Source of the DNA: Streptomyces sp. NBC_00557
Lineage (GTDB): Bacteria; Actinomycetota; Actinomycetes; Streptomycetales; Streptomycetaceae
Assembly: GCF_036345995.1 (NCBI RefSeq)
Contig: NZ_CP107796.1
Span: forward strand, 8,432,001-8,496,000
Direction: 5' to 3'
DNA: 64,000 nucleotides
Part shown: in pieces, positions 1 through 64,000 of the stretch
Layout of the letters: each line of letters starts with the position of its first letter
Position numbering within the stretch: position 1 is the stretch's first letter
Translations under genes and position numbers: made by a program
The notes under the pieces: generated by a model
The model's database searches: none
The model's input: the letters and a program-made list of their open reading frames with translations, nothing else
What the model was told of the DNA's origin: nothing

Positions 1-2
1 AC

Positions 3-221
3 ATCAGCCGCGCCGAACTTCTCAGGAGAATCGAAGCGCTACGGAAACGCGACGCGAAGATGAAGCCGGATGCCAAGAAGGTGCGGCTCGCCGACCGCGC
101 CAAGCCGACGACGGCGCAACACAGCGACAAGCGGCCGGTCCCCCCGCCCCAGCCGTACTACGGCGTGGAGATGAAGTTCATCGACGGCCGGTGGGTACAG
201 ATGCACCCTGACTCCGAATAG
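3..221 (+). CDS. Hypothetical protein, C-terminal part (runs in from the left edge)
   Basis: The frame is open from base 3 to the TAG at 219-221 and gives 72 residues, so the start lies outside the window. The product is rich in Lys/Arg at first, then has a Pro-rich linker and ends with an aromatic stretch (PYYGVEMKF, DGRWVQMHP). Codons have strong third-position GC, which supports real coding. No family is recognised; the basic, short-linker character would suit a phage, plasmid or integrative-element protein, but that is inference. Confidence 0.5.
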   Translation: MSRAELLRRIEALRKRDAKMKPDAKKVRLADRAKPTTAQHSDKRPVPPPQPYYGVEMKFIDGRWVQMHPDSE

Positions 222-406
222 TGGCCGCTCGCTGCACCGCATAGGCGAACAGACCGAACTGCCAACTGGCGCGGGCGCGCGAGTCCTGCGCGGGAGCCGC
301 GGCGACCGGCGCCTGCAGGAAATGGGCGTTCCCGACTGACCACGGCCGCCAGGCCGCCGGCCTCGACCGGCACGGCCGTGGAGCCTCATGCGGCTGAGGC
401 GCGTCA

Positions 407-857
407 TCACTCCGGCTCGGGCGGCCGTGCGATGTGGTGCGGATGGCTGTGCGTTCGGCGGTTTTCTTCCAGCCCCGCCTCCAGCAGGCGGTCGCGGCCC
501 AGCGCGAGATCCTTCACGGCGTTCGCCTCCAACTCCTGGAAGGGCCGGTAGTAAGTGGCGTCGTAGGCCTCGACGATCTGGAACGTCCAGTGCCCCGGAA
601 TGACGTTTTGGGCCAGGATCTGCGTGTGGACCGTTTCCGCCCACTCGGGGTGGCCCGCCTCGTGCAGGAGTTCCACCGCGCGGTCCGGCTGGAAGTCGGC
701 GGTACCGGTCAACTGGTGGAAGTCGTACAGGCGGCCTCTGGCCCGCTCGGTGGTCTCCAGCGCCTTGGACAGCGCGCCGAGCGCCTGGACCGTGGCGTCG
801 CTCAGGCCGTCGAGGGCGGCGGTGCCGGCCGTCGGGACCGTCCAGCGGCTCGATCAT
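407..857 (-). pseudogene. Small conserved actinobacterial protein, copy 1 (start and body in different frames)
   Basis: The body reads well in one frame from about 853 down to 407 (LYDFHQLTGTADFQ, ELLHEAGHPEWAETV, VIPGHWTFQIVEAYD) and resembles a family of small Streptomyces proteins of unknown function. That frame has no ATG or GTG before the body; a TGA sits directly upstream. A plausible start, ATG at 857-855 with a G-rich stretch behind it, is one frame away, with the shift needed near 845. A TTG at 712 would give 101 residues. A second, shorter copy lies at 5998-6215 and shows the same offset. It may be decayed, or it may start at an unusual codon. Confidence 0.55.
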
Positions 858-1246
858 GGATCCCCCCCCACGGCGCAGGCCGTAACCACGGGTGCGAATG
901 ATCGCGTGATTGCTGGTCCAGGGCCATCGCACGGAAGGGCGAGGGCCCGGGACCAGGTGCTGGGCTTCCCGGCCCTCGTGAGGTTCGCGCATCCACGGGG
1001 GCCGGATGTTCATGGCGCGATACCGGATTCAACGACGCCCGGTCGCGTAGGTCACCACTGGGCGCCTCGGTTTCACGCCGTGACAGACGGCGGCTGGCGG
1101 CGTCTCCGCCGACATCGTCGGCCGCCATGGACGCGTCCTGGCCCAGGCCGCCACGGACGCCCTGCCGACGGGGGCGGCTTGATCCGCATCAGCATCGTCG
1201 CTGCTCGCGCCCGCGGCCGTGCCACGAGCGAGCGCCTCTGCTCGAT

Positions 1247-1268
1247 ATATATCGGAGGACGGTATATT
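1247..1268 (+). promoter_or_regulatory. Candidate promoter/operator of the padR gene
   Basis: ATATA at 1247-1251 and TATAT at 1263-1267 form an imperfect AT-rich inverted repeat, very unusual in this GC-rich sequence. TATATT at 1263-1268 fits a -10 box and ends only 8 bases before the ATG at 1277, leaving no room for a Shine-Dalgarno site, so the transcript is probably leaderless. The dyad over the -10 box is well placed for autoregulation by the PadR product; that role is inferred. Confidence 0.5.
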
Positions 1269-1276
1269 CTGCTTGC

Positions 1277-1669
1277 ATGGTATCGAAGGGCATGACCCGA
1301 CCGGCGTTCTTCGTCCTCACGGCGCTCGCCGACCAGCCGCGGCACGGCTACGGCATCCTGCGGGAGGTCGAGGAACTGTCCGACGGGGAGATGCAGTTGA
1401 GGGTCGGCACCCTGTACGGGGTACTGGACCGGCTCACCGCCGACGGACTGATCGTGCTGGACCGGGAGGAGGTGCAGCAGGGCCGTCTGCGGCGCTACTA
1501 CCGGCTGACCGACGAGGGCGTGGCGGCCCTGGACGCGGAGGCGGAGCGCATGGCCGCCGGCGCCGGAGCCGCCAAGCGGCGCATCGCCCAGGGCCGCCGG
1601 GCCGCCGCCTCGGCCGACACCGTGCCCGAACCCCCCACGGCACCTGGACTCGCGGGAGGCTTCGCATGA
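1277..1669 (+). CDS. PadR-family transcriptional regulator
   Basis: 130 residues, the usual size of a small PadR protein. The N-terminal winged helix is clear: FFVLTALADQPRHGYGI, then the wing-helix region around TLYGVLDRLTADGLI and RRYYRLTDEG. The C-terminal end is low-complexity and Ala-rich. The ATG at 1277 lies 8 bases after a -10 box, so I chose a leaderless start rather than the longer upstream frame. Its stop overlaps the next ATG (ATGA at 1666-1669), so the two genes are translationally coupled. PadR proteins usually repress their own operon, often membrane or transport genes; the effector is unknown. Confidence 0.9.
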   Translation: MVSKGMTRPAFFVLTALADQPRHGYGILREVEELSDGEMQLRVGTLYGVLDRLTADGLIVLDREEVQQGRLRRYYRLTDEGVAALDAEAERMAAGAGAAKRRIAQGRRAAASADTVPEPPTAPGLAGGFA

Positions 1670-2679
1670 CCACGCTGCTGGAATCCCGCTACCGGATCGT
1701 CCTGCGCCTGCTTCCTGCCTACTACCGGCGCGAACGGGAGGAGGAGATGGTCGAGACGTACCTGTGGGACGTCGACCGCGACACGCAGGACCAGAGCCGG
1801 CCGACCCTGGGCGAGGTGGCGAGCATCGCCGCGCTCGCCGTGCGCAGCCGCCTGGGAGCGCCCGGGGCGCCGCGCCGCTACGTCCTCCTCGGCTCGACCA
1901 CCCGGCTCTTCGCGCTGTTCGCCGTGCTGATCCAGGCGGCCGCCGCGGTCGTCGACATGGTCATTGAGGTGACCTGGGCCACCAGTCGGGGCGGCCCGGG
2001 CCGGCACCTGTTCCTGTCGCAGTTCACCGGGCAGGGGCTCCTCACCGCGGTGGTCACGGCAGCCCAGTGGATCCTGCCGCTGCTGTGGGCGGTGGCCTAC
2101 TTCGCCCTCGTCCACGACCGTCGCCGCCTCGCCCGGGTGTCCGCGCTGCTGGCCGCGCTGCCCACGCTCTGGCCGCTGCTGGGCCCGCTGACCGGTGCGA
2201 CGGTCCCCGCGGACCCGGCGTTCGCCACCGCCTTCGGGCTCCTCGCCTGGCTGCCGGCCCTCGCTCTGTGCGCCGCCCACCACCGGGACGCACCCCCGGC
2301 CCGGCTCCCCGCCGGTACGCCCGGGCTGGTCTTCATGACCGCGTGTGTGGTGATGGGGGCGTCCAGCGTGGTGCTGCCCGGCCTGCCCGACCTGGCGTGG
2401 GCGCCCTCGAGTTGCTTCGTCGTGGGCGCCCTCGGATGGCTCTGGTGGAAGGCCCGGGGCCGCGGTGCGGCGCCCGGAGACGCGCTCGCCATGGCCGCCC
2501 TCGGTCTGCTGCTCCTGGCGGTGCGGGTCGTGGCCCTCTACCCCTGGCTGCATCTGCCCGCGCCCGCCGTGTACGTCGGCGGCGGTCTGCTGCAGACGGC
2601 CGCGCTCGCTCTGCTGACCGTGGTGCTGGCGGTGGTCGGTCGCCGGGACGTCGTCGAGGCCGAGCCGGGCCTGTCGTGA
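1666..2679 (+). CDS. Multi-pass membrane protein encoded with PadR
   Basis: 337 residues starting at the ATG that overlaps the padR stop. About residues 1-60 are soluble (YRIVLRLLPAYYRREREEEM), similar to the cytoplasmic head found in membrane proteins paired with PadR regulators. After that come about eight hydrophobic segments (for example LFALFAVLIQAAAAVV, WILPLLWAVAYFALV, LLTVVLAVVG). There is no catalytic motif. It probably senses or answers an envelope signal together with PadR, but function is not known. Good codon bias and coupling make the gene itself certain. Confidence 0.85.
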   Translation: MTTLLESRYRIVLRLLPAYYRREREEEMVETYLWDVDRDTQDQSRPTLGEVASIAALAVRSRLGAPGAPRRYVLLGSTTRLFALFAVLIQAAAAVVDMVIEVTWATSRGGPGRHLFLSQFTGQGLLTAVVTAAQWILPLLWAVAYFALVHDRRRLARVSALLAALPTLWPLLGPLTGATVPADPAFATAFGLLAWLPALALCAAHHRDAPPARLPAGTPGLVFMTACVVMGASSVVLPGLPDLAWAPSSCFVVGALGWLWWKARGRGAAPGDALAMAALGLLLLAVRVVALYPWLHLPAPAVYVGGGLLQTAALALLTVVLAVVGRRDVVEAEPGLS

Positions 2680-2848
2680 CCAATCCGCCCCGGCACCGCG
2701 GCCTCTGCGCCACCGCTGCCCGGTCCCAGGCTGCACCCGCGCCGTGGGTCGGGGCCGGAGGACCAAAACGGGGTACGCGTCATTCAAGCCGGCTGGCTGA
2801 GAGGGGATGAGGGCGGCAGCGACTAAGAGGTCGTTTTCTCCCGATGTT

Positions 2849-3030
2849 TCATCCAAGAATTGGTGTTTTATCTCGTAGTGTCGGGTCTCGCCAGGAGATG
2901 GCGGCTTCGCCGGTGAGGCGGCGGGCCATCAGGTCGGTCATGGCGAGGTGGATCATGGCTTCGGAGCGGGCGGGCAGGGTCTCGTAGTCGCGGGCCAGGC
3001 GGCGGCGGACAACGTCTAGTTTGCGCACTC
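2849..3030 (-). pseudogene. IS5-family transposase, C-terminal remnant
   Basis: On the minus strand the frame reads VRRRLARDYETLPARSEAM and then IHLAMTDLMARRLTGE, ending at the TGA at 2851-2849. This is the usual C-terminus of IS5-type DDE transposases (the last E-x-x-x-R helix and the RLARDYE segment). The N-terminal two thirds, with the first two catalytic Asp residues, are missing and the frame simply fades near 3030. Confidence 0.75.
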
Positions 3031-3122
3031 GAATACCCTCGAATCTTCGCCGCAGCCCTCACGCAGGCGCACCTGGTCTCCTCTGCCTGCCCTGACGGCA
3101 GTGCGCGGCATCCTTCAGCGGC

Positions 3123-4364
3123 TCAGTCGTCGGAGTGCCGTTGCCGTCCTTTTCCTCCTTTCCCGGCGTCGTGCTTGCCTGACCACGCGCCGCCCTCGTC
3201 GCCACCGGGTGCCGGCCCGGGTGACGTTCTGACGGACGGAGGGGCAGGCGATGGCGCGGTCGCCGGGGTCCGACCGGCGGGTGTCGATGAGGTGCGAATG
3301 GGTGAGGGAGAGGCCGGAGACGTAGGCGCCGTGGTGCCGGAATTCAGCGAGGCTCCGACGGCCGTGGCCCCGGCGAACAGGGCGAGGCCGGCGCCGGCGA
3401 GAACGGCTTTGGGTGCCAGTTTGAGGCGCCCGGTGGGGCGGGAGTGGGCGCCGGCGCGGGATTCACCGGCCTGCGGGGCCGGAGGCGGTGGAGTGGCCGG
3501 GGTGGGTATGAGGGTGGTGCCGTCGTGCACGGCAGGTCGTGGTGTCCTGTTCTGCGCGGCGAGCCAGGCGGCTGCCTGCTCGGCGGTGGGTCGGTGGGCC
3601 GGGTCCTTGGCGAGCATGTGCAGCACGTAGTCGGAGAGCGGCCGCGGTATGCCGGGACGCAGGCGGTCGGGGGGTGCCGGTGTGGCGCTGACGTGCTGCT
3701 GGACCACGGCCAAGGACGTGGCGGCGCTGAACGGAGGCCGCCCGGTGAGCAGTTCGTACAGGACACAGCCGAGGGAGTAGACGTCGGACGCGGGCTGTGC
3801 CGGACGGCCCAACGCACGCTCGGGAGCCAGGTAGTCGGCAGTGCCGATGATCTTGCCTGTGGCGGTCAGGCCGCTGGCCGCCTCCTCGGCGAGGCGGGCT
3901 ATGCCGAAGTCGGTGATCTTCACGGTGCGGTCGGTGGTCAGCATGATGTTGGCGGGTTTGACGTCTCGGTGGATCACTCCGTGCTGGTGTGCCGCGGCGA
4001 GGCCGGCGGCCGCCTGGGTCGTGATGGCTGCCGCCTCGGCCGGTGGCAGGGCGCCGCGGAGGGAGCGTTCCTGGGCCAGGTTCCAGCCGTCGACGAGTTC
4101 CATGACCAGGTGGGGCTGGTCATGGTCGCCGCCGAAGTCGTACATGCCGACGATGTTGGGGTGGTGGAGCCGGGCCGCGAGGTGTGCCTCCCGGCGGAAT
4201 CGCTCGGCGTCTTCCGCTTCCTCGGCATGCAGCAGTTTGACGGCCACGGGCCGCTCGAGGAGATGGTCGAAGGCCCGCCAGACCTCGCCCATCGCGCCGC
4301 GTCCCAGCAGCTGCTGCAACTCGTAGCGGTCCGCCAGCATGCCCTGCACATCCACCCCGATCAT
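3123..4364 (-). CDS. Serine/threonine protein kinase, single-pass membrane (PknB type)
   Basis: About 413 residues. All Hanks motifs are present: Gly loop GRGAMGEVWRAFD, ATP lysine in VAVKLL, catalytic loop HRDVKPANIM, DFGIARL, and the GTADYLAPE activation segment. A Pro-rich linker is followed by a single hydrophobic segment (AVLAGAGLALFAGATAVGAS) and a short Ser/Pro/Gly-rich tail without PASTA repeats. I chose the ATG at 4364-4362 because the kinase fold begins about 12 residues later; an upstream frame to 4565 is low-complexity. It stands alone, with no phosphatase or FHA gene next to it. Confidence 0.93.
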   Translation of the reverse strand: MIGVDVQGMLADRYELQQLLGRGAMGEVWRAFDHLLERPVAVKLLHAEEAEDAERFRREAHLAARLHHPNIVGMYDFGGDHDQPHLVMELVDGWNLAQERSLRGALPPAEAAAITTQAAAGLAAAHQHGVIHRDVKPANIMLTTDRTVKITDFGIARLAEEAASGLTATGKIIGTADYLAPERALGRPAQPASDVYSLGCVLYELLTGRPPFSAATSLAVVQQHVSATPAPPDRLRPGIPRPLSDYVLHMLAKDPAHRPTAEQAAAWLAAQNRTPRPAVHDGTTLIPTPATPPPPAPQAGESRAGAHSRPTGRLKLAPKAVLAGAGLALFAGATAVGASLNSGTTAPTSPASPSPIRTSSTPAGRTPATAPSPAPPSVRTSPGPAPGGDEGGAWSGKHDAGKGGKGRQRHSDD

Positions 4365-5135
4365 CGCGTTGCTTTGTCGTTCCCCTGGGCCCGGTGGTTG
4401 CGGGTTGCGGGCGTTCGGGTCCCGGCTGCCGGGCCGACGCACACTCCCTCTTGGACTGGACGCCTTCGTGGGCATGCGCATGGGGCAGGCAGATGATGGG
4501 GGATTCACCTGCCCGCCCCTTGTTGCGCGACCACCTGCCCGGAATGGGGGGTGAGCGGGTGCCACGAGGCCCCTGGGTTCCTAGGGCCCACTCCTACAGC
4601 GCACGGGAGTGACAGGCCGTCACACCCCTGGGGTGCCCAACGCCACACGGCTCTCCGGGGTGGGAGAGCGGGGGCAGGCCCGGCACGGGGGGAACCGGGC
4701 CTGCCCCAGCACATCGGCGCCTGCGAACCCTCCCCCCGGAGGATGGGCGCCATGACCCCGCCCGGGGTCACTTCCAACAGCGCGCCGCGGGTCAGGAGTG
4801 TCACGGGGGGACGGTGATGGTTGCGAGACCGACAACTTTGTGAAAGCGTGCCCCGAATTCCTGCATGATTTGATCACGCATTACGTGAATACCGGCGACC
4901 GGGGACTGCGGCGACACGCGATCACGCTCCTCCATTTCGTCCGGAAAATGGCCATGCCATGCGAACGTGCAGGTAAGTGGCTGTCTAGCCAGTTATATTC
5001 GGGACATTGCAGACGCCGGTGTAACGCTGCGGTGCATGCGGAACGCAGAAGTAGGAAGAAGCGGGGTACCGACCGGCGGAATCTGGGTGCCCTGGCGCGA
5101 GCGCGCAGAACGGCACTACGTCAGATCGGATACCT
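4365..5135. other. Gene-free stretch upstream of the kinase
   Basis: About 770 bases without a convincing gene. It holds a strong hairpin at 4671-4707. A 113-codon open frame at 4798-5139 has an AT-richer composition and an unconvincing amino-acid pattern, so I do not call it. Confidence 0.5.
4671..4707. terminator. Perfect 13-bp stem-loop
   Basis: GGGGCAGGCCCGG at 4671-4683 and its exact reverse complement at 4695-4707 are separated by an 11-base loop. No U-run follows, which is normal for Streptomyces terminators. It lies between the kinase, read leftward from 4364, and the small genes read rightward from 5136. The gene it serves is unclear. Confidence 0.5.
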
Positions 5136-5488
5136 GTGAGAAACATCGGCCCGGTTCCCGGATACCAGGCATACAGTGAGCCGCCAGACCCCGGCCGCTC
5201 TCTGCACCGTCAGGCCACCACACGGCGTACGGCCATCACCATCTGCACGATCGCCGACATTGCGGCGGGTCTGCTGGGCCTGGGGGTCCTGTTGTTCCTG
5301 CTTGAGGCGAAGCGTGGGAACTGTTCGTAGAATTCGTGCGGGGGACAGCGGGCTTGCTGTCCTGGTGGGCACAGGGCATTTTCACGATGGACACCGAGTG
5401 GCTGCGTGTTGTCCTCAACTACGGTCTCGCGGCCGTCATCTATTTGCTGATCAGTCAAGGGATCGCTGCCCGGCTCAACGGAGCCTGA
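5136..5488 (+). pseudogene. Small two-segment membrane protein, frameshifted
   Basis: From a GTG at 5136 the frame gives an N-terminal soluble part (VPGYQAYSEPPDPGRSLHRQ) and one hydrophobic segment (IADIAAGLLGLGVLLFLLEA), then stops at 5330. The next frame takes up directly with a second half (ELFVEFVRGTAGLLSWWAQG, then VLNYGLAAVIYLLI) to a TGA at 5486-5488. The two halves join smoothly at GAGGCGAAGCGTGG near 5307-5315, so this looks like one 117-residue protein broken by a single indel, or a sequencing error. It is followed 45 bases later by another small gene on the same strand. Confidence 0.6.
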
Positions 5489-5533
5489 CAGTGGCCAGAC
5501 CTCTCTATCGATCCCCATGAAGGTGGGCCGACT

Positions 5534-5758
5534 ATGACACACAGTTTCCATGGAAACGATCGCTTGCCGATCTATGAGGACCTGATACGCGAGCGGGGTG
5601 ACGTCGTAGCCGAAGCTCAACGCGCCGCAGCACACACGCAGCACCAGGCAGCGCGCTTGCTGCCCGGACGGGACGCGGGGCAGCAAGCCCGTCATCGGGA
5701 CGACAGCGCCGGAGACGCCGCGGCTGGTCAGCCGGAGTGGCGCGGGTCGCCGCCGTAG
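5534..5758 (+). CDS. Small hydrophilic protein, unknown function
   Basis: 74 residues from ATG 5534, with AAGGTGGG about 8 bases upstream as ribosome binding site. The sequence is charged and Gln/Ala-rich (PIYEDLIRERGDVVAEAQ), probably a helical or coiled-coil protein, and codon usage is good. It lies 45 bases behind the frameshifted membrane protein and may have been its operon partner. No known function. Confidence 0.6.
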   Translation: MTHSFHGNDRLPIYEDLIRERGDVVAEAQRAAAHTQHQAARLLPGRDAGQQARHRDDSAGDAAAGQPEWRGSPP

Positions 5759-5868
5759 GGGTCGCCCTCGGCGCGGGTACGTCCGCGTGTGTCCCGCCCT
5801 CGCCCAGGACCAGGCCGTGGCCCAGGCGGGCCGACGGCACCTCGAATCAGGAAGAACAGAAAGCGCAG

Positions 5869-5997
5869 ATGGATTACTGCTCCTCATGCCGTCGACACCT
5901 CAGCGGCGCACTGGTGTGCCCCGGGTGCGGCGCCTACGCCCCGGACATCGCCCCGCCCGTCGCCGACGGCCACAGCGGCCCGGTTCCGGAGATGTCG
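5869..5997 (+). pseudogene. Zinc-ribbon protein, N-terminal piece
   Basis: From ATG 5869 the reading MDYCSSCRRHLSGALVCPGC shows two CxxC knuckles (C-S-S-C and C-P-G-C), then GAYAPDIAPPVADG. This is the N-terminus of a Streptomyces zinc-ribbon protein family normally several hundred residues long. At about 5998 the sequence changes abruptly into minus-strand material shared with 407-857, so only about 43 codons remain; the frame then runs as nonsense to 6153. Confidence 0.65.
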
Positions 5998-6215
5998 CCA
6001 CTCGGGGTGGCCCGCGTTTGTGCAGGAGTTCCACCGCGCGGTCGAACTGGAAGTCGGCAGTGCCGGTCAGCTGGTGGAAGTCGTACAGGCGGCCTCTGGC
6101 CTGCTCGCTGGTCTCGAGCGCCTTGGACAGCGCGCCGAGCGCCTCGACCGTGATGTCGCTCAGGCCTTCGGGGGCGGCGGTGCCGGCCGTCGGGGCCGTC
6201 CAGGTGCTCGGTCAC
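5998..6215 (-). pseudogene. Small conserved actinobacterial protein, copy 2 (N-terminal piece)
   Basis: Read on the minus strand this matches 640-857 almost base for base (ARGRLYDFHQLTGTADFQ, then FDRAVELL) and breaks off at about 5998 inside the homology, with the C-terminal 70 residues lost. As in copy 1, a plausible start (GTG at 6215-6213) is in a different frame from the body. Its two edges coincide with truncation points of two unrelated plus-strand genes, so it was brought in by recombination. Confidence 0.6.
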
Positions 6216-6800
6216 ACTCGCGGCGTCCCTGCGCGCGGCACTGCGGCCGGGTCCGGGCGTACGGCACAGGGTGCTCGCGCACCACGCTCATCTCCACGCG
6301 CCCGGCGATCCCGCGGACGAGGTGCGGGTCTGGCTGGACGACCGGCCCGTGCCGCACGTGGGCGAGCTGCTCGCGGACCACCGTGCCTGTGGCTGCCAGG
6401 AGTTGAACGGGGTGACGGGACACATCGCCGCGGTGCTCGCCGCCTGCCTGCCACGGGTCAGGAGGGGTACGCCGACGTGCCCGGACCGCTCGGTCTCCCG
6501 GGTGGCTATCCCGTCTGCATCGGCGATGCTCGCATCGCCCTCGACCTGCCACCCGGCCTGTCCCGGGCGGAAGCGGTGGTGTGGCAGGCGAGAATGGCGG
6601 ACCACGACGGCGTGACGGTCCTCCCGTGCGGTGAGGTGCGTTTCGGCACGAGGGCTCACCGGGCCCTCGCCGCCCACCTGCCGGACGTCTCGCGCACCCA
6701 GCACGCCGGGCGTATCGGGTCACTGACGCGCCGCCTGCTCCTCCTCCGCGAGACGTTGCGGGCGCAGCGTCCCGGCACAGTGGCGGCGCACCCTCGCTGA
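6211..6800 (+). pseudogene. Unidentified enzyme fragment, 5'-truncated and frameshifted
   Basis: From 6211 the frame reads convincingly (LRAALRPGPGVRHRVLAHH, then LNGVTGHIAAVLAACLPR) up to about 6460, then the reading moves one frame (GYADVPGPLGLPGGYPVCIG, IALDLPPGLSRAEAVVW) and ends at TGA 6798-6800. The pattern loosely recalls the C-terminal half of saccharopine- or opine-dehydrogenase-like proteins, but I cannot confirm that. No start remains because the 5' end was replaced by the 5998-6215 piece. Confidence 0.5.
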
Positions 6801-6837
6801 CCGCCACGCATCCCGCGGTACCCCTGGGGACGAACGA

Positions 6838-7839
6838 GTGCGCACCCCACCACGACAGGCGGCACGGGCATCGACGTATCGTGCCGCCGGAAGGAGTCCA
6901 GTAGCCATCAGCCAGTCCCCCACGCCTCGTGCCCGGGCTGCCGCGGCGATCAGCCGAGGACTCCGGGCCGTGCCCGCCCCGGGCCTCGTGATGGGCGGTG
7001 TGCTCGGCCTCCAGGGCGGGGCAGCGCTCACCACCCGCCTCTACCCTGCCGTGGGCCCGGCCGGGGTGGTGACCCTGCGGCTGTGCCTCGCCGCGCTCGT
7101 GCTCACCGCCGTGTGGCGACCACGGATCCGAGCCGACCGGGCCACCCTCGGCACCACCGCCGCCGCGGGCACCCTCCTCGCACTGCACCACCTCGCCTAC
7201 TACGAAGCGGTCGACCGGCTTCCCCTCGGCGCCGCCACCACCCTGGAGTTCCTCGGCCCGTTCGCCATCGCCCTGTGCGGCTCCCGGCGCGCCCCCGACC
7301 TGCTGTGGGCGTGCCTCGCGGCCACCGGTGTCGTCCTGCTCAGCCACTCCGGTACGGCCCTGAACCCGGCCGGGGCCGTCTGCGCCGCTGTCGCCGGGTG
7401 CTGCTGGGGCGGATACATCCTGGTCGGCAAACGACTGGCCGAGCGCATCCCCGACGGCCGGGGCCTCGCCCTGGCCGTCACCTGGGGAGCACTGCTGAGC
7501 CTGCCGTACGGCATCGCACAGGCCGGCTCCCACCTTCTCGCACCGGGCACGCTCGCCGTCGCCGCCGCCGTGGCCGTCCTCTCCAGCGTCCTGCCCTACA
7601 CCTTTCACCTGGAAGCCCTGCGCCGGGTCCCACCCCGCGTCTTCGGCGTGCTCACCAGCCTGGAACCGGCGGTCGGCGCGCTGCTCGGACTGATCCTTCT
7701 GGGCCAGCACCTCGCCGCGCCCCAGTGGGCCGGCGTCGCGGCGGTGGCTCTGGCCTCAGCGGGCAGTATCCGCACGGGGGAAGCCCCGGCCACGGAGCCG
7801 GACCGAGTCCCTCGGGAAGACGTCACACCGGCCCCCTGA
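6838..7839 (+). CDS. EamA/RhtA-type transporter (drug/metabolite exporter)
   Basis: Up to 333 residues with ten hydrophobic segments in two EamA halves. Typical features are the first half around GGAALTTRLYPAVGPAGVVT, then YYEAVDRLPLGAATTLEF and the second-half motif SLEPAVGALLGLILLGQ. The order resembles RhtA threonine/homoserine exporters. The frame opens at GTG 6838, but a good ribosome site (AAGGAG at 6890-6895) lies just before an ATC codon in frame at 6907, so the native start may be there and mutated. It stands alone; substrate unknown. Confidence 0.88.
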   Translation: MRTPPRQAARASTYRAAGRSPVAISQSPTPRARAAAAISRGLRAVPAPGLVMGGVLGLQGGAALTTRLYPAVGPAGVVTLRLCLAALVLTAVWRPRIRADRATLGTTAAAGTLLALHHLAYYEAVDRLPLGAATTLEFLGPFAIALCGSRRAPDLLWACLAATGVVLLSHSGTALNPAGAVCAAVAGCCWGGYILVGKRLAERIPDGRGLALAVTWGALLSLPYGIAQAGSHLLAPGTLAVAAAVAVLSSVLPYTFHLEALRRVPPRVFGVLTSLEPAVGALLGLILLGQHLAAPQWAGVAAVALASAGSIRTGEAPATEPDRVPREDVTPAP

Positions 7840-7908
7840 CCGGTGGAGTGCCTGGTGACCGGCGACGGCCGATGCCGGCCCGGAGCCGCCGCCATGCAGG
7901 TGGGATGG

Positions 7909-8395
7909 TGACTACCAGGTGGTCAACGAGGTCCAGGTGCTCGACCCGCCGCGCGCCATCGGCTGGCTGACGGGGCAAGCTGGCCATGCCACAGGGCTTG
8001 CCGCCCTGCCTCACACCACGTCGGAGGAGCGGCGGGTGGCGTACGAGGAGCAGCTGCGCGCGGCGGTCCACGACCAGCTGGTGCACGACCAGGCACACCG
8101 GGAGCGGGCCGCCTTCGAGCGGGAGCGGCGCCAGGAGGCCGTAGCGGGCCCGCGCCGAAGCCGAGGCAGCCGAGCAGGCCCGGCGGGCGCAGCCGTGCGC
8201 CGGCTGCGGCAAGCCGGAGGCGGCCGGGTGGTGCGAGGCGTGTGCGACTCGCAGCGCAGCCGAGGACCTGATGGCCGAGGCGGTGCTGACGGCGGAGCTG
8301 GACCAGGCGCTGTCGCCGCGGCCGCGCAGGGCGCGACGGAGGAGACGCTGGCGCTGCTGGCGCGGCTGACGGTGGAGAACGTCGGTCGTGACGGT
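7909..8395 (+). pseudogene. Chimeric remnant: SRPBCC tail joined to a zinc-finger plasmid-type protein
   Basis: The first 25 codons (DYQVVNEVQVLDPPRAIGWL) look like the C-terminal half of an SRPBCC/polyketide-cyclase-like protein. Without a frame change this runs into a charged helix (VAYEEQLRAAVHDQLVHDQ). Near 8146 the reading moves one frame to a region with CAGCGKPEAAGWCEAC, four cysteines spaced like a zinc knuckle, then returns to the first frame (TEETLALLARLTVENV). At about 8396 it abuts a minus-strand transposase. Neither gene is complete. Confidence 0.5.
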
Positions 8396-8885
8396 CGCGC
8401 CGGTTTCCGGGCGAGCCGGCGCGTCATCAGCGTGATGGACGGCCAGTTGATCAGTGACTCGCCGACGTGCGGGAGTCGTTCGTGGCCCCGGCAGTGCCGG
8501 CGGGCCCGCATGATCCAGGACAGGGAGCGTTCGACGACCCAGCGGTGGGGCAGGACGATGAAGCCGGCAGTGTTCGGCGGCCTGCGTACAGTTTTCAGGG
8601 TGATGTTCAGGCGGTCCTTGGCCCAGGTCACCAGCTGTCCGGCATAGCCGGAGCCGGCCCAGACGGTGGCGATCTCGGGGTGCATCAGTTGCAGCCGGAA
8701 CAGGATCTCCTTGGCGGCGTCGCGGTCCTGGACGTCGGCGGGGGTGACCATGACGAGCAGGACCAGGCCGCGGGTGTCGATGACCAGGTGCCGCTTGCGG
8801 CCACTGATTTTCTCGGCGCCGTCGTAGCCGCGGCTGTCCTTGCCGACGGTCTCGGACGCTTTCGCGCTTTGGGATTCTTCTCTGA
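8396..8885 (-). pseudogene. IS5-family transposase remnant, N-terminus lost
   Basis: Minus-strand reading from about 8885: KDSRGYDGAEKISGRKRHLV, LVLLVMVTPADVQDRDAA, RWVVERSLSWIMRARRHC, RHERLPHVGES-like block and LMTRRLA. These are the middle and C-terminal DDE blocks of IS5-type transposases (D near RGLVLLV, E in VVERSLSW). The usual first 100 residues are missing at 8885 and the C-terminus is cut near 8396. Confidence 0.75.
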
Positions 8886-8941
8886 ACTAGCTCAACGAGT
8901 GGCCCGGAGCCGTGTCAGTTGCTCCTGTTAGGGTCCGCGCC

Positions 8942-9529
8942 ATGACCTCAACCGATCATTTGCTCGCATTGATCCGGGACACCCCCGGCATCGCTGACCT
9001 ATTGCATTCGTCCTTCGAGTTCGGGATCTTCCGCGGTGATCACGGTGAGGCGGTCCGAGCGGCCTCGGGTGCCGCGCTGGAGGCCATCGCCGGTGACTGG
9101 GCTGGCGGAACCTTCTTTCTGTGCCATGACGAGGACGGGCGGCGGCCCGTGGTGTTCGCGAGTTCTGAGGGACAGGGCGGTGTGATCGCTGGCGACTTGA
9201 AGGCAGCGTTGGAGATCATCACTGGCCTGGCTGTCTGGCAGGACTGTCTGAAGTTCTCCGGCGGCGGGAGTTTGGAGGCCATGGGGGCCGCCGCTGTGCT
9301 CCTTGAGCGGGACCGGGTGCGGGACGAGCCCGAGATCGCCGAACACCGGGCCCGTGTCGCTGCGGCTCTGTCGTTGCGCCAGGTGTCCGTGCCTGAGCTC
9401 GTCGCCCGGCTGCGGGACGCAGTGACCAGCACCGAACCGGGCCACGTGGTGGTGACCGAGTCGGGCGATGAGTACGAGTCTCTCTTCGGGACCTTCCTGC
9501 CCACTGACAACCCGAGCTGGCTTCTATGA
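8942..9529 (+). CDS. Hypothetical protein (possibly leaderless)
   Basis: 195 residues from ATG 8942 to TGA 9529. Codon bias is good and the sequence is acidic and globular (HLLALIRDTPGIADLLHSS, GGTFFLCHDEDGRRPVVFAS). There is no signal peptide or membrane segment. No Shine-Dalgarno site is present, while TAGGGT about 10 bases before the start could be a -10 box. The look is that of immunity or SUKH-like proteins, but I cannot assign a family. The IS5 element at 9534 begins 4 bases after its stop. Confidence 0.7.
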   Translation: MTSTDHLLALIRDTPGIADLLHSSFEFGIFRGDHGEAVRAASGAALEAIAGDWAGGTFFLCHDEDGRRPVVFASSEGQGGVIAGDLKAALEIITGLAVWQDCLKFSGGGSLEAMGAAAVLLERDRVRDEPEIAEHRARVAAALSLRQVSVPELVARLRDAVTSTEPGHVVVTESGDEYESLFGTFLPTDNPSWLL

Positions 9530-9533
9530 ACTA

Positions 9534-10444
9534 GGGTCCGTCTTCAAACGGATCTTGCCCACAGCAGGAATGACGCGAGCGTGACCGCCGGCCTCGTAGG
9601 GGGTGGCGGTCTTTTCGTATCGGGTGGCAATGCCGCGGAAGCCCTTGAGCCGGTTGAAGCAGTGCTCGATCATGTTGCGTCGGCGGTAGATCTGCCGGTC
9701 GAATCGTGGTGGTGTGCCGCCGCGGCGGACGCGGTTGTAGCGATGCCGTTGTTGGTCCGCCTTCTCCGGGATGGTGTGTGCGATGCCGCGTTTCACGCAG
9801 GTAGGAGCGGAATCCACGGGAGCTGTAGGCCTTGTCTGCGATGGCACGGTCGGGCCTGCAGCGTGGTCGGCCCAGGCCGGTGCGGGGAACGCGGATGCGT
9901 TCGAGTAGCGGGCGCGCAGATGCTGTCGTGGCGTTGGCCGGGCGTCAGCAGGATCGCGAGCGGGCGTCCTTTGCCGTCGCAGGCGAGGTGGAATGTGGTG
10001 GTCGGTCCGCCTCGGGATCGACCGAGGGCGTGATCGTCCGGTTCGTCCTGGTGGCGCTGCCCTGTTTTCAGCCGGTGCCGACGTGCTGGTGGGCGCGGAC
10101 GACGGTGGAGTCGATCTGGACCAGCCGGTCGATGTCGTCGGCTGCGTCCGCCTGGGCGTGGATCTGCTGCAGAGCCCGGGTGAAGACGCAGGCGAGGGCG
10201 TAGCGGCGGAAGCGGGTGTAGACCGTTTTCCACGGCCCGTAGCGGTCCGGCAGGTCACGCCAGGAGACACCGGTCCGGATCGTGCAGACCATGCCGTTGA
10301 GGACCTGCCGGTCCGCGACGCGTGGCGGCCCCCTGACGGCACGTGGTATCAGCGGAGCGAGTAACTCCGCTCCTGGTCGGTGAGTTCATGGCGACGTATC
10401 ACCTGACCATGATCCACCGCGCGATGATCTTTGAAGCCGGACCC
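9534..10444 (-). mobile_element. Decayed IS5-family element with both ends visible
   Basis: GGGTCCGTCTTCAAA begins at 9534, and its near-inverse, TTTGAAGCCGGACCC, ends at 10444, so both terminal repeats are present (one mismatch in 15). The flanking bases are TA on both sides (9532-9533 and 10445-10446), a likely 2-bp target duplication as in the IS427 group. The 911-bp size fits. The transposase inside is broken, so the element cannot move on its own. Confidence 0.8.
9560..10425 (-). pseudogene. IS5-family (IS427 group) transposase with several frameshifts
   Basis: Pieces in three frames rebuild one protein: VIRRHELTDQERSYSL (N-terminus near 10400), MVCTIRTGVSWRDLPDRYG and DIDRLVQIDSTVVRAHQHVG (10068-10292), then EPDDHALGRSRGGPTTTFHL, then RGIAHTIPEKADQQRHRYNR and FDRQIYRRRNMIEHCFNRLK (about 9580-9790). 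The change after VRAHQH is where these elements normally use a -1 programmed shift; the others are mutations. DDE residues D (IDST), D and E (MIEHCFNR) can be seen or placed. Confidence 0.75.
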
Positions 10445-10563
10445 TATAAGGACCCGGTGGAGACCAAGATCCACGCTGCCGTCTGCTCGCGGAAGGTCAG
10501 CCTTGCCGCGGCACAGCAGGCCATCGTCTCCGACTGGACCACCGCACGCCCGAAGGCGGCCGT
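10445..10563 (+). pseudogene. C-terminal fragment resembling secreted HNH/DUF1524-type nucleases
   Basis: Directly after the IS5 right end the plus strand reads YKDPVETKIHAAVCSRK then VSLAAAQQAIVSDWTTA. This short block with its single Cys and the final WTTA resembles the C-terminal end of small secreted Streptomyces proteins, several annotated as HNH-type. The upstream part is not on the other side of the IS, so it was lost. The frame then fades. Assignment is tentative. Confidence 0.4.
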
Positions 10564-10741
10564 GGCGCGATGCGTTGCGCGCTTCCTGGACCGGCCACCG
10601 CGGCCCTGGTGCTGGCCGGCTGTCGGGCCCCCTCTTGTGGCATCCGGCCGCAGGCCAGCGTGGGTCCGCCTGGGGAAACGAGTCGAGCGACTCCGAGGTC
10701 GCCACGAGCATCGGGCGGGGAGACCCAACCAAATATCTCCA

Positions 10742-11227
10742 TCATCGCGGCCGGGCCAGCAGTTCGGGAAGGTCGTACTCGCAGTACACGGTGCGCGATG
10801 AGATGGGGACGACTGCGCGATCACGCGGGGGGAGCAGGGAGCGCCGCCACCACTCTTCCAGCCCCGGCTCCTGGAGGGTCGGCCAGCTCCCCCGGGACTG
10901 CGGGAACGTACCAGTGAAGGCGCGCAGATGCCGGATCAGGCGGACGGACCCGCTCCAACCTCGCTGAACTGCGGCTTTCGGGAAATCCGCGAATGCACGG
11001 ACACTTTGGAGATTTGTTGCACGGCAGGGAAGGGGCATGCGCAACAACACCCCATCCCGGAAACCTGTTACCGGGTCTGCGCCGAACGGCTTCACGGGGG
11101 TCGGCCATCGGATCGTGTCAATGTGCGTGCCGGCCACGGGGGTCCAGTCACCCCGTGCCTGTGAGATGCCCAGCCGCGCAATCTGGACGAGAGGACTAGC
11201 AGATGCGAACAAGGATTTCAGCAGCAC
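10742..11227 (-). CDS. Hypothetical protein, start uncertain
   Basis: The minus-strand frame has excellent third-position GC and a natural composition (LGISQARGDWTPVAGTH, PVTGFRDGVLLRMPLPC, VVPISSRTVYCEYDLPELL), ending at the TGA at 10744-10742. The ATG at 11227 overlaps the start of the secreted-protein gene on the other strand, so the true start is probably internal or the 5' end has been lost. It has no signal peptide, no membrane segment and no family I recognise. Confidence 0.5.
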   Translation of the reverse strand: MLLKSLFASASPLVQIARLGISQARGDWTPVAGTHIDTIRWPTPVKPFGADPVTGFRDGVLLRMPLPCRATNLQSVRAFADFPKAAVQRGWSGSVRLIRHLRAFTGTFPQSRGSWPTLQEPGLEEWWRRSLLPPRDRAVVPISSRTVYCEYDLPELLARPR

Positions 11228-11565
11228 TACTCACCCTCGGCGTAAGTGGCGCGATGATGCTCGCCACGCCTGCGGGATCGGCTCAGGCCGCCCCTTCCCA
11301 CCCGGACTCCGCCGTCACCAAGGCCGCCACCGCCGGGCCAAACGCTGGTTCGTGCACTCACTGGCAGGACAGCAACACCTACGGCTACGGCTGCAAGGGC
11401 TACCCCGCGGGGTATTACGTCCAAGCGTGGGCGCACTGTATGAACGGAAAGTACGTCCACGGCAACGACGTTCCTGCCTCGGGCAGCAGCTACCACTGGT
11501 CGTACGCCTACTGCACCAGCGTGAACTCCTCCCTCCTCACGGGCTGGTACGTAATCTCGCAATGA
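11203..11565 (+). CDS. Small secreted cysteine-containing protein
   Basis: 120 residues with a clear Sec signal peptide (MRTRISAALLTLGVSGAMML, cleavage after AQA near residue 30). The mature part of about 90 residues is rich in Gly, Tyr, Ser and Trp and has four cysteines (GSC, YGC, AHC, AYC) that could make two disulfides. AGAGGA lies 9 bases before the ATG. The spacing of Cys and aromatic residues suggests a small extracellular inhibitor, toxin or wall-binding protein. No family is recognised. Confidence 0.8.
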   Translation: MRTRISAALLTLGVSGAMMLATPAGSAQAAPSHPDSAVTKAATAGPNAGSCTHWQDSNTYGYGCKGYPAGYYVQAWAHCMNGKYVHGNDVPASGSSYHWSYAYCTSVNSSLLTGWYVISQ

Positions 11566-11743
11566 GCACAGGCGCACCGTACCGCTGATCCCCGATACAC
11601 CGGCCGGTGACCGTGGTTGGTGGAACGGGAGCGCATAAGAGAGTGCGTGCTGGCGTCGGGGCGGCGGTCGCCGCGACTGCGGCGGTCACCGCCCCGTTCC
11701 GTCCCCCGCACGACCGTGCCCGCTACACCGACGGCTGCGCCGC

Positions 11744-12005
11744 CTACCCCGTACCGCCCTGGGCAGGAGTCTTTCCTTCGACCTGGCCCGAGCTCCGGGA
11801 GCTTGATAGGCCGGCGACGACGGCGTCCTGGTCCCGGTGCAGGCCGGTGACCAGGGAGTGCAGTGCGGGTAGGTCGTCGGCGAGGACGCGCTCCATAGAC
11901 GAGGCTGCGGACGCGGCGGGCCGCCGCACCGCCTAGCCCCTGCTTCGCCAGCGCCTGGGCGAACTCCACGCTGCACGTCAGCGCAGGGGGCCCTGCGCGG
12001 TCCAT
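11744..12005 (-). pseudogene. ISL3-family transposase, C-terminal remnant
   Basis: The minus strand reads MERVLADDLPALHSLVTG and LHRDQDAVVAGLSSSRSSG, then QVEG, the usual end of ISL3 transposases (final catalytic Glu in the SSGxVEG block). The upstream part (VEFAQALAKQGL) is in another frame. Only about 85 codons remain and no terminal repeats are apparent. Confidence 0.65.
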
Positions 12006-12053
12006 CAGGGAAAACGGGCTGCGTCGCGATGGACTGCCGGGCAGTATGACGGG

Positions 12054-12539
12054 GTGTCTGATGTGCTGTGGGCTGACGTTGCGTGCTTCTTCGACCCTGA
12101 CCTGATGGGTTCGCTTCCGGACGCGCGTGTCCCGGATGCGTCGGTGGAGGACTGGCAGGCACTCCTCGACCTCGTCGCTGAACGTGACTGGAAGTGCAGG
12201 TACTCCGAGGGCGAGACTGTGCTGCCGGTGCCACCAGCACAGACAGTGCTCTCCCGTCCGGCCGACGCCGAACGCCCCGAGCTGCGGGTCTGGCCGTCAA
12301 TCGAGGTGCTGGCGATCTTCCGCTTCCATGCAGCCGAGGAGATCGACTTTGATGTGGACGTGCGGGAGATTCAGGGCCAGGAGCGACTCGACGTCTTCTG
12401 CCGTTTCCTTCGCGGCATCGGTCGTCGGCTTGGCAAGCCGGTACTGATGGATCCAGAGGGCGACTACGGCCACCCAGTGCTCGGGTTCGACGTGGAAGCC
12501 GATCATGTCGTACTCATGGCTGAACGGCCCGTTATGTGA
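12054..12539 (+). CDS. Hypothetical acidic protein
   Basis: 161 residues from GTG 12054. Acidic and globular, with good codon bias (DVLWADVACFFDPDLMGSL, IEVLAIFRFHAAEEIDFDV, HPVLGFDVEADHVVLMAE). There is no signal or membrane segment and no Shine-Dalgarno site before the GTG, so the start may be leaderless. The layout recalls SMI1/KNR4 (SUKH) immunity proteins, but key residues cannot be confirmed. Confidence 0.7.
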   Translation: MSDVLWADVACFFDPDLMGSLPDARVPDASVEDWQALLDLVAERDWKCRYSEGETVLPVPPAQTVLSRPADAERPELRVWPSIEVLAIFRFHAAEEIDFDVDVREIQGQERLDVFCRFLRGIGRRLGKPVLMDPEGDYGHPVLGFDVEADHVVLMAERPVM

Positions 12540-12872
12540 TCACTGCTTGCATGCAGCAACGCGCGCACCCGCTGCTACGTGGGGAAGCAAAGCGAGCAGG
12601 TCTGGCGAACGCTTGAGCACAGGGTGGGGCGATTCGGATATCGCCATCAGTGCGGGCAGGGCCTTGAAATCGGCCATCACCGCTCGTCGTCACCACTTGG
12701 CTGCGGGCTCAACCAGGGGAACGTGTCCACCTGACAGCCATCTGATCTGCGGTGCCGGTGGTATGTCGGAGCACTGTCGGTCGGATGTCGGTGGCTCGTC
12801 GGCGGGGGCTGGCACCTTTCCAGGGACGGCCGGCCGGAGCTCACCGGGCGGCCCGATCCAGAAGGAGTCACC
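12540..12872. other. Intergenic region before the flavin monooxygenase
   Basis: No convincing gene. A 54-codon minus-strand frame (about 12537-12701) has fair codon usage but no homology I can name. Repeated TCGG-rich words (12765-12800) may hold promoter or operator sequence for the next gene. AGAAGGAG just before 12873 is its ribosome site. Confidence 0.4.
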
Positions 12873-13994
12873 ATGCACACCCCAGTCACGATCGTCGGCG
12901 CCGGACTCGGCGGACTCACACTGGCCCGCGTCCTGCACGTTCACGGAATCCCGGTCACGGTCTACGAGGCGGAGTCCTCTCCCTCGGCGCGCGCGCAGGG
13001 CGGACTGCTCGACATCCACGACTACAACGGGCAGCTCGCACTCAAGGCGGCCGGGCTGATGGAGGAGTTCCACGCCATCGTTCTGGAGGGCCGCCAGGCG
13101 CTGCGGGTCCTCGATCCGGACGGGACTGTCCTGCTCGACCAAGCCGACGACGGCACGGGCGGGCGCCCTGAGGTGCAGCGCGGCGACCTGCGACAGGTCC
13201 TGCTCGACTCGCTCCCGGCAGGCACCGTGCAGTGGGGGCACAAGGTCAGCCGCACCCGTGCCCTCGGCGAGGGGCGCCACGAGGTGACGTTCGCCGACGG
13301 CGGCAGCGCCGTCACCAGCCTGCTGGTCGGCGCGGACGGCGCGTGGTCACGGGTCCGGCCGCTGCTGTCCACCGCCACACCCGAGTACATCGGTACATCG
13401 GTCGTCGAGACCTACCTGTTCGACGCCGGCACACGGCACCCGGCCGCCGCGAAAGCGGTCGGCGGCGGGATGCTGATCGCACCCTCGCCGGGCAGGGAGA
13501 TCTTCGCTCACCGGGAAAAGGACGACACTGTGCACGCCTACGTGGGGCTGTCCGAGCCGCAGGACTGGTTCGCCGCCATCGATTTCGCCGATGCCGCCAC
13601 GGCCACCGCGCGGATCGCGCAGGAATTCGACGGCTGGGCGCCGGAGCTCACCGCACTGATCACCGACAGCGACGTCGCACCGGTGTGGCGCCCCCTCTAC
13701 GCTCTTCCGACCGGGCACCGGTGGGACCGGGTGCCCGGGGTGACCCTGCTCGGCGACGCCGCCCACCTCGCGGCTCCCAACGGCGAGGGCGCCAACCTGG
13801 CCATGCTCGACGGCGCCGAACTCGGTGAAGCCCTCGCCGCGCACCCCGACGACATCGAAACGGCGCTCACCGAGTACGAGCAGACCATGTTCCGCCGCAG
13901 CGCCGAGACCGCCACCGACGAGATGCCCGGGATCGACTCCGCCGACAACACGGCCCACGGCCTGATCAACATGCTCACCGAGAAGGGCCGATGA
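12873..13994 (+). CDS. TetX-like FAD-dependent monooxygenase
   Basis: 373 residues, close to TetX (about 380). The Rossmann fold begins at residue 5 (TIVGAGLGGLTLARVL). The following blocks run parallel to TetX: QGGLLDIHDYNGQLALK, VQRGDLRQVLLDSL (the RNDLRAILLNSL block of TetX) and GDAAHLAAPNGEGANLA for FAD ribityl binding. A strong AGAAGGAG precedes the ATG. TetX hydroxylates tetracyclines and inactivates them; chromosomal relatives may act on other polyketides or on host biosynthetic intermediates. The gene stands alone between remnants, so a resistance or detoxification role is more likely than a pathway role, but this is inference. Confidence 0.85.
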   Translation: MHTPVTIVGAGLGGLTLARVLHVHGIPVTVYEAESSPSARAQGGLLDIHDYNGQLALKAAGLMEEFHAIVLEGRQALRVLDPDGTVLLDQADDGTGGRPEVQRGDLRQVLLDSLPAGTVQWGHKVSRTRALGEGRHEVTFADGGSAVTSLLVGADGAWSRVRPLLSTATPEYIGTSVVETYLFDAGTRHPAAAKAVGGGMLIAPSPGREIFAHREKDDTVHAYVGLSEPQDWFAAIDFADAATATARIAQEFDGWAPELTALITDSDVAPVWRPLYALPTGHRWDRVPGVTLLGDAAHLAAPNGEGANLAMLDGAELGEALAAHPDDIETALTEYEQTMFRRSAETATDEMPGIDSADNTAHGLINMLTEKGR

Positions 13995-14400
13995 CCCGCT
14001 CAAGCCCAACCTGATGCCCTCCTTACCGACATCAGCCACGGCCCAGCGATCCTGGAGGGGAGCTCCACGAGGTGTATCCAGCCCGTCTGGGTCTGCCGCC
14101 CCCTCCACAACCGCGCGAGGACCTCCTGCTCCGGGTACCCAGCACCGGGTCGGCGGGCGGCACGACCCGCACCGGCACGGGTACCGGCTGGTCTGCGTCG
14201 TCGAAAAGGGGGCGTCACGGGTCCCGCCGTAAGCAGGTGCTGCGCGGGCGGTCGCCGTCACGGGGGCGAGTATGCGTGTCGCCGGGATCGGTGTCGTTGA
14301 CCCGATCGAGAACTGGTCGTTGATGTCGGCCCCGAGGGCGCTTTTCACTCCTCAGAAGGTCCGTGCCACGGCGGCGAGGGCCCGGGACGCCTGAGCGCGA
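13995..14400. other. Intergenic debris
   Basis: About 400 bases with no definite gene. A minus-strand frame around 14030-14140 (EVLARLWRGRQTQTGWIH) looks like coding sequence but cannot be bounded or named. Confidence 0.35.
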
Positions 14401-14579
14401 TGATCAGCGAGGTGGAGGCGGCGCCGGAGTCAGCGACGCGGGGGTGCGCCCCTTTCCGAACTCCATGAGGTGATCTGGACGGCGGCGGCCGCGCACTGGA
14501 CGACCCACCAGTACCGGGTCGCGGTGCGGGAGGCGTCTGAGGCGCTGACCGCGCACTGCAAGGAACGCCTGGGCCGGCG
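14401..14579 (+). pseudogene. TIGR02391-like protein fragment
   Basis: With one frame change near 14445 the plus strand reads MISEVEAAPESATRG followed by PLSELHEVIWTAAAAHW and YRVAVREASEALTAHCKERL. The LH-E-V-hydrophobic-HW-Y-R-AV-EA-AL pattern is that of the TIGR02391 (Ymh-type) domain of unknown function, often found in phage and defence islands. The remainder is replaced at about 14580 by a Tn3-type transposase piece. Confidence 0.5.
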
Positions 14580-14985
14580 TACGAGCACGCGTGGGAGATC
14601 CGGGACGCCTACGGCTATCACCCGTACGACGATGCGGAGTGGTCCCGGAAGTTCCGCAGCTTCCTGCAGGGGCGAGCGTGGACGCACGCGGAGGGGCCGG
14701 TGGCGCTGTTCCATCAGGCGGTGGGGTGGCTGCGCCGGAACCGGGTGCTGCTGCCTGGGGTGAGTGTGCTGGCGCGGCAGGTCTTGCAGGTCCGGACGGT
14801 CGCGCAGAAGCGGTTGCACGCTGCCGTCGCCAGGGCGGCGGCCCGGGCGGATAGGGAGTTGCCGGGGCAACTGGTGGCGACGCTGGTGAGGCCGGAGGGT
14901 AGCGCGGTTCTCGGAGCTGGAACGTCCGCGTCGGCCGCCGACGCGGACGACGGGCACGGCGTTCGCCCGTGCGCTGGAGCGGGTG
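14580..14985 (+). pseudogene. Tn3-family transposase (DUF4158 domain), N-terminal fragment
   Basis: The frame from 14580 reads IRDAYGYHPYDDAEW, KFRSFLQGRAWTHAEG, LFHQAVGWLRRNRVLLPGV and VLARQVLQVRTVAQKRL, the DUF4158 region at the start of Tn3-family transposases. A frameshift near 14890 leads to RFSELERPRRPPTRTTG and FARALERVDEI, which is still Tn3-like. The large C-terminal DDE domain is absent because the frame passes directly into IS110 sequence. Confidence 0.75.
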
Positions 14986-15507
14986 GACGAGATCGGCAAG
15001 CAGATGCTGGCCCTGCTGGTCCAATTGGAGGCCGCCTGCACGGCAGCCGACGACCTCGCCGAGGCGGTCGAGGAGGTTTTCCCTCAGCACCCGGACGCTG
15101 ACGTGATCCTCAGCTTCCCTGGTCTCGGCGTCCAACTCGGCGCCCGGGTGCTCGCCGAGATCGGAGACGACCGCAGTAGGTTCGCCGACGCCCGCGGGCT
15201 GAAGGCATACGCCGGCTCCTCACCCATCACCCGTGCCTCCGGCAAGAAGTCGTCGATCACCCGCCGGTGGGTGAAGAACGACCGCCTCAACCACGCCGGT
15301 TATCTGTGGGCCTTCTCCGCCATCACCGCCTCACCCGGCGCCAAGGCCCACTAGCGTCGCCGCCGCGACGACCACGGAGACTGGCACGCCTCCGCACAGC
15401 GCAACTTGTTCAACCGCATGATCGGCCAGCTCTACCACTGCCTCCAGAAGCGCACGCTGTTCGATGAGAACACGGCCTTCCCCACCGAACTCTCGGTCGC
15501 CGCTTGA
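14986..15507 (+). pseudogene. IS110-family transposase, C-terminal half, with internal TAG
   Basis: In frame with the preceding Tn3 piece, the sequence becomes an IS110 Transposase_20 domain: DVILSFPGLGVQLGARVLAE, DARGLKAYAGSSPITRASGK and VKNDRLNHAGYLWAF. A TAG at 15352-15354 stands where IS110 proteins have Tyr (AHY-RRR), after which the same frame continues (DDHGDWHASAQRNLFNRM) to the natural TGA at 15505-15507. The N-terminal DEDD domain is missing. Confidence 0.75.
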
Positions 15508-15510
15508 CGT

Positions 15511-15573
15511 GTTAACCGCCTGAGGTGTCTGCGGAGCGCAGGTAAGACGGGCACCCGTGCCCGCACAGCGCGG
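15511..15573 (+). pseudogene. TnpB C-terminal tail (IS200/IS605 family)
   Basis: VNRLRCLRSAGKTGTRARTA followed by TGA at 15571-15573 looks like the basic, disordered end of a Streptomyces TnpB. All catalytic RuvC and zinc-finger parts are missing. It is followed at once by the characteristic 3' end of such elements. Confidence 0.5.
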
Positions 15574-15651
15574 TGAAACAGGAACCCACCGAGACGGTCG
15601 GACGACCGTGGTAGGAATCCCCCACCTTTAGATGGGGGAGCGGAAGTCAAA
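15560..15651 (+). ncRNA. Right end of an IS605-type element with putative omega RNA (reRNA) scaffold
   Basis: Downstream of the TnpB tail comes GGAACCCACCGAGACGG, then GGTAGGAATCCCCCACC and a hairpin with stem TCCCCCA/TGGGGGA at 15618-15624 and 15633-15639, then GGAAGTCAA at about 15642-15650. This arrangement is the standard 3' terminus of IS200/IS605 elements, where the RNA that guides TnpB overlaps the end of tnpB and the guide lies just outside the element (here from about 15651). As TnpB is gone, it is a relic. Confidence 0.55.
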
Positions 15652-15758
15652 GCTTCACCGCCAGCGTCCCGGCCGCAGGCGTCTTGCGCCCGCTGCGCGA
15701 TCCGGAGGCTGCGGAATGGGACGATGACGACACAGCATGATCGAGGAGGAGGTGTGGA

Positions 15759-16928
15759 CTAGTTGGTTCCGGCGGTGAGTTCGCTGAACAGCTTGTTCGC
15801 CGATTCCGAGGCGAACTGGCGCTGGAGCTCGGCGCGGGCGATCTGCTTCTTGAACTCACCCTCGAAGCCGGCGAATCCGGCATTGTGCATGGTGTCGGTG
15901 ATCCACATCGCGAACGCCTGGTAGTTCCAGATGTGCGGCAGGCAGGTCTCCGAGTAGCTGTCGAGGAGGCTGGAGTCACCCTCCTTCGCCTGGCGGATCA
16001 CGGCTCGGGCGAAGACCTCGGCGTCGTGGAGGGCCAGGTGTATGCCCTTGGCGCTCATCGGCGGGACGATGTGGGCGGCGTCGCCCAGGAGGTAGAGCTT
16101 GCCGTAGCTCATCGGGGCGAAGACCACGCTGCGCAGGGGCACGATCTGCTTGGACAGGATCTCGCCGCGCGAGGGTGGGGTGCCGAAGCGGGCCTCCAGC
16201 TCGCTCCAGATGCGCTCGTCCGGCCACTGGTCGGGGGTGTCGTCGACCGCGCACTGGAGGTAGATGCGGCTGGCCTCCGGGCCGCGGGGGATCATGCCGG
16301 CCAGGCCCAGTTCGTGGATGGCCATGCCGGACGGGCGGGTCGGGGTGGCGGCCAGGACGCTGAGCCAGGAGTAGCCGTACGCGTGGGAGTACTCGGTCAG
16401 GGCGGAGGCGGGGATGCTGCGGCGCGAGACGCCGTGGAAGCCGTCGCAGCCGGCGATGAAGTCGCAGTCGACAGCCCGCGCCGTACCGTCGGCATCCCGG
16501 TAGCGCACGACGGGGCGACCCTTGGTGATGTTGACCAGGGTGACGTCGGCGGCTTCGTAGCGCAGGTCGCCTCCCTCGCGCAGGAACAGCTCGGTGAGGT
16601 TGCGCACGAGGACCTGCTGCGGGCAGTACAGGCTCTCGTTGTTGTCGTCCACGTCGATCGGCATCGCGTGGCCGTCGATGTAGAAGCCGCCCTCGCTGTG
16701 CGGGATCGGGTCGCCCGCCAGGACTTCCTCCAGGCCCCACTCGCGGAACATGCGCACTCCGAAGGTGTCGATGGTCCCGGCGCGCTGGCGCTTCTCGACG
16801 TAGGAGCGGGGGTGCTTCTCCAGCACGATGCAGTCGATGCCGTTGCGCAGCAGAAAGTTGCCAAGAGTCAGGCCGGCGACGCCGGCTCCGATGATGACGA
16901 CTGTCGTTTCGTCGTGTGTCGTGGTCAT
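15759..16928 (-). CDS. pobA: 4-hydroxybenzoate 3-monooxygenase (FAD/NADPH)
   Basis: 389 residues, matching the family (about 394). FAD-binding GxGxxG is seen in VVIIGAGVAGLTLGNFLL, the DG motif in CDGFHGVSRRSIP, and the GD motif in LLGDAAHIVPPMSAKGIHLA; the last block, with its Pro-Pro and Ala-Lys-Gly, is diagnostic of p-hydroxybenzoate hydroxylase. It turns 4-hydroxybenzoate into protocatechuate for the beta-ketoadipate pathway. GGAGG precedes the ATG at 16928. Protocatechuate ring-cleavage genes are not in this window. An AraC gene lies upstream on the same strand. Confidence 0.92.
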   Translation of the reverse strand: MTTTHDETTVVIIGAGVAGLTLGNFLLRNGIDCIVLEKHPRSYVEKRQRAGTIDTFGVRMFREWGLEEVLAGDPIPHSEGGFYIDGHAMPIDVDDNNESLYCPQQVLVRNLTELFLREGGDLRYEAADVTLVNITKGRPVVRYRDADGTARAVDCDFIAGCDGFHGVSRRSIPASALTEYSHAYGYSWLSVLAATPTRPSGMAIHELGLAGMIPRGPEASRIYLQCAVDDTPDQWPDERIWSELEARFGTPPSRGEILSKQIVPLRSVVFAPMSYGKLYLLGDAAHIVPPMSAKGIHLALHDAEVFARAVIRQAKEGDSSLLDSYSETCLPHIWNYQAFAMWITDTMHNAGFAGFEGEFKKQIARAELQRQFASESANKLFSELTAGTN

Positions 16929-17018
16929 GGGTGTGCGAGCCTCCGTGCTCAGGGCGAGGGCTGGTGGCGGCATGGCCGCCCACCAGCCCTCCGACGTCCG
17001 GGTGGTGTTGAGTACGGT

Positions 17019-17061
17019 CATCACCCTCGGGCAACGCCTGGCATGCGCACCACCGGTGATG
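17019..17061 (-). promoter_or_regulatory. Inverted repeat upstream of pobA
   Basis: CATCACC at 17019-17025 and GGTGATG at 17055-17061 are perfect 7-bp inverted arms with 29 bases between them, about 90-130 bases before the pobA start and inside the 216-base gap between the AraC gene and pobA. The position suits an activator site for the neighbouring AraC protein. Function is inferred. Confidence 0.4.
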
Positions 17062-17144
17062 GGACAGCAGATACCGAAAAGCCGCCATCTTGGAGGATGA
17101 GGCCGCCGCCAGCGCCTGAGCTGTGCAGGCGCCGGCGCTGGCGG

Positions 17145-17927
17145 TCAGGAGTGGCGGCGTAGTTCGAGCTGGTAGCGGCCGGGTGTCTGACCGACGACCT
17201 CGGTGAAGGCGTCGATGAAGCTGGAGGGGTTGGACCAGCCGCACGCCAGCGCGGTCTCCGTCACCGACATTCCGTCGGTGAGGTGGGCCAGCGCGTGGTG
17301 GATGCGCAGGGTGGTGCGCCAGCGGTGGAAGCTCATGCCCAGCTCGGTCTGGAACAGGCGGCTCAGGGTGCGCTCGCCGGCCCCCACTCTGCGGCCCAGT
17401 TCGGCCAGGGTCGTGGATTGGGCAGGGTCCTCGTGCAGCAGCGCGGTGGCGGCGCGGAGCCGGTCGTCATTGGCTTCCGGCAGGTGGAGGGACTGCTCTG
17501 CGGCGTCGACCAGCTCGTCCACGATGACGGCGAGCAGCCGCCGGTGCGCACCGGGCCGTCGCTCCGGGCTGCCGGTGAGGGCGAGGAGCGTTTCACGCAG
17601 CAGCGGGCTGACTGCGAAGACGCTCGGGTGGTCCACGAGCTGTGCGCACAGGTCGAGCGGGACTTGGAGGACGCGTACGTCGGTCCGGCCGTAGAAGCGG
17701 TGGGAGTGCGCGAAGTGCGGGGGTGTCCAGGTAACCCGGTTGGCGGGCGCGACCCATGTTCCGCGCTCCGTGGCGGTGGCCAGCGCGCCGGCGGCGGCGT
17801 AGACGAGCTGCCCCTCGGCATGCGAGTGGGGGTCGAGCCGATAGCCGTGCGGCAGCCATGCGGCGCCCTGGAGTGGCGTCGCGTCCTGCTCGGACGATGT
17901 CGTTGCAGGTTGGCGGTCTTTCGGCAT
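17145..17927 (-). CDS. AraC-family regulator, probable pobA activator (PobR-like)
   Basis: 260 residues. The N-terminal cupin-like effector domain (HSHAEGQLVYAAAGALATAT, HFAHSHRFYG) is followed by two helix-turn-helix motifs at about 165-255 (TLAELGRRVGAGERTLSRLF; VTETALACGWSNPSSFIDAF) with the closing GQTPGRYQ. It is upstream of pobA in the same direction, whereas PobR genes are usually divergent. It probably senses 4-hydroxybenzoate or a related acid, inferred from the neighbour only. Confidence 0.88.
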   Translation of the reverse strand: MPKDRQPATTSSEQDATPLQGAAWLPHGYRLDPHSHAEGQLVYAAAGALATATERGTWVAPANRVTWTPPHFAHSHRFYGRTDVRVLQVPLDLCAQLVDHPSVFAVSPLLRETLLALTGSPERRPGAHRRLLAVIVDELVDAAEQSLHLPEANDDRLRAATALLHEDPAQSTTLAELGRRVGAGERTLSRLFQTELGMSFHRWRTTLRIHHALAHLTDGMSVTETALACGWSNPSSFIDAFTEVVGQTPGRYQLELRRHS

Positions 17928-18022
17928 CAGATGTCAGTTTACTGCTGGTCCCGCATGGGTGGTGAGCCGGACAGGGACGTCATGACCTTGATGACCAGAT
18001 CTTCGCGGACATCGCTGTCCCC

Positions 18023-18405
18023 ATGGCGCCCGACAAGATCCGCAGTGCCGTGATCGATCCGAGAACCTTCGCCCCCGAGATCAACAACAGGTCCCTGAAG
18101 CAACTGGCCCGCTCGGCCGCACTGGTGAGCATCGCCCACACCGCCTACCACCTCATGGCCCTCGAAGCCGCCCGCAGCATGCCGCTTGTCCTCCTGCCCT
18201 GCTGCCAGTGGCTCGACGCGCCCCTCGACGGACTGGGCGGCGGCCCGGAGGGCGAACGCCTCGCAAACGCCGTCCTTACCGTGTGTGCGAAGATCGCCGG
18301 CACCGACGCCCAGCTCATCCTCACCACTCCGCAGGCCCTCCCCGTCCGCCCGCAGGGCAAGCACGCAACCGAGCACGGCAGCACCAAGCCACCGGTTAGG
18401 GCGAA
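18023..18405 (+). pseudogene. Hypothetical protein fragment, 3' end lost
   Basis: From about ATG 18023 the frame has excellent codon bias and natural sequence (DKIRSAVIDPRTFAPEINN, LVSIAHTAYHLMALEAAR, LPLVLLPCCQWLDAP-like block, AQLILTTPQALPVRP). After about 18400 the codon bias disappears and the frame overlaps the 3' end of the PemK-like gene on the other strand, so the original C-terminus is gone. The family is not recognised. Confidence 0.5.
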
Positions 18406-18464
18406 GGCTGAGCCCGCTGAACGGGGTTATCCAAGACGGCTCCGATGCCGTAAGTGGGAAGCGC

Positions 18465-19406
18465 TCAGCGAACGCCGTGGCGGCGCTTCACCTGCTCCCA
18501 GACACCGGTGTCGCACGGCCCGGCGAGCCGCCGGAACGCCTCGTAGGGCAGTTCGCGCAGCGGGGCCGGCTCAAGCCAGCTGTCCCGTACGGCGGTCGGG
18601 TCCCAGGAGGCCACCGGCATCCGCACATAGTCGGGGCGGCCGCTCTTGTCGGCGCTGGTGACCTTGAGCACCTGGGCGTGATGGCGGAAGGTGCGCACCA
18701 CCAGACATGGCCTGTCCTTCGAGCCGGTGCCGTCGTCGAAAGGAAGCTCGGCGAACCAGACGTCGCCCGGCGCGGGAGGACGCCCGCGGAACATGCCGGG
18801 ATCCGGTGGCACCGACTCCGGGCCCTGGCGCGGCGTGGACGCGGGCCCACTTGGCTGACGTACGGATCCGAAACCCGCGCCCCCTCGTGGAGGGCGCACC
18901 GAACCCCATCCGGTGCCCCTGCGCGGCGGCGCCGCAGCGGGGCGTGGCAGGCCGCGGATCCAGGTGCCGAGGAGCAATCCTGTGACCAGCAGTGACACGC
19001 CGGCACCGGTCAGCGCGCAGGAAATGAGGTCGGCGCCGGTCGCCGCCGCGAGGAGCCCACCGCCCAGGCACTCGGCCACCACCAGGCATGCCTGGATGCG
19101 CACCGAGCTGCCCTTCCCCGCCCGCACCGGCGCGGGCCTCGCGGCCCCGGGCCTGACCGGTTCGGCGTGTTGCGGAGTACGAGCGCGGGCGCGGGCGTAG
19201 GCGATGAGCAGGGCGATCAGCAGGACGCCGAGCAGGTCCAGCACGTCAGAGAACCCGTAGCCGCCGTCGTCCTGGTAGCCCTTGTCGTAGCCAAGGACGA
19301 ACAGGGCCATCGCGGTCAGGCTGGTGAGGGGAAGCCATGCGACGAGCAGGGCGACAGCCAGGACGGCGTACGCCGCACTGCCGTGTCGCCCAATGGTCTC
19401 CCGCAC
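18465..19406 (-). CDS. Membrane protein with C-terminal PemK/MazF-like domain
   Basis: 313 residues from GTG 19406, chosen because GGGGGAGG lies 6 bases upstream. Four hydrophobic segments come first (LAVALLVAWLPLTSLTAMAL, LLGVLLIALLIAYA, then two more around ECLGGGLLAAATGADLI and SLLVTGLLLGTWI), then a Gly/Pro/Arg-rich linker. The last 110 residues are a PemK/MazF-type fold: PAPGDVWFAELPFDDG, SKDRPCLVVRTF, VLKVTSADKSGRPDYVRM. MazF/PemK proteins are normally soluble endoribonucleases paired with an antitoxin; here there is no antitoxin gene and the domain is tethered to the membrane. Whether it cuts RNA is unknown. Confidence 0.82.
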   Translation of the reverse strand: MRETIGRHGSAAYAVLAVALLVAWLPLTSLTAMALFVLGYDKGYQDDGGYGFSDVLDLLGVLLIALLIAYARARARTPQHAEPVRPGAARPAPVRAGKGSSVRIQACLVVAECLGGGLLAAATGADLISCALTGAGVSLLVTGLLLGTWIRGLPRPAAAPPRRGTGWGSVRPPRGGAGFGSVRQPSGPASTPRQGPESVPPDPGMFRGRPPAPGDVWFAELPFDDGTGSKDRPCLVVRTFRHHAQVLKVTSADKSGRPDYVRMPVASWDPTAVRDSWLEPAPLRELPYEAFRRLAGPCDTGVWEQVKRRHGVR

Positions 19407-19535
19407 AGATACCTCCCCCGCCCACCCGGCGCCGACAGTACTCCCCTGTCCTGCGGCCGGGGAAACCCGCGTACAGAATGGGGCAGTTGACCGGACGCGT
19501 GCGGCCCCTCGGCCCGCCGGCAACGACGACCCCAT

Positions 19536-19879
19536 CTACCTGCGCGTCCATGCCAGTCCTGAAGGACATGACTACGACGGACGGATCGCAACACTGTGGA
19601 GGCGACATGGCGCAGCTGGATCACGCCAATTACCTGCGGGGGCCACGAGTTCCACGAGGAAGTCGGTGCTTTGTTGTCAGACCCGGACGCTGGCCTTCCT
19701 GTTGCCCTGCGTCGAGTCACGATCTGTGCGTGACGTGTACATGCTTGGATTGGGAGCGCTGCAGGTAAGCACTCGTGAGTAGCTCGGGGCATCGCCGTGC
19801 CGAAGAGGGGGCGGAGTCACCCGGCACCCGTCGGATCACCACGAAGCTCGCCGAAGCGGCGCCAGTCTTGTTATGGACC
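19536..19879. other. Gene-free stretch
   Basis: About 340 bases between the PemK-like gene and an IS110 remnant. Open frames exist on both strands but none has a natural composition; no repeats or strong hairpins were noticed. Confidence 0.4.
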
Positions 19880-20410
19880 TCAACGGTCAGAAGGACCCAA
19901 GGCATCCGCTCCGAACTGCATTAGAGGGTGGTCCTCCAGCAGTTCCTCGATCCGTGTGGCGAGGAGTTTGCGCTGGTCGAGGACGGCTTGGAGCGAGTTG
20001 GCGAGGCTGGGAACGATCAGCGCGGCCGCGTCGGTGCCGGGCACCACGACGGTCTGCTCGTCCAAGGCCCGTGAAGATGTCCTCGACCAATCGCTCGGCT
20101 ATGTGCGGGGCCTTGGAACGCATCAGGCTGACCAGCCGTAGGCGTCCGGCCTTGCGGATCTCGGCCGGGGACCCGAACTGGTCCAGCAGCCTCAGGACGG
20201 CCGGGTGCTGGATTCGGGGGCCGAGGACTCGCTCCCGGTGCGGGTGGATCTGGGTGAGCAGGCCGCGCAGCCGGTTGCTGATGCGGGTGGCCTCGCCGGC
20301 CAGGTCGTCGTCGAAGCCCACGATCATTTCCAGCTCGGCGACTGTGCCGGCGAGTACGTGGTGGACGCCCAAAGCCTGAAGTCCTCGACAAACGTGTCCG
20401 AGATCAGCCC
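19880..20410 (-). pseudogene. IS110-family transposase, middle fragment
   Basis: The minus strand reads MIVGFDDDLAGEATRISNR, LRGLLTQIHPHRERVLGPR, LLDQFGSPAEIRKAGR and KAPHIAERLVEDIF, then after a frameshift near 20065 DEQTVVVPGTDAAALIVPSL. It is very close in order to the intact IS110 transposase at 44025-45251 but lacks both the N-terminal DEDD start and the C-terminal domain. Confidence 0.8.
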
Positions 20411-20590
20411 GGGCGTCGGACGCCGGCAAGAAGATCAAAGGACGCAAGCGGCACCTGATCCCCACAGCGATCCCGGGCGCTGATCCACTGGGCGATGGCT
20501 GGCAAAATGTCCAGCGAGCTGACCGGAGAAGTCCCACCAACCTGGCGAACCGAGACAGCCCACTCACACGGTGCCTCAGGGCGTGGTCCC

Positions 20591-23500
20591 TCAACGCGGG
20601 CCGCTGTTCGAAAGTGCGCTCTCACGCAACTCGCCGCCGGTGCCCACTGCCTCGCGTACCCGCGCGGCCACGTGTCCCAGTGTCGGCTTCTCGATGATGT
20701 CGTGCAGGTGGGACATGAAGGCCCTTTCGCCCGCCTCGGTCAGCAGTGTCCGGCCGACGCCGGCGAGCATGGACAGCAGCGCCAGGGAGTCCCCGCCCAG
20801 CTGGTGGAAGTCGGCCTGCTCGTCCAGCCGCTCTGCCGGGACTGCGAGTACCTCGGCCCACACCTGCGCTACCGACTGGACGACCGGGTCGGCGAGCGCG
20901 ATCGCGGAGGGTGCCGCGGGAGCCGATCCGGCCAGGGGGTCGGGCAGGGCGCCGGCGTCCACCTTGCCGCTGACCGTGTAGGGCAGTTCGGACACGGTGA
21001 GAACGGCGGACGGCACCATGTAGGGCGGCAGCAGAGCGGCCGCGTGGTCCCGTAGTTCCTCCGTGGAGACGACCGTGCGGGTGAGGACGTAGGCGTAGAG
21101 CGCCTTGCCCGACCCGCTGGGGGCGGTCCTGGCCACCACCACGGCCCGGTCCACCGCGTGATGGCGCTCCAGGGCGCGTGCCACCTCCGTCGGCTCCACC
21201 CGGTGTCCGCGCACCTTGACCTGGTCGTCGTTGCGGCCGAGACAGGTCAGCTCTCCCGAGGGCAGGAGCCTGGCCAGATCCCCGGTCCGGTACACCCTGG
21301 TGCCGTCCGCCAGGCGGACGAAACGCTGGGCGTCCAGATCGGGACGGCCCAGGTAGCCACGGGCCAGTTGCACGCCGCCCAGGTACATTTCGCCGACCTC
21401 TCCGGGGGCGACGAAGCGGTGCCGGTCGTCCAGCAGGTGCACCGTGGTGTTGTACCCAGGAAGTCCGATCGGCACGGCGGTACCGGCGCTGTCCGTCGCC
21501 GCGTCGAAGACATGCGCGGTGCATCCGACGGTCGCCTCGGTCGGTCCGTACTGGTTGATGATGCGGCAGCCGTCGCCGAACAGGCGCTGGGCCTTGGCAG
21601 CGACCTCGACGCGCAGTTGCTCGCCCGTGACGATCACCGCGGTGAAGCCCTCGGGGCGGACGTCGAGCTGGGTGATCAGATCGAGGTGGGAAGGGGTGAG
21701 ATTGAGCATGGTGGCGCCCGACCGCTCCAGCAGGTCGCGCAGGGCGAGATGGGTCATGGGGCCGGGGGCCGGGACGATCGAGCCGCCGGTGAGGGCGGGG
21801 CCGAAGACCGACGTCATCGAGACGTCGAAGGACAGCGAGGTCATCAGGGAGAGTCTGGAGTCCGGGCCGATGCCGAAGGTGTCCACGGCCCAGTGCAGGT
21901 AGTTGAGCAGGCTGCCGTGTTCGATCTGCACCCCCTTGGGCCGGCCTGTGGAACCGGAGGTGTAGATGACGTAGGCCAGATCGTCCGGGCGCGCCGGTAA
22001 GGCGGGGAACTCCGGCTGGTCCTGGACGGGTTGGGTGAGCTCGTCGAGGGGCAGCGGCGTACAGCCGGGAGGGAAGGCGGCCCGCCCGTCCTGCCCTGGC
22101 TGGACGAGGCAGTGGCCTACCCCGGCGTCGGCCAGCACGTCGGCGAGCCGGTGGTCCGGGTGCTGCGGGTCCAGGGGCAGGAAGGCCGCCCCGGTCCTGA
22201 CGACTCCCCAGATTCCGGCGATCGCCTCCGGCGTCCGGTCGCAGAGGACGCCGACCACCGAGCCCCGTCCGGCGCCGAGGCGGCTCAGCGCGTGGGCGAC
22301 GGCATCGGCTCGCCGGTCGAGTTCGCGGTAGGTGACCTCGCCCTCGGGGCCGCTGAGCGCCGGCGCGTCCGGGGCGCTCCGTGCCTGTGCGCGTATCAGC
22401 TCCGTCAGGCCGGTCGGCGCTACGGGGCGGGCGGTGAGGTTGCCCGGCCACGTCCGGTCCCGGGCGGGGGACAGCGCCTCCTCCACCGTGTCGAGCAACT
22501 CCTCGGCGCGCTCCGCGACTCCCGGCGCGTCCAGCCAGGTCACCGTCGCCTCGGTGTGGTCGCCGACGTCCATGAGGTCCACGGCCGGCGGGGTGCCGGG
22601 GCCGACTCCGCCCAGCGTGTACATCGCGGTCGCCTGGAAGCCGGCCGTGCTGAAGTCGGCCAGGTCGAAGGCGCCGAGGTGGGTGAGGAAGCCCAGGGCG
22701 CTGTAGCGGCCGGAACGGGACGCGGCGCGGGACACCGCCCGGGACAGCAGCCGCAGCAGCGGGAGCGGCGTCCGCAGCGTCCACGGCGCGGCGCGCATCG
22801 CCATCTCACCGTCCTGGGCGAGAGTGCTCAGTAGGCTGCGGTGCACCTCCTCCCAGCTCTCGCCGCTGTCCACGCTGAGCACCAGGGCCTGCGAGAGCCA
22901 CGCCGTGGAGCGCAGACCGGGGGAGTGCCGGCGCAGATCCACCGGGACGAAGAAGCTGCCCCGGCCGTCCGGTCCGTACGCGGCGGCGAGCGCTGCGGCG
23001 ACCTTCGCGGTGGCGGCCGGGTGCCTGCCCGAAACAGTCCTGGTCCGCCACATCGCCCTCCGCGCGCCGGGGGAGACCGGGCCGAGCGGCGAGGGCCAGG
23101 TGAGCGCGGCGGCGGCGGGCGGGATCGGAGGGAGTCCCTGCGGGCGTACGTCATGCATCAGTTCGAGACTGTTGAGCGGCGAGGGGGCGCCCTGCGGCTC
23201 CTCGCCGCGCAGGGCGCGGAAGACGTCGGCGCCCCACAGCGCCAGTCCCCGCGCGTCCGTCGCCGCGTGCCGTCCCCGCAGCACGAGGCACGTCGGGGCT
23301 CCGGGGAAGAGAAGGACCTCGAAGGTGTCCTGGGGGTCACCGGCCCATGAGTGCAGGGCGGGATGGTCCGGGCGCCGCCGGTCCAGCGGACCGCCCTCGA
23401 TCACATGCACGGACGGCGCGACCCCGGTGTCCACCCAGGCCTTGCCCCGGCGGACGATCCGTGTTCCGGGACAGGCGCGCGATGCGGCGGCCACGGCACG

Positions 23501-23623
23501 ACGGACGTCTCCCGCGTCCAGGGCGCCCGTGCCCTCGATCACGTACTGGACATCGTGCGGGGTGGGCAGGCCCAGATAGAGCCACTCGGCAGGGGTGACG
23601 GTGCGCCGGTAGGCGTGGCTCAT
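20591..23623 (-). CDS. Single-module non-ribosomal peptide synthetase (C-A-T)
   Basis: 1010 residues from the ATG at 23623, which has GAGGAAAG behind it. Order: condensation-like domain (about 1-400), adenylation domain (about 410-880), carrier domain (about 900-980). The condensation motif reads RHAATDA in place of HHxxxDG, so the first His and the Gly are replaced. The A domain is well conserved: YVIYTSGSTGRPKGV (A3), SFDVSMTSVFGP (A4, with the Asp that binds the amino group), NQYGPTEATVG (A5), YRTGDLARL (A7) and VSGKVD (A10 lysine). The carrier site is LGGDSLALL. There is no thioesterase, MbtH or second module nearby, so the product cannot be told. IS110 debris borders it on both sides. 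Confidence 0.92.
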   Translation of the reverse strand: MSHAYRRTVTPAEWLYLGLPTPHDVQYVIEGTGALDAGDVRRAVAAASRACPGTRIVRRGKAWVDTGVAPSVHVIEGGPLDRRRPDHPALHSWAGDPQDTFEVLLFPGAPTCLVLRGRHAATDARGLALWGADVFRALRGEEPQGAPSPLNSLELMHDVRPQGLPPIPPAAAALTWPSPLGPVSPGARRAMWRTRTVSGRHPAATAKVAAALAAAYGPDGRGSFFVPVDLRRHSPGLRSTAWLSQALVLSVDSGESWEEVHRSLLSTLAQDGEMAMRAAPWTLRTPLPLLRLLSRAVSRAASRSGRYSALGFLTHLGAFDLADFSTAGFQATAMYTLGGVGPGTPPAVDLMDVGDHTEATVTWLDAPGVAERAEELLDTVEEALSPARDRTWPGNLTARPVAPTGLTELIRAQARSAPDAPALSGPEGEVTYRELDRRADAVAHALSRLGAGRGSVVGVLCDRTPEAIAGIWGVVRTGAAFLPLDPQHPDHRLADVLADAGVGHCLVQPGQDGRAAFPPGCTPLPLDELTQPVQDQPEFPALPARPDDLAYVIYTSGSTGRPKGVQIEHGSLLNYLHWAVDTFGIGPDSRLSLMTSLSFDVSMTSVFGPALTGGSIVPAPGPMTHLALRDLLERSGATMLNLTPSHLDLITQLDVRPEGFTAVIVTGEQLRVEVAAKAQRLFGDGCRIINQYGPTEATVGCTAHVFDAATDSAGTAVPIGLPGYNTTVHLLDDRHRFVAPGEVGEMYLGGVQLARGYLGRPDLDAQRFVRLADGTRVYRTGDLARLLPSGELTCLGRNDDQVKVRGHRVEPTEVARALERHHAVDRAVVVARTAPSGSGKALYAYVLTRTVVSTEELRDHAAALLPPYMVPSAVLTVSELPYTVSGKVDAGALPDPLAGSAPAAPSAIALADPVVQSVAQVWAEVLAVPAERLDEQADFHQLGGDSLALLSMLAGVGRTLLTEAGERAFMSHLHDIIEKPTLGHVAARVREAVGTGGELRESALSNSGPR

Positions 23624-23900
23624 GGGGGCTTTCCTCATGGTGTCTCCAGGCGAATTCCGCATGCCGGAAGGGCAGGCTTCAGCATCATCCGTGCCGGATC
23701 GCTAGGGAAACGTTCAGCTTCCGTGGGCCCCGGTCAAGAAGACGGAGAGATTGGGTCAAGCCCGTGGAATACGTGGACATCTGACTACCCGTCACACACG
23801 CCTGTCCATGAAGGCTGCGGGTCCCCTTAGGCGTGACGTCAATAGTGTGGAGGGGGACGGCTGCGAGGTACCGGTGGGCTTGGTAGCCGCACCGCACGCC
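23624..23900. other. Upstream region of the NRPS gene
   Basis: No gene supported. It must contain the NRPS promoter. AT-rich words around 23690-23760 are compatible with a promoter, but I cannot place one. Confidence 0.35.
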
Positions 23901-23987
23901 TGCTTCCTGGTGCTGGAGATGTTCCTGCGGGGGCGGGGCCCGGCACCGTGGGCGGCCCGGGCGACGGCTCCGCTCGCCGCCACCCCG
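23901..23987 (+). pseudogene. DUF1304 membrane protein fragment
   Basis: CFLVLEMFLRGRGPAPWAAR then ATAPLAAT matches residues around ILVLEMFLWQRKPGRG and ARATAPLAAN of the intact DUF1304 gene at 52409-52771. Only about 29 codons remain. Confidence 0.55.
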
Positions 23988-24044
23988 GGGTCTGGCCGGT
24001 TACGCCCGTTACGGATCGATCCGAGCCCGGGGGCCGCTATGGGT

Positions 24045-24118
24045 TTCGTCAACCCGTGGGGGGCGGTTTGGGGGTCGTAGAAGGGGCCGTCGCGGAGCGC
24101 TGCTTTGACCCGCATCCA
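24045..24118 (-). pseudogene. IS110 transposase C-terminal tip
   Basis: The minus strand reads RVKAALRDGPFYDPQTAPHG, matching the extreme end of IS110 transposases (compare NVLFAILRDGTFYEPRTPRL at 44025-44090). Only this tip is present. Confidence 0.5.
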
Positions 24119-24169
24119 CCCGACGGACCGGCGCACCGCCCCGCATGTGAGACCGAGCCACGCACCAGC

Positions 24170-24368
24170 CCCGGGCCCATCAGCCCTGGACGCCGGCGAT
24201 GCGGCCGGCGCCTTCGCCCAGCTGCGCCTCGTCGAACTCGCCGCGCCCGCCGAGGCCCGCCGCCCCTCGGTGCGCGCCCTCACCGCCCGGATCGCCGAGC
24301 ACCGGCCGGGCCTTGCCGCCTACACCCACCGCGCCGGGGCGAAAACACCGCACCAGCAGGAGAGTTGA
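24170..24368 (+). pseudogene. Unidentified C-terminal fragment
   Basis: The frame (FAQLRLVELAAPAEARRPSV, TARIAEHRPGLAAYTHRAG) ends in TGA at 24366-24368 with strong third-position GC. It looks like an amphipathic helical C-terminus of a lost gene. No family is recognised. Confidence 0.3.
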
Positions 24369-24436
24369 GCAACCCCGCGGGACCGGGCCGCGCCCGCATG
24401 CCGTCCCGCCGCCGGGACATCGAATATGGGTGTGGC

Positions 24437-24490
24437 TCTCCTCGTGGGACACGTTGAACTGCCGGTTTGGTGATGGGGGATCTGTCCGAA
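24437..24490 (+). repeat. Degenerate repeat, copy A
   Basis: GCTCTCCTCGTGGGACACG, then TTGAACTGCCGGTTTGGTGA and the following G-run match 25337-25385 at roughly 70% (GCTCTCCTGCG..., TTGAGTTGCCGATTTGTTGA). The two copies bracket the VOC gene in direct orientation and may be ends of a lost insertion element. Confidence 0.4.
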
Positions 24491-24546
24491 TCTCTATTGC
24501 GTTCTCCGCCGCAGCAACCGCCGACCACGGCTTGTGGGTTCCGGCT

Positions 24547-25254
24547 TCACCGATGCAAGCGGAACTTGTTGCCGTCGGGGTCGGCCAGCAGCACCGAGCC
24601 GTCCTCGCCGTGGGCGGGGTCGAGACGCTTCGCTCCGAGGGAGAGCAGGCGCTCGACCTCCGCCTGCTGATCGCCGTCCGGTGCGAGGTCGAAGTGCAGG
24701 TCCTTGCCGGGGTCCGGCATCAACGGCGGACCGCCCCACGTGATCTTCGTACCGCCGTTCGGCGACTGGATGGCGGTCTCCTCGTCCTGGTCCCAGACCA
24801 GCGGCCAGCCCAGCGCCTCGCTCCAGAAGTAGCCCACGGCCTGCGAACCATCGCAGGCGAGCGCTCCGATGAAGCCACAGCCGGCGAGGAAATTGTTGCC
24901 CGGCTCGATGACGCAGAACTCGTTGCCCTCGGGGTCGGCGAGCACCACATGGGACGCGTCCGGTCCCTGGCCCACGTCGGTGTGCTGCGCGCCGAGGTCG
25001 AGTGCCCTGGCCACGGTCTCCTGCTGGTCCTCCAGGGAGGAGCTGGTCAGGTCGAAGTGCAGCCGGTTCTGGGCGACCTTCTGCGCCTGGGTGGGACGGA
25101 AGCCGAGGCGGTAGCCGGCGTCGTTCCCGGACATCAGGGCGACGCCGTCGTAGGAATCGTCGGCTCTCTCCAAGCCCAGGACTCCGGACCAGAAATGCGC
25201 TAGGCGCTCCGGCTGGTGTGCGTCGAAGGAGAGTGCGATGAGTCGGCTGGTCAT
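24547..25254 (-). CDS. VOC-family (glyoxalase/bleomycin-resistance fold) protein, two domains
   Basis: 235 residues from ATG 25254 with AGGAAG upstream. Two beta-alpha-beta-beta-beta modules are visible: first LSFDAHQPERLAHFWSGVL to VLADPEGNEFCVIEPG, second VGYFWSEALGWPLVWDQDE to VLLADPDGNKFRLHR. Each ends in the ADP(E/D)GN(E/K)F motif whose Glu often binds metal; the second module ends in RLHR and has lost the usual Glu. Such proteins bind or modify small molecules. The substrate is unknown. Confidence 0.85.
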   Translation of the reverse strand: MTSRLIALSFDAHQPERLAHFWSGVLGLERADDSYDGVALMSGNDAGYRLGFRPTQAQKVAQNRLHFDLTSSSLEDQQETVARALDLGAQHTDVGQGPDASHVVLADPEGNEFCVIEPGNNFLAGCGFIGALACDGSQAVGYFWSEALGWPLVWDQDEETAIQSPNGGTKITWGGPPLMPDPGKDLHFDLAPDGDQQAEVERLLSLGAKRLDPAHGEDGSVLLADPDGNKFRLHR

Positions 25255-25336
25255 TGCACCACGCTTCCTGTGTCCGTCGAGTGCCAGCTGTCGGCAGAGC
25301 GCCATGTCAGCGCCTCGAACGAGGATAGGCACAGCT

Positions 25337-25385
25337 CTCCTGCGTCGAAGTGTTGAGTTGCCGATTTGTTGATCGGGGCTGTTGT
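25337..25385 (+). repeat. Degenerate repeat, copy B
   Basis: See copy A at 24437-24490. This copy runs directly into a short open frame beginning at GTG 25382. Confidence 0.4.
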
Positions 25386-25576
25386 CGGATCGCTGTCCTC
25401 TTACGGTGACGTTGGAGGAAGCGGTGTCGAGGGTGTCGTTGATCGAGGAGTCGGAGGCGCGGGAGGCCGCAGCCCGGGCCGAGTGGAGGAACTCGAGGGC
25501 GTGTTGTGAAAGCGGAGATGGGGCTCACAGTGTCCACGAAATTCTTGGGCGGCTAGGGATGTTGATCACGTCATGA
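25382..25576 (+). pseudogene. Truncated coiled-coil N-terminus, possibly transposase-related
   Basis: From GTG 25382 the frame reads TLEEAVSRVSLIEESEAREA and AARAEWRNSR, a charged helix like the leader of transposase or MerR-type helpers, then loses character by about 25510. The repeat directly in front of it fits an insertion-element origin. Confidence 0.3.
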
Positions 25577-26031
25577 CTCAAGGACCAGCGCCTCGCCCAC
25601 TGTCCGACGAAGCCCTCTCCAATCTGCTTGGCAAGCAGCAGTTCGGCACGCTCGCCACTGTCAAGCGCAGTGGCCATCCGCACCTGACCACCATGCTGTA
25701 CAGCTGGGACTCCGAGGCCCGCATCGTGCGGTTCTCAACGACGGTCGACCGCATCAAGGTCGGGCACCTGCGACGCGATCCGCGTGCCTCACTGCATGTG
25801 CAGGGCGGCGACGTGTGGTCGTTCGCCGTTGCCGAAGGCGAGGCCGAGGTCTCGGAGACCACGAGGGTTCCTGGCGATGCGGTTGGTCGGGAACTGCTCG
25901 GAATGATCCCGCAGGCTGCGAAGCCGGAGAATGAAGTCGCGTTTCTGGAGCAGTTGGTTGCCGAGCGCCGAGTGGTCATTCGGTTGAAGGTGGACCGGCT
26001 GTACGGAACAGCACTCGACATCAACGGCTAG
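25573..26031 (+). CDS. PPOX-class F420-dependent oxidoreductase
   Basis: 152 residues from ATG 25573. It has the split beta-barrel of the pyridoxamine-phosphate-oxidase fold: FGTLATVKRSGHPHLTTMLY, IVRFSTTVDRIKVGHLRRD, ASLHVQGGDVWSFAVAEG. The K-x-x-x-L-R-R-D block is the usual cofactor-phosphate contact in actinobacterial F420-binding members. Substrate unknown. It stands alone between IS remnants. Confidence 0.85.
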   Translation: MTQGPAPRPLSDEALSNLLGKQQFGTLATVKRSGHPHLTTMLYSWDSEARIVRFSTTVDRIKVGHLRRDPRASLHVQGGDVWSFAVAEGEAEVSETTRVPGDAVGRELLGMIPQAAKPENEVAFLEQLVAERRVVIRLKVDRLYGTALDING

Positions 26032-26051
26032 GAGAATCGGGTCCGTGCTGG

Positions 26052-26270
26052 TCATAGCCACTCGTTGATGGCTGCGACCAGCACGGTCGCGTGATGGCGG
26101 ACGGCGAGTTTGTCGTACCTCGTGGCGACGACACGATAGCGTTTCAGTCGGTTGATCTCGCGTTCAACGGCGTGCCGCTGCTTGTAGTCGGCCTTGTCGA
26201 ACTTCGGCGGGCGGCCACCCTAGGCCCGGTCGGCACGGACCTTGTCCGGCCGGGAGCGTGGTTGGCCCTA
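26052..26270 (-). pseudogene. IS5-family transposase, C-terminal remnant with TAG
   Basis: The minus strand reads RPDKVRADRA, TAG, GGRPPKFDKADYKQRHAVER, INRLKRYRVVATRYDKLAVR and VLVAAINEWL, ending at TGA 26054-26052. The TAG falls where related proteins have Tyr, or at the junction of an internal deletion; the segment that normally lies between RADRAY and GGRPP is absent. Confidence 0.8.
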
Positions 26271-26280
26271 GTCTGTCCCC

Positions 26281-26547
26281 GTGGATCCCCAAGATGAAGC
26301 TGAAGCCCGAAGCGCGGGTAGGCGGGACGAGTATGTAGTGAACGAGCTGCGTGGGGCCATCGCCCACTACCAACCTGTTGGGGACGCCACCCGGATATTC
26401 AAGACTCACGCTGTCAGCCTGGCGGACGAACTGGGGATCGAAGTGGCGGAACTGATCGGTTGCCGCTACAGCTGCTGGGTCGAGCCGGACCCGTACGGCG
26501 TGACCAGAAGTGACTTCCGATTGATTGCGCCAGGTCGGCCAACCTAA
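26281..26547 (+). CDS. Small hypothetical protein
   Basis: 88 residues from GTG 26281 (AHYQPVGDATRIFKTHAVSL, ELGIEVAELIGCRYSCWVE). There is no Shine-Dalgarno site, while TAGTCT at 26269-26274 fits a -10 box, so a leaderless start is likely. It ends immediately before the IS5 element that starts at 26548, so its terminator region has been displaced. Family not known. Confidence 0.6.
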   Translation: MDPQDEAEARSAGRRDEYVVNELRGAIAHYQPVGDATRIFKTHAVSLADELGIEVAELIGCRYSCWVEPDPYGVTRSDFRLIAPGRPT

Positions 26548-26682
26548 GAGGTCATCTCAATTGGCAAGTGGGCCTCAGCAGGTGAGAGTCAGGTGCTGTT
26601 CGGCCCAGGCGCCATGGCTTGACCGTGATGTGAGACTTGCAGCATGGACATGGGGCGTGAGTCACGCTGGGAAAAGGACGCA

Positions 26683-26898
26683 ATGACGGTAGAGATCGTT
26701 TTCGCCCTGGTGACTGCCGTCGCGCTGGCTGCGGCGGTCTTCGTCGTCGCTCTGGCTCTCGCACTAGCCTTTGGCATCTCTGGTTCAGCGGAGAAGGGTG
26801 TGTTGGTGGGGGGTGCGCTGCTCGGAGCGGCGGCCGGAGTGTGGCGTCTGGTACGAGTGCTGCGTCGGTTCGACGCCCAACGCCGAAGAGGCCACTGA
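26683..26898 (+). CDS. Small two-helix membrane protein inside the IS5 element
   Basis: 71 residues from ATG 26683, chosen over ATG 26644 because GGAAAAGGA lies just upstream. Segments TAVALAAAVFVVALALALAF and KGVLVGGALLGAAAGVW are membrane helices, followed by a basic tail (RFDAQRRRGH). It lies between the left terminal repeat and the transposase, in the same direction. Nothing links it to transposition; it could be cargo, or part of an older sequence taken in by a new left end. Confidence 0.65.
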   Translation: MTVEIVFALVTAVALAAAVFVVALALALAFGISGSAEKGVLVGGALLGAAAGVWRLVRVLRRFDAQRRRGH

Positions 26899-26935
26899 CT
26901 GCGGGCCTTCTCCTCCAGGTCGGTAGCCTGCCGAC

Positions 26936-27741
26936 GTGGGGATCGTTGAGCGGCTGGTGCCGAATGAGTTGTGGAAGTTGTTCCAGCGGGTGGTTCCGGA
27001 GGCGCCGTCGCGGCCGCAGGGTGGCGGCCGGCGCCGCCACGGTGACCGGGAGGTCCTGGCCGCGATCGTGTTCGTGGCCACGTCGGGCTGCACGTGGCAG
27101 CAGTTGCCGTCCGCGTCGTTCGGGCCCTCGGGAGCGACGGCTCACCGGCGATTCGCCGAGTGGTCGAAGGCCCGGGTATGGGCGAAGCTGCACCGCCTGG
27201 TGCTCGACGAGCTCGGCTCTCGCGGAGAGCTGGACTGGTCGCGCTGCGCGATCGACTCCGTGAACATGCGGGCCCTGAAAAGGGGGAACTGACGGGTCCG
27301 AATCCTGTCGACCGCGGCAAGTACGGCTCGAAGATCCACTTGATCACCGAGCGCACCGGACTGCTCCTTTCTGTGGGGATCTCCGGCGCGAACCTGCACG
27401 ACAGCCAGGCACTCGAACCGCTCGTGCGGGGAATCCCGCCCATCCGCTCCCGTCGCGGACCGCGCCGGCGACGTCCGGCCAAGCTGCACGCCGACAAGGG
27501 CTACGACTACAACCACCTGCGCCGATGGTTACGCACACGCGGCATCCGGCACCGCATCGCCCGTAAAGGCATCGAGTCTTCCGAGCGACTCGGCCGTCAC
27601 CGCTGGACGATCGAACGAACCATGGCCTGGCTCGCCGGATACCGCCGACTGCACCGCCGCTACGAACGCAAAGCCAGCCACTTCCTGGCTTTCACCAGCA
27701 TCGCCTGCACCCTCATCTGCTACCGCAGACTCACCAATTGA
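26936..27741 (+). CDS. IS5-family transposase, two frames with -1 shift
   Basis: The first frame starts at GTG 26936 (ERLVPNELWKLFQRVVPEAP, AAIVFVATSGCTWQQLP) and ends at TGA 27290-27292. The second frame continues from AAAAGGGGG at 27278-27286 (DRGKYGSKIHLITERTGLLL, LHADKGYDYNHLRRWLRTRG, HRWTIERTMAWLAGYRRL) to 27741. The A4G5 run is a classic slippage site, so one fused product of about 268 residues is expected. DDE residues: D in CAIDSVNM, D in LHADKGYD, E in WTIERTMAW. It appears intact. Confidence 0.85.
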
Positions 27742-27851
27742 GATGACTTCTAAGCCCCAGGGTTGATGTCCATCCCCCCAAGTGCCTACTGCGGCTGCTA
27801 CGACGTGGAACGACGGAAAGCACCAGCAGCGTCCGGGAGACTCGCAGGTCA

Positions 27852-28163
27852 GTGTCTCGCCCAGGTCAGCGCCGAGAAGCATACGCGATCTTCAAACTGG
27901 TGCTCCTGGTCCGAGAGTATGGTCGCGCTGGTCAAGGCCGCGTGCGGCGTGCTGACACCAACAAGCACGAACGGCAGCGGTCAAGGCCGGACGTCAGTGG
28001 ACGACCAGGCCGCTATCCGTGCTCAGCCTGCGGAACACCGGCCGTTGCCACCTGCCGTCGCATCATCCTGGGGCTGGGGCTGGGGCTGGGGCTGGGGCTG
28101 GGGCTGGGGCTGCGCTGGCAGGACTCGTGCCGCAACTGCGTGATCGCCGGGTGGGCTCTGTGA
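27852..28163 (+). CDS. Small Cys-pair protein with an in-frame Leu-Gly repeat
   Basis: From GTG 27852 the frame ends RYPCSACGTPAVATCRR, then an (LG) run, then LRWQDSCRNCVIAGWAL and TGA 28161-28163. Two CxxC pairs suggest a zinc ribbon. Between them lies a seven-fold GGGGCT DNA repeat that reads as Leu-Gly. The stop overlaps the next GTG (28160), which supports the frame. The first 40 codons are less convincing, so the start is uncertain. It looks like a small gene from an integrative element. Confidence 0.5.
   Translation: MSRPGQRREAYAIFKLVLLVREYGRAGQGRVRRADTNKHERQRSRPDVSGRPGRYPCSACGTPAVATCRRIILGLGLGLGLGLGLGLRWQDSCRNCVIAGWAL
28068..28112 (+). repeat. (GGGGCT)7 tandem repeat, G-quadruplex candidate
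   Basis: Seven G4 runs separated by CT lie at 28070-28073, 28076-28079, 28082-28085, 28088-28091, 28094-28097, 28100-28103 and 28106-28109. The six-base period keeps the reading frame, so slippage would change only the number of Leu-Gly pairs in the encoded protein. Confidence 0.9.
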
Positions 28164-28359
28164 GCCCCGGCCGCTACCACCTGCTGCTCACTACCGGCGG
28201 CCGGCCGGTGCAGCACGGCTGGTGGAACCGGGAGGAGACCGCGCACGGCAAATTCCGGCGCTGGATCGGGGCGGGTACGGCGGCATGCCCGACGCGTGCG
28301 TCATCCTTACCGACGAGGAGACCGTCGGCGTCGTGGCCGCCTGGCCGGATCAGCGGTAG
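28160..28359 (+). pseudogene. Small DUF-like protein, frameshifted (block copy 1)
   Basis: GTG 28160 overlaps the upstream stop. The reading VSPGRYHLLLTTGGRPVQHG, WWNREETAHGKFRRWIG changes frame near 28270 to YGGMPDACVILTDEETVGVV and AAWPDQR, TAG at 28357-28359. A related C-terminus occurs at 29167-29241. This would be a 66-residue protein of the kind found in Streptomyces integrative elements; function unknown. Confidence 0.55.
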
Positions 28360-28410
28360 ATCCGGCAGCGGCTACTCGTCGACTGGGTCCTTCGGGGCGT
28401 GCCGCACGGC

Positions 28411-28496
28411 CTACTTCACGGTCTGCTCGATCTTGTAGCGGCTGGCCTCGGCGGCTTCGGCGTGCGCGGTGATGGCTGCCTATACGGCCTCGGCAC
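28411..28496 (-). pseudogene. Fragment of the 74-residue helical protein (block copy 1)
   Basis: The minus strand reads EAV, TAG (28482-28480), AAITAHAEAAEASRYKIEQT and VK, TAG 28413-28411. This matches the C-terminal half of the gene at 29517-29741 (AAITAHAEATEASRYEVEQ). Confidence 0.65.
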
Positions 28497-28573
28497 TGGC
28501 TACGCCCGACGGTGGGGGCACGGGGCGGGGTTACTGGTGGGGCCTCAGGTGGGCGGTTATGTAGTGTACGGAA

Positions 28574-29137
28574 ATGACAAGAAGCGAGGGGCTCGCAGAG
28601 CAGTTGGACTGGCACTGGCGCACGAACCTGCGGCCGCGGCTGGACGGTCTTACCGATGAGGAGTACTTCTGGGAGCCGGTGCGCGGCTGCTGGAGCATCC
28701 GCCCACGTGGCACTTCGGCCACACCGATGTCGGCAGGTTCGGGGGAGTGGACGATGGACTTCGCGTCCCCTGACCCGGTGCCGGCGCCGGTGACCACGAT
28801 TGCCTGGCGGCTGGCGCACATCATCGTCTCGTGCCTGGGCTATCGGGTCGGATGGTACTTCGGCGGCCAGGACGTCGACTCCCAGACATTCGCCTACGCG
28901 GGGACCGCTGACGAGGCGCTGAAGCAGCTCGATGAGATGTACGGGAGATGGCACGCGGGGGTCCGCAAACTCTCTGACGCTGACCTGGAGAATCCGCCCA
29001 CGGTGGGTCCCGAGCGGTTTCCCATGGAGAACAGGGTCCTGCACGTCAACAGGGAGCTGATCCACCACGGCGCCGAGATTTCCCTGCTGCGCGACCTCTA
29101 CCGCTGGCAGGACGGAGCAGTTCCGCGCCGCATATGA
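28574..29137 (+). CDS. DinB-family protein
   Basis: 187 residues from ATG 28574. Four-helix DinB features: QLDWHWRTNLRPRLDGLTDE, EYFWEPVRGCWSIRPRG, TIAWRLAHIIVSCLGYRVGW, and HVNRELIHHGAEISLLRDLY. The three metal His positions are represented by W/H in the first helix, H in RLAHII and H in LIHHGAE. Actinobacterial DinB proteins are often mycothiol-dependent transferases for detoxification. It lies between the two copies of the small-gene block. Confidence 0.85.
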   Translation: MTRSEGLAEQLDWHWRTNLRPRLDGLTDEEYFWEPVRGCWSIRPRGTSATPMSAGSGEWTMDFASPDPVPAPVTTIAWRLAHIIVSCLGYRVGWYFGGQDVDSQTFAYAGTADEALKQLDEMYGRWHAGVRKLSDADLENPPTVGPERFPMENRVLHVNRELIHHGAEISLLRDLYRWQDGAVPRRI

Positions 29138-29166
29138 CTTTGCGGTAACCGGCAATCGAGCTTCGG

Positions 29167-29241
29167 AAGCAGGGCGCCCACATCACCCTCACCGACGAGG
29201 AGATCGGCGACGTGTTGACGACCTGGCCCAAGGGCCCCTGA
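29167..29241 (+). pseudogene. C-terminal remnant of the small DUF-like protein (block copy 2)
   Basis: GAHITLTDEEIGDVLTTWPK then GP and TGA 29239-29241 parallels ACVILTDEETVGVVAAWPDQ at 28296-28359. The N-terminal half is missing, replaced by the DinB side. Confidence 0.55.
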
Positions 29242-29277
29242 GGGTCTGCCATCCTGGCCAGGACCGAGGAGGCGAGC

Positions 29278-29496
29278 ATGGCCCACCGCCCGTATCCGAA
29301 GCGCCAGCGTGCGCTGCGGCAGATCGAACGGCATGAATGCGAAGTCGGCCCCGCCGCCCCGCCGCGGCCACTCACGGAGTTCGAGCAGCAGCTCCTCGAC
29401 GGCACAGCCACCATCGTGAAAGCCGTCGCGCCGGTGACGGCCATCCTGCAGCGGCTCACGCCTCCAGTCGACGAGTACCGCACGTCGACTCGCTGA
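29278..29496 (+). CDS. Small hypothetical protein (block copy 2)
   Basis: 72 residues from ATG 29278 with GAGGAGG 5 bases upstream. The N-terminus is basic (RPYPKRQRALRQIERHE), the centre Pro-rich, then an amphipathic helix (FEQQLLDGTATIVKAVAPV). It lies between a fragment of the small DUF-like gene and the convergent helical protein gene. No known function. Confidence 0.6.
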   Translation: MAHRPYPKRQRALRQIERHECEVGPAAPPRPLTEFEQQLLDGTATIVKAVAPVTAILQRLTPPVDEYRTSTR

Positions 29497-29516
29497 CCTA
29501 CTCGGCCGGGTGCTCC

Positions 29517-29741
29517 TCAGCGGGCCGGCCCGCGCTTCACGGCCTGCTCCACCTCGTAGCGGCTGGCCTCGGTGGCTTCGGCGTGCGCGGTGATGGCCGC
29601 CTGTATGGCCTGGGACGCCTCGCGCCACCGGCGCCACTGGGCGTCGTACTCGTCACCGGCCAGACCTGCGAGCTTGGCGCGTTCCTCCTCGGCGGATCGT
29701 TCCAGCTGGAGCAACTCATCGGGTGCCTCTGCCACAGGCAT
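29517..29741 (-). CDS. Small helical protein (block copy 2, intact)
   Basis: 74 residues from ATG 29741 (DELLQLERSAEEERAKLAGL, EYDAQWRRWREASQAIQ, AAITAHAEATEASRYEVEQ). It is highly charged and probably all-helical. Convergent with the gene before it (stop codons 20 bases apart). A truncated copy is at 28411-28496. An upstream ATG at 29780 is possible. Confidence 0.65.
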   Translation of the reverse strand: MPVAEAPDELLQLERSAEEERAKLAGLAGDEYDAQWRRWREASQAIQAAITAHAEATEASRYEVEQAVKRGPAR

Positions 29742-29887
29742 GGATCCTAAGTGGCGAGTGTGACGGGCCGACGATCGCACTTACCACCCGATCGGGTAAG
29801 CCGTCCCCGGCTGCCGGGCGGGTCGCCGGTGGGAGCCAGTACGAAGATCACGAACTGCCCGTGATCTTCGAGAGGCCCCCTTGTCTC

Positions 29888-30208
29888 GTGCGTCTCGCCC
29901 GTACCGCTGCCGCAGCTGTCACTGCCTTCGCCGCGCTTCTCATCCCGACGACCGCGCACGCCGCCCCTGTTGCCGCGCCCGGTGACACCGTCACCGCCCC
30001 CGTGCGCGATCTCCTGGCGCAGTTCACGGTGCGCGCCGAGGACCGCACCGGCTCTGAGCGCTCGAAGTTCAAGCACTGGATCGATGCGGACAAGGACGGC
30101 TGCAACACCCGGGTTATCTGCACTCCCGGGTTGGATCAGTACACAACGCCGTTGGTGCACAACGATCTTAACCTGCCAACGCATCTGAGGGACGTGAGGC
30201 ACAAGTAG
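29888..30208 (+). pseudogene. Secreted HNH (DUF1524-type) nuclease, N-terminal part
   Basis: GTG 29888 gives a signal peptide (VRLARTAAAAVTAFAALLIP, cleavage after AHA) and a short spacer, then FTVRAEDRTGSERSKFKHW and DADKDGCNTR, the opening of secreted HNH-type nucleases of the GmrSD C-terminal/DUF1524 kind. After GCNTR the natural sequence ends; the frame runs 26 more codons of unrelated sequence to TAG 30206-30208. The His/Asn catalytic part is lost. Confidence 0.65.
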
Positions 30209-30294
30209 CCCGCCACGCCCACCTTGCATCGTCGGCAACAGGGTGGTCCGAGAACGCGCCAGCCGATGATCAGCGGTCGGTAGGCTGGTCGATC

Positions 30295-30780
30295 TTGACT
30301 AATGACTGGCGGAGGAACCGGATCGGTAGCACACTCCGGGGCGAGAATCCCACGGTGCTCCGAAGGGTGAAGGCCGGGTTTGCGGTGATCGGGGACGTCC
30401 AGTTCCTCCCGGGATATTCGGTCCTCCTCGTGGATGATCCTTCGGTGCAGCGGCTGTCGGAACTTCCGAAGAGTAAGCGGCTTGCGTTCCTGTCCGGCAT
30501 GGACAAGCTGGGCGAGGCCGTCGAACGCGTCTGTGAGCGGTTGGATCCGGCTTTCCTGCGAGTCAATCTGGAGATCCTCGGGAATGCCGATCCGTTCCTG
30601 CATGCGCATGTGTGGCCGCGGTTCGGCTGGGAGCCAGCCGATCTCGTGGGCGGACCGGTGTGGCTGTATCCGCGTGAGCTATGGAGCGAACATCATGCCC
30701 TCGGCCCGCAGCACGACGTACTGCGCGAGGCCATCGGTGACGAAACTGGACCGGCTGGCGTCCTGACGTGTGGGAAGTAA
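30295..30780 (+). CDS. HIT-like hydrolase/transferase
   Basis: 161 residues from TTG 30295 (no better start in frame). The sequence FAVIGDVQFLPGYSVLLVDD, RVNLEILGNADPFLHAHVWP has the layout of HIT proteins, with LHAHVWPRF as the His motif (H-x-H-x-x, third His replaced by Pro-Arg). HIT enzymes act on nucleoside phosphates such as Ap4A or on adenylylated compounds. It ends 42 bases before the ProRS gene on the same strand and may be co-transcribed with it. Confidence 0.75.
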   Translation: MTNDWRRNRIGSTLRGENPTVLRRVKAGFAVIGDVQFLPGYSVLLVDDPSVQRLSELPKSKRLAFLSGMDKLGEAVERVCERLDPAFLRVNLEILGNADPFLHAHVWPRFGWEPADLVGGPVWLYPRELWSEHHALGPQHDVLREAIGDETGPAGVLTCGK

Positions 30781-30822
30781 TCGGTTGGCGCCTTGGTGGA
30801 GCCGCGTCCTACTGTGCGCGTC

Positions 30823-32235
30823 ATGGCAAAAGCACCCGTTCTCACACCCCAGGCGGACGACTTCCCCCGCTGGTACCAGGACCTGGTCAGCAAGGCCGAA
30901 CTGGCCGACAACGGGCCGGTGCGCGGCACCATGGTCATCCGACCGTACGGATACGGCCTGTGGGAGCGGATGCAGCAGGAGGTGGACGCCCGGATCAAGG
31001 CGGCCGGCGCGCAGAACGCGTACTTTCCGCTCTTCATCCCGCAGTCGTACCTGACGAAGGAGGCCGAGCACGTCGAGGGCTTCGCGCCCGAACTGGCCGT
31101 AGTCACTCATGGCGGCGGCAAGGAGCTGGAAGAGCCCGTCGTCGTCCGCCCCACGTCTGAGACGATCGTCAACGACTACTTCTCCAAGTGGGTGCAGAGC
31201 TACCGCGACCTTCCGCTGTTGATCAACCAGTGGGCGAACGTGGTCCGCTGGGAGCTGAGGCCGCGCGTGTTCCTTCGTACGACGGAATTCCTGTGGCAGG
31301 AAGGCCACACGGCACACGCCACCTACGAGGACGCCCGGGACTACGCCGCACACATCCACCAGGAGGTGTACGCCGACTTCTTGGAAAACGTCCTCGCCAT
31401 GGATGTCGTACCGGGTCGCAAGACGGTCAGGGAGCGGTTCGCCGGCGCGATCAACACGCTCACCCTGGAAGGCATGATGGGCGACGGCAAGGCCCTCCAG
31501 CTGACCACAAGCCACGAACTGGGCCAGAACTTCTCCAAGGCGTTCCAGACGCGCTACCTGTCGAAGGACGGCCGAGAGGAATACGTCTGGCAGACGTCGT
31601 GGGGTTCCACGACCCGGATGGTCGGCGCACTGGTGATGATGCACGGCGACGATGACGGCCTTCGCATCCCGCCGCGTCTGGCCCCCGTTCAGGTGGTCAT
31701 CGTGGCCGTCAAGGGCGACGACGCGGTCCTGGACACGGTCCGCGGGATCCGTGACCGGCTGAAGACGGCTGGTATCCGCGTACACGTCGACGACCGCACC
31801 GACACGCCGTTCGGCCGCCGCGCGGTCGACTGGGAGCTCAAGGGGGTGCCGGTACGCATCGAGGTCGGGCCACGTGACGTGGAGAACGGGACTGCCGTGC
31901 TGGTCCGCCGCGTAGCGGGAAGCAAGGAGCCGACGCCGATCGGGGCACTGTCCGAGATCCTGCCCACGGTACTGGAGGACGACCAGGCGCTTCTGCTGGC
32001 CCAGTCCCGTAAGCGTCGCAACGACCGCACCGTCGAGGTGACCACGGTCGAGGAGGCTGCGGAGGCGGCGAGCACCGGCTGGGCGCGCATTGCCTGGGAA
32101 ACGCTGGGCGTGGAGGGTGAGGCCAAGCTCGCCGAACAGGGTGTCACCGTGCGGTGCTTGGTCGCCGCAGACGGTTCCGTTCCCGAGAGCGACGACCAGC
32201 CTGGCAACATCGCCGTCGTGGCACGCGCCTACTGA
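30823..32235 (+). CDS. proS: Prolyl-tRNA synthetase, archaeal/eukaryotic-like (ProS type 3)
   Basis: 470 residues. Class II motifs are clear: motif 1 GTMVIRPYGYGLWERMQQE, TSE in VVVRPTSETIVNDYF, motif 2 RTTEFLWQEGHTAHAT, motif 3 GALVMMHGDDDGLRIPPR. The anticodon domain follows (VVIVAVKGDDAVLDTVRGIR) and then a C-terminal domain. The editing insertion of bacterial-type ProRS (about 560 residues) is absent, so this is the shorter type. Streptomyces usually already has another proS elsewhere, so an extra copy in a mobile region may serve resistance to a ProRS inhibitor or replace the host enzyme; this is inference. Confidence 0.93.
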   Translation: MAKAPVLTPQADDFPRWYQDLVSKAELADNGPVRGTMVIRPYGYGLWERMQQEVDARIKAAGAQNAYFPLFIPQSYLTKEAEHVEGFAPELAVVTHGGGKELEEPVVVRPTSETIVNDYFSKWVQSYRDLPLLINQWANVVRWELRPRVFLRTTEFLWQEGHTAHATYEDARDYAAHIHQEVYADFLENVLAMDVVPGRKTVRERFAGAINTLTLEGMMGDGKALQLTTSHELGQNFSKAFQTRYLSKDGREEYVWQTSWGSTTRMVGALVMMHGDDDGLRIPPRLAPVQVVIVAVKGDDAVLDTVRGIRDRLKTAGIRVHVDDRTDTPFGRRAVDWELKGVPVRIEVGPRDVENGTAVLVRRVAGSKEPTPIGALSEILPTVLEDDQALLLAQSRKRRNDRTVEVTTVEEAAEAASTGWARIAWETLGVEGEAKLAEQGVTVRCLVAADGSVPESDDQPGNIAVVARAY

Positions 32236-32291
32236 CCCTAGTGAGACCGACGCTGCTGCTCCGCCTGGTTACCGTGGGCGGACCGGCGGCC

Positions 32292-32873
32292 TCACGGCAC
32301 GGCCCGCATCGCCTTGCGCAGCGCAAGGCGCAGCGATCCGGTGGTCTCTTCCGCTTCTTCCCGTTGTCCGGCGAGTCTTTCAGCACGGGCGTCGGCCTCG
32401 GCGAAATTTCTGGTCAGAGCCTGATTCTGGCGTTCCAGGTCCTGGATCCGGCGGACGAGGTCGGTGTGGGCCGCGTTGTCGATTTCCGCACCCAGGGCGA
32501 GCTGGACGCGACGCTTCAAGGCGTCGCGCTCGCGTTTGAGTTCCTGGATCTCTTCGCAGGCGAGTGCGAGGTCGGCGTGCAGACCGGCGGGCGTGGCCCG
32601 CTCGGGTCGGGGCACTGCGGCTGCTTCCCTGCCGTGTTGGGCCTGGTCGCTCATGGCATTGCGGATCGCAGCGTTGATGGCGGGTGTGTTGTAGATGAAC
32701 CAGATCGACACGTCTGCTTCGCGTGCCACCCGGGCGAAGGAGATGCGTTGTCCGGCGTTGAGCAGGTCACGGATGGCGCCTTGCGTGCGGATGGTCTTGG
32801 TTTCGCTGTCCGCCTGGCGGGCCTGGCGTAGGCGGGCTACGCGGGCATCGAGGGACGATTCAGTGCTGGTCAC
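32292..32873 (-). CDS. DUF6262 / Tn554 TnpC-like protein
   Basis: 193 residues. An N-terminal helix-turn-helix-like part (TIRTQGAIRDLLNAGQRISF, VAREADVSIWFIYNTPAI) is followed by a long coiled coil (CEEIQELKRERDALKRR, RRIQDLERQNQALTRNFAEA). This is the DUF6262 family, regularly placed directly after integrases of Tn554-like elements; its start overlaps the end of the integrase frame (14 bases). It probably assists site-specific integration. Intact, though its integrase is broken. Confidence 0.8.
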   Translation of the reverse strand: MTSTESSLDARVARLRQARQADSETKTIRTQGAIRDLLNAGQRISFARVAREADVSIWFIYNTPAINAAIRNAMSDQAQHGREAAAVPRPERATPAGLHADLALACEEIQELKRERDALKRRVQLALGAEIDNAAHTDLVRRIQDLERQNQALTRNFAEADARAERLAGQREEAEETTGSLRLALRKAMRAVP

Positions 32874-33590
32874 GTGCGCTCCGGATGGTCAGTCCGTCCA
32901 CGGGGATAATGGCGGCGGCCGAGCGTGCCTGGCGCAGTTCTCGCGCCGCGTCTTCAACAGCCGTACGCTCCGGCTCGGGCAGGGCATCCAGGGTGCGCCG
33001 CATCTGGTTCAGTGCCTTGTTGTAGCCGGTGATCTGATCGTCGAAGTTGCGGATGACCCAGTCGGCGGCGCCCATGACCAGGGCTGCTTCCTTGTCGGCC
33101 CGCAGCTCGGCGACCTGATGCTGCAGGGCCGGGAGGTAGGAGGGGTCGGGGCGGTAGAAGCCGCAGCCTGCGCACTGGAAGCGGATACGGCAGTGCTGCC
33201 CGGTGGCCTTGACGTTGCTGGGTTCGCTGCACCCGCCGTAAGGGACGGCGACGGTCTGGCCTTCGTAGGCCAGGGCGTCGCTGCAGCGGCGGGGGGTTGC
33301 CGTGCCGGTCGACGGTCAGCTGGGCGACCGTCTCGACGGCTTTGCGTTTCCGCTCCAGGGAGACCTTGAAGTAGCCCATGGTGGTGTCGATTTCGCGATG
33401 GTCCATCAACTCGCGCAAGTGGTCGACCGGGGCGCCGGCGCCGGCGTGCCGTTGGGCGTAGGCGTGCCGCAGCCCGTACATGGTGATCTCCGTCCGGTCG
33501 CACGGTACGGGATTGCCCTGGTCGTCGAGCCCTTCGCCGAGCAGAACGCAGGGCGAGGCCCGACGGCGGCTGCCCACCGCGCACCTGCTG
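32860..33590 (-). pseudogene. Tyrosine recombinase of Tn554 TnpB type, 5'-truncated and frameshifted
   Basis: Catalytic parts can be read on the minus strand: YGLRHAYAQRHAGAGAPVD (HxxR region) and LMDHREIDTTMGYFKVSLER (second His and Tyr nucleophile). Near 33290 one base change moves the frame to CSDALAYEGQTVAVPYGGC, FQCAGCGFYRPDPSYLPAL (zinc-binding tail) and VMGAADWVIRNFDDQITGY, ending at 32860. Everything upstream of GDDQGNPVPCDRTEIT is lost near 33590. Confidence 0.75.
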
Positions 33591-33723
33591 CATCGCGTTG
33601 CCGTCACCGCTGTACGGAGCTGACCGGGGAAGGTCGTCTGTGCTCGGCCGCCGGTTACCAGCGCGCGAAGTCAGGGCCTTACAGACGGTCTCCTTTGGTG
33701 AGTTTGCGGTAAATGCCGTCGAC

Positions 33724-35346
33724 TCACGTACGCTGGCTTCTCTTTTGGTGCGCGTGGGTAGGGGCCATCTCATGGACTCGTTGCACATGCCCGCTCCAGG
33801 CAACCTTGACTTTCTCCTTGGACTGCATGATCCACCGAACGGACTCATCCCACTGCGAAGAGTCGGACACGTCTCGCCTTGAGTTCGATTTGCACATCGC
33901 TATGTGAGTGATCAGGAGACGGAGCACTTGTTCACTACAGAAGTAGGATGTATGCACCAAGAGGCTCCCTTGCAAACCTCGCTCGGCGTTCATTTCCCCA
34001 CCTGACAACTCCCCCTCGAGCGCCGCAGATACTAGTAGTTCACGAGCCAGTGGGGCGGCAGATCGCAAGGCGATTGAGACTTCTTCGCGGAGTTGATTTC
34101 CAGTTTCTACTGGAAGCCCCTCTGGCATTCCATCGATTGGCAGCGGGTGCGGAGAGCAGTAGGCAAGGATTGCTTTCGGGATATCGCTTCCCTGAATAAT
34201 CCCTGTGAGCACCTCAAAGCCCTTGGAGATCACAAACGGCAACAGGATGTGATTCTTAATCCAAGTCACAGGTAAATTTCTGACAGAAGCAACTGTGCGA
34301 CTGCCAGTCAACGCTGCAATCTCCCAATGCTGGTTGGTGATGCGGATCTTTTTTACTTTCGCCCGTATTTTCGGTGAGGTCCACCACTTCTCAATAGCCG
34401 ATTGGACGGTGTGCCTAGTAAGAACTTGGCCACCCGCCAGTGCTTCGTAGTGGTCTGCCGAACAGGAGGACAGTCGCTTCAGTAGATTTATCGCTTCATC
34501 GTCTGGCGCCCACATTCCTAGCCAGCGGCCATGGAACCTATCCATCGCCCTTCTTGCGGCCAAGATGCGTTCCTTATACCCGTTAATGAGACGCCTTTTT
34601 TCATGGATGGCACCCAAAAAGAAGGCCAATAAAAACGTGAACACCCCGTAGCAGGATTCCAGGAGTGCCATGCCAGTCTTTGCGCGAAGAAGGTGGTAGA
34701 TGCTAAGGGCGAAAATCCCGGGTGTGGCCACGATGAAAGCAAATGCAGCCATGAGGAACCCGTCACCCTCCTGCGAAACTGAGAGGGAGAAACGGGGGTG
34801 GGATACTTCCTTGGGTAGAAATTGCAAGAAGGGGGTACCCAAGGTGGTCCAACTCCGCAGCCCAGGCAGTTCAAGTTCATCCTGCAGCTGACTTGCGTCC
34901 GCAGGGGATTGTCTTTGGTTGGTGGGATCTATTTTCCCTAGTACCGAGTCGCGGTTGCTGACATCTTCACGTCGTGCTAATTCGCTTGCTATCAGCGCTT
35001 CCCAGATTACCGACCCCCCATGGCTGTGACCCACGAGGTGATAGCTGCGTCCCTGCCGTTCAAGGGCGATCAGTTCTGCCAGCAACTCACTACCCGCCTT
35101 GAGGCGTTCAGTTTGTGTGTTTGCGCCACTCCACTGAAACAGGCGGGTATCGCCATTGGGCAAAGTCGTGCCGTTCGGCAAATTATGCTCAAGCCATTGC
35201 CAGACAACGCTGCCCCGCTGCCACCAGCGAGCGCCGCTCTCTGCTTTATCCTCATCGCCCGCGAAGGTTCCGTGGACCAATATGACTAAGTCTGTCTGCT
35301 CGCCTTGGCGAAGACGTCCCTTAGATGTCATGCCGTCATCATGCAT
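33724..35346 (-). CDS. Membrane-associated alpha/beta hydrolase, atypical base composition
   Basis: About 540 residues. The N-terminal hydrolase has HGTF (oxyanion loop, residue 25) and the nucleophile elbow GHSHGG (Ser near 108). Two membrane helices follow at about 196-219 and 226-246 (FAFIVATPGIFALSIYHLL; GVFTFLLAFFLGAIH), then a 290-residue C-terminal region with no motif I recognise. Codon use is clearly AT-richer than all neighbours, so the gene is a recent arrival. I chose the ATG at 35346 because GGAAG lies 5 bases before it; ATGs at 35358 and 35361 are alternatives. It may be a lipase- or phospholipase-like effector, possibly defensive or toxic, but this is speculation. Confidence 0.75.
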   Translation of the reverse strand: MHDDGMTSKGRLRQGEQTDLVILVHGTFAGDEDKAESGARWWQRGSVVWQWLEHNLPNGTTLPNGDTRLFQWSGANTQTERLKAGSELLAELIALERQGRSYHLVGHSHGGSVIWEALIASELARREDVSNRDSVLGKIDPTNQRQSPADASQLQDELELPGLRSWTTLGTPFLQFLPKEVSHPRFSLSVSQEGDGFLMAAFAFIVATPGIFALSIYHLLRAKTGMALLESCYGVFTFLLAFFLGAIHEKRRLINGYKERILAARRAMDRFHGRWLGMWAPDDEAINLLKRLSSCSADHYEALAGGQVLTRHTVQSAIEKWWTSPKIRAKVKKIRITNQHWEIAALTGSRTVASVRNLPVTWIKNHILLPFVISKGFEVLTGIIQGSDIPKAILAYCSPHPLPIDGMPEGLPVETGNQLREEVSIALRSAAPLARELLVSAALEGELSGGEMNAERGLQGSLLVHTSYFCSEQVLRLLITHIAMCKSNSRRDVSDSSQWDESVRWIMQSKEKVKVAWSGHVQRVHEMAPTHAHQKRSQRT

Positions 35347-35584
35347 CAGTGCTTCCATCATGGGAACGGGTTTCGCGCGCCCTCTGCTGAGCCAGTCCCT
35401 TGGATCCAGACCCAGTTGGGGCGCCGCACTCCGCTGGGAGGAAACACCCCAATCTTGCCGTACGGCCACCCTAGGATCCTCTGGCTATGAACGCGCCGCC
35501 GAAGCGGTCCGGAGATGAGGCGCCGATGAACGTCGTCTCCGACTAGCGCCGAACAGGGGAGGCCTCCTGCAACATCCGAGCTCC

Positions 35585-35675
35585 TGAGCGTCGGTTCATC
35601 CCGCGCCATCCGCACGCACTTGCGCCGCCGCGGCATCCCGGTTTGTCATCCCGCAGTCGGCCGACTAGATCGCCA
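35585..35675 (+). pseudogene. IS5-family transposase fragment
   Basis: SRAIRTHLRRRGIP matches the block SSRAIRKHLRKRGIR of the IS5 transposase at 54347. A frameshift leads to RFVIPQSAD, then TAG where Gln is expected. About 30 codons remain. Confidence 0.6.
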
Positions 35676-35827
35676 CCCGCCGCCTTGGCCATGGTCTTCA
35701 AGCTCGTGGAGTCCGCCCAGCAGCGGTGGCGAGCCACGAACGCCCCGCACCTCGTCGCCCTTGTCCGGCCGGAGCTCGCTTCGAACGCGGCGAGCTCGTC
35801 GAACGCCCCGAGGCTCAGGCGGCCTGA
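35676..35827 (+). pseudogene. IS256 (Mutator) transposase C-terminus
   Basis: ALAMVFKLVESAQQRWRATN and APHLVALVR, then after a one-base shift GARFERGELVERPEAQAA and TGA 35825-35827. This is the standard end of actinobacterial IS256-type transposases. It is fused directly to the IS5 piece before it. Confidence 0.75.
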
Positions 35828-36113
35828 ACTACCTCAACTGATCCACAGGTCTTGACCATTACTCCTAACGGCGTCCCGCTCGCGCCAAGGGCAGATCGCT
35901 CACTGCGGCGAGCGTCGGCTGTAAGAGTCGGCCGGACTCACTGTGCTTCGCTCGATGCGCTGGCCGGCGCCGGTCATGCCCGTTGCCGCACGATCACGGG
36001 TCGGGCACTGTCAGTGCGCTTTGCCATCATGTGCGTACGGGCTCCGGCCAGGAGCATGGCCAGGCAGGTGCCGCTTCGACGACGTGGGATACGGGGTAGG
36101 TCGGCGCGTGGGA
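35828..36113. other. Short gene-free stretch
   Basis: No gene or clear signal. It must contain the promoter of the gene at 36114. Confidence 0.35.
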
Positions 36114-36728
36114 ATGTCCAGCTGGTGGGCTGTTGGAGCACTGAGCGACGAGGATGCGGCCGAGATCGCCTCGGTCGCGCTGCCGGTGATCAGGGAGATA
36201 GGGGAACGCAGATCGGCACGGACCGCTTGGTCGCGCTGGGAGAGAGACGCGGCCCGCGGTGGCGGTGCGGTGCCGGTCTGGCGGCCCGACGGCTACAACA
36301 CCGACGCGGCACTGCATCTGTACGACTTGATCAACGCGTCGCCCTTCGACGCCTTGGACGATTCCTGTGAACTCCATGTCATGGACTTGTGGGACCGATT
36401 CGACGCGGCTGTCGAGCCGTACATCACCGCCGTGCGCAAGGACAATCCGGTGGCAGCCCTGTTCCACGGCCTGGGCCCTCAGCGAGCCCGAGTGCTGCCG
36501 GGCTGGGCGGGCGACGCGGTGCTGACCGCAGCCGAGGTCCGCTGCCGTCTGGAGGCCGTCGAGTCTGTGCTCGCCCTGCCCGGAGCGGAGCGGAAGCAGG
36601 TGCTGGCCCGTATCGACGACTGGCCGGGGGACAAGGATCCCGCCGATGTGCTGGACCGACCGCTGCAGGTGTGGCGCCAGGCCGCTACAGCGGGCCTGGG
36701 ACTGCTGTCCTCCCGGATCTGGTTCTGA
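36114..36728 (+). CDS. Hypothetical protein
   Basis: 204 residues from ATG 36114. Soluble, acidic and helical with many Trp (SSWWAVGALSDEDAAEIASV, YNTDAALHLYDLINASPFDA, GDKDPADVLDRPLQVWRQ), with good codon bias. No signal peptide and no motif I know. A longer upstream frame to 35943 is not natural in composition. Confidence 0.7.
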   Translation: MSSWWAVGALSDEDAAEIASVALPVIREIGERRSARTAWSRWERDAARGGGAVPVWRPDGYNTDAALHLYDLINASPFDALDDSCELHVMDLWDRFDAAVEPYITAVRKDNPVAALFHGLGPQRARVLPGWAGDAVLTAAEVRCRLEAVESVLALPGAERKQVLARIDDWPGDKDPADVLDRPLQVWRQAATAGLGLLSSRIWF

Positions 36729-36889
36729 GGGTGTCCTCGTGCCCGCGATCGGGCAGTCGACAGTCGGGCGCGAGGTGTAGCCCTGCTTTGGGTTCGCTGC
36801 TAACGGCTGACAGTGATTGGGCAGCTGTCTACCAGGCCACATCAGGCGATGCGTAGGTTGCTGCGCGGCAGGACACGTTGGCGGAGGCC

Positions 36890-37582
36890 TCACGGATCCG
36901 GGCGGCAGGCTGGCACGCCCAGCCACTGCGTCAACTGCAGCCCCTCCTTGTGGTATGGCGGATCGTCTTCGCACGCGATGGTGTGGAGCTGATAGTTCAA
37001 GTCGCGGCGTGCGGCGTTCGACAACGTCCAGCCCAGCGGTGCCTGGACGCCTGGGTGCACGCTTGGCTGTACTACAAAGAACCGAAAGCGCCCGTCGGCG
37101 GGACAGCCGACAGGGGTCTTGATGGCGGCGCGAGCCCGTTGAAGCGCAACCGGCGCCAGCTGGTCGTGGACCGCCCCGGCCGTGGTGAGCGGCGCCAGGA
37201 CCTCCCACGGGCGTGGGCCCAGCGTCGTCGGGGTCGTCCCCTGATAGCCGTTCGCCACGTGCACGTAGATCGGGACGACGCAAGTGTCGGGGTGTGCGGT
37301 GTTGTAGGCGCGGACGGCCGGTTCCAGTGCTTTCGTATAGAGGTCGACGAGAGACTGCGCCCCGTTGTTGTCGGAGTAGCCGCCGTCCACGATGTGTACT
37401 GGGGTCGTGGCGTCACACCCGGGCACGGCGCCTGAGGGCGAAACATAGATGAACCGGGCCGACAACAGCGCGGCGGTCTGCCTCGCCCCAACCGGCAAGG
37501 GCCGGCGCAGGTGGACCATGCGCTGGAAGGCGCCGCTGAACGCCTTCCAGATCGCCTTCGACGGCCGACTGAACCCAAGCAA
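36890..37582 (-). pseudogene. Patatin-like phospholipase, C-terminal part
   Basis: The frame gives ARFIYVSPSG, then HIVDGGYSDNNGAQSLVDLY, with the Asp-Gly of the patatin Ser/Asp dyad (DGGYSDN). The Ser-containing GxSxG N-terminal half is absent and the frame simply opens at about 37582. The C-terminus (AARRDLNYQLHTIACEDD) looks natural. So this is a 5'-truncated gene. Confidence 0.65.
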
Positions 37583-37657
37583 CCACTGGCCACCTCAACA
37601 ACCAAGATCAGCCGTTAAGTTGACACTCCCCACCCCGACGAGCGGAGGGTCTACGCG

Positions 37658-37930
37658 GTGTACCGGATCTTCGGCATCGACCTCGAGCACCAGCGCGCCT
37701 GGGTCGCACACGTCGGCGAGATGGTCCCAGGCGCCTTGGCCCCCGGCTATACACCCCGCACACCGCGAGGGCAGCGCTCACGCCCGGACAAGCCCCACCT
37801 GTACCGCTTCTGGACCGACCTGTCGCGGCTGCATTCCGCAGTGATCCAGCATTCCACCGGCGCCGGTACCTGCGTTCACCAGCTCCTCCGCAACGGACGC
37901 CTGACGGGTTCTGCGCAGCCTGCCCGGTAA
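37658..37930 (+). CDS. Small hypothetical protein
   Basis: 90 residues from GTG 37658 (VYRIFGIDLEHQRAWVAHVG, KPHLYRFWTDLSRLHSAVIQ). Codon bias is good. It could also be a fragment, since the frame is open about 20 codons upstream of the GTG. No family is known. Confidence 0.5.
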   Translation: MYRIFGIDLEHQRAWVAHVGEMVPGALAPGYTPRTPRGQRSRPDKPHLYRFWTDLSRLHSAVIQHSTGAGTCVHQLLRNGRLTGSAQPAR

Positions 37931-38475
37931 CCGAAGGGCACAGCATGAGGCCTGGGGGGTGTTTCCCTCGTCCTTCGCGCCCCTCACAGGGCGGAGGCTG
38001 CGCCCCTCCCACACGGCCGGCAGGCCCGCCCCGCACCTGCGGTGGCGGGCCCGTGTCCGCGCCGTTGCCCTGCGACGCCGCGTGCTGTTGCGCGCCTTGG
38101 CACCGCGCGCTCTACGGTCCTGGCCATGCCGGCCGGGGCCCCGTCAGGTCCGCAGCCACGCCACGGGAAGGAATCCTCCGCCGAAGCGCTGCACCGGTCC
38201 GGCCGCGGGGTCCAGCGGACCTTCACGACGTCCCATCCCCATCCCCCCGCACACAAGCAGCACGATCGGCGAAGGAACCACCCTCGCACCACGTTGCGCG
38301 CGCTGCAACCTATCTGAACAGCGTCTTTGAGTCCTGTGTCCTCGACACGGAGCGATCCGGCTCTTTGTTTCATACGGCGGCCGGGGCCTGCGCAACAACC
38401 AGCTGCCCCAGAAGGCTTATCCCCGCGGCCAACCGCATCAGGCGCCGCACCACGAACCGGAAAGAGAGAAAACGC
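37931..38475. other. Intergenic region with one hairpin
   Basis: 545 bases without a supported gene. It holds the stem-loop at 38023-38051 and, near its end, AAAGAGAG as ribosome site for the gene at 38476. Confidence 0.45.
38023..38051. terminator. GC-rich stem-loop
   Basis: GGCCCGCC at 38023-38030 pairs perfectly with GGCGGGCC at 38044-38051 around a 13-base loop. It lies 90 bases after the stop of the small gene at 37658-37930 and could terminate it. Confidence 0.4.
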
Positions 38476-38916
38476 ATGCGACCGAACGTTGTGACGAGGA
38501 CCCTCGTCAGTGCCGCCGCCATCGCCGGTATCGCCGCCGGGAGCCTGGCGGGTGCGAGCGCCAGCTTCGCAGCGGCCCCGCCGGCGGCCAAGCCCGCGAC
38601 CAGCACCGTCGTTCCCTTCGCCGTCAACAACCTGGGCCTGACCACGGCCGAGGCCAAAAACTGGCAGAGGGAGCTGAACGGCTGGGGGTACTCGCTCACG
38701 ATCGACGGGCAGTTGGGCACCGCGAGCTGGAAGGCGGCGCAGGAGGTGTTCAAGAGCAAGGGCTGGTACTCCGGCCCCATCGACGGCATCGTCGGTAGCG
38801 GGACGATCAAGGGACTGCAGCGCTATCTGAACTACTACGGCGGCTACAACCTCAAGGTCGACGGGATCGCCGGCACGCAGACCAAGGCCGCGTTCGCGGA
38901 CTACAACAACTACTAG
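38476..38916 (+). CDS. Secreted peptidoglycan-binding protein
   Basis: 146 residues with a Sec signal peptide (MRPNVVTRTLVSAAAIAGIA, cleavage near SFA-AAP). Two PG_binding_1-type repeats follow: ELNGWGYSLTIDGQLGTASW and KSKGWYSGPIDGIVGSGTIK, with a third half-repeat (NYYGGYNLKVDGIAGTQTK). There is no catalytic domain. It probably sits in the cell wall; related small Streptomyces proteins are secreted with wall amidases. Confidence 0.88.
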   Translation: MRPNVVTRTLVSAAAIAGIAAGSLAGASASFAAAPPAAKPATSTVVPFAVNNLGLTTAEAKNWQRELNGWGYSLTIDGQLGTASWKAAQEVFKSKGWYSGPIDGIVGSGTIKGLQRYLNYYGGYNLKVDGIAGTQTKAAFADYNNY

Positions 38917-39031
38917 GACACCCGACAGCCGGGGGTGACCACACCGCCGGCCGCCTGACATGAACTACTGCGAGTCCGCCTCCTGCCGAACGCGGGGGCG
39001 GGCTCGTGGCTATGCGGGCGGCGCCGGCGGT

Positions 39032-39300
39032 TCAGGTCAGGCGAGCCCACACCACCGCAGGGATAGCGCCGTCGTCCAGGAGCTCACGCTCGATGCGGTC
39101 GGAGTCCGGGTGCCGGCCCATCCCGAACAGCAGCTCCGCCTGCCGCTGCGTGACCACCAACCCCGCGGCGAGCCCGAGCGCGGCCAGGCCGCGCCCCCTC
39201 CACACGCCCGGCGGCAGGCCGGCTTCCTCCTGGTCGGGCAGTCGCCGCCAAGCCGTCAACGTTCGTGCTGCCTTGAGGTCCAGCAGCAGCAAGGAGCGGC
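39032..39300 (-). pseudogene. MobF-type conjugative relaxase, N-terminal fragment
   Basis: The minus strand reads GLPPGVWRGRGLAALGLA, VVTQRQAELLFGMGRHPDSD and RIERELLDDGAIPA, the segment just before the active Tyr/His region of TraA/MobF relaxases of actinobacterial plasmids. It is cut at both ends (about 39300 and 39050). Confidence 0.6.
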
Positions 39301-39675
39301 CGGGAGTCAGAGACGGCCGAAGGCCGCCATGCAGTGGCGGCACGGGTCCTGCCGTCGACGCCCCAGGCCGGGGCTGGTCCGGCCGCATGCCGAACCAGGG
39401 GTACGGCCCAGCGGATGGATTGCGGTCCCGGTCGCCGCCGCCCCGGATTCAGCAGGGCGCCGACGTCATGGCGCGCGGCCGAGGACAGCGGCGCGGTGCG
39501 CGCGACGAGCCGAAGGCGTCCGGCCTGGCCGTAGCGGCCGATCGGCAGGGTTGCCGGGGCACGTAGGGCACCGGTGAGCCGCCGACCGGGCTGTCCGCGC
39601 TCTCACGAGCGCGTACCGTGATCCAGCGACGCCCCGACCCGACGGGAAAGGGCGTCCACGGACGGGCCGGCGCCG
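39301..39675. other. Gene-free stretch
   Basis: About 375 bases between the relaxase fragment and the CPBP gene. Only GC-rich shadow frames were seen. Confidence 0.35.
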
Positions 39676-40599
39676 TCAGCCGGTGGCCTCGCCGGAACGT
39701 GCCGGCGTCGGCTCCGAAACCCGCCGGTCGCGGCTCAGTCTCCCGCCGCCGATGATCCAGGCGCAGATCGCGGCCAGCGGCGCGAGGGCCATCAACAGCG
39801 GTGCGACGGGGCCGGGGCCGGTCTTGTCGAGCGCGGAGCCGAGGATCAGAAAGAGCACCATATTGTTCCCCGCGTGCGCCAGACTCGGCACCCACACGCT
39901 GCCGCTGCGCTGGTACAGCCACAGCAGGATGATCTCCTGCAGCTGGAAGGAGAGGGCCCACACCAGCAACCCGACTACGACGTTCGAAAAGTCGACGTAG
40001 CCGATGAAGGCCAGCGGGAAGTGCCACACCGCCCAGATCAGGCCGGTGACGACGGCCGAGGGTGCGGTGCGGCCGGCGAACAGGCGCGGCCGCAGGTAGC
40101 CGGTCCAGCCGAACTCCTCGCCCGCGTACAGCGGGGTGAGGACCGCGGCGACGAGCATGAGCGCGAGCACGGCCCCGACTTCCTTCGGCCCCGGAATTCC
40201 ACCGGGCCCGGAGTAGTCCGGGTGCCACAGGCCCACGGCGGCCGACATGGCGAGCGTGGCACCGGCGACGAGCGGTGGCCCGACCCAGGCGACGGCGTAG
40301 AAGCGCCATGCCTGCCTGAAGCGTGGTCGCAGTCCGGCGTCGGTGAACCCCTCCCGGGTCACCCACCGGCGCACGGCGATCGCCGCGATCCCGGGCATGC
40401 AGAAGCCGGGCAGTTGCAGGAGCGGGTTGAGCGGCTCCAGGCCGAGGCCCGCCCGCGCGACCAGCAGCCACAGCCAGGTGCCGCCGAAGGAGAGGGCGAG
40501 GAACGCCGTTACGCCCTTGCGGGGCACGTCCCGGGCAGCGGCGGGTTGATGGGTCGCCGGATTCACGGCAGAGGAGTGCACGAGCGAAGTGCCTTTCAT
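39676..40599 (-). CDS. CPBP-family intramembrane glutamic protease
   Basis: 307 residues from ATG 40599, with seven or eight membrane helices. The CPBP/Abi motifs are all present: GEEFGWTGYLRPR (EExxxR-type, with W in the middle), AVWHFPLAF and SLAHAGNNMV. These proteases handle prenylated or small membrane proteins and often give immunity to bacteriocins. It is divergent from the histidine kinase gene at 40817, so the two-component pair could regulate it. Confidence 0.88.
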   Translation of the reverse strand: MKGTSLVHSSAVNPATHQPAAARDVPRKGVTAFLALSFGGTWLWLLVARAGLGLEPLNPLLQLPGFCMPGIAAIAVRRWVTREGFTDAGLRPRFRQAWRFYAVAWVGPPLVAGATLAMSAAVGLWHPDYSGPGGIPGPKEVGAVLALMLVAAVLTPLYAGEEFGWTGYLRPRLFAGRTAPSAVVTGLIWAVWHFPLAFIGYVDFSNVVVGLLVWALSFQLQEIILLWLYQRSGSVWVPSLAHAGNNMVLFLILGSALDKTGPGPVAPLLMALAPLAAICAWIIGGGRLSRDRRVSEPTPARSGEATG

Positions 40600-40816
40600 G
40601 GATACGGACCGGCGGTCCCGCGCGCACCGCAGCACGCTTCTCCCCGGGTGGGTCCCTCGGATCCACCCGGCCGGTCGATTGGGTCCCGACTGTCACATCC
40701 ACGACCCGGCGGGCACCTCCCCGGCGGGAGCGAACGTGAAATCCCCCCGCTGCGCGATGGGTTCTGGCCCCTTTGGGGGAGGCTGCCGGGCGTGGCGCCC
40801 CGCTAGCGTGGGGGCC

Positions 40817-42088
40817 GTGAGCAGATCGATTCGCCCGCTCTTCGGCGGGGCCGCGGTCCGAGCCTGGACGCATTGCGCCGTGGGTGCCCTGCTGAGCCTT
40901 CCTCCCCTTACGGCGGCGGCGCTGTGTGCGCCGCCCGCCTGGCCGGCCGCCTTGCGCATGCTGGGCTTTGCCGTCGCGTTCGTGGCTGTGGCGCTGGCCC
41001 TCGGCACCCCGGCGCTCGCCCGGCGCGGAAGTGTGCGCCTGGCCAACGGTCTGCTGGGCGCCGGCCTGCCGGCGCCCTTGCGTGAGCCGCCGTCGCGCCT
41101 CGACCGGCTACGCACCGCCGCCTGGCTGGTGCCGCACATGGTGCTGGGCGGCGTGGTGACGGCGGTGTCCTTCTGCGCGATGCTGGCCGCCGTGGCGTTC
41201 CCGTCGGTCTGGCTGGGCGGCGAGCGGCACATGGCTTTGTTCGGGCTCTCCCTGCACGTGTCAGCGGGCTGGCGCGGGGCTTGGTCGCTCGGGCTCACCG
41301 CGGTGTGCCTGGCGGTGGCACCCGGCGCGGCGCTCGGCGGGGCGGCGGCCCTGCGGCCGGTGGCGTCCGTGCTGCTCGGGCACGGGCGGCGCGAGCGGAT
41401 GGCCGCGGCAGAGGAGCGGATGGACCTGCTGGCCCGGCGCAACCTGCTGGCGCAGGAACTGCATGACTCGATCGGCCACACCCTCACGACGTCGACGATC
41501 CAGGCGGCCGTGGCGGTGGAGCTGATGGACCGTGATCCGGCGGGCGCCCGCCGGGCGCTGACCAGCATCGAGGAGACCTCGCGGGCGGCCATGGACGATC
41601 TCGACCTCGTGCTGGGGATGCTGCGCGACGAGGAACCGTCCCGTGCGCCCCGGCCCACGCTCGCCGACCTCGGCCCGCTCGTCGAGGGCCTGCGCGACAC
41701 GGGCACGGAGTTGGTGCTGGAGGTGGAGGGCGACCTCGGTCAGGTGCCGGCCACGGTGTCGCGGGAGGCCTACCGGATCGTCCAGGAGGGCCTAACCAAC
41801 GCCCTGAAGCACGGCGCCACTCGGATCCGGCTGCGCACCGCCGTGCGCGGCGGCTGGTGGGAGCTGGAACTGACCAATCCGCTGGGCGCGCAGCCGACCG
41901 AGCGGCAGCGGTCGGGCGGCCAGGGGCTGCGCGGCATCCAGGACCGCGTCCGGCTGCTGCGGGGGGAAATGCGGGCGCAGGCCGAAGCCGCGCACGGACA
42001 GACGGGGGACGCAGGGGCCCCGAACGGGACCGCCGCGATGGCCGTCTGGCGGCTCACCGTCCGGTTGCCGCTGGGGGCGCAGTCGTGA
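40817..42088 (+). CDS. Sensor histidine kinase (NarL/DesK type)
   Basis: 423 residues from GTG 40817; TAGCGT about 7 bases upstream fits a -10 box, implying a leaderless start. Four to five membrane helices come first (TAAALCAPPAWPAALRMLGF ... VCLAVAPGAALGGAAALRPV), then the HisKA_3 dimer helix with LLAQELHDSIGHTLTTSTIQ, and the ATPase domain with REAYRIVQEGLTNALKHG (N box) and SGGQGLRGIQDRV (G box). The response regulator overlaps it by 4 bases. Confidence 0.93.
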   Translation: MSRSIRPLFGGAAVRAWTHCAVGALLSLPPLTAAALCAPPAWPAALRMLGFAVAFVAVALALGTPALARRGSVRLANGLLGAGLPAPLREPPSRLDRLRTAAWLVPHMVLGGVVTAVSFCAMLAAVAFPSVWLGGERHMALFGLSLHVSAGWRGAWSLGLTAVCLAVAPGAALGGAAALRPVASVLLGHGRRERMAAAEERMDLLARRNLLAQELHDSIGHTLTTSTIQAAVAVELMDRDPAGARRALTSIEETSRAAMDDLDLVLGMLRDEEPSRAPRPTLADLGPLVEGLRDTGTELVLEVEGDLGQVPATVSREAYRIVQEGLTNALKHGATRIRLRTAVRGGWWELELTNPLGAQPTERQRSGGQGLRGIQDRVRLLRGEMRAQAEAAHGQTGDAGAPNGTAAMAVWRLTVRLPLGAQS

Positions 42089-42765
42089 CTGGCGCCGACC
42101 CCACCCAGGCCGAGACAGACCCGCCGGTGAGGGTGCTCGTCGTGGACGACGACGAGCTGACCCGCACCGGGCTGCGGACGCTGCTGTCGGCCGGCCCTGA
42201 CCTGGACGTGGTCGGCGAGGTCACCGACGGGGCCGACGTGCCCGACGCGGTGGACCGGTTACGACCGGACGTGGTGCTGATGGACGTCAGGATGCCCCGG
42301 GTGGACGGCATCGAGGCCACCCGTCGGCTGCGCGCGTTGCCCGATCCGCCCAAAGTCCTGGTGATCACCACGTTCGAGAACGACTCCTACGTCTGGGACG
42401 CGCTGCGGGCAGGCGCAGGCGGCTTCATCCGCAAGCGCGCTCCGGCCCGGCAGATCGCGCACGCCATCCGCCTGCTGGCCTTCGGCGATTCCCTGCTGTT
42501 CCCCGACGCGGTGCGCCGCATGGCCGTCGACCGTCCGGTACGGCAGGACTCCTCGGTCACGGCCGCGCTCACCGCCCGCGAGACCGAGACGCTGCGGCTG
42601 ATGGCGCGCGGTCTGTCCAACCAGGAGATCGCCGCGCGCCTGTTCGTCAGTCCCGAGACTGTGAAGACCCATGTCGGCAACGTGCTCGCCAAGTTGGGTG
42701 CGGGCAACCGCACCCAGGCGGTCGTGATGGCCTTCGAGACGGGCGTGGCCGACCCCGGGACGTGA
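42085..42765 (+). CDS. NarL/LuxR-family response regulator
   Basis: 226 residues from the GTG that overlaps the kinase stop. The receiver has VLVVDDDELTR (acidic pocket), phospho-Asp in VLMDVRMPRVDG, and the Lys in GGFIRKRAPAR. The LuxR helix-turn-helix is TARETETLRLMARGLSNQEI and SPETVKTHVGNVLAKL. Partner of the kinase at 40817. Target unknown; the divergent CPBP protease is the obvious candidate. Confidence 0.95.
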   Translation: MTGADPTQAETDPPVRVLVVDDDELTRTGLRTLLSAGPDLDVVGEVTDGADVPDAVDRLRPDVVLMDVRMPRVDGIEATRRLRALPDPPKVLVITTFENDSYVWDALRAGAGGFIRKRAPARQIAHAIRLLAFGDSLLFPDAVRRMAVDRPVRQDSSVTAALTARETETLRLMARGLSNQEIAARLFVSPETVKTHVGNVLAKLGAGNRTQAVVMAFETGVADPGT

Positions 42766-42933
42766 CCGTTCACTGCCCGGTGCGTAGCCGGCTCCTCCGC
42801 AAGGACGCCGGCCACAGGACGAGAGGGACCGGTGGTCGTTTCCTGGCTACTGAGGATGGGCAACCGTTCACCTCCGCCTGGAACGTGCCGTAGATGGCAG
42901 CCCGCCGCATCACGCCTGCCGTGAGAGGCGCCG

Positions 42934-43046
42934 TCAGCAGATGAGAGCCGCAGCGATGCCGGCGAAGGCGAGGAAGTGTTCTGCCTCGCGTTCGTAACGG
43001 CGGTGCAGACGGCGGCACCCGACCAGCCAGCTGGCCGACCAGGACA
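42934..43046 (-). pseudogene. IS5-family transposase C-terminal tip
   Basis: ASWLVGCRRLHRRYEREAEH and FLAFAGIAAALIC, TGA 42936-42934. It matches WLAGYRRLHRRYERKASHF of the element at 26548-27750. Confidence 0.75.
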
Positions 43047-43514
43047 GCCGTGGCGTCGTGGCCGCTAGTCAGGCCCATTCTGCGGCCACGACGCGAAGGA
43101 TGTCTTGCACGTCCGACCGGTCCATCACCCTTGCGGGTGAGGCGGATCGGTTCTGTGTGTCCGCGGCCGTCTGTGACGCTGGGACTTCACCAGATGTCCG
43201 CACCATGCCAGGATCCGTGTGAGCTGAGCCACGGTCCTGGTGACACTTGGACCGCAAACTTTTCACCCGAACTGCGTCTGCGCACGTCAGCCCCAACTTC
43301 CAATGTATGTACGCAATACGCAAGCAGGTTCCGTTTATGGAGAAGATCGCAGAGTCACGATTTTTGAGGGCCGCATGAGTTTCGAGCCCCGAAAAACGAC
43401 AGGGTGGTGCCTGAGAGGCCGAAGCACCTGGTCTTTCGCGTGGGCGAGTTGGCTCGCGCAGGACACCGCCGGCCTCAGCGACGAGGCCGGCGCCCGCATC
43501 TCCTGGAGGACCGT
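43047..43514. other. Gene-free stretch before the sigma-factor pseudogene
   Basis: About 470 bases with lower GC around 43230-43400. No gene is supported. The promoter of the sigma-factor pseudogene probably lay here; GGAGGA at 43505-43510 is its ribosome site. Confidence 0.4.
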
Positions 43515-44016
43515 GTGGGCAACGGCGACGTCAGCACTGACGTATCGCCCCAGGACGGCGGCCACGGCCAGCCCGTCCAGGCCCCTCCCGAACTGCCCCT
43601 CGACTTCGAGGCCTTCTACCTGGGTCACCAGGAGTTCTTCCACGACTTCGCGGAGATCCACCCCGGCAGCCGGCGGGTCGCCGAGCAGGTGGTCCACCAG
43701 GTGTTCCTGGAGATCCTCGGAGGCTGGGACGAACTGCTGCAGCAGGGCGACCTCGAGCAGCAGACGCTCGCGGTGCTCCACCGTGGTGTCACGCGCCGGC
43801 TCAGCGACGATCGCCCGCCCGCCCGCGTTCCTCATCAACGGGCCCATAGCGAAGAACCTCGAGGCGGTCCGGAACCAGATGGAGATCGCCAGCAGCACCA
43901 ACGGCCTGTACGAGGCGATCCTGGAGCTGCCTACCCGCCAGTTCACCGTGATCGTCCTGCGCCACCTGCTCGGCTATCCCACCAAGCGCATCGCCCGCTA
44001 CATGGGGGGCCTCTAT
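43515..44016 (+). pseudogene. ECF-like sigma factor, frameshifted and cut by an IS110 insertion
   Basis: From GTG 43515 the frame reads PLDFEAFYLGHQEFFHDFAE, RVAEQVVHQVFLEILGGWDE and VLHRGVTRRLSDDRPPA. Near 43815 it moves one frame to ILELPTRQFTVIVLRHLLGY and PTKRIARYMG. These are sigma region 2 and the start of region 4 (LPxRQ block), so this was a sigma-70 ECF-type protein. The last helix-turn-helix is lost at about 44016 where IS110 sequence begins. Confidence 0.7.
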
Positions 44017-45310
44017 GTCTTTCGTCAAGCGAGGCGTGGGGTTCTGGGTTCGTAGAAGGTGCCGTCGCGGAGGATCGCGAACAGCACGTTGATCCGCTGG
44101 CGGGCCAGGCGGAGAAGTGCCTGGGTGTGGGTCTTCCCGCGGGCCCGGCATCGGTCGTAGTAGGTGCGGGAGGCGGGATCGTGCAGTGCGGCGAATGCCG
44201 ACAGGAACATCGCGCGTTTCAGTTGCCGGTTGCCGCCTCGTGGAGCGTGTTCGCCGTGGACCGAGGTTCCCGATGACTTGGTGGTCGGGGCGAGGCCGGC
44301 GTAGGAGGCCAGGTGGGCGGCGGTGGGGAAGCTGGTGCCGTCGCCGACGGTGACCAGCAAGGTGGCGGCGGTCCTGACCGCGACCCCCGGAATCGAGGCC
44401 AGGACCGGGGAAAGAGGGTGAGCCTCCAGCAGCTGTCCGATCTGCGCTTCCAGGGCTCGTCGCTGTTCGTGGACGGCCGCGAGCGAACGGGCCAGGGACG
44501 GGATCACGAGGTCGAGGGTGCCGGTGCCCGGGACCACGACGGTCTGCTCGTCGAGCGCATCGAACACCTCGTCGATCAGCCGCTGGGCCATGCGCGGGGC
44601 CTTGGGGCGGATCACCTCGACCAGCTTGTGGCGACCGGCCTTTCGCAGGGTGGCTGGGGATCCGTAGCGTTCCAGCAGCCAGGTCACCGCGGGGTGGTCC
44701 AGGCGCGGTCCGAGGACGCGTTCCAGGCTGGGGTGGAACTGGGTGAGCAGGCCGCGTATCCGGTTCGAGGTGCGGTTGGCCTCGGCCGCCAGGTCCTGGT
44801 CGAAGCCGACCAGCACGGTCAGCTCGGCGGTGATCTCGTCGGTCAGCTCCAGCGAGCGCAGGGTGTGCGGCATGGTGCGGGCGGCGTCCGCGATCACTGC
44901 GGCGTACTTCGCGTCGGTCTTCGCCTCGCCCGGATAGAGATCGGCGGTCCGCCGCATCGAGAGTCCGGGCAGGTAGGCGACCTTGCAGCCGGCGTCCCGG
45001 GCCACCGTCAGGGGCAGGGCTCCGATGGAGGCGGGCTGGTCCACGATTAGCAGCACGGTGCCGAACTTCGCGGTCAGCTTGTCGAAGACGGCCCGCAGTT
45101 TCGGCTCGCTGTTGGGCAGCTGCTTGTCGAAGACCTTCTTCCCGGCCGGGGTGAGGCCGTGCCCGTGGTGGGCGCTCTTGCCGACGTCCAGGCCGAGGAA
45201 GACGCCCACGTCGTCGATGTCGTCCAACCCATCCTCCCGATCGGGGCTCATGCGGTGCTGGCCGGGGCGTTGGCGTCGTATGCGCGCATCCACGTTATGC
45301 AGACCTGCCG
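44017..45310 (-). mobile_element. IS110-family element
   Basis: A complete IS110-type transposase gene lies in this interval with short non-coding flanks. IS110 elements usually lack inverted repeats, so the ends are only approximate; the left edge is set by the break in the sigma-factor reading frame. The rest of the sigma gene is not seen on the far side, so a deletion must have followed. Confidence 0.75.
44025..45251 (-). CDS. IS110-family transposase, intact
   Basis: 408 residues from ATG 45251. N-terminal DEDD (RuvC-like) domain: VGVFLGLDVGKSAHHGHGL (first Asp), LLIVDQPASIGALP, GEAKTDAKYAAVIADAA. The C-terminal Transposase_20 domain has LASIPGVAVRTAATLLVTVG, HLASYAGLAPTTKSSGTSVH and the serine region RGGNRQLKRAMFLSAF. 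All parts are in one frame, so it may be active; the fragments at 19880-20410 and 24045-24118 are relatives. Confidence 0.92.
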   Translation of the reverse strand: MSPDREDGLDDIDDVGVFLGLDVGKSAHHGHGLTPAGKKVFDKQLPNSEPKLRAVFDKLTAKFGTVLLIVDQPASIGALPLTVARDAGCKVAYLPGLSMRRTADLYPGEAKTDAKYAAVIADAARTMPHTLRSLELTDEITAELTVLVGFDQDLAAEANRTSNRIRGLLTQFHPSLERVLGPRLDHPAVTWLLERYGSPATLRKAGRHKLVEVIRPKAPRMAQRLIDEVFDALDEQTVVVPGTGTLDLVIPSLARSLAAVHEQRRALEAQIGQLLEAHPLSPVLASIPGVAVRTAATLLVTVGDGTSFPTAAHLASYAGLAPTTKSSGTSVHGEHAPRGGNRQLKRAMFLSAFAALHDPASRTYYDRCRARGKTHTQALLRLARQRINVLFAILRDGTFYEPRTPRLA

Positions 45311-45582
45311 CCCGCAAGCGGCCTCAGCCCGGAGCGGTGGTGACGGCGTGGCCACCTACTCCGGCGTCGGCGTCGCGGCCCGGCCGCGCTGGTTTTCGAT
45401 CCACGCACCGAGCCGAGGTCACTGACATGGATGGGGCCTGGGCGCTGCCCATCACCGGAACCCTGTCGGTGACCGCGCGAGGAGCCGGCGGCAGCCTTCG
45501 TCGGGGCCGTGGCCTTGGAGAGGCCGATGGTCTGGTCTCCCCGGAGGGCCGCGGGTGGGACGGCGGGCGCAGCTGTGTGGCA
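45311..45582. other. Gene-free stretch downstream of the TetR gene
   Basis: About 270 bases between the IS110 start region and the end of the TetR gene. No recognisable gene. Confidence 0.35.
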
Positions 45583-46299
45583 TCAGCCGGTGTCGAGGCC
45601 GTCGATCAAACGGTTGAGGAACCGGGTGAAGGTGGCGTCCGGAGTGAGGGGGCGTCCGGGAGCGGAAAGGGCTTCGGCGAGTTCCGGGTGGCAGCCGTCG
45701 GCGGCGACAGCGGCGAGGTAGCGGGCCTCGGCTGCGGCTCGGTCCGGTGATCGTGAGGCTGCGGCCTGCGCGATCTCATGGGCAACATGCCCGGCCACGA
45801 ATGCGGTGATCTGGGCGAAGATCTCCAGCTTCGCCGCGCCGTCCAGCCCGGTGGGCCGCAGGACGGCGAGCACGCGCTCCAGGAAGGCCAGCGTGTTGGG
45901 GCCCGGAACGTGACGGGTGGTCAAGGCGGCGGGCAGCCAGGGGTGGCGCAGCATATGGGCGCGCTGCAGGTGGGCCACGGTCTTCAGATCGGCACGCCAG
46001 TCGCCGCTGGGTGGGTCTGTGATCCTGAGTTCGCCGCTGACGTGGTCGACCATCAGTGCCAGAAGCGTCTCCTTGTCAGGGGCGTAGCTGTAGAGCGACA
46101 TGACCCCCGCTCCCACCTCGGCGGCCACCCGCCGCATGGTGACCGCGTCGAGCCCTTCCGCGTCCGCCACAGCGACGGCCGCCGCTGTGATCGTCTCCCG
46201 GCTGAATGAGGGCCTGCGGCCCCTGCGGGGCTCGGCGGGACGCAGCCAGAGCTGCTCGGGGTCGACGCTTTTGGCACCGGACCTTTCGTCACCGGACAC
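45583..46299 (-). CDS. TetR-family repressor (TetR_C/ActII-like)
   Basis: 238 residues from GTG 46299, which has AAGGAG 9 bases upstream. The helix-turn-helix is SRETITAAAVAVADAEGLDA and VTMRRVAAEVGAGVMSLYSY. The ligand domain (LLALMVDHVSGELRITD, AFVAGHVAHEIAQAA) is of the TetR_C type common beside export or hydrolase genes. It is divergent from the CocE/S15 hydrolase, with a perfect palindrome between them. Confidence 0.92.
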   Translation of the reverse strand: MSGDERSGAKSVDPEQLWLRPAEPRRGRRPSFSRETITAAAVAVADAEGLDAVTMRRVAAEVGAGVMSLYSYAPDKETLLALMVDHVSGELRITDPPSGDWRADLKTVAHLQRAHMLRHPWLPAALTTRHVPGPNTLAFLERVLAVLRPTGLDGAAKLEIFAQITAFVAGHVAHEIAQAAASRSPDRAAAEARYLAAVAADGCHPELAEALSAPGRPLTPDATFTRFLNRLIDGLDTG

Positions 46300-46357
46300 G
46301 GTCTCGCACTCCTTCCCCTGGTTGTTGAGGCGGCTCTTGCCAAGGCCATCCAAGCAT

Positions 46358-46390
46358 CCTCTATTCTCGTACAACGTACTGGAATAGAGG
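46358..46390. promoter_or_regulatory. TetR operator (9-bp perfect arms)
   Basis: CCTCTATTC at 46358-46366 and GAATAGAGG at 46382-46390 are exact inverse arms; the spacer itself contains the inner palindrome GTACAACGTAC. It ends 8 bases before the ATG at 46399, so it must overlap the promoter of the hydrolase gene and lies 58 bases from the repressor start. It is a very good candidate for the site bound by the divergent TetR protein. Confidence 0.8.
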
Positions 46391-46398
46391 AGGGGACG

Positions 46399-48135
46399 AT
46401 GCCGTCACGCACGCCCGACGCCGTAGCCAGACAGCCCTGGGTGCCACGCGCCGGAAAACCACCGCTTTCCTCGCGGATGATGAGGGCGGCCTGGCGAGGT
46501 CTGCCGGCGAAACGGTACGAGGTGGGATGGGAACCGGGGCTGGTGGTGCCCGCCGCCGACGGCAGCCCGCTGATCACTGACCACTACTTTCCGCGCACCC
46601 AGGGCGACTTCCCCACTCTCCTGGTCCGCTCGCCCTATGGCCGGGGCCTGCCGTGGTCACCCCAGTACGGCCTGCTCTTCGCCGAACAGGGCTTCCACGT
46701 GATCCTGCAGAGCTGCCGCGGCACCGGAGGTTCGGGCGGCATGTTCGATCTGTGGCGCAACGAGGCCGCCGACGGCCAGGCCACGATGTCCTGGCTGCGC
46801 GAGCAACCCTGGTTCAACGGAACGCTGGGGACCGTCGGCCCCAGTTACCTGGGCTACGTGCAATGGGCCCTCGCTTTGGACCCACCGCCAGAACTGAAGG
46901 CAATGGTGGTGCAAGTAGGGCTGCACGATCCCTATGCCCTGTTCCACGCAGACGGGGCGCTGCGCCTGGAGAACGTCCTCGCCGTGGGCTTGGGCATGAA
47001 CTACCAGCACCAGGGCATGGCACCGTTCCTCAAGGCGGCGCTGCGCCTGCAGCGCCGCCTGCGCGGCGTCACCACCGCGCAGCCCCTGCGTGGGGCGTAC
47101 GTGCCCGCCCTCGGCGGCGAACTGCCTTGGTTGGACGACGTGATGACACATCCGGACGCCAAGGACACCTACTGGGATGGCGCGTCGTTGGCGGAGTCGG
47201 CGGAGCGGCTGCGCGTGCCCACGGCTCTGATCACCGGATGGTACGACGCACTGGTCGACCAGACCTTCGAGCAGTACGACCGGCTGCGCCAGGCCGGATG
47301 TGAGACCGCCCTGCTCGTCGGTCCCTGGACCCACACGTCCGCCCTGCAGCAAGGATGGCCCGAGGTATTCGCCGAGAGCCTCGCCTGGCTGCGCGCCCAC
47401 CTGTGCGCCGATCCCTCCGGTCTGCGTCCCACCGCAGTGCGTGTGCACATCGGCGGCGACAACGCCTGGCGGGACCTCGACGACTGGCCGCCAGCGGCAG
47501 CTGTTACCGACTGGTACCCCGTCCCCGGCGGGCATCTCACCCAGCAGGCCCCCGCAGACTCCGCACCGGTGACGGCGTTCCGCTACGACCCGGCCGACCC
47601 CACCCCCTCCCTCGGCGGCCCACTGCTCTCCCGCACCGCCGGCCCCCGGAACAACGCCATCCTGGAGGCCCGAGACGACGTCCTGACCTTCACCGGTCCA
47701 CCACTGACCGAGCCCATGGACATCCTGGGCCCGGTCTCCGCACGGGTGAGCATCTCCACGGACACCGGACACGCCGATGTCTTCACCCGCCTGTGCGATG
47801 TGGATGCACAAGGCCGCTCCGTCAACATATGTGACGGGTTCGTCCGACTCCGGACGGCCGAACAGGTGCCCTCACAGGTCACGGTGCCGATGAGCTCCAC
47901 CGCCCACCGCTTCCCCGTCGGCCATCGCATACGCTGGCAGATCAGCGCAGGCGCCCACCCTCGCTACGCCCGCAACCCCGGCACCGGTGAGTCGCGGGTG
48001 GACGCCACCACCTTCACACCGGTGCGCCTCACGCTCCACGCGGACTCGGCACTGGTACTTCCTGGCGCCGGTCTCTCGTCCGCGACTGCTTCACCCACCT
48101 CATCCCCTGAGCCACCACCCGCCGAGGAGAGGTGA
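46399..48135 (+). CDS. CocE/NonD-family (S15, X-Pro dipeptidyl-peptidase-like) hydrolase
   Basis: 578 residues. Alpha/beta hydrolase domain: LLVRSPYGRGLPWSPQYGL, VILQSCRGTGGSGGMFD, and the nucleophile elbow GPSYLGYVQWAL (G-x-S-Y-x-G, as in CocE). Asp lies in LITGWYDALVDQT and His in GPWTHTSALQQG. The C-terminal jelly-roll domain (GPVSARVSISTDTGHADVFT, GHRIRWQISAGAHPRYARN) is typical of the family. Such enzymes cleave esters or amides, for example cocaine esterase and glutaryl acylases. There is no signal peptide. Regulated by the divergent TetR. Confidence 0.93.
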   Translation: MPSRTPDAVARQPWVPRAGKPPLSSRMMRAAWRGLPAKRYEVGWEPGLVVPAADGSPLITDHYFPRTQGDFPTLLVRSPYGRGLPWSPQYGLLFAEQGFHVILQSCRGTGGSGGMFDLWRNEAADGQATMSWLREQPWFNGTLGTVGPSYLGYVQWALALDPPPELKAMVVQVGLHDPYALFHADGALRLENVLAVGLGMNYQHQGMAPFLKAALRLQRRLRGVTTAQPLRGAYVPALGGELPWLDDVMTHPDAKDTYWDGASLAESAERLRVPTALITGWYDALVDQTFEQYDRLRQAGCETALLVGPWTHTSALQQGWPEVFAESLAWLRAHLCADPSGLRPTAVRVHIGGDNAWRDLDDWPPAAAVTDWYPVPGGHLTQQAPADSAPVTAFRYDPADPTPSLGGPLLSRTAGPRNNAILEARDDVLTFTGPPLTEPMDILGPVSARVSISTDTGHADVFTRLCDVDAQGRSVNICDGFVRLRTAEQVPSQVTVPMSSTAHRFPVGHRIRWQISAGAHPRYARNPGTGESRVDATTFTPVRLTLHADSALVLPGAGLSSATASPTSSPEPPPAEER

Positions 48136-48177
48136 CTGTCACGCTGTGTGCCGACGCCGACGGAGCTTGATCGCCCG

Positions 48178-48575
48178 TCAGGGTTTTACGGCGTGCAGGA
48201 TCCGCATGCCCCTGGAGTCGGCGGCGTCGCGGTGGACGTCCAGTCCCGCCGCCCGGCACTGACCAGCCAGGCGGACGCGATCCGCAGCTTGGGGTAGCTG
48301 CTTGCCCGTTGCTGCCAGGAGCCGTTCGTCCGGGTCTGGAGCAGGTCGTGGACGATCACCGTGTCCTCGTTGCGGTATTCGCGGAAGCAGGTGAGCAGCC
48401 GGTCGTCGCTACTGCGTACCGGCCTGAAGCGGTCGGAGCCACGCAGCTCCGCTGTGAGGTCGCGGTAGGTGACGATGAGGTGGCCACCGGAGGCGACGGC
48501 ACTGCCGATGTGGCCGAGCAGCACGGGGACGACGGCACCCGGGCCCCCCGACGCGTCCCCCGGAAAGAAGAGGTC
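48178..48575 (-). pseudogene. SAM-dependent methyltransferase, C-terminal part, frameshifted
   Basis: The minus strand reads GAVVPVLLGHIGSAVASGG, HLIVTYRDLTAELRGSDRF and VIVHDLLQTRTNGSWQQRA, then after a one-base shift near 48262 QCRAAGLDVHRDAADSRGMR, ending at TGA 48180-48178. It matches the last half of class I methyltransferases. Its N-terminal motif I is found at 48869-49005 on the same strand, with a MerR gene piece between. Confidence 0.65.
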
Positions 48576-48576
48576 T

Positions 48577-48868
48577 ATGCCCCCTCGCAGTACCCGCACC
48601 GCCGACATCCTCGACGACGACTACCCCGCCTACACCATGGGCCGGGCCGCCGAGATGCTCGGCACCACTCCCGCCTTCCTCCGCGCTCTCGGCGAACACC
48701 GCCTGATCACCCCCCTGCGCTCCGAAGGCGGCCACCGCCGCTACTCCCGCTACCGGCTGCGCATCGTCGCCCGCGCCCGCGAACTCGTCGACCAGGGCAC
48801 CCCCATCGAGGCCGCCTGCCGCATCGTGATCCTCGAAGACCGACTCGAAGAAAACCTGATGCTGGGCT
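48577..48868 (+). pseudogene. MerR-family regulator, C-terminally truncated
   Basis: ATG 48577 with GAAAGAAGAGG upstream gives YTMGRAAEMLGTTPAFLRAL, LRSEGGHRRYSRYRLRIV and GTPIEAACRIVILEDRLEEN, the DNA-binding winged helix of MerR. After about 97 residues the frame enters sequence antisense to the methyltransferase and runs as nonsense, so the effector part is lost. It might still bind DNA. Confidence 0.7.
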
Positions 48869-49005
48869 CGACGCCGGTCACGATGGCACCGCGATCGCGC
48901 AGCGCCTCGAGCACGGGGCCGGTGCCGCACCCGACGTCGAGGATCCTGCGCCCGGCCACACTCCCGGCCAGGTCGTCGTGTCCGCCGGGCCAGGTCGGGC
49001 TCCTA
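48869..49005 (-). pseudogene. SAM-dependent methyltransferase, N-terminal part
   Basis: LAGSVAGRRILDVGCGTGPV and LEALRDRGAIVTGVEPSI contain motif I (DVGCGTG) and the acidic end of strand 2. It precedes the C-terminal part at 48178-48575 in the minus-strand order, but about 80-90 residues of the middle are missing, so the MerR piece replaced that section. Confidence 0.65.
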
Positions 49006-49290
49006 GCGGGGCTCCTGCTCAAGCGCTGCGCGGACCTGCTCCTCGAGGGCGGTGAATTCCGGGCCGTCGTCGGAGCAGACCAGGCCGGGGTCGGGCGCTC
49101 CGCAGGCCGCGGCGTGCCGGATGAGATCGGTGATGCGCCAGTCGGCGCGGAAGCTGTCGCCTCGCAGCCGTTCGACCTCGGCGTACAGTGCGGCCAGCCG
49201 CGGTCGCCGGGTGATGGAGAGCAGTACGTCGTGGCGGGAGGCGAAGACACACAGCGAACATGAGCAGCTTTTCCGCCCTAGGAAGTCGTC
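49003..49290 (-). pseudogene. PAPS-reductase-like protein, C-terminal fragment
   Basis: FLGRKSCSCSLCVFASRHDV, LLSITRRPRLAALYAEVERL and SFRADWRITDLIRHAAACG, ending at TAG 49005-49003. The Cys cluster with the following R-HD-V helix resembles the end of phosphoadenosine-phosphosulfate-reductase-like proteins of Streptomyces phages and plasmids. The N-terminal nucleotide-binding half is lost. Confidence 0.5.
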
Positions 49291-49366
49291 CTTGGCTGTA
49301 CCCGTCGCAGGGCCGGGTCGGCCTCGAGGTTTCGCCCGCCGTTGTCGGTGACGGGCTACGACGTCT

Positions 49367-50701
49367 TCATTTGTGATCACGCAGGAAGGTAGGGATCTCG
49401 TCGCGGGTCGGGTAGTTCGGCAGGGGGGCTGGCTTGTCCTGAAGGAATGCAGTGATGACGGCGGCGGCTCGGTCGTTGTTGTCGTCCAGGCCGTTCCACA
49501 TGTGGTGTCCGACTCCGGGCATGTACTGCGTGCGCTGGATGGCGGGGTCATTGGCAAGGACGGTGGTCTCCCATTGGCGGACCTGGGAGGAGCACTCGGC
49601 GATCATCAGCATCGCGGGGGTCCGGGACTGCCTCAGTTGCGGGGCGATGGAGGGTGAGTCCTTGACCGTCTGCTGGATGCGGAGGCTGGCGGCGGGGCTG
49701 AAGGAGAAGTTCTGTGCGGTGTCCTCGGCTGGGATGCGGTGCGCGTCGCGCGCGCAGTATGCGGATGCGGTGTCGCTGCCGAGGTCTGCGGCGGTGAAGG
49801 CGTTGTCGCCTTCGGCCTGTCCGATCAGTCCGGTGTCGGGGGTGAGGAGTCCGAGTCGCATGAGGCCGAATGCCACGGCGTACCGCGGGACATGCGTCGA
49901 TCGCGGCCCGGTCATGGCAGGCGCGAGGCCGCGTGCGGATTTTCGGCCCTTGTGCCCGGTGATGTGCGCCGTGGGCCCGTCCATGGGGCCGGGCTCGGCG
50001 ATGATCGCCCGGTGCAGGCGTGCGGCGACGCGCGGATCGGCCAGAGCCCGGGTGAGCACGACCCCGCCCGAGGAGAAGCCGAGGATGTCGACCTTTCCCT
50101 TGTTCAGGCGGTCGACGAAGGCGGTGAGGTCGCGGACCGACCTGGAGATCGTGTACTGGCTCATGGGGAGCAGGTCGCTTCGTCCGCCACCGGCTTGTTC
50201 ATAGCTGTAGACGTCGTAGCCGTGGCGTGCCAGGAGTTGCAGGAACCGGTGGTCGAGCACCGAGATGCCGCGGACCGGTCCGCCGTTGAGGTACACGAGC
50301 GGGATGGGATGCCGGGTGGCGGGGTTCGCGGGCGGGTAGTGGTACACCGCTACCCGGCTGCCTGTGGCCAGGCCCCAGTGCTGCGTGGCCACGAAGGGTA
50401 GGGCGGGCGGGTACTGCCGGGCCGTCGGCACGGTCGGGATGCAGACCGTCGCTGTCAACGCCGCCGCGACGACCACGGGCAGGAACGGCGCGAGCCGCGC
50501 CGGCCAGGTGCGGTGCCGGCCCCGCCACAGCGCGAGGACAGTCCCGGCCCCGAGGGTCGTCAACCATGCGGCAAGCCCCGAGCCTGCCCCGTCTGTGAGG
50601 GCGGTCAGTGCGAGAAAGGCGACGACCAGCGTCGTGACGGCGGCCAGGGCCAGCAGTAGGCGTCCGGTGAAGCGGACGAGGCGTATGGCGGACTTGGGCA
50701 T
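49367..50701 (-). CDS. Membrane-anchored alpha/beta hydrolase
   Basis: 444 residues. Three membrane helices at the N-terminus (LLLALAAVTTLVVAFLALTA, AAWLTTLGAGTVLALW, APFLPVVVAAALTATVCI), then an extracytoplasmic hydrolase: PIPLVYLNGGPVRGISVLDH (oxyanion HG replaced by NGG), nucleophile elbow GFSSGGVVLTRAL, and final His in PGVGHHMWNGL. The arrangement is like proline iminopeptidase-type hydrolases. Divergent from a TetR gene, with a palindrome between; probably repressed by it. Confidence 0.9.
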   Translation of the reverse strand: MPKSAIRLVRFTGRLLLALAAVTTLVVAFLALTALTDGAGSGLAAWLTTLGAGTVLALWRGRHRTWPARLAPFLPVVVAAALTATVCIPTVPTARQYPPALPFVATQHWGLATGSRVAVYHYPPANPATRHPIPLVYLNGGPVRGISVLDHRFLQLLARHGYDVYSYEQAGGGRSDLLPMSQYTISRSVRDLTAFVDRLNKGKVDILGFSSGGVVLTRALADPRVAARLHRAIIAEPGPMDGPTAHITGHKGRKSARGLAPAMTGPRSTHVPRYAVAFGLMRLGLLTPDTGLIGQAEGDNAFTAADLGSDTASAYCARDAHRIPAEDTAQNFSFSPAASLRIQQTVKDSPSIAPQLRQSRTPAMLMIAECSSQVRQWETTVLANDPAIQRTQYMPGVGHHMWNGLDDNNDRAAAVITAFLQDKPAPLPNYPTRDEIPTFLRDHK

Positions 50702-50716
50702 AGCGGACCTCCGACA

Positions 50717-50752
50717 GTTTCAGAACACCGTTTCAAAACGACGTTATCAAAC
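50717..50752. promoter_or_regulatory. Palindromic operator between hydrolase and TetR genes
   Basis: Nested dyads in the 69-base divergent region: GTTTCAGAAC at 50717-50726 against GTTATCAAAC at 50743-50752, and inside them AACACCGTTT (50724-50733) against AAACGACGTT (50736-50745), 8 of 10 paired. It lies 15 bases from the hydrolase start and 18 from the TetR start, so it can control both. TAGGCT at 50759-50764 is a plausible -10 for a leaderless tetR. Confidence 0.65.
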
Positions 50753-50770
50753 AGAGGTAGGCTGCTGGCC

Positions 50771-51388
50771 GTGGGTAGGCCAAGAACAAACGACGAGGCC
50801 GTCAAAGAACGGCTTGTGGCGTGCGCGACCGAGATGCTCGCCACCCGTCCGCGGGAGTCGCTCACGGTCCGCGCCGTGGCCGCTGCTGCCGAGGCGTCGA
50901 CGACGGCCGTGTACTCCCTGTTCGGTGGTAAGGACGGGCTGATCGGTGCGGTGCGCGACAGAGCCGTCGCCGGCCTGTTCCAGGACCTGTCGACGGTGCA
51001 GACCTCCGCGGACCCTCTCGCCGACCTCTACGCGCTGGCCGTCGCCTACCGCCGTTGGGGGCGAGGACACAGCCACCTGTACACGGTGCTGTTCGGCGGT
51101 GTGCAGTCCTTCGACCCGTCGGGAGAGGTCGGTGCCAGTGACCCGATCCGTCCACTCCTCGCGGCGATCGATCGCGCCTTGGCGGCGTCCGTCCTCGCAG
51201 GCGAGGCGACGTCGATCGCCCTGTCGATCTGGGCCACCCTCCACGGGCTGGTGACTCTTGAACTGGCTGGGGCCTTCGACGCCACCACGGCCGAGGCCGC
51301 ATTCCGCTCGGCGATTCACGCCACGTTGCGCGGATGGACGACTTCGGAGGTGTTCCGCAGCCTTCGCCAAGCCGAACTCGCTCCTTGA
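50771..51388 (+). CDS. TetR-family repressor
   Basis: 205 residues from GTG 50771. The helix-turn-helix is VKERLVACATEMLATRPRES and LTVRAVAAAAEASTTAVYSL; the C-terminal half is TetR_C_33-like (SIALSIWATLHGLVTLELAG). Divergent from the hydrolase at 49367-50701. Confidence 0.92.
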   Translation: MGRPRTNDEAVKERLVACATEMLATRPRESLTVRAVAAAAEASTTAVYSLFGGKDGLIGAVRDRAVAGLFQDLSTVQTSADPLADLYALAVAYRRWGRGHSHLYTVLFGGVQSFDPSGEVGASDPIRPLLAAIDRALAASVLAGEATSIALSIWATLHGLVTLELAGAFDATTAEAAFRSAIHATLRGWTTSEVFRSLRQAELAP

Positions 51389-51393
51389 CAGGA

Positions 51394-51750
51394 TCAGGGC
51401 CGGTATCCCGGCATGACTGTGCCGGATACGTGCGTGATCGACGGGGCCATAGTGTGTTTTGTGGGTGGGTCAATCCCCCTCGTCCGCTGCGTCCAGCGGC
51501 TCAGCCGTCGCAGCCACTGCCGCCATCCTCCGGCTGCCGCTGGCGCCGGTGTGGTGCCTCCGCTGAACACCGTGGAGTCCTCGACCTCCACGTGCAAAGG
51601 CACCGTCTGTCCGGGCTGGACGAGCAGCTCGTCTGTGGTGTCGAGGTGAACCGATACCCGCACGGCCTGCATGTCGGCGTCCAGGTAGGCGAAGACGAGA
51701 ACTCCGGCGATCTCGCTGCACGGCAGGCCTTCGTCGTCGGGGCCGGCCAT
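51394..51750 (-). CDS. Hypothetical protein
   Basis: 118 residues from ATG 51750 (AGVLVFAYLDADMQAVRVSV, DELLVQPGQTVPLHVEVEDS, WRQWLRRLSRWTQRTRG). Good codon bias. The ending is convergent with the TetR gene (5 bases apart). The N-terminal half looks like a beta-rich fold; no family is recognised. Confidence 0.6.
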   Translation of the reverse strand: MAGPDDEGLPCSEIAGVLVFAYLDADMQAVRVSVHLDTTDELLVQPGQTVPLHVEVEDSTVFSGGTTPAPAAAGGWRQWLRRLSRWTQRTRGIDPPTKHTMAPSITHVSGTVMPGYRP

Positions 51751-51797
51751 CGGGTGGAAGACGGCTGCGCTGTTGACCTTCGGCGTCGCAGCGGCTG

Positions 51798-52335
51798 GTG
51801 GAGTTCGCGCGCAGCGCGGCCGGGGCGGGTGAAGAGGGCCAGGACGCGCTGTACGCGGCCGCCGGCCGGCTCATGGGGCCGTACCGCGGGGCGGCGAACC
51901 TCGCTCTGGTGCGCGCGGCGCTCGAAGCCGGCGGGGACGTGCCGGCCGAGGCGGAGGGGCCGGACTTCAGGAGCATGGTGCACGTGGCAGCCGCGATCGG
52001 CCTGGGGGCGCAGGAGGTCGGGGCGGACGCGCTGGGCGAAGCGTTCGCCGCGTTCGGCATGTTCGGGCTGACGGCCGAGGACTGGGCACAGATGCTGAGC
52101 GCGGCCGAGCGCGGCGAGGAGCCCGAAGTGGACTGGGGACTGCTCCAGCAACACGCGGACGCGGTGGCTCTCCGCAGACGGTCCGCTACCGGATGCGGCA
52201 GCTGGATGGGCTGCCGCATCCGGTAGCGGACCCGACAACTGGACGAGCTGTTCGGCGAGCTACTGCACGCCCTGGCGGTCCGCTTCGAGATCCAGCTGGC
52301 CTTACGGGCATGGGAGCTGCGCCGGGGGGTGGCGG
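51798..52335 (+). pseudogene. PucR-type regulator, C-terminal part, broken by a fold-back
   Basis: The frame reads EFARSAAGAGEEGQDALYAA, FRSMVHVAAAIGLGAQEVGA and FAAFGMFGLTAEDWAQML. Past 52231 a shifted frame gives QLDELFGELLHALAVRFEI and QLALRAWELRR, the end of the PucR helix-turn-helix (QTVRYRxxxLxELFG). The two parts would join as QTVRYRMRQLDELFG if the fold-back at 52181-52231 were removed. The sequence upstream of 51798 is unrelated, so the N-terminus is also lost. Confidence 0.6.
52181..52231. repeat. Perfect 22-bp inverted repeat (fold-back)
   Basis: The arms at 52181-52202 and 52210-52231 are exact reverse complements, with a 7-base loop (TGGATGG). The left arm encodes VRYRMRQ of the PucR helix-turn-helix; the right arm is its inverted copy. 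It is best explained as a template-switch event during replication. Confidence 0.95.
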
Positions 52336-52348
52336 AACCCGGTGATTC

Positions 52349-52389
52349 TCTTGGACAGGTGTCCAGGTATCCTGGGCACCTGTCCAAGA
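52349..52389. promoter_or_regulatory. Operator with perfect 13-bp arms
   Basis: TCTTGGACAGGTG at 52349-52361 and CACCTGTCCAAGA at 52377-52389 are exact inverse arms, with an inner CCAGG-TAT-CCTGG. It lies 20 bases before the DUF1304 gene, whose overlapping partner is a TetR gene, so it is probably the site of autoregulation. Confidence 0.85.
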
Positions 52390-52408
52390 ATGGGAGGGCT
52401 CGCTGCTC

Positions 52409-52771
52409 ATGGAAATCGTGGCGAACGTGCTGGTCGGCCTGGTGGCCGTGTTGCACATGTACATCCTGGTGCTGGAGATGTTCCTGTGGCAGCGGAAGCC
52501 GGGGCGGGGGCTGCACGGGTTCGACCCGGAGACGGCCCGGGCGACCGCTCCGCTGGCCGCCAACCAGGGCCTCTACAACGGCTTCCTCGCGGCCGGACTG
52601 GTGTGGGGGCTTCTCGCCGCCGACCCGACCGGCTTCCGGGTCCAGGTGTTCTTCCTGTCCTGTGTGGTGGTGGCGGGCGTGTTCGGCGCCACCACGGCCA
52701 ACCGCCGCATCCTGTTCGCCCAGGCGCTGCCCGGCGCGCTCGCGCTGGCCGCCGTCCTCGCCGCACGATGA
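52409..52771 (+). CDS. DUF1304 membrane protein
   Basis: 120 residues with four membrane helices (VLVGLVAVLHMYILVLEMFL, LYNGFLAAGLVWGLLA, VFFLSCVVVAGVFGAT, LPGALALAAVLAA). The family signature is LHxYI..LE.FxW...(ARATAPLAANQGLYNG). Function unknown; such proteins are often induced by stress and paired with a repressor. The stop overlaps the TetR start (ATGA at 52768-52771). A fragment of a relative is at 23901-23987. Confidence 0.92.
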   Translation: MEIVANVLVGLVAVLHMYILVLEMFLWQRKPGRGLHGFDPETARATAPLAANQGLYNGFLAAGLVWGLLAADPTGFRVQVFFLSCVVVAGVFGATTANRRILFAQALPGALALAAVLAAR

Positions 52772-53331
52772 GCCGGGCGCCGCACGAGGACCCGAGGGCG
52801 GCGCGCACCCGCGCCAGGCTGCGCGCCGCCCTGCTCGCCGAGTGCGCCGAGCGACCGCCGGCGGAGGTCGCCGTGGCCGCGCTGGTGCGCCGGGCCGGGG
52901 TGGGCCGGGCCACGTTCTATGTGCACTACGACGGCATCGAGGCGCTGGCGGTCGACGCGTGCGCGGACGTCGTACGGCAGGCGGTGGACGCGCTGCACGC
53001 CTGGCGGGGGCGGCCCGATCCCGTCCACGCCCCGCCCGCGCTGCGGGAGTTCTTCACCGGTCTGGCCCCGCACGCGGCCCTGTACCGGTCGCTGCTCGCG
53101 CCGGGCGGCGGCGGGCCGCTCGGCCGGGTGCTGCACCGGGACCTGCGGGCCCGCAGCCTCGAGGAGCGCGAACTGGCCGGCGCGGCTGACGCCCCGCTGG
53201 TCGCGTCGGCGGTGGCGGCGACCTTCGCGGGTGTCCTCGCGGACTGGTTGCACGGGCTGCTGCGGGCCGCGCCGGAGGAAGTCGCGGACCAGGTCTGGCA
53301 GTTGCTGGTCGCACTGCACCGGAGCCGGTGA
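52768..53331 (+). CDS. TetR-family repressor of the DUF1304 operon
   Basis: 187 residues from the ATG overlapping the DUF1304 stop. The helix-turn-helix is RARLRAALLAECAERPPAEV and AVAALVRRAGVGRATFYVHY; the C-terminal part (VASAVAATFAGVLADWLHGL) is typical. It probably binds the 13-bp-arm operator at 52349-52389. Confidence 0.92.
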   Translation: MSRAPHEDPRAARTRARLRAALLAECAERPPAEVAVAALVRRAGVGRATFYVHYDGIEALAVDACADVVRQAVDALHAWRGRPDPVHAPPALREFFTGLAPHAALYRSLLAPGGGGPLGRVLHRDLRARSLEERELAGAADAPLVASAVAATFAGVLADWLHGLLRAAPEEVADQVWQLLVALHRSR

Positions 53332-53335
53332 CCGG

Positions 53336-53842
53336 TCACTTGCAGGCGACCTCCCGCGCCGCCCGGGGCCAGGCTTCCACTCCGGAGGACGTGCGGACGT
53401 AGGCGGTGTCCCGGTCCTCCGTCAGCCACAGGTGCCGGTCACTGAGCAGCCCGTCACGGGCGAGCACACCCTTGGGATCACGGACGTACGTGCGGCCGCC
53501 CAGGGTGAGGAAGCGGACCGACTGCCAGCCGCTGTGCTCGGCTCCGGTGGAGCTTTCCAGCCGGCTCACCGGCACCCGTGCGCCGTCGCGGTCCGTCCAC
53601 ACCTCCCAGCCCTGGGCGGTCGCGTACGCGGCCGGGAGCGTGGTCGGGCCCATGGTCAGGGGCCGGGGCTCCCTTGTCGGCCTGCGGGTCTGCATGCGCG
53701 GTGTCGTGGTCACGGCAGCAGGCCCGGTGTTCATCCGCGGCTTCTGGCCGTGGTCGTGTAGTCGCCGACCAATGGCCGCGGCCAAGAGCTGTGTCTTGTC
53801 CGCCCGCGGGCACGGGATCTGTTGCGGCATCTGTTGCGTCAA
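53336..53842 (-). CDS. Hypothetical protein
   Basis: The last 105 residues are natural and well-coded (YATAQGWEVWTDRDGARVPV, VRFLTLGGRTYVRDPKGVLA, LWLTEDRDTAYVRTSSGVEA). The N-terminal 60 residues of the open frame look low-complexity, so the real start may be an internal one near 53655 or the 5' end may be replaced. No family is recognised. Confidence 0.55.
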   Translation of the reverse strand: MTQQMPQQIPCPRADKTQLLAAAIGRRLHDHGQKPRMNTGPAAVTTTPRMQTRRPTREPRPLTMGPTTLPAAYATAQGWEVWTDRDGARVPVSRLESSTGAEHSGWQSVRFLTLGGRTYVRDPKGVLARDGLLSDRHLWLTEDRDTAYVRTSSGVEAWPRAAREVACK

Positions 53843-54332
53843 GGGGTTGCGCTGGAAGTTGCGTTAGAGGTTGCGACCACTGTTGCGCGAGCTCTTCGGA
53901 GCGCCGCGCGTTTGCGCAGGTCACCGCGCCCGTAGCAGCGTGGTCGGGGCTCTGACATCCCCCTCAGCGCACCCTGCGCCGCCCCTGCCTGGAGGAGAAG
54001 GGGGGAGGGGACGGGTGGGCGAGCGGGAGCGCCTCGGGGATCGGGGCGCCGGCGGTCCCCTCTCGCGCGTCGGCGGGGCCGCGCGCGTCCCCGGCCGCTG
54101 TGAGCGTCCGAGGAGAAGGCGAGGGATACGGAGCTGCCGCGAGTGAGCTGTCTACTGCGGGCGCGGGCGCTCGGCGACACGGAGCCAGCTTGGTCTGGTT
54201 CGTGTGAAGGACGACGTCCTGGTGCTGCACGCCATGCGCTGGCCGGACGAGGTCCGCGACCCCGCCGAGCTGCTGCCACCGCCCGCGACGCGGAAGACGA
54301 CGGGCCGTCACGTCGGCCGCGGACCGCCTAGC
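53843..54332. other. Debris before the IS5 element
   Basis: About 490 bases. A plus-strand fragment at 54204-54285 (VKDDVLVLHAMRWPDEVRDP) has natural composition but no ends. The rest shows only shadow frames. Confidence 0.4.
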
Positions 54333-54346
54333 CTAGGCGGTTTCGT

Positions 54347-55218
54347 TTGGATCAGCCGGACGTTGGTCCGGGTGTGCCGTTGAGTGACGCGCAGTGGGCT
54401 CGGATCGAGCCGTTACTCCCAGACCGAACACCGAAGCGGGGTGGCCGGTGGAGGGACCACCGGGAGGTGATCGATGCGATCGCCTTCAAGTTCCAGACCG
54501 GTACGCAGTGGGTCTACCTGCCGGAGAAGTACGGCAACTGGCGGGGCGTCTACAACCGGCTGCGTATGTGGGCCATCGACGGCACGTGGGAGCGGGTGTT
54601 CACCGCGCTGATGGCCCAGGCCGACGCCGACGAGGACCTGAACTGGGCCGTCTCAGTGGACTCCACCATCGTGCGTTCCCACCAGCACGCGGCCGGGGCC
54701 CGCAAAAAGGGGCGCTGGCTGGCGAGCCGGACGACCACGCCATCGGCCGGTCCCGCGGCGGACTGACCACGAAGATCCACCTTGCTGCCGACGGCCGCTG
54801 CCGGCTCCTGGCCTTCGTCCTCACCGCCGGACAGGCCGGGGACGCGCCCGCTTTCGCCGAGGTTATGGCTCGCCTGCGCGTTCCCCGGCCCCGTGGACGG
54901 CCCCGCACCAGACCGGACGTGGTCCTCGCCGCCAAGGCGTATTCGTCACGCGCCATCCGGAAACACCTGCGCAAACGAGGCATCCGCGCGGTGATTCCCG
55001 TCCCGGCGGACCAGCAAGGCCACCGGCTGCGGCGGGGCGGTCGGGGCGGCAGACCCCCTGCCTTCGACCGTGAGGTCTACAAGCAGCGCAACACCGTTGA
55101 GCGGTGCATCAACCGCCTCAAACAGTGGCGAGGCATCGCCACCCGCTACGAGAAGACCGCGACGATATAGCAGGCCGGACTCCACATCGCGGGGATCTTC
55201 CTCTGGTCCGCACGATGA
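54347..55218 (+). pseudogene. IS5-family transposase, two frames, with late TAG
   Basis: The first frame (VPLSDAQWARIEPLLPDRTP, DAIAFKFQTGTQWVYLPEKY, AVSVDSTIVRSHQHAAGARK) ends at 54766. The second frame enters by a -1 slip on AAAAAGGGG at 54703-54711 and gives EPDDHAIGRSRGGLTTKIHL, VVLAAKAYSSRAIRKHLRKR and EVYKQRNTVERCINRLKQWR. A TAG at 55168-55170 replaces the Tyr of TATIY; the frame then continues QAGLHIAGIFLWSAR to the normal TGA 55216-55218. Catalytic D, D and E are present and only 16 residues are lost, so activity is still possible. Confidence 0.8.
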
Positions 55219-56010
55219 TCCAGACAGAGGATGGCGCAAGGGGCAGCGGTCAAGCGGGGCCTGGCCCAGCTCGCTCTCCCTAGCACAGCTACGCCTCGTC
55301 GAAGTACAACGGCGACAGCCTGGCTCCCCGCTCCGAATCATCCACGTCAGGCGGCGTGACGTGGGCGAGGTCACCGTCGATCGGGATGTCGAACTTCCGG
55401 CCGATCTCAGCGATAGCAACTCCAACCCGGCCGCGCAGCATACCCAGCGCCTGAAGCCCATACGCCCATTGGACCCGATCCCGATCCCTGGCCCACCGAA
55501 TCGGATCCCGACCGTTGGGCGGGACATCCGGGAATGTTCTATCGGTCAACCTGCGTGCTGACTCCACATCGGTCAGCCACTGCCTCACAGCGGCGCGCAT
55601 CGCGCGCACTTGCTCCCGCAGTTCCTCGGACTCGCACCGCTCGACCTGCTCGTTCAGATAGGTACGCAGCGCCTCGATGGACCCCCAGGACCCATTTTCC
55701 TCTTCGAGGTCATAAGGCGCATGGAGTACCCGGTGGTCCTCCAAGCGGAGCAGGATCGATCTTGCCCGCTCGCGCTCACTCTGGCTGAACTCCACGCTGG
55801 CGCTCTGCCCGAAGAACGAGAAGCTGATCGTCCGTAACCGACCGCGCCAGCGCCAGCGCCACTGCTTGAACATCCCCACCTCCAGCTCTGCCAACAAGAG
55901 CCAGCATTTCGCACTCCCAGTGGAGAGACCAGGCCAACCCTATTGGCCGGGGGTAGTGCAGTCAGTCTCCGCCCCGGTAGCAGAGAACGCGCACGTACGC
56001 ACGATGATCC
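55209..56010. repeat. 13-bp direct repeats framing the cargo
   Basis: CGCACGATGATCC at 55209-55221 and at 55998-56010. The first is the end of the transposase gene, where the terminal repeat would normally follow; the second is joined to the actual terminal repeat. The segment between them (55222-55997) contains the DUF6650 gene. Confidence 0.9.
55289..55873 (-). CDS. DUF6650-family protein (IS cargo)
   Basis: 194 residues from ATG 55873, with GGAGGTGGGG directly upstream. The N-terminus WRWRWRGRLRTISFSFFG, followed by RARSILLRLEDHRVLHAPYD, matches the DUF6650 pattern (GRLxGISFxFGG ... FLEDRRVLYxPYE). Then an acidic helical part (EALRTYLNEQVERCESEELR) and a C-terminal region with FDIPIDGDLAHVTPPDVDD. 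Function unknown. GC is lower than in the surrounding genes. It is read opposite to the transposase and lies wholly between the 13-bp repeats. Confidence 0.7.
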   Translation of the reverse strand: MFKQWRWRWRGRLRTISFSFFGQSASVEFSQSERERARSILLRLEDHRVLHAPYDLEEENGSWGSIEALRTYLNEQVERCESEELREQVRAMRAAVRQWLTDVESARRLTDRTFPDVPPNGRDPIRWARDRDRVQWAYGLQALGMLRGRVGVAIAEIGRKFDIPIDGDLAHVTPPDVDDSERGARLSPLYFDEA

Positions 56011-56023
56011 GAACGAAACAACC

Positions 56024-56358
56024 TAGTCGAGGACGCCCAGCTCGGTGTCCGGCCGGCAGTGCGGGCAGGCCGCGACGCCCTCGGTCAGCGCCCGCAGCGC
56101 GGTCGACCGGTCGACACCTTTGCTGCGTCCACCGGCGTTCCAGCAGCCGCCGACGTGGACGTACACGGCGGCCGCGTCCTGGTTGAGGCCGAGCTCCAGC
56201 AGCCAGTCGGGCACGGGCGGCCGCGCCCGCTCACTGCGCTGCTGTTCCGCCTGATGCTGTTCAGCCGCCGCAATCTGCTGCCGGACCCGGTCGAGGGACA
56301 GCACCAGTCAGGTCTCCAAGGTGAGGAGATGCGGCAGGTCGGGCGGCAGATCGTTCAC
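56024..56358 (-). pseudogene. DUF6233-family protein with internal TGA
   Basis: GTG 56358 opens NDLPPDLPHLLTLET, then TGA at 56310-56308 where the family has Trp, then LVLSLDRVRQQIAAAEQHQ, WLLELGLNQDAAAVYVHVGG and CPHCRPDTELGVLD with TAG 56026-56024. The C-H-C cluster and PDTELG are the usual DUF6233 end. The CTAG duplicated by the IS5 insertion supplies the stop codon. Translation could restart at LVLSLDR, giving a shorter protein. Confidence 0.7.
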
Positions 56359-56658
56359 ATGTTTGATTCTAGAAGGTAGGCTGCCCACCGGCATGTGACT
56401 CGCAGCGATAGTTGGCCACTCGCAGTGCTACTTGGCCACGACGGCGTCCGTCGGCTCATATCCGGTGGGCTACGCTGTGCGGCTATGAATACCGGGACGG
56501 CCTTGCGCCACACACGGATCGGTGACCCGGTGCTCTTCTGAGCGCCGTACGGGCCGGTTTGGGCCCGTTGTTTGATCGAGGCTCTTGCGCTGTTGCGCGG
56601 GCTCCGCCTTCGTCGTGTTGATCACAGGCTCTGCACATCAACCACGACAGGAGGATTC
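56359..56658. other. Intergenic region before dienelactone hydrolase
   Basis: About 300 bases, no gene supported. It contains AGATAGTTGG-like AT-richer sequence (56400-56440) and ends with GGAGG 5 bases before the ATG at 56659. Confidence 0.4.
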
Positions 56659-57393
56659 ATGCCCATCAAGTCTCTGCGGATTCCCACTGCGGACGGCCAG
56701 GCCGACGCGTTCGCTGCCTTCCCCGACCACGGTGAGCGGCACCCAGGGGTGCTGATGTACGCGGACGGCTTCGGCATCCGGCCCGTTCTGCGGGAGATGG
56801 CCCGCGAACTGGCCGGGCACGGCTACTACGTGCTCGTTCCCAACTCCTTCTACCGGCATGGCCCGGCACCGCTGGTCGAGCTTCCCGAGTACATCGGAGA
56901 AGAGGTCCGGCCCGCGGTCTTCGCCCAGCTGATGCCCCTGATCGAGGCGCACACCGCCGAACGTGTCCTGAGCGACGCCGACGCCTACCTCAGGTTCCTC
57001 ACCACTCAGCCCGAGGTCGGCGCCGGGCCGGTCGCGGTGACCGGCTACTGCATAGGCGGCCTCTACGCGATGCGCACCGCCGCGGCCCACCCCGACCAGG
57101 TAGCGGCCGTCGCCGCGTTCCACGGCCCCGTGGGCGTCGATGGGGCCAATCTCTTCTCCAAGCTCACTGCCCAGGTCCACCTCGGCCACGCCGAAGGCGA
57201 CGTGACGCCTGAGGCTCTCGGCGAGCTCAACCGGGCCCTGGATGCGGCAGGTGTCGGCTACACCTCCGAGATCTACCCCGGCACCATCCACGGCTTCACC
57301 ATGTCCGACACCGACGCTTTCAGCGCCTCCGGGCTGAAGCGCCACTGGGATCGCCTGCTCTCCCTTCTGGACCGCACCCTGGCCAACAGCTGA
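56659..57393 (+). CDS. Dienelactone hydrolase family protein
   Basis: 244 residues from ATG 56659, with GACAGGAGG upstream. Fold and catalytic triad: YYVLVPNSFYRHGPAPLVEL, nucleophile GYCIGG (Cys in place of Ser, as in dienelactone hydrolases), Asp in HAEGDVTPEALG and His in GTIHGFTM. Dienelactone hydrolases open lactones from chlorocatechol breakdown; many paralogs act on other esters. Confidence 0.92.
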   Translation: MPIKSLRIPTADGQADAFAAFPDHGERHPGVLMYADGFGIRPVLREMARELAGHGYYVLVPNSFYRHGPAPLVELPEYIGEEVRPAVFAQLMPLIEAHTAERVLSDADAYLRFLTTQPEVGAGPVAVTGYCIGGLYAMRTAAAHPDQVAAVAAFHGPVGVDGANLFSKLTAQVHLGHAEGDVTPEALGELNRALDAAGVGYTSEIYPGTIHGFTMSDTDAFSASGLKRHWDRLLSLLDRTLANS

Positions 57394-57658
57394 GGCTCCA
57401 GCCCGGAAACCAAGCCTGAAACGGCCGCGATCAGCAGACGGCATGGCGGGCCACACCGATGTCTCCATGGCCGTGGCCCGCCTGTATCTGATCGGGGAAC
57501 TGCGCAGCCTGCCGGGGCTGGGCTGCACCCGGCACCAGTGGTCACCTTCGGTCAATCCTTGGCATCGAAGGCGCGTGGATCTGACTGGTCGGCTGCGGGT
57601 TGCGAGCATGTCGGTGAAGTGCCTCCTGGGCGTCTTCTCGTGATGCTGTGCTGGTGGG

Positions 57659-58173
57659 GTGGCTAAGCGGGCCGTGGTGCCATCGGACAGGTGCGGGCTG
57701 GATCAGCTGATCGCCCCGTACTCGATCGCTGACGCCGTACGCGAAAGGCTCGTGCTGGGCGAAGGCTGGCCGAGTCGGTGGTCGTCCATATGGCGGTTCG
57801 CCGGCGGTGACGTGGTCTGGCCGGTGCGTGATCTGGCAGCGGTTCCGGTGCTGGGGCCGCAGCCGGTTCGGCGTTTCACCTGAAGGGCTCGTCAGCGTCA
57901 CCGTCCGGGGCTGCAGTTCATGGTGTCCACGGGGCGTCATCACGGGTTCGAGTCGCTGGAGGAACAGCGGCTGCTGCTCGTGCTGGACTTTTTGCAGGTG
58001 GCGCAGGTGACGAAGAGGCGGCTGCCGTCTGCGGCTGGCGCTACACGGTGGTGACCGGGTGGCGGCCCCACGTGGTCGGAGTGCTGGACGCCCTGTCGGC
58101 CCAGCGCCGGCCGCTGGAGGACCGGCTGGCAGTGCAGGACCAGCTGTTGCGGGCCGTCGAGCATGGGCCCTGA
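57659..58173 (+). pseudogene. TnsA-like transposase endonuclease, decayed
   Basis: In one frame from GTG 57659: LIAPYSIADAVRERLVLGEG, WPVRDLAAVPVLGPQPVRRF, then TGA at 57881-57883 where Trp would fit, then RARQRHRPGLQFMVSTGRHH and GFESLEEQRLLLVLDF. After a deletion and frame change near 57995-58030 the C-terminal part reads GWRYTVVTGWRPHVVGVLDA, ending at TGA 58171-58173. The RQRHxPGLxxxxSTGRHxGxESxxE..LLLxLDF block is that of actinobacterial TnsA-like subunits; the core with the catalytic Asp and Lys is deleted. Confidence 0.65.
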
Positions 58174-58432
58174 GCGCGAGGCCTATGCCAACGGCCTGGG
58201 AGACGACCGGGCGCTGATCGCGGTCTCCGCCGCCTCGAACCGCTCGAAGGCAGACCAGGACCCCTCCACCTGTCTGCCGCCGGCCACCGGATACCGCTGC
58301 ACCTATGTCACCGACTGGGTGGCCGACAAGACCCGCTGGGACCTGAGCGTCGATGCCGGCGAACAGGCCGCGCTCGCTGAAGTCCTCAGCAACTGCCCGG
58401 ACGTGCCTGTCACCGTGATCCGGGCCCGCTGA
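58163..58432 (+). pseudogene. HNH endonuclease (DUF1524-type), C-terminal part
   Basis: YANGLGDDRALIAVSAASNR, SKADQDPSTCLPPATGYRCT and YVTDWVADKTRWDLSVDAGE match the end of secreted HNH/DUF1524 proteins (usual form SNRSKGDQDPSTWLPP; the Trp is Cys here). The ATG at 58163 lies inside the TnsA remnant and is accidental; the N-terminal half, with signal peptide and catalytic His, is missing. Confidence 0.7.
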
Positions 58433-58590
58433 CCTCCGGTCCGCGCCCCGGTCCTTCTGCCCCGCGCCGGGCGCCGGGGCCGCGACGTCAACGCGGGCGA
58501 TCTTTCCCGGATTCGGTCCCGAACCTGCCGGACGGGCTCCTACTGTCGGCTCGTCAGCGTCCAGCAGTCAGAGCCGGGGGAGAGCGGTAT

Positions 58591-58704
58591 GCCCAGCAGG
58601 AAGAACCTCCTCGAGGCGCTGCGGGCCCTGCGCGACCACGAGGAGGCGGCCCAGCACGGCTGGGTGCTGCTCGGCATGCTGCGCCCCGACCATCACAAGG
58701 CGTG
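58591..58704 (+). pseudogene. Hypothetical protein N-terminus
   Basis: ATG 58590-58592 region, with GGGGAGAG upstream, gives PSRKNLLEALRALRDHEEAA and QHGWVLLGMLRPDHHKA. Natural codon use ends at about 58704 where antisense DNA ligase sequence begins. No family is recognised. Confidence 0.4.
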
Positions 58705-59065
58705 CGAACGTCCACCCCTCCCACGGATGCGCACCCCTCGGCGGGGCCAGCTCGCTGGCCAGGGCGCGGCCGGCGGCCTGGGACAGCGTGGTGCTGCGCC
58801 CGGTGTACTGCAGACGGCCTGCGGCGTTTCATAGCGGCCCGGCAGCACCGTTCGGGGTGCCGCGATGGAGCCGGTAACGGCACCGACGATGGCCTCGGTA
58901 GTGACCCGTACCTTGTACTTCCGCCACAGCCGAGTGCCCCCGAGGTAGGGCCCGTCCAGCCGCTTGCAGCACAGCCCCTCCAGCCCGGCTGCCGTCCACT
59001 CCAGCCACCCTCGAGCCACGGTCGGGCCGGTCGTCGACGGGCACAGCGTCAGCGGCGAATTCTCC
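58690..59065 (-). pseudogene. ATP-dependent DNA ligase, C-terminal part
   Basis: The minus strand reads SPLTLCPSTTGPTVARGWLE, GLEGLCCKRLDGPYLGGTRL and WRKYKVRVTTEAIVGAVTG (motifs IV/V with CCKRLD and WRKYK), then after a shift near 58835 GRLQYTGRSTTLSQAAGRA. It matches actinobacterial LigC/LigD-like ligases. The adenylation lysine motif KxDG is lost upstream. Confidence 0.7.
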
Positions 59066-59112
59066 GGCCGTCGCCGTCGGCGAGCACCTGGTGGTGGACT
59101 GACCGGGGCCGG

Positions 59113-59466
59113 TCAGCCGGTCAGGGCGGCTTCGGCGTCGGTGACGGTGGCGAAGACCTTGAGGATCTGGTCGGCTCCGGTCATGTGAAGGACTCGTTGC
59201 AGCGTGACCGGTACGCAGGCCAGGACCAGCGCCACTGCGGCCCTTTCGGCGTCACGGCGGGCCTCCAGCAGCACGTTCAGTCCTGCCGAGTCGCAGAACG
59301 ACACTTCTTCCAGGTCCAGCACGACGGGCCGCTGGGCGGGAGCGATCACGTGCTGCAGCTGCTCACGCAGGTGGGACCGCGAAACGTAGTCCATGACGCC
59401 GCGCACCTTCGCCACCAGGCATGGGCCCGACGCGGTCGTCTCGACCGAGGGAAGATCGTTCACCAC
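59113..59466 (-). CDS. STAS-domain anti-sigma-factor antagonist
   Basis: 117 residues from GTG 59466. The STAS signature VVLDLEEVSFCDSAGLNVLL has the phosphorylatable Ser (D-S-A-G). Such proteins release sigma factors by binding RsbW-type kinases after dephosphorylation. A fragment of an RsbW-type ATPase lies 1.1 kb away (60587-60886) but is not an operon partner. Confidence 0.92.
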   Translation of the reverse strand: MVNDLPSVETTASGPCLVAKVRGVMDYVSRSHLREQLQHVIAPAQRPVVLDLEEVSFCDSAGLNVLLEARRDAERAAVALVLACVPVTLQRVLHMTGADQILKVFATVTDAEAALTG

Positions 59467-59757
59467 GCCCTGCCAACCGTCTCGCCCGGCATATGATCAG
59501 ATGCCGTTGAGCCTATCCCGGCAGCGCCGATATGCGGAGATGCCTGCCCCGGGTGGGTACTTGGAAGTGGCGCGCATGGCAGCGGTCCCGGGACGAGTCG
59601 TCCCGGGACCGCTGATCGCTGTCTGAGTGCCGCCGGGGTGCAGCCTGATCCTTCCGCGCCTGGCCGGCACCGGCTGGACCCGGGCCTGTACGCCCACGAG
59701 AAGGCGGCAGTGCGGGACGGTGACGGGGCCGCGGGGGTGACAGCAGGGACCAGGTGA
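59467..59757. other. Region downstream of carbonic anhydrase
   Basis: About 290 bases with one very strong hairpin (59581-59613) and no supported gene. Confidence 0.5.
59581..59613 (-). terminator. Perfect 14-bp stem-loop terminator
   Basis: AGCGGTCCCGGGAC at 59581-59594 and its exact inverse at 59600-59613, with loop GAGTC. It lies 145 bases after the carbonic anhydrase stop (minus strand) and before the STAS gene promoter region, so it probably ends the carbonic anhydrase transcript. Confidence 0.75.
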
Positions 59758-60393
59758 TCAGGAGGCGGGCGTGACCTCGAGGCCGCGGGAGGCGACGAGC
59801 TGGGCAGTGCCGTCGGCGAGGCGGTAGCGCAGGCCGACCACGGCGGTCTGGCCGGCGGCGACCTTCTCGGCGAGGATCCGGGAGCGGTCCAGCAGCAGGT
59901 CGACGGTGTGCCGGATGTGCTCGGCGAGGACCTCCTGCGGCTCCACGTGTCCGGCGGCCCGCGCCGCCAGCACGCTGGGGGTGACCCGCTCGACGACATC
60001 GCGGACGAAGCCGCCCGGCGTCTGCCCGTCCTGCAGCGCGGCGCTCGCAGCGCCGACCGCGCCGCAGGAGTCGTGACCGAGCACGATCACCAGCGGGCAG
60101 CCCAGCACCTGAACGCCGAACTCGATGCTGCCCAGCACTTCCGGGCCCGTGACGTGGCCGGCGGTGCGGACCACGAACAGGTCGCCCAGGCCGCGGTCGA
60201 AGATGATCTCGGCGGCCAGCCGGGAGTCGGAACACCCGAACAGCACGGCGAAGGGCTGCTGGGACGGGGCGATCTCGGCGCGGCGGGCGGCGTCCTGGTT
60301 GGGGTGCTCGGGGGTGCCGGCGACGAAGCGCTGGTTGCCGGCCATCAGCAGCTCGAAGGCCTCGCTGGGCGTCGGGTTTTTGATCTCGCTCAT
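59758..60393 (-). CDS. Beta-class carbonic anhydrase
   Basis: 211 residues from ATG 60393. Zinc ligands: CSDSR (Cys, with Asp-Arg dyad) and HDSCGA (His and Cys). Also FVVRTAGHVTGPEVLGSIEF. It interconverts CO2 and bicarbonate in the cytoplasm. Length is normal for the compact form. Confidence 0.95.
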   Translation of the reverse strand: MSEIKNPTPSEAFELLMAGNQRFVAGTPEHPNQDAARRAEIAPSQQPFAVLFGCSDSRLAAEIIFDRGLGDLFVVRTAGHVTGPEVLGSIEFGVQVLGCPLVIVLGHDSCGAVGAASAALQDGQTPGGFVRDVVERVTPSVLAARAAGHVEPQEVLAEHIRHTVDLLLDRSRILAEKVAAGQTAVVGLRYRLADGTAQLVASRGLEVTPAS

Positions 60394-60578
60394 GCCCCGC
60401 AGCCTAGAACCGGGCACCAGCCGTCGCACGGCCGGGGGCCGCGGGGCACCGGTGCGTGCCCGCGGCGCGGCAGGCTGCGGGTCGCCCGGTTGCGCCGGCA
60501 GGGAAGGACCGTTCGGCCGCCCCAGGCGTCACGGCCCTTCCCCGGTCGGCTTCGGATGGCTACCCCTCTTTGCCGGTT
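60394..60578. other. Upstream region of carbonic anhydrase
   Basis: Short GC-rich intergenic sequence with a small dyad (GCCGCGGGGCACC / GCGTGCCCGCGGC near 60436-60466). No gene. Confidence 0.35.
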
Positions 60579-60586
60579 TCACGTCG

Positions 60587-60886
60587 TCACAGGCGGCGGC
60601 CGGCGGCGTGTCCGCCGGGGTCGTCGGCCAGCACGATTTTTGTGGTGATCCGCTTGCCCACCGGTTCGCGGTGCACGGCGAAGCTCTGGCTGACGGCCAT
60701 CACGATCTCCAGTCCGTGCTGGCCGATGCGGGTCGGGTCGGGGGCGAGGAGCTGCGGCGGGGTGGGGTTGCTGTCCCAGACGGTCACTTCGACGGCGCCG
60801 TTGTTGATCTCCAGGGTGAGCAGGCAGGGGCCGGGTGCGTATTTGCGGGCGTTGGTGACCAGCTCGCTGACCACGAGCAGGGGCAT
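60587..60886 (-). pseudogene. Anti-sigma ATPase (RsbW-like, HATPase_c) C-terminal part
   Basis: PLLVVSELVTNARKYAPGPC is the N box of regulatory HATPases (E-L-V-T-N-A), then VTVWDSNPTPPQLLAPDPTR and GQHGLEIVMAVSQSFAV (G box), ending at 60587. The first helix of the fold is missing; the frame passes straight into IS1380 transposase upstream. The ATG at 60886 could in principle start a 99-residue product with most of the ATP site. Confidence 0.75.
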
Positions 60887-60889
60887 CCA

Positions 60890-62117
60890 GGCCAGCAGGT
60901 CGAGGGCGATCTGGATGATCTCCAGCTAGACCTGGTTCTGTGCGGCGTCGTGCAGGGGTAGGTTGCGCAGGCCGGGGAGTGGGCGGCGCGGATGCGGTCC
61001 TCGGCGCGGGCCCGCTGGCGGTGCCGCAGCTCAGCTCGGCGATCGGGGTGTGCTGGGTGTTGGTGGCGAAGCAGGTCAGGCGCATGCCGTTGGCGTCGGT
61101 GAAGCGCAACTGGGCGCCGGGGTGCGGCCGTTCCTTTCGTACGATCAGCCGCCTCTCCCTGGGCCAGCCCTTGAGGCAGTCGCCGTCGAGTTCGGCCACC
61201 CAGGCGCCGTCGCGGATCTCGCCGTCGGGCTCGAGGGCCGGTGTCCAGGCCGATGCCGGGACCTTCAGGACGGCCTGGTGGATGGCGTCGGTGATGGTCA
61301 TGCCGACCGAGTACGACAGCCACCGTCCGCGCCGGGTGAGCCAGGCGACGAACTCGTGGGTGCCGCCGCCGGAGTCGGTGCGGATCAGCGTCTGCCGGCC
61401 GCGCCGCAGCCGCTTCGGCAGCTGGGCCAGGGCCAGCTTGGTGGCTTCGATGTGGTCGGCGGCGGTGTTGGAGCCCGCGTTGCCCGGCCGCAGCAAGCCC
61501 ACGACCGGCTCGCCGGACCCGTCACGGCCGTGGTCGACGATCCCCATCAGCGGGTGGTGCCCGAACGTCTTCTTCCAGGTCGCGGTGGCGTCCTGCTTCT
61601 CGGAGTGCGCCAGGACCAGGACCCCGTCGATGTCCACGATCACCTGCCCGCTCGCGTCCGGTGCCGCGTCACCGGCCAACCGCCATACGTGTTCGCGTAC
61701 TTCGGCTCGGGCGGTGCGGAGCGCGGCCAGGACCCGATGTCCGCCCGACGCCGGCTTGCTGATCAGCCGGGAGACCGTGGGGTCAGAGGCCACCGGCCCG
61801 AACACGGCCGGCTCGGCCCGCAGCAGGGCCACATCCGCGAGGCAGTCCCCGCCCAGCGCGACGGCGAGCGCGACATCCAGCAGAATCTTGCCCAGATCGT
61901 GCACCGCCCGCGGCTTGCGCCATGGCTCAAGTGCCGCCGATATCGCCGCATCCAGACCGGTCTTGCGGACCGTCTCGACCAGCAGCACCGCCCCGGTCTG
62001 CGAAACCACTCCGCGACCGCGGCCCTCGATGCGGACACGCGGGTAGGACCCGATACGCTTCTTCACCTGGGAAGTGCCTCCGGCGGTGGCGGGAACAAGG
62101 ACCTCAGCAATCCTCAT
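60890..62117 (-). pseudogene. IS1380-family transposase, frameshifted, fused to the ATPase fragment
   Basis: From ATG 62117: YPRVRIEGRGRGVVSQTGAV, LGGDCLADVALLRAEPAVFG, VIVDIDGVLVLAHSEKQDAT (first Asp), QTLIRTDSGGGTHEFVAWL (second Asp) and VAELDGDCLKGWPRERRLIV. Past about 61040 two frameshifts follow (LRHRQRARAEDRIRAA; GLRNLPLHDAAQNQV), then TAG at 60928-60926 in place of Trp, then LEIIQIALDLLAW, which runs in frame into the ATPase part. The true C-terminus is lost. Confidence 0.85.
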
Positions 62118-62313
62118 TCTCGCTGGTCAGAGGCACTTTCTGCTTTTTGATCATCAGCCGGACAGCTCGCTCCGTGAAAGCGCGAGGTTAGGGTCGCATG
62201 CCGCCTCCCCACCTCCGGACTGCCCCTGAGATCGACCCTGAGGAACCCCTGACTGCAGAATGCAGCAAGCAGTCCTCTATCTGGTGGCCATGCGGACTGC
62301 GAGGTACGTACTT
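62118..62313. other. IS1380 upstream end
   Basis: It contains the region in front of the IS1380 gene, with the palindromic-looking word TGATCATCAG at 62149-62158, and otherwise no gene. Confidence 0.35.
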
Positions 62314-62490
62314 CAGTCGTCTTTGGCATAGTTCGCCCCCCTCTGGGCCGCGTTGGGGTGCATATCGAAGAGGTCAGCGACCAGGATGGGCGGGAGGCTG
62401 GTGACTGCTTCGATCATGGGCGGTGTTGCGTGCAGAGAGGACGGGCAGCCCGAGGTGGTTCAGCAGGTTGTGAGTGTCGATCACGTTCCG
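62314..62490 (-). pseudogene. Site-specific integrase, C-terminal tail
   Basis: The minus strand reads VIDTHNLLNHLGLPVLSARN, then after a one-base shift EAVTSLPPILVADLFDMHPN and AAQRGANYAKDD with TGA 62316-62314. This is the usual tail of Streptomyces integrases that end LPVLSARNxAL...LFGIHPxTAxxWA; the Trp is Gly here. No core catalytic residues remain. Confidence 0.7.
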
Positions 62491-62565
62491 TGGCCTGCCC
62501 GATGACGTAGCCGTTGTCGTTCCGGGTGTCATCGTTCAGGCAGCGCTGGAGCCGCTCCTGGAGGT

Positions 62566-62720
62566 GTGGTCTCCATGTCCGAGGCACGCGGCGACACTCC
62601 CGAGCACATACTGGAGCAGGAGACCGCGGCCGGCGCCCTGCACTGGGCGCCGGGGGCCGCTCCTCAGTGGCAGGTGCTGGTGTGGGCCGGGCGGGTTTCG
62701 GTGTGTGCTTACCGGCCAGC
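62566..62720 (+). pseudogene. Hypothetical protein fragment
   Basis: EARGDTPEHILEQETAAGA and LHWAPGAAPQWQVLVWAGRV have natural composition from GTG/ATG near 62566-62577. The frame then overlaps the GNAT gene end on the other strand and loses quality, so only an N-terminal piece remains. Confidence 0.35.
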
Positions 62721-63263
62721 GACTCTGGACGCGGTGACCCGGTCGGAAGGGGCGTGGGGCTGCAGGCGTTCCATCCACAGGGAGCTGATGTACTGGCCGT
62801 TTTTCAGGGCGTATTCGTGGAAGACCCCGATCTCGACGAATCCGAATTTCCGGTGCAGAGCAACCGATGCGTTGTTGGGTATGGCGATGCCGGCGAGGAC
62901 GGTGTGCACGGGTTCGTCGTCCAGGAGATCGAACAGTTGACGGTACAGGGAGGTTCCGATTCCCTGCCCCTTGCTGCCATCGTGGAGCCCGATGCTCACC
63001 TCCACTGTTTCCCGGAACGCCTCCTGATCCCGGTAGCGCTGGCTGCAGGCGTAGCCGAGAACTTGCTCGCCCCGGCGGGCGACGAGTATCCGGTACGGGC
63101 CCGACGCTGCGAATTGCTCGAACCAGTCGCACCTTTCTTCGGCGCTGAAGGGCCTCGTGGCGAACCGTGCGTGGGAGGTCGCGGCCGTGTGGTTCTGGAT
63201 GTCGACGATGCTGGGCAGATCGCCTGCGGTCGCAGGTGCGACTTCGATGGTCGCTTTGTTCAT
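62709..63263 (-). CDS. GNAT acetyltransferase, phosphinothricin-acetyltransferase type
   Basis: 184 residues from ATG 63263. The fold resembles Pat/Bar: PATAGDLPSIVDIQNHTAAT (motif C), FSAEERCDWFEQFAASGPYR, VEVSIGLHDGSKGQGIGTSL (acetyl-CoA loop G-Q-G-I-G), NNASVALHRKFGFVEIGVFH. Members acetylate phosphinothricin, methionine sulfoximine or related amino acids. Divergent from a LysR gene, 106 bases apart. Confidence 0.85.
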   Translation of the reverse strand: MNKATIEVAPATAGDLPSIVDIQNHTAATSHARFATRPFSAEERCDWFEQFAASGPYRILVARRGEQVLGYACSQRYRDQEAFRETVEVSIGLHDGSKGQGIGTSLYRQLFDLLDDEPVHTVLAGIAIPNNASVALHRKFGFVEIGVFHEYALKNGQYISSLWMERLQPHAPSDRVTASRVAGR

Positions 63264-63369
63264 GCGGGAGGGCTCCTCGAGTCCGGTGAAGATCTGTAGG
63301 GCCACGCTATGGACGGGGCGGCCGAAGCGGAATCCCGCTGTGGTGAGCAGTTGGCTATAGGGTGCGCCT

Positions 63370-63700
63370 ATGGCTCTGGAACTCGCGGACCTGCGCGTCT
63401 TCGTCACTGCGGCTTCCGTTGGCTCTCTGTCCGCCGCAGCACGTGAGCTGCGGCTCACCCAGCCGTCCATCAGCGAGCGGCTGAGCCGGCTGGAACGGCT
63501 CGTCGGTCGGCCGCTGCTGCACCGGTCGAACCGGGGCGTTTCGTTGACGCCCGCAGGACAGCGGCTCCTGCCTCACGCGGAACACTGCCTGGAGCTGGCT
63601 TCCAGAGCCCTGGACATCGCCAGGGAAGACGACACCCGAGGAACCCTGCACCTGACCACCCACGCCAGCTACGCGCCGCTGGCCGTCCCGTTCGTCATCG
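63370..63700 (+). pseudogene. LysR-family regulator, C-terminally truncated
   Basis: ATG 63370 opens a classic LysR helix-turn-helix: LADLRVFVTAASVGSLSAAA, RELRLTQPSISERLSRLERL and RPLLHRSNRGVSLTPAGQ. The effector domain begins (TLHLTTHASYAPLAVPFVIG), then breaks at about 63700 into unrelated sequence. TATAGG 10 bases upstream fits a -10 box, so the start may be leaderless. It was probably the regulator of the divergent acetyltransferase. Confidence 0.8.
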
Positions 63701-63702
63701 GC

Positions 63703-63790
63703 TGCTGCACGACGGGGAGTTCGACAAAGCGATCGGCAGCGCCCGCCAGGCCATGGAGAGGATCCTCTGCGGAGCCAACTGGCCTCAGAT
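63703..63790 (+). pseudogene. Unidentified internal fragment
   Basis: LLHDGEFDKAIGSARQAMER and ILCGANWPQISRS read naturally in a frame different from the LysR frame, and stop being coding-like after about 63790, where a gene on the other strand ends. Confidence 0.35.
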
Positions 63791-64000
63791 CAGCAGAAGC
63801 GACGATGTGCGCCAGCGCAGCCAGGCACAGCGGTCGAGGAAATGTGCCCGAGCTACCACGACTGCTTCGTCGGGCGACCACAGCGAGTTGCACTCGGCGC
63901 ACAGCAGGAGGGATGTCCCATCGGCCTCGGAGTGGTACGGGCGGACGGAGTCGGCGATCAGCGCTCTGAGCGGGGCGCGGATCGCCGTCTCGACGCACCG
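63785..64000 (-). CDS. Hypothetical protein, C-terminal part (runs off the right edge)
   Basis: The minus-strand frame is open from the window end to TGA 63787-63785: ADSVRPYHSEADGTSLLLCA, ECNSLWSPDEAVVVARAHFL, DRCAWLRWRTS. A CxxC pair (CAEC) and a third Cys are present. Codon bias is strong. The start lies outside the window. No family is recognised. Confidence 0.5.
   Translation of the reverse strand, partial: RCVETAIRAPLRALIADSVRPYHSEADGTSLLLCAECNSLWSPDEAVVVARAHFLDRCAWLRWRTSSLLLI

Follow-up and report, generated by a model that had tools for sequence, protein, structure and literature searches.

The 64-kb stretch of DNA analysed here (G000:C1:8432001-8496000; hereafter, the window) comes from a Streptomyces genome of 9.0 Mb, where it lies close to the end of the large contig. 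An IS5-family element occupies its positions 54337-56022, is flanked by CTAG at each end, and carries a DUF6650-like gene between its transposase and its right terminal repeat. Sequence comparisons make it likely that this element belongs to a Streptomyces IS5 group in which single passenger genes are common, and that these passengers are captured and moved as proposed below. Comparison of the copies places the passenger between the IS body and an outer repeat with CTAG and finds units with the same passenger at unrelated sites, and the passenger-bearing elements seem to move as units. The first-pass annotation of this DNA had described a single, simple insertion sequence with cargo (tIS); the tIS layout stands, whereas the isolated case gives way to a series of passenger-bearing variants.

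Structure of the window element

The ends of the element, its terminal repeats and the CTAG on both sides were placed exactly by the first-pass annotation, as judged from the sequence and from pattern matches with 0 mismatches (Table 1), and the repeat-plus-CTAG pattern occurs at just these two places in the window, again with 0 mismatches each, vs. 0.03 predicted by shuffles. The target copy at both ends is a palindrome, so that duplications of 2 and 4 bases are indistinguishable. The 13-bp word CGCACGATGATCC is indeed present twice and frames the extra segment exactly; the earlier reading of this word as the normal junction between gene end and terminal repeat needs correction, however, as it is exact at the body/repeat junction in just 2 of 100 relatives (within 3 mismatches in 62 of them). 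The remnant of the inner right repeat differs from the repeat core at 5 of 15 positions. The DUF6650-type gene reported on the opposite strand between the transposase and the right terminus is an open reading frame over its full length. With its passenger gene between terminal repeats, the element has the layout of a tIS; no second complete IS copy lies beside its one body, as would be found in a composite transposon.

Table 1. Features of the passenger-bearing element and its target in the window
Feature	Position	Strand	Basis
Left target site copy, CTAG	54333..54336	.	read in sequence, pattern match
Left terminal repeat	54337..54354	+	pattern match with 0 mismatches; half of inverted pair
Transposase first frame, DUF4096 and IS5 family model	54347..54766	+	ORF, Pfam, NCBIfam
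Transposase second frame, DDE domain, ending at premature stop	54394..55170	+	ORF, Pfam, NCBIfam
First 13-bp word, IS body end and start of lost inner right repeat	55209..55221	+	
Extra segment with passenger, 776 bp	55222..55997	.	
Passenger gene, 202 codons, DUF6650-like (remote), stop codon toward IS body	55289..55897	-	
Second 13-bp word, interpreted as what is left of the right end of a second IS (short stub)	55998..56010	+	
Outer right terminal repeat	56005..56022	-	pattern match with 0 mismatches
Right-end CTAG, includes stop codon of adjoining DUF6233 gene	56023..56026	.	
Target gene, DUF6233 protein, stop codon within target CTAG	56023..56304	-	ORF, Pfam

Both transposase frames score above the cut-off of the NCBIfam IS5 model (NF033580), which bears out the two-frame transposase described earlier, and DDE_Tnp_1 and DUF4096 lie above their Pfam cut-offs, identifying the enzyme as an IS5-type DDE transposase. 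The catalytic part of the second frame begins at about 54704, and a AAAAAGGGG run lies at the overlap of the two frames, where frameshifting of the kind that marks two-frame transposases of the IS427 type may occur. The window copy is probably unable to move by itself because the position of the second catalytic Asp is occupied by Ala (of 102 copies, 65 have Asp at this position, six including the window's have Ala, and 11 give no residue) and because its premature stop, the sole stop there among the 102 copies, falls at a position with Tyr in 89 of them. The best other match to the element in its own genome covers <30% of it at 69% identity. Partial matches to the same transposase (69-74%), likely remnants of related ISs, were also seen at window positions 9645-9761, 9973-10157 and 26110-26187 (minus strand).

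The DUF6650-like passenger protein

We use the name DUF6650-like because the window protein scores under the Pfam cut-off for DUF6650 (13.4 vs. 27 bits) and the label rests on its relatives; membership in the family is thus remote. Specifically, all 19 homologues listed carry a precomputed PF20355 (DUF6650) label, and our own Pfam scan matched PF20355 to four of 20 sequences at E<=0.01, the window protein not being one of them. The best relatives are Streptomyces proteins with 96% identity at most, and a Paraburkholderia protein named DUF6650 matches at 28.5% identity. Between four copies of the passenger dN/dS is 0.11-0.27, and the protein is therefore maintained by selection. The gene is rare, being found in 4 of 392, 2 of 293 and 3 of 391 genomes (overlapping draws that include the window's own genome). 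Structure prediction gives a helical bundle (mean pLDDT 76.5), for which neither PDB nor viral matches were obtained at E<=0.001; PADLOC gave no hit on the window protein and NCBIfam gave it no name. Two candidate matches were rejected, i.e., a PADLOC hit to BrxC (E 0.002) among 20 relatives, taken as chance, and DinB_2 on the window protein (E 0.026), which is below the cut-off.

A recent report names five domains of unknown function, DUF6650 being one, for which validated systems now indicate a part in phage defence (PMC13092281). The window gene is possibly defensive, this report on a family of which the protein is a remote member being the one outside support. Among viral contigs searched for the cargo, 65 stretches matched a pattern and none encodes a relative, and phage records searched with the cargo protein gave no match. 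In Paraburkholderia pOLGA3 (L219, 5708-7179), a DUF6650 gene overlaps a tyrosine recombinase gene and lies upstream of a P-loop NTPase gene.

The same passenger at other loci

Scanning genome contigs for the DUF6650-like passenger yielded four loci. In Streptomyces sp. MUM 178J the whole window unit is found again (83% identity over 1603 alignment columns), with a left repeat with CTAG, two open transposase frames, an inner right repeat kept with 1 mismatch, the passenger, and an outer right repeat with CTAG, between flanks that are unrelated to those of the window unit. This further cargo-bearing copy, CTAG-bounded and at an unrelated site, supports the claim of the first-pass annotation that the cargo lies within the transposition unit, and the claim is further backed by sister elements with other passengers, which have repeat-plus-CTAG ends and unrelated flanks as well. 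Among the other loci, the 3' end of the transposase and the passenger are all that remain in Ru71; S. violens has what we read as a shrunken IS remnant ending in a CTAG that includes the stop codon of the DUF6650-like gene; and the S. sabulosicollis match, which lies close to the end of a contig, is limited to residues 102-202. Beside the gene and IS remnants of S. violens and Ru71, an outer repeat was looked for and not detected. Plasmid records matched the window element (467 records) and the MUM 178J element (381 records), with no single place covering 80% of either.

Passenger-bearing copies in the IS5 group

Since sister elements with other genes were seen while bare copies were being checked, we surveyed the group more widely, searching 392 Streptomyces genomes (of which 147 matched at E<=1e-100), selecting 100 near-full-length copies and looking for the repeat plus CTAG on each side of every copy. 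Extensions of 256-992 bp at one or both ends were found in 39 of the 100 copies (the strict set), spread over 37 genomes and with exact CTAG on both sides in 33. Relatives that are bare at both ends make up 45 copies, and the other 16 have one end unresolved or a weak repeat. Past the body, within 1.3 kb, the repeat with exact CTAG was found 44 times in the correct orientation and twice in the wrong one (102 copies), vs. 0.2 per shuffle in a control of 20 mononucleotide shuffles of the 102 copies. The second transposase frame is open for at least 140 codons in 28 of the 39 passenger-bearing copies and in 42 of the 61 others. Outside the strict count are left extensions >1.3 kb (L162, L202, L208), the right ends of L150 and L202 (weak repeats), L126 (63 bp, no gene), and L120 and L142 (>1.3 kb). 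In the annotations that we examined, such mobile units appear only as "IS5 family transposase" or "hypothetical protein".

The window's own genome also contains MITE-like pairs with the same terminal repeats, at G000:C1:6295330-6295530 and 7058863-7059063 (L230-L231; 201 bp) and at G000:C1:6512592-6512649 and 7017952-7018010 (L232-L233; 58-59 bp); across this genome, the repeat pattern gave 14 matches vs. 0 in the control. At G000:C1:8643900-8644900 (L235), the same genome holds the end of a passenger type encoding a small membrane protein, with repeat and CTAG, that matches the left insert of L136 at 80% over 108 bp.

The strict set comprises 21 passengers (14 right, 7 left), with the window's being additional. 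We scanned 20 passenger proteins against Pfam, leaving out the L136 and L178 types, and found above cut-off Barstar, SnoaL_4 (two passengers), Glyoxalase, DUF4253, Cys_rich_CPCC, SMI1_KNR4 (SUKH), MerR and DUF6924, as well as mycothiol-S-transferase (MST), whose element was not counted in the strict set because its outer repeat is weak; DUF1963 matched one passenger below its cut-off, and nine of the 20 had nothing. NCBIfam named none of seven survey passengers. Barstar and SUKH are families of immunity proteins of toxin systems. Counting the window's passenger and the weak one, 20 of 23 have their stop codon pointing toward the IS body (p=0.0005), the exceptions being L140, L168 and L178; for the Barstar, MerR and DUF4253 passengers the strand was set by Pfam against the base-composition score, and that of L184 is nearly ambiguous. 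The passenger ORF of L140 seemingly takes its stop codon from the TGA in the repeat at the outer right end.

A proposed route of passenger capture

We propose that the IS transposase would cut at the outer repeats, so that body and passenger move together, and that the units would insert at CTAG, often at the stop codon of a gene. The window copy, though unable to move by itself, could be moved by a related transposase. Capture would begin with two direct IS copies flanking a small gene, one of which would shrink to a stub; the bypassed inner repeat would then decay, locking the passenger in. Consistent with this proposal, the outer repeats look functional and the inner ones mostly do not: outer repeats average 2.4 (right, n=30) and 1.4 (left, n=15) mismatches of 15, compared to 1.2-1.4 at bare ends, and inner repeat remnants average 5.5 and 6.6, compared to 8.1 for background, a contrast that is favoured because outer repeats were picked by a mismatch limit. 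Intact inner repeats also exist (0 mismatches in L126, L134 and L150; the MUM 178J copy is given above).

A few copies retain traces of another IS end, which points to capture of the passenger between two IS copies in direct orientation. Stubs of the IS 3' end adjoin the outer repeat in L134 (42 nt), L126 (~17 nt) and the window and MUM 178J copies (~10 nt), and in L142 a 162-nt match to the IS 3' end does so. In the latter element (oriented 849-2677), a 499-codon ORF encoding a membrane-protein-like product lies between the IS body and this 162-nt fragment of a second direct copy, which bears a perfect outer repeat; the arrangement as a whole is possibly an intermediate. No second-copy stub was recognisable in the other right-extended copies.

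Alternatively, a slip similar to that of ISEcp1, in which the transposase skips its own end and uses a look-alike beyond the neighbouring gene, might have created the units; this would be a rival for their origin, not for their mobility, and we regard it as rather unlikely. It would fit the nearly intact inner right repeat of the MUM 178J copy, the lack of a stub in most right-extended copies, and several poor outer repeats (6 mismatches in L150 and L202; 5 in L173, L203 and L204). However, the majority of outer repeats match the quality of bare ends, and transposase sequence is retained beside those of L142 (162 nt) and L134 (42 nt).

It is also conceivable, but unlikely in our judgement, that the outer end was supplied by a MITE or a solo repeat of this IS lying close by, or that passengers were swapped by homologous recombination between bodies. 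The four short repeat pairs of the same type (58-201 bp) in the window's own genome would provide such ends, and body and passenger histories disagree for several sets. Specifically, in the tree of bodies the window and MUM 178J copies do not group, and the SnoaL, 116-aa, 131-aa, CPCC and weak MST sets are split, whereas the VOC, 250-aa, L178 and DUF6924 sets each hold together, as the TM set nearly does; this discordance could reflect recombination of bodies, repeated capture or tree noise. On the other hand, the outer ends of the window, MUM 178J, L126, L134 and L142 copies bear transposase 3' sequence, which the four MITE-like pairs lack. We favour capture between two direct copies.

Evidence for probable movement of passenger-bearing elements as units

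Among the surveyed elements, 39 same-passenger pairs fall into 12 sets, and 38 of these pairs can be aligned across almost the entire element (82-99% or 100% identity), with the weak pair L150/L202 aligning in part only. Flank similarity within 3 kb was absent in 38 of the 39 pairs, and in the sole exception (L146/L155) a 498-bp stretch matches, at distances from the element that do not correspond. One genome contains both L203 and L204, at two places, with no difference between them over 1335 bp. L166, which bears its passenger on the left, interrupts a gene; a paralogue of that gene in the same locus is unbroken except for small gaps. When the joined flanks of 82 survey elements were compared to the fetched loci, three hits resulted, each in the element's own locus (L166, L113 and L126); that of L166 was informative, that of L126 is a 98-bp stretch across the joint (84%), and that of L113 is a neighbouring IS.

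These data bear on two further explanations. If chance had simply placed an IS next to a gene and a piece of a further IS, and the three had never moved jointly, a dead transposase in the window and IS remnants beside the DUF6650-like gene in S. violens and Ru71, with no outer repeat detected, would be readily accounted for, but not the same unit with CTAG ends at unrelated sites in the window genome and MUM 178J, nor the identical passenger-bearing copies L203 and L204 in one genome; we therefore consider mere neighbourhood very improbable. Later insertion of the passenger into the IS, as an independent element that duplicated a 13-bp target, is hardly plausible, since, despite the exact framing of the segment by a 13-bp direct repeat, another copy bears the cargo too (contrary to the scenario that the first-pass annotation had set against its own reading), the segment has no terminal repeats of its own besides this word, and the word matches the IS's own end, with longer stub versions in L134 and L142.

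Relation to known systems and implications

An insertion sequence is usually regarded as a selfish element with a single gene, and one that bears a passenger as a side form. In ISEcp1 and the transposable modules (TMo, IS1380 family), a single IS bypasses its own end and mobilises an adjacent gene. As far as the accessible parts of the sources go, the likeness to these modules (one-IS modules are discussed in PMC3281130) is that one IS moves a neighbouring gene; here, in contrast, the outer ends are mostly true IS repeats, the units occur at many sites, and the inner ends are mostly decayed. A tIS is defined as an IS whose terminal repeats enclose a passenger gene that has nothing to do with transposition (PMC9330008, PMC7986276, PMC3129680), a layout that the window element shares; the difference is that passengers are present here in 39 of 100 copies from one IS5 group, of 21 kinds and at either end, whereas the consulted portion of a review of the IS6 family mentions a single tIS for that whole family. 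Passengers have also been reported, in the portion available, in Tn3-family elements of Ralstonia (PMC7371123). Composite and IS26-type pseudo-compound transposons, in the descriptions accessible to us, resemble the start inferred here in having two direct IS copies around a gene, but the window element and the 39 strict units have one body and at most a stub of a second copy. Mobile insertion cassettes and MITEs similarly consist of a gene or spacer bounded by IS repeats, as do the MITE-like pairs of the window's genome, but the window unit retains its transposase gene, though broken. Thus, passenger-bearing ISs are already known, and it is their frequency and variety in one IS5 group for which we found no comparable description among the papers listed in searches of the open literature.

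With a gene in about two-fifths of the surveyed copies, some 20 passengers, inner-end remnants and a few stubs, the group opens the origin of tISs to direct tests. The same observations suggest that Streptomyces may exchange small genes for immunity, defence and detoxification by a route that has been overlooked. A broader reading, which we advance only tentatively, is that the IS5 group might constitute a standing gene-capture system of Streptomyces, with insertion at CTAG of stop codons next to small genes, outer ends supplied by a second copy, self-moving cassettes, change of passengers and recombination of bodies. If this were true, single immunity-like, defence-like or detoxifying genes would travel as cassettes in a transposase-driven counterpart of integron cassettes.

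Target sites

The exact empty site of the window element was not found in 71 genomes or the plasmid set; in relatives, Ku and DUF6233 genes adjoin without the IS, one of them with a single uninterrupted CTAG there. More generally, flanking CTAG ends coincide with stop codons at 22 of 163 element ends vs. 10 of 246 control ends (base-composition coding test, p=0.001), and insertions thus appear to favour stop codons, although selection against gene-breaking insertions would look identical. On the left side of the window element, positions 54160-54331 match Ku-protein genes in plasmids, and this flank looks like a truncated Ku gene next to the insertion.
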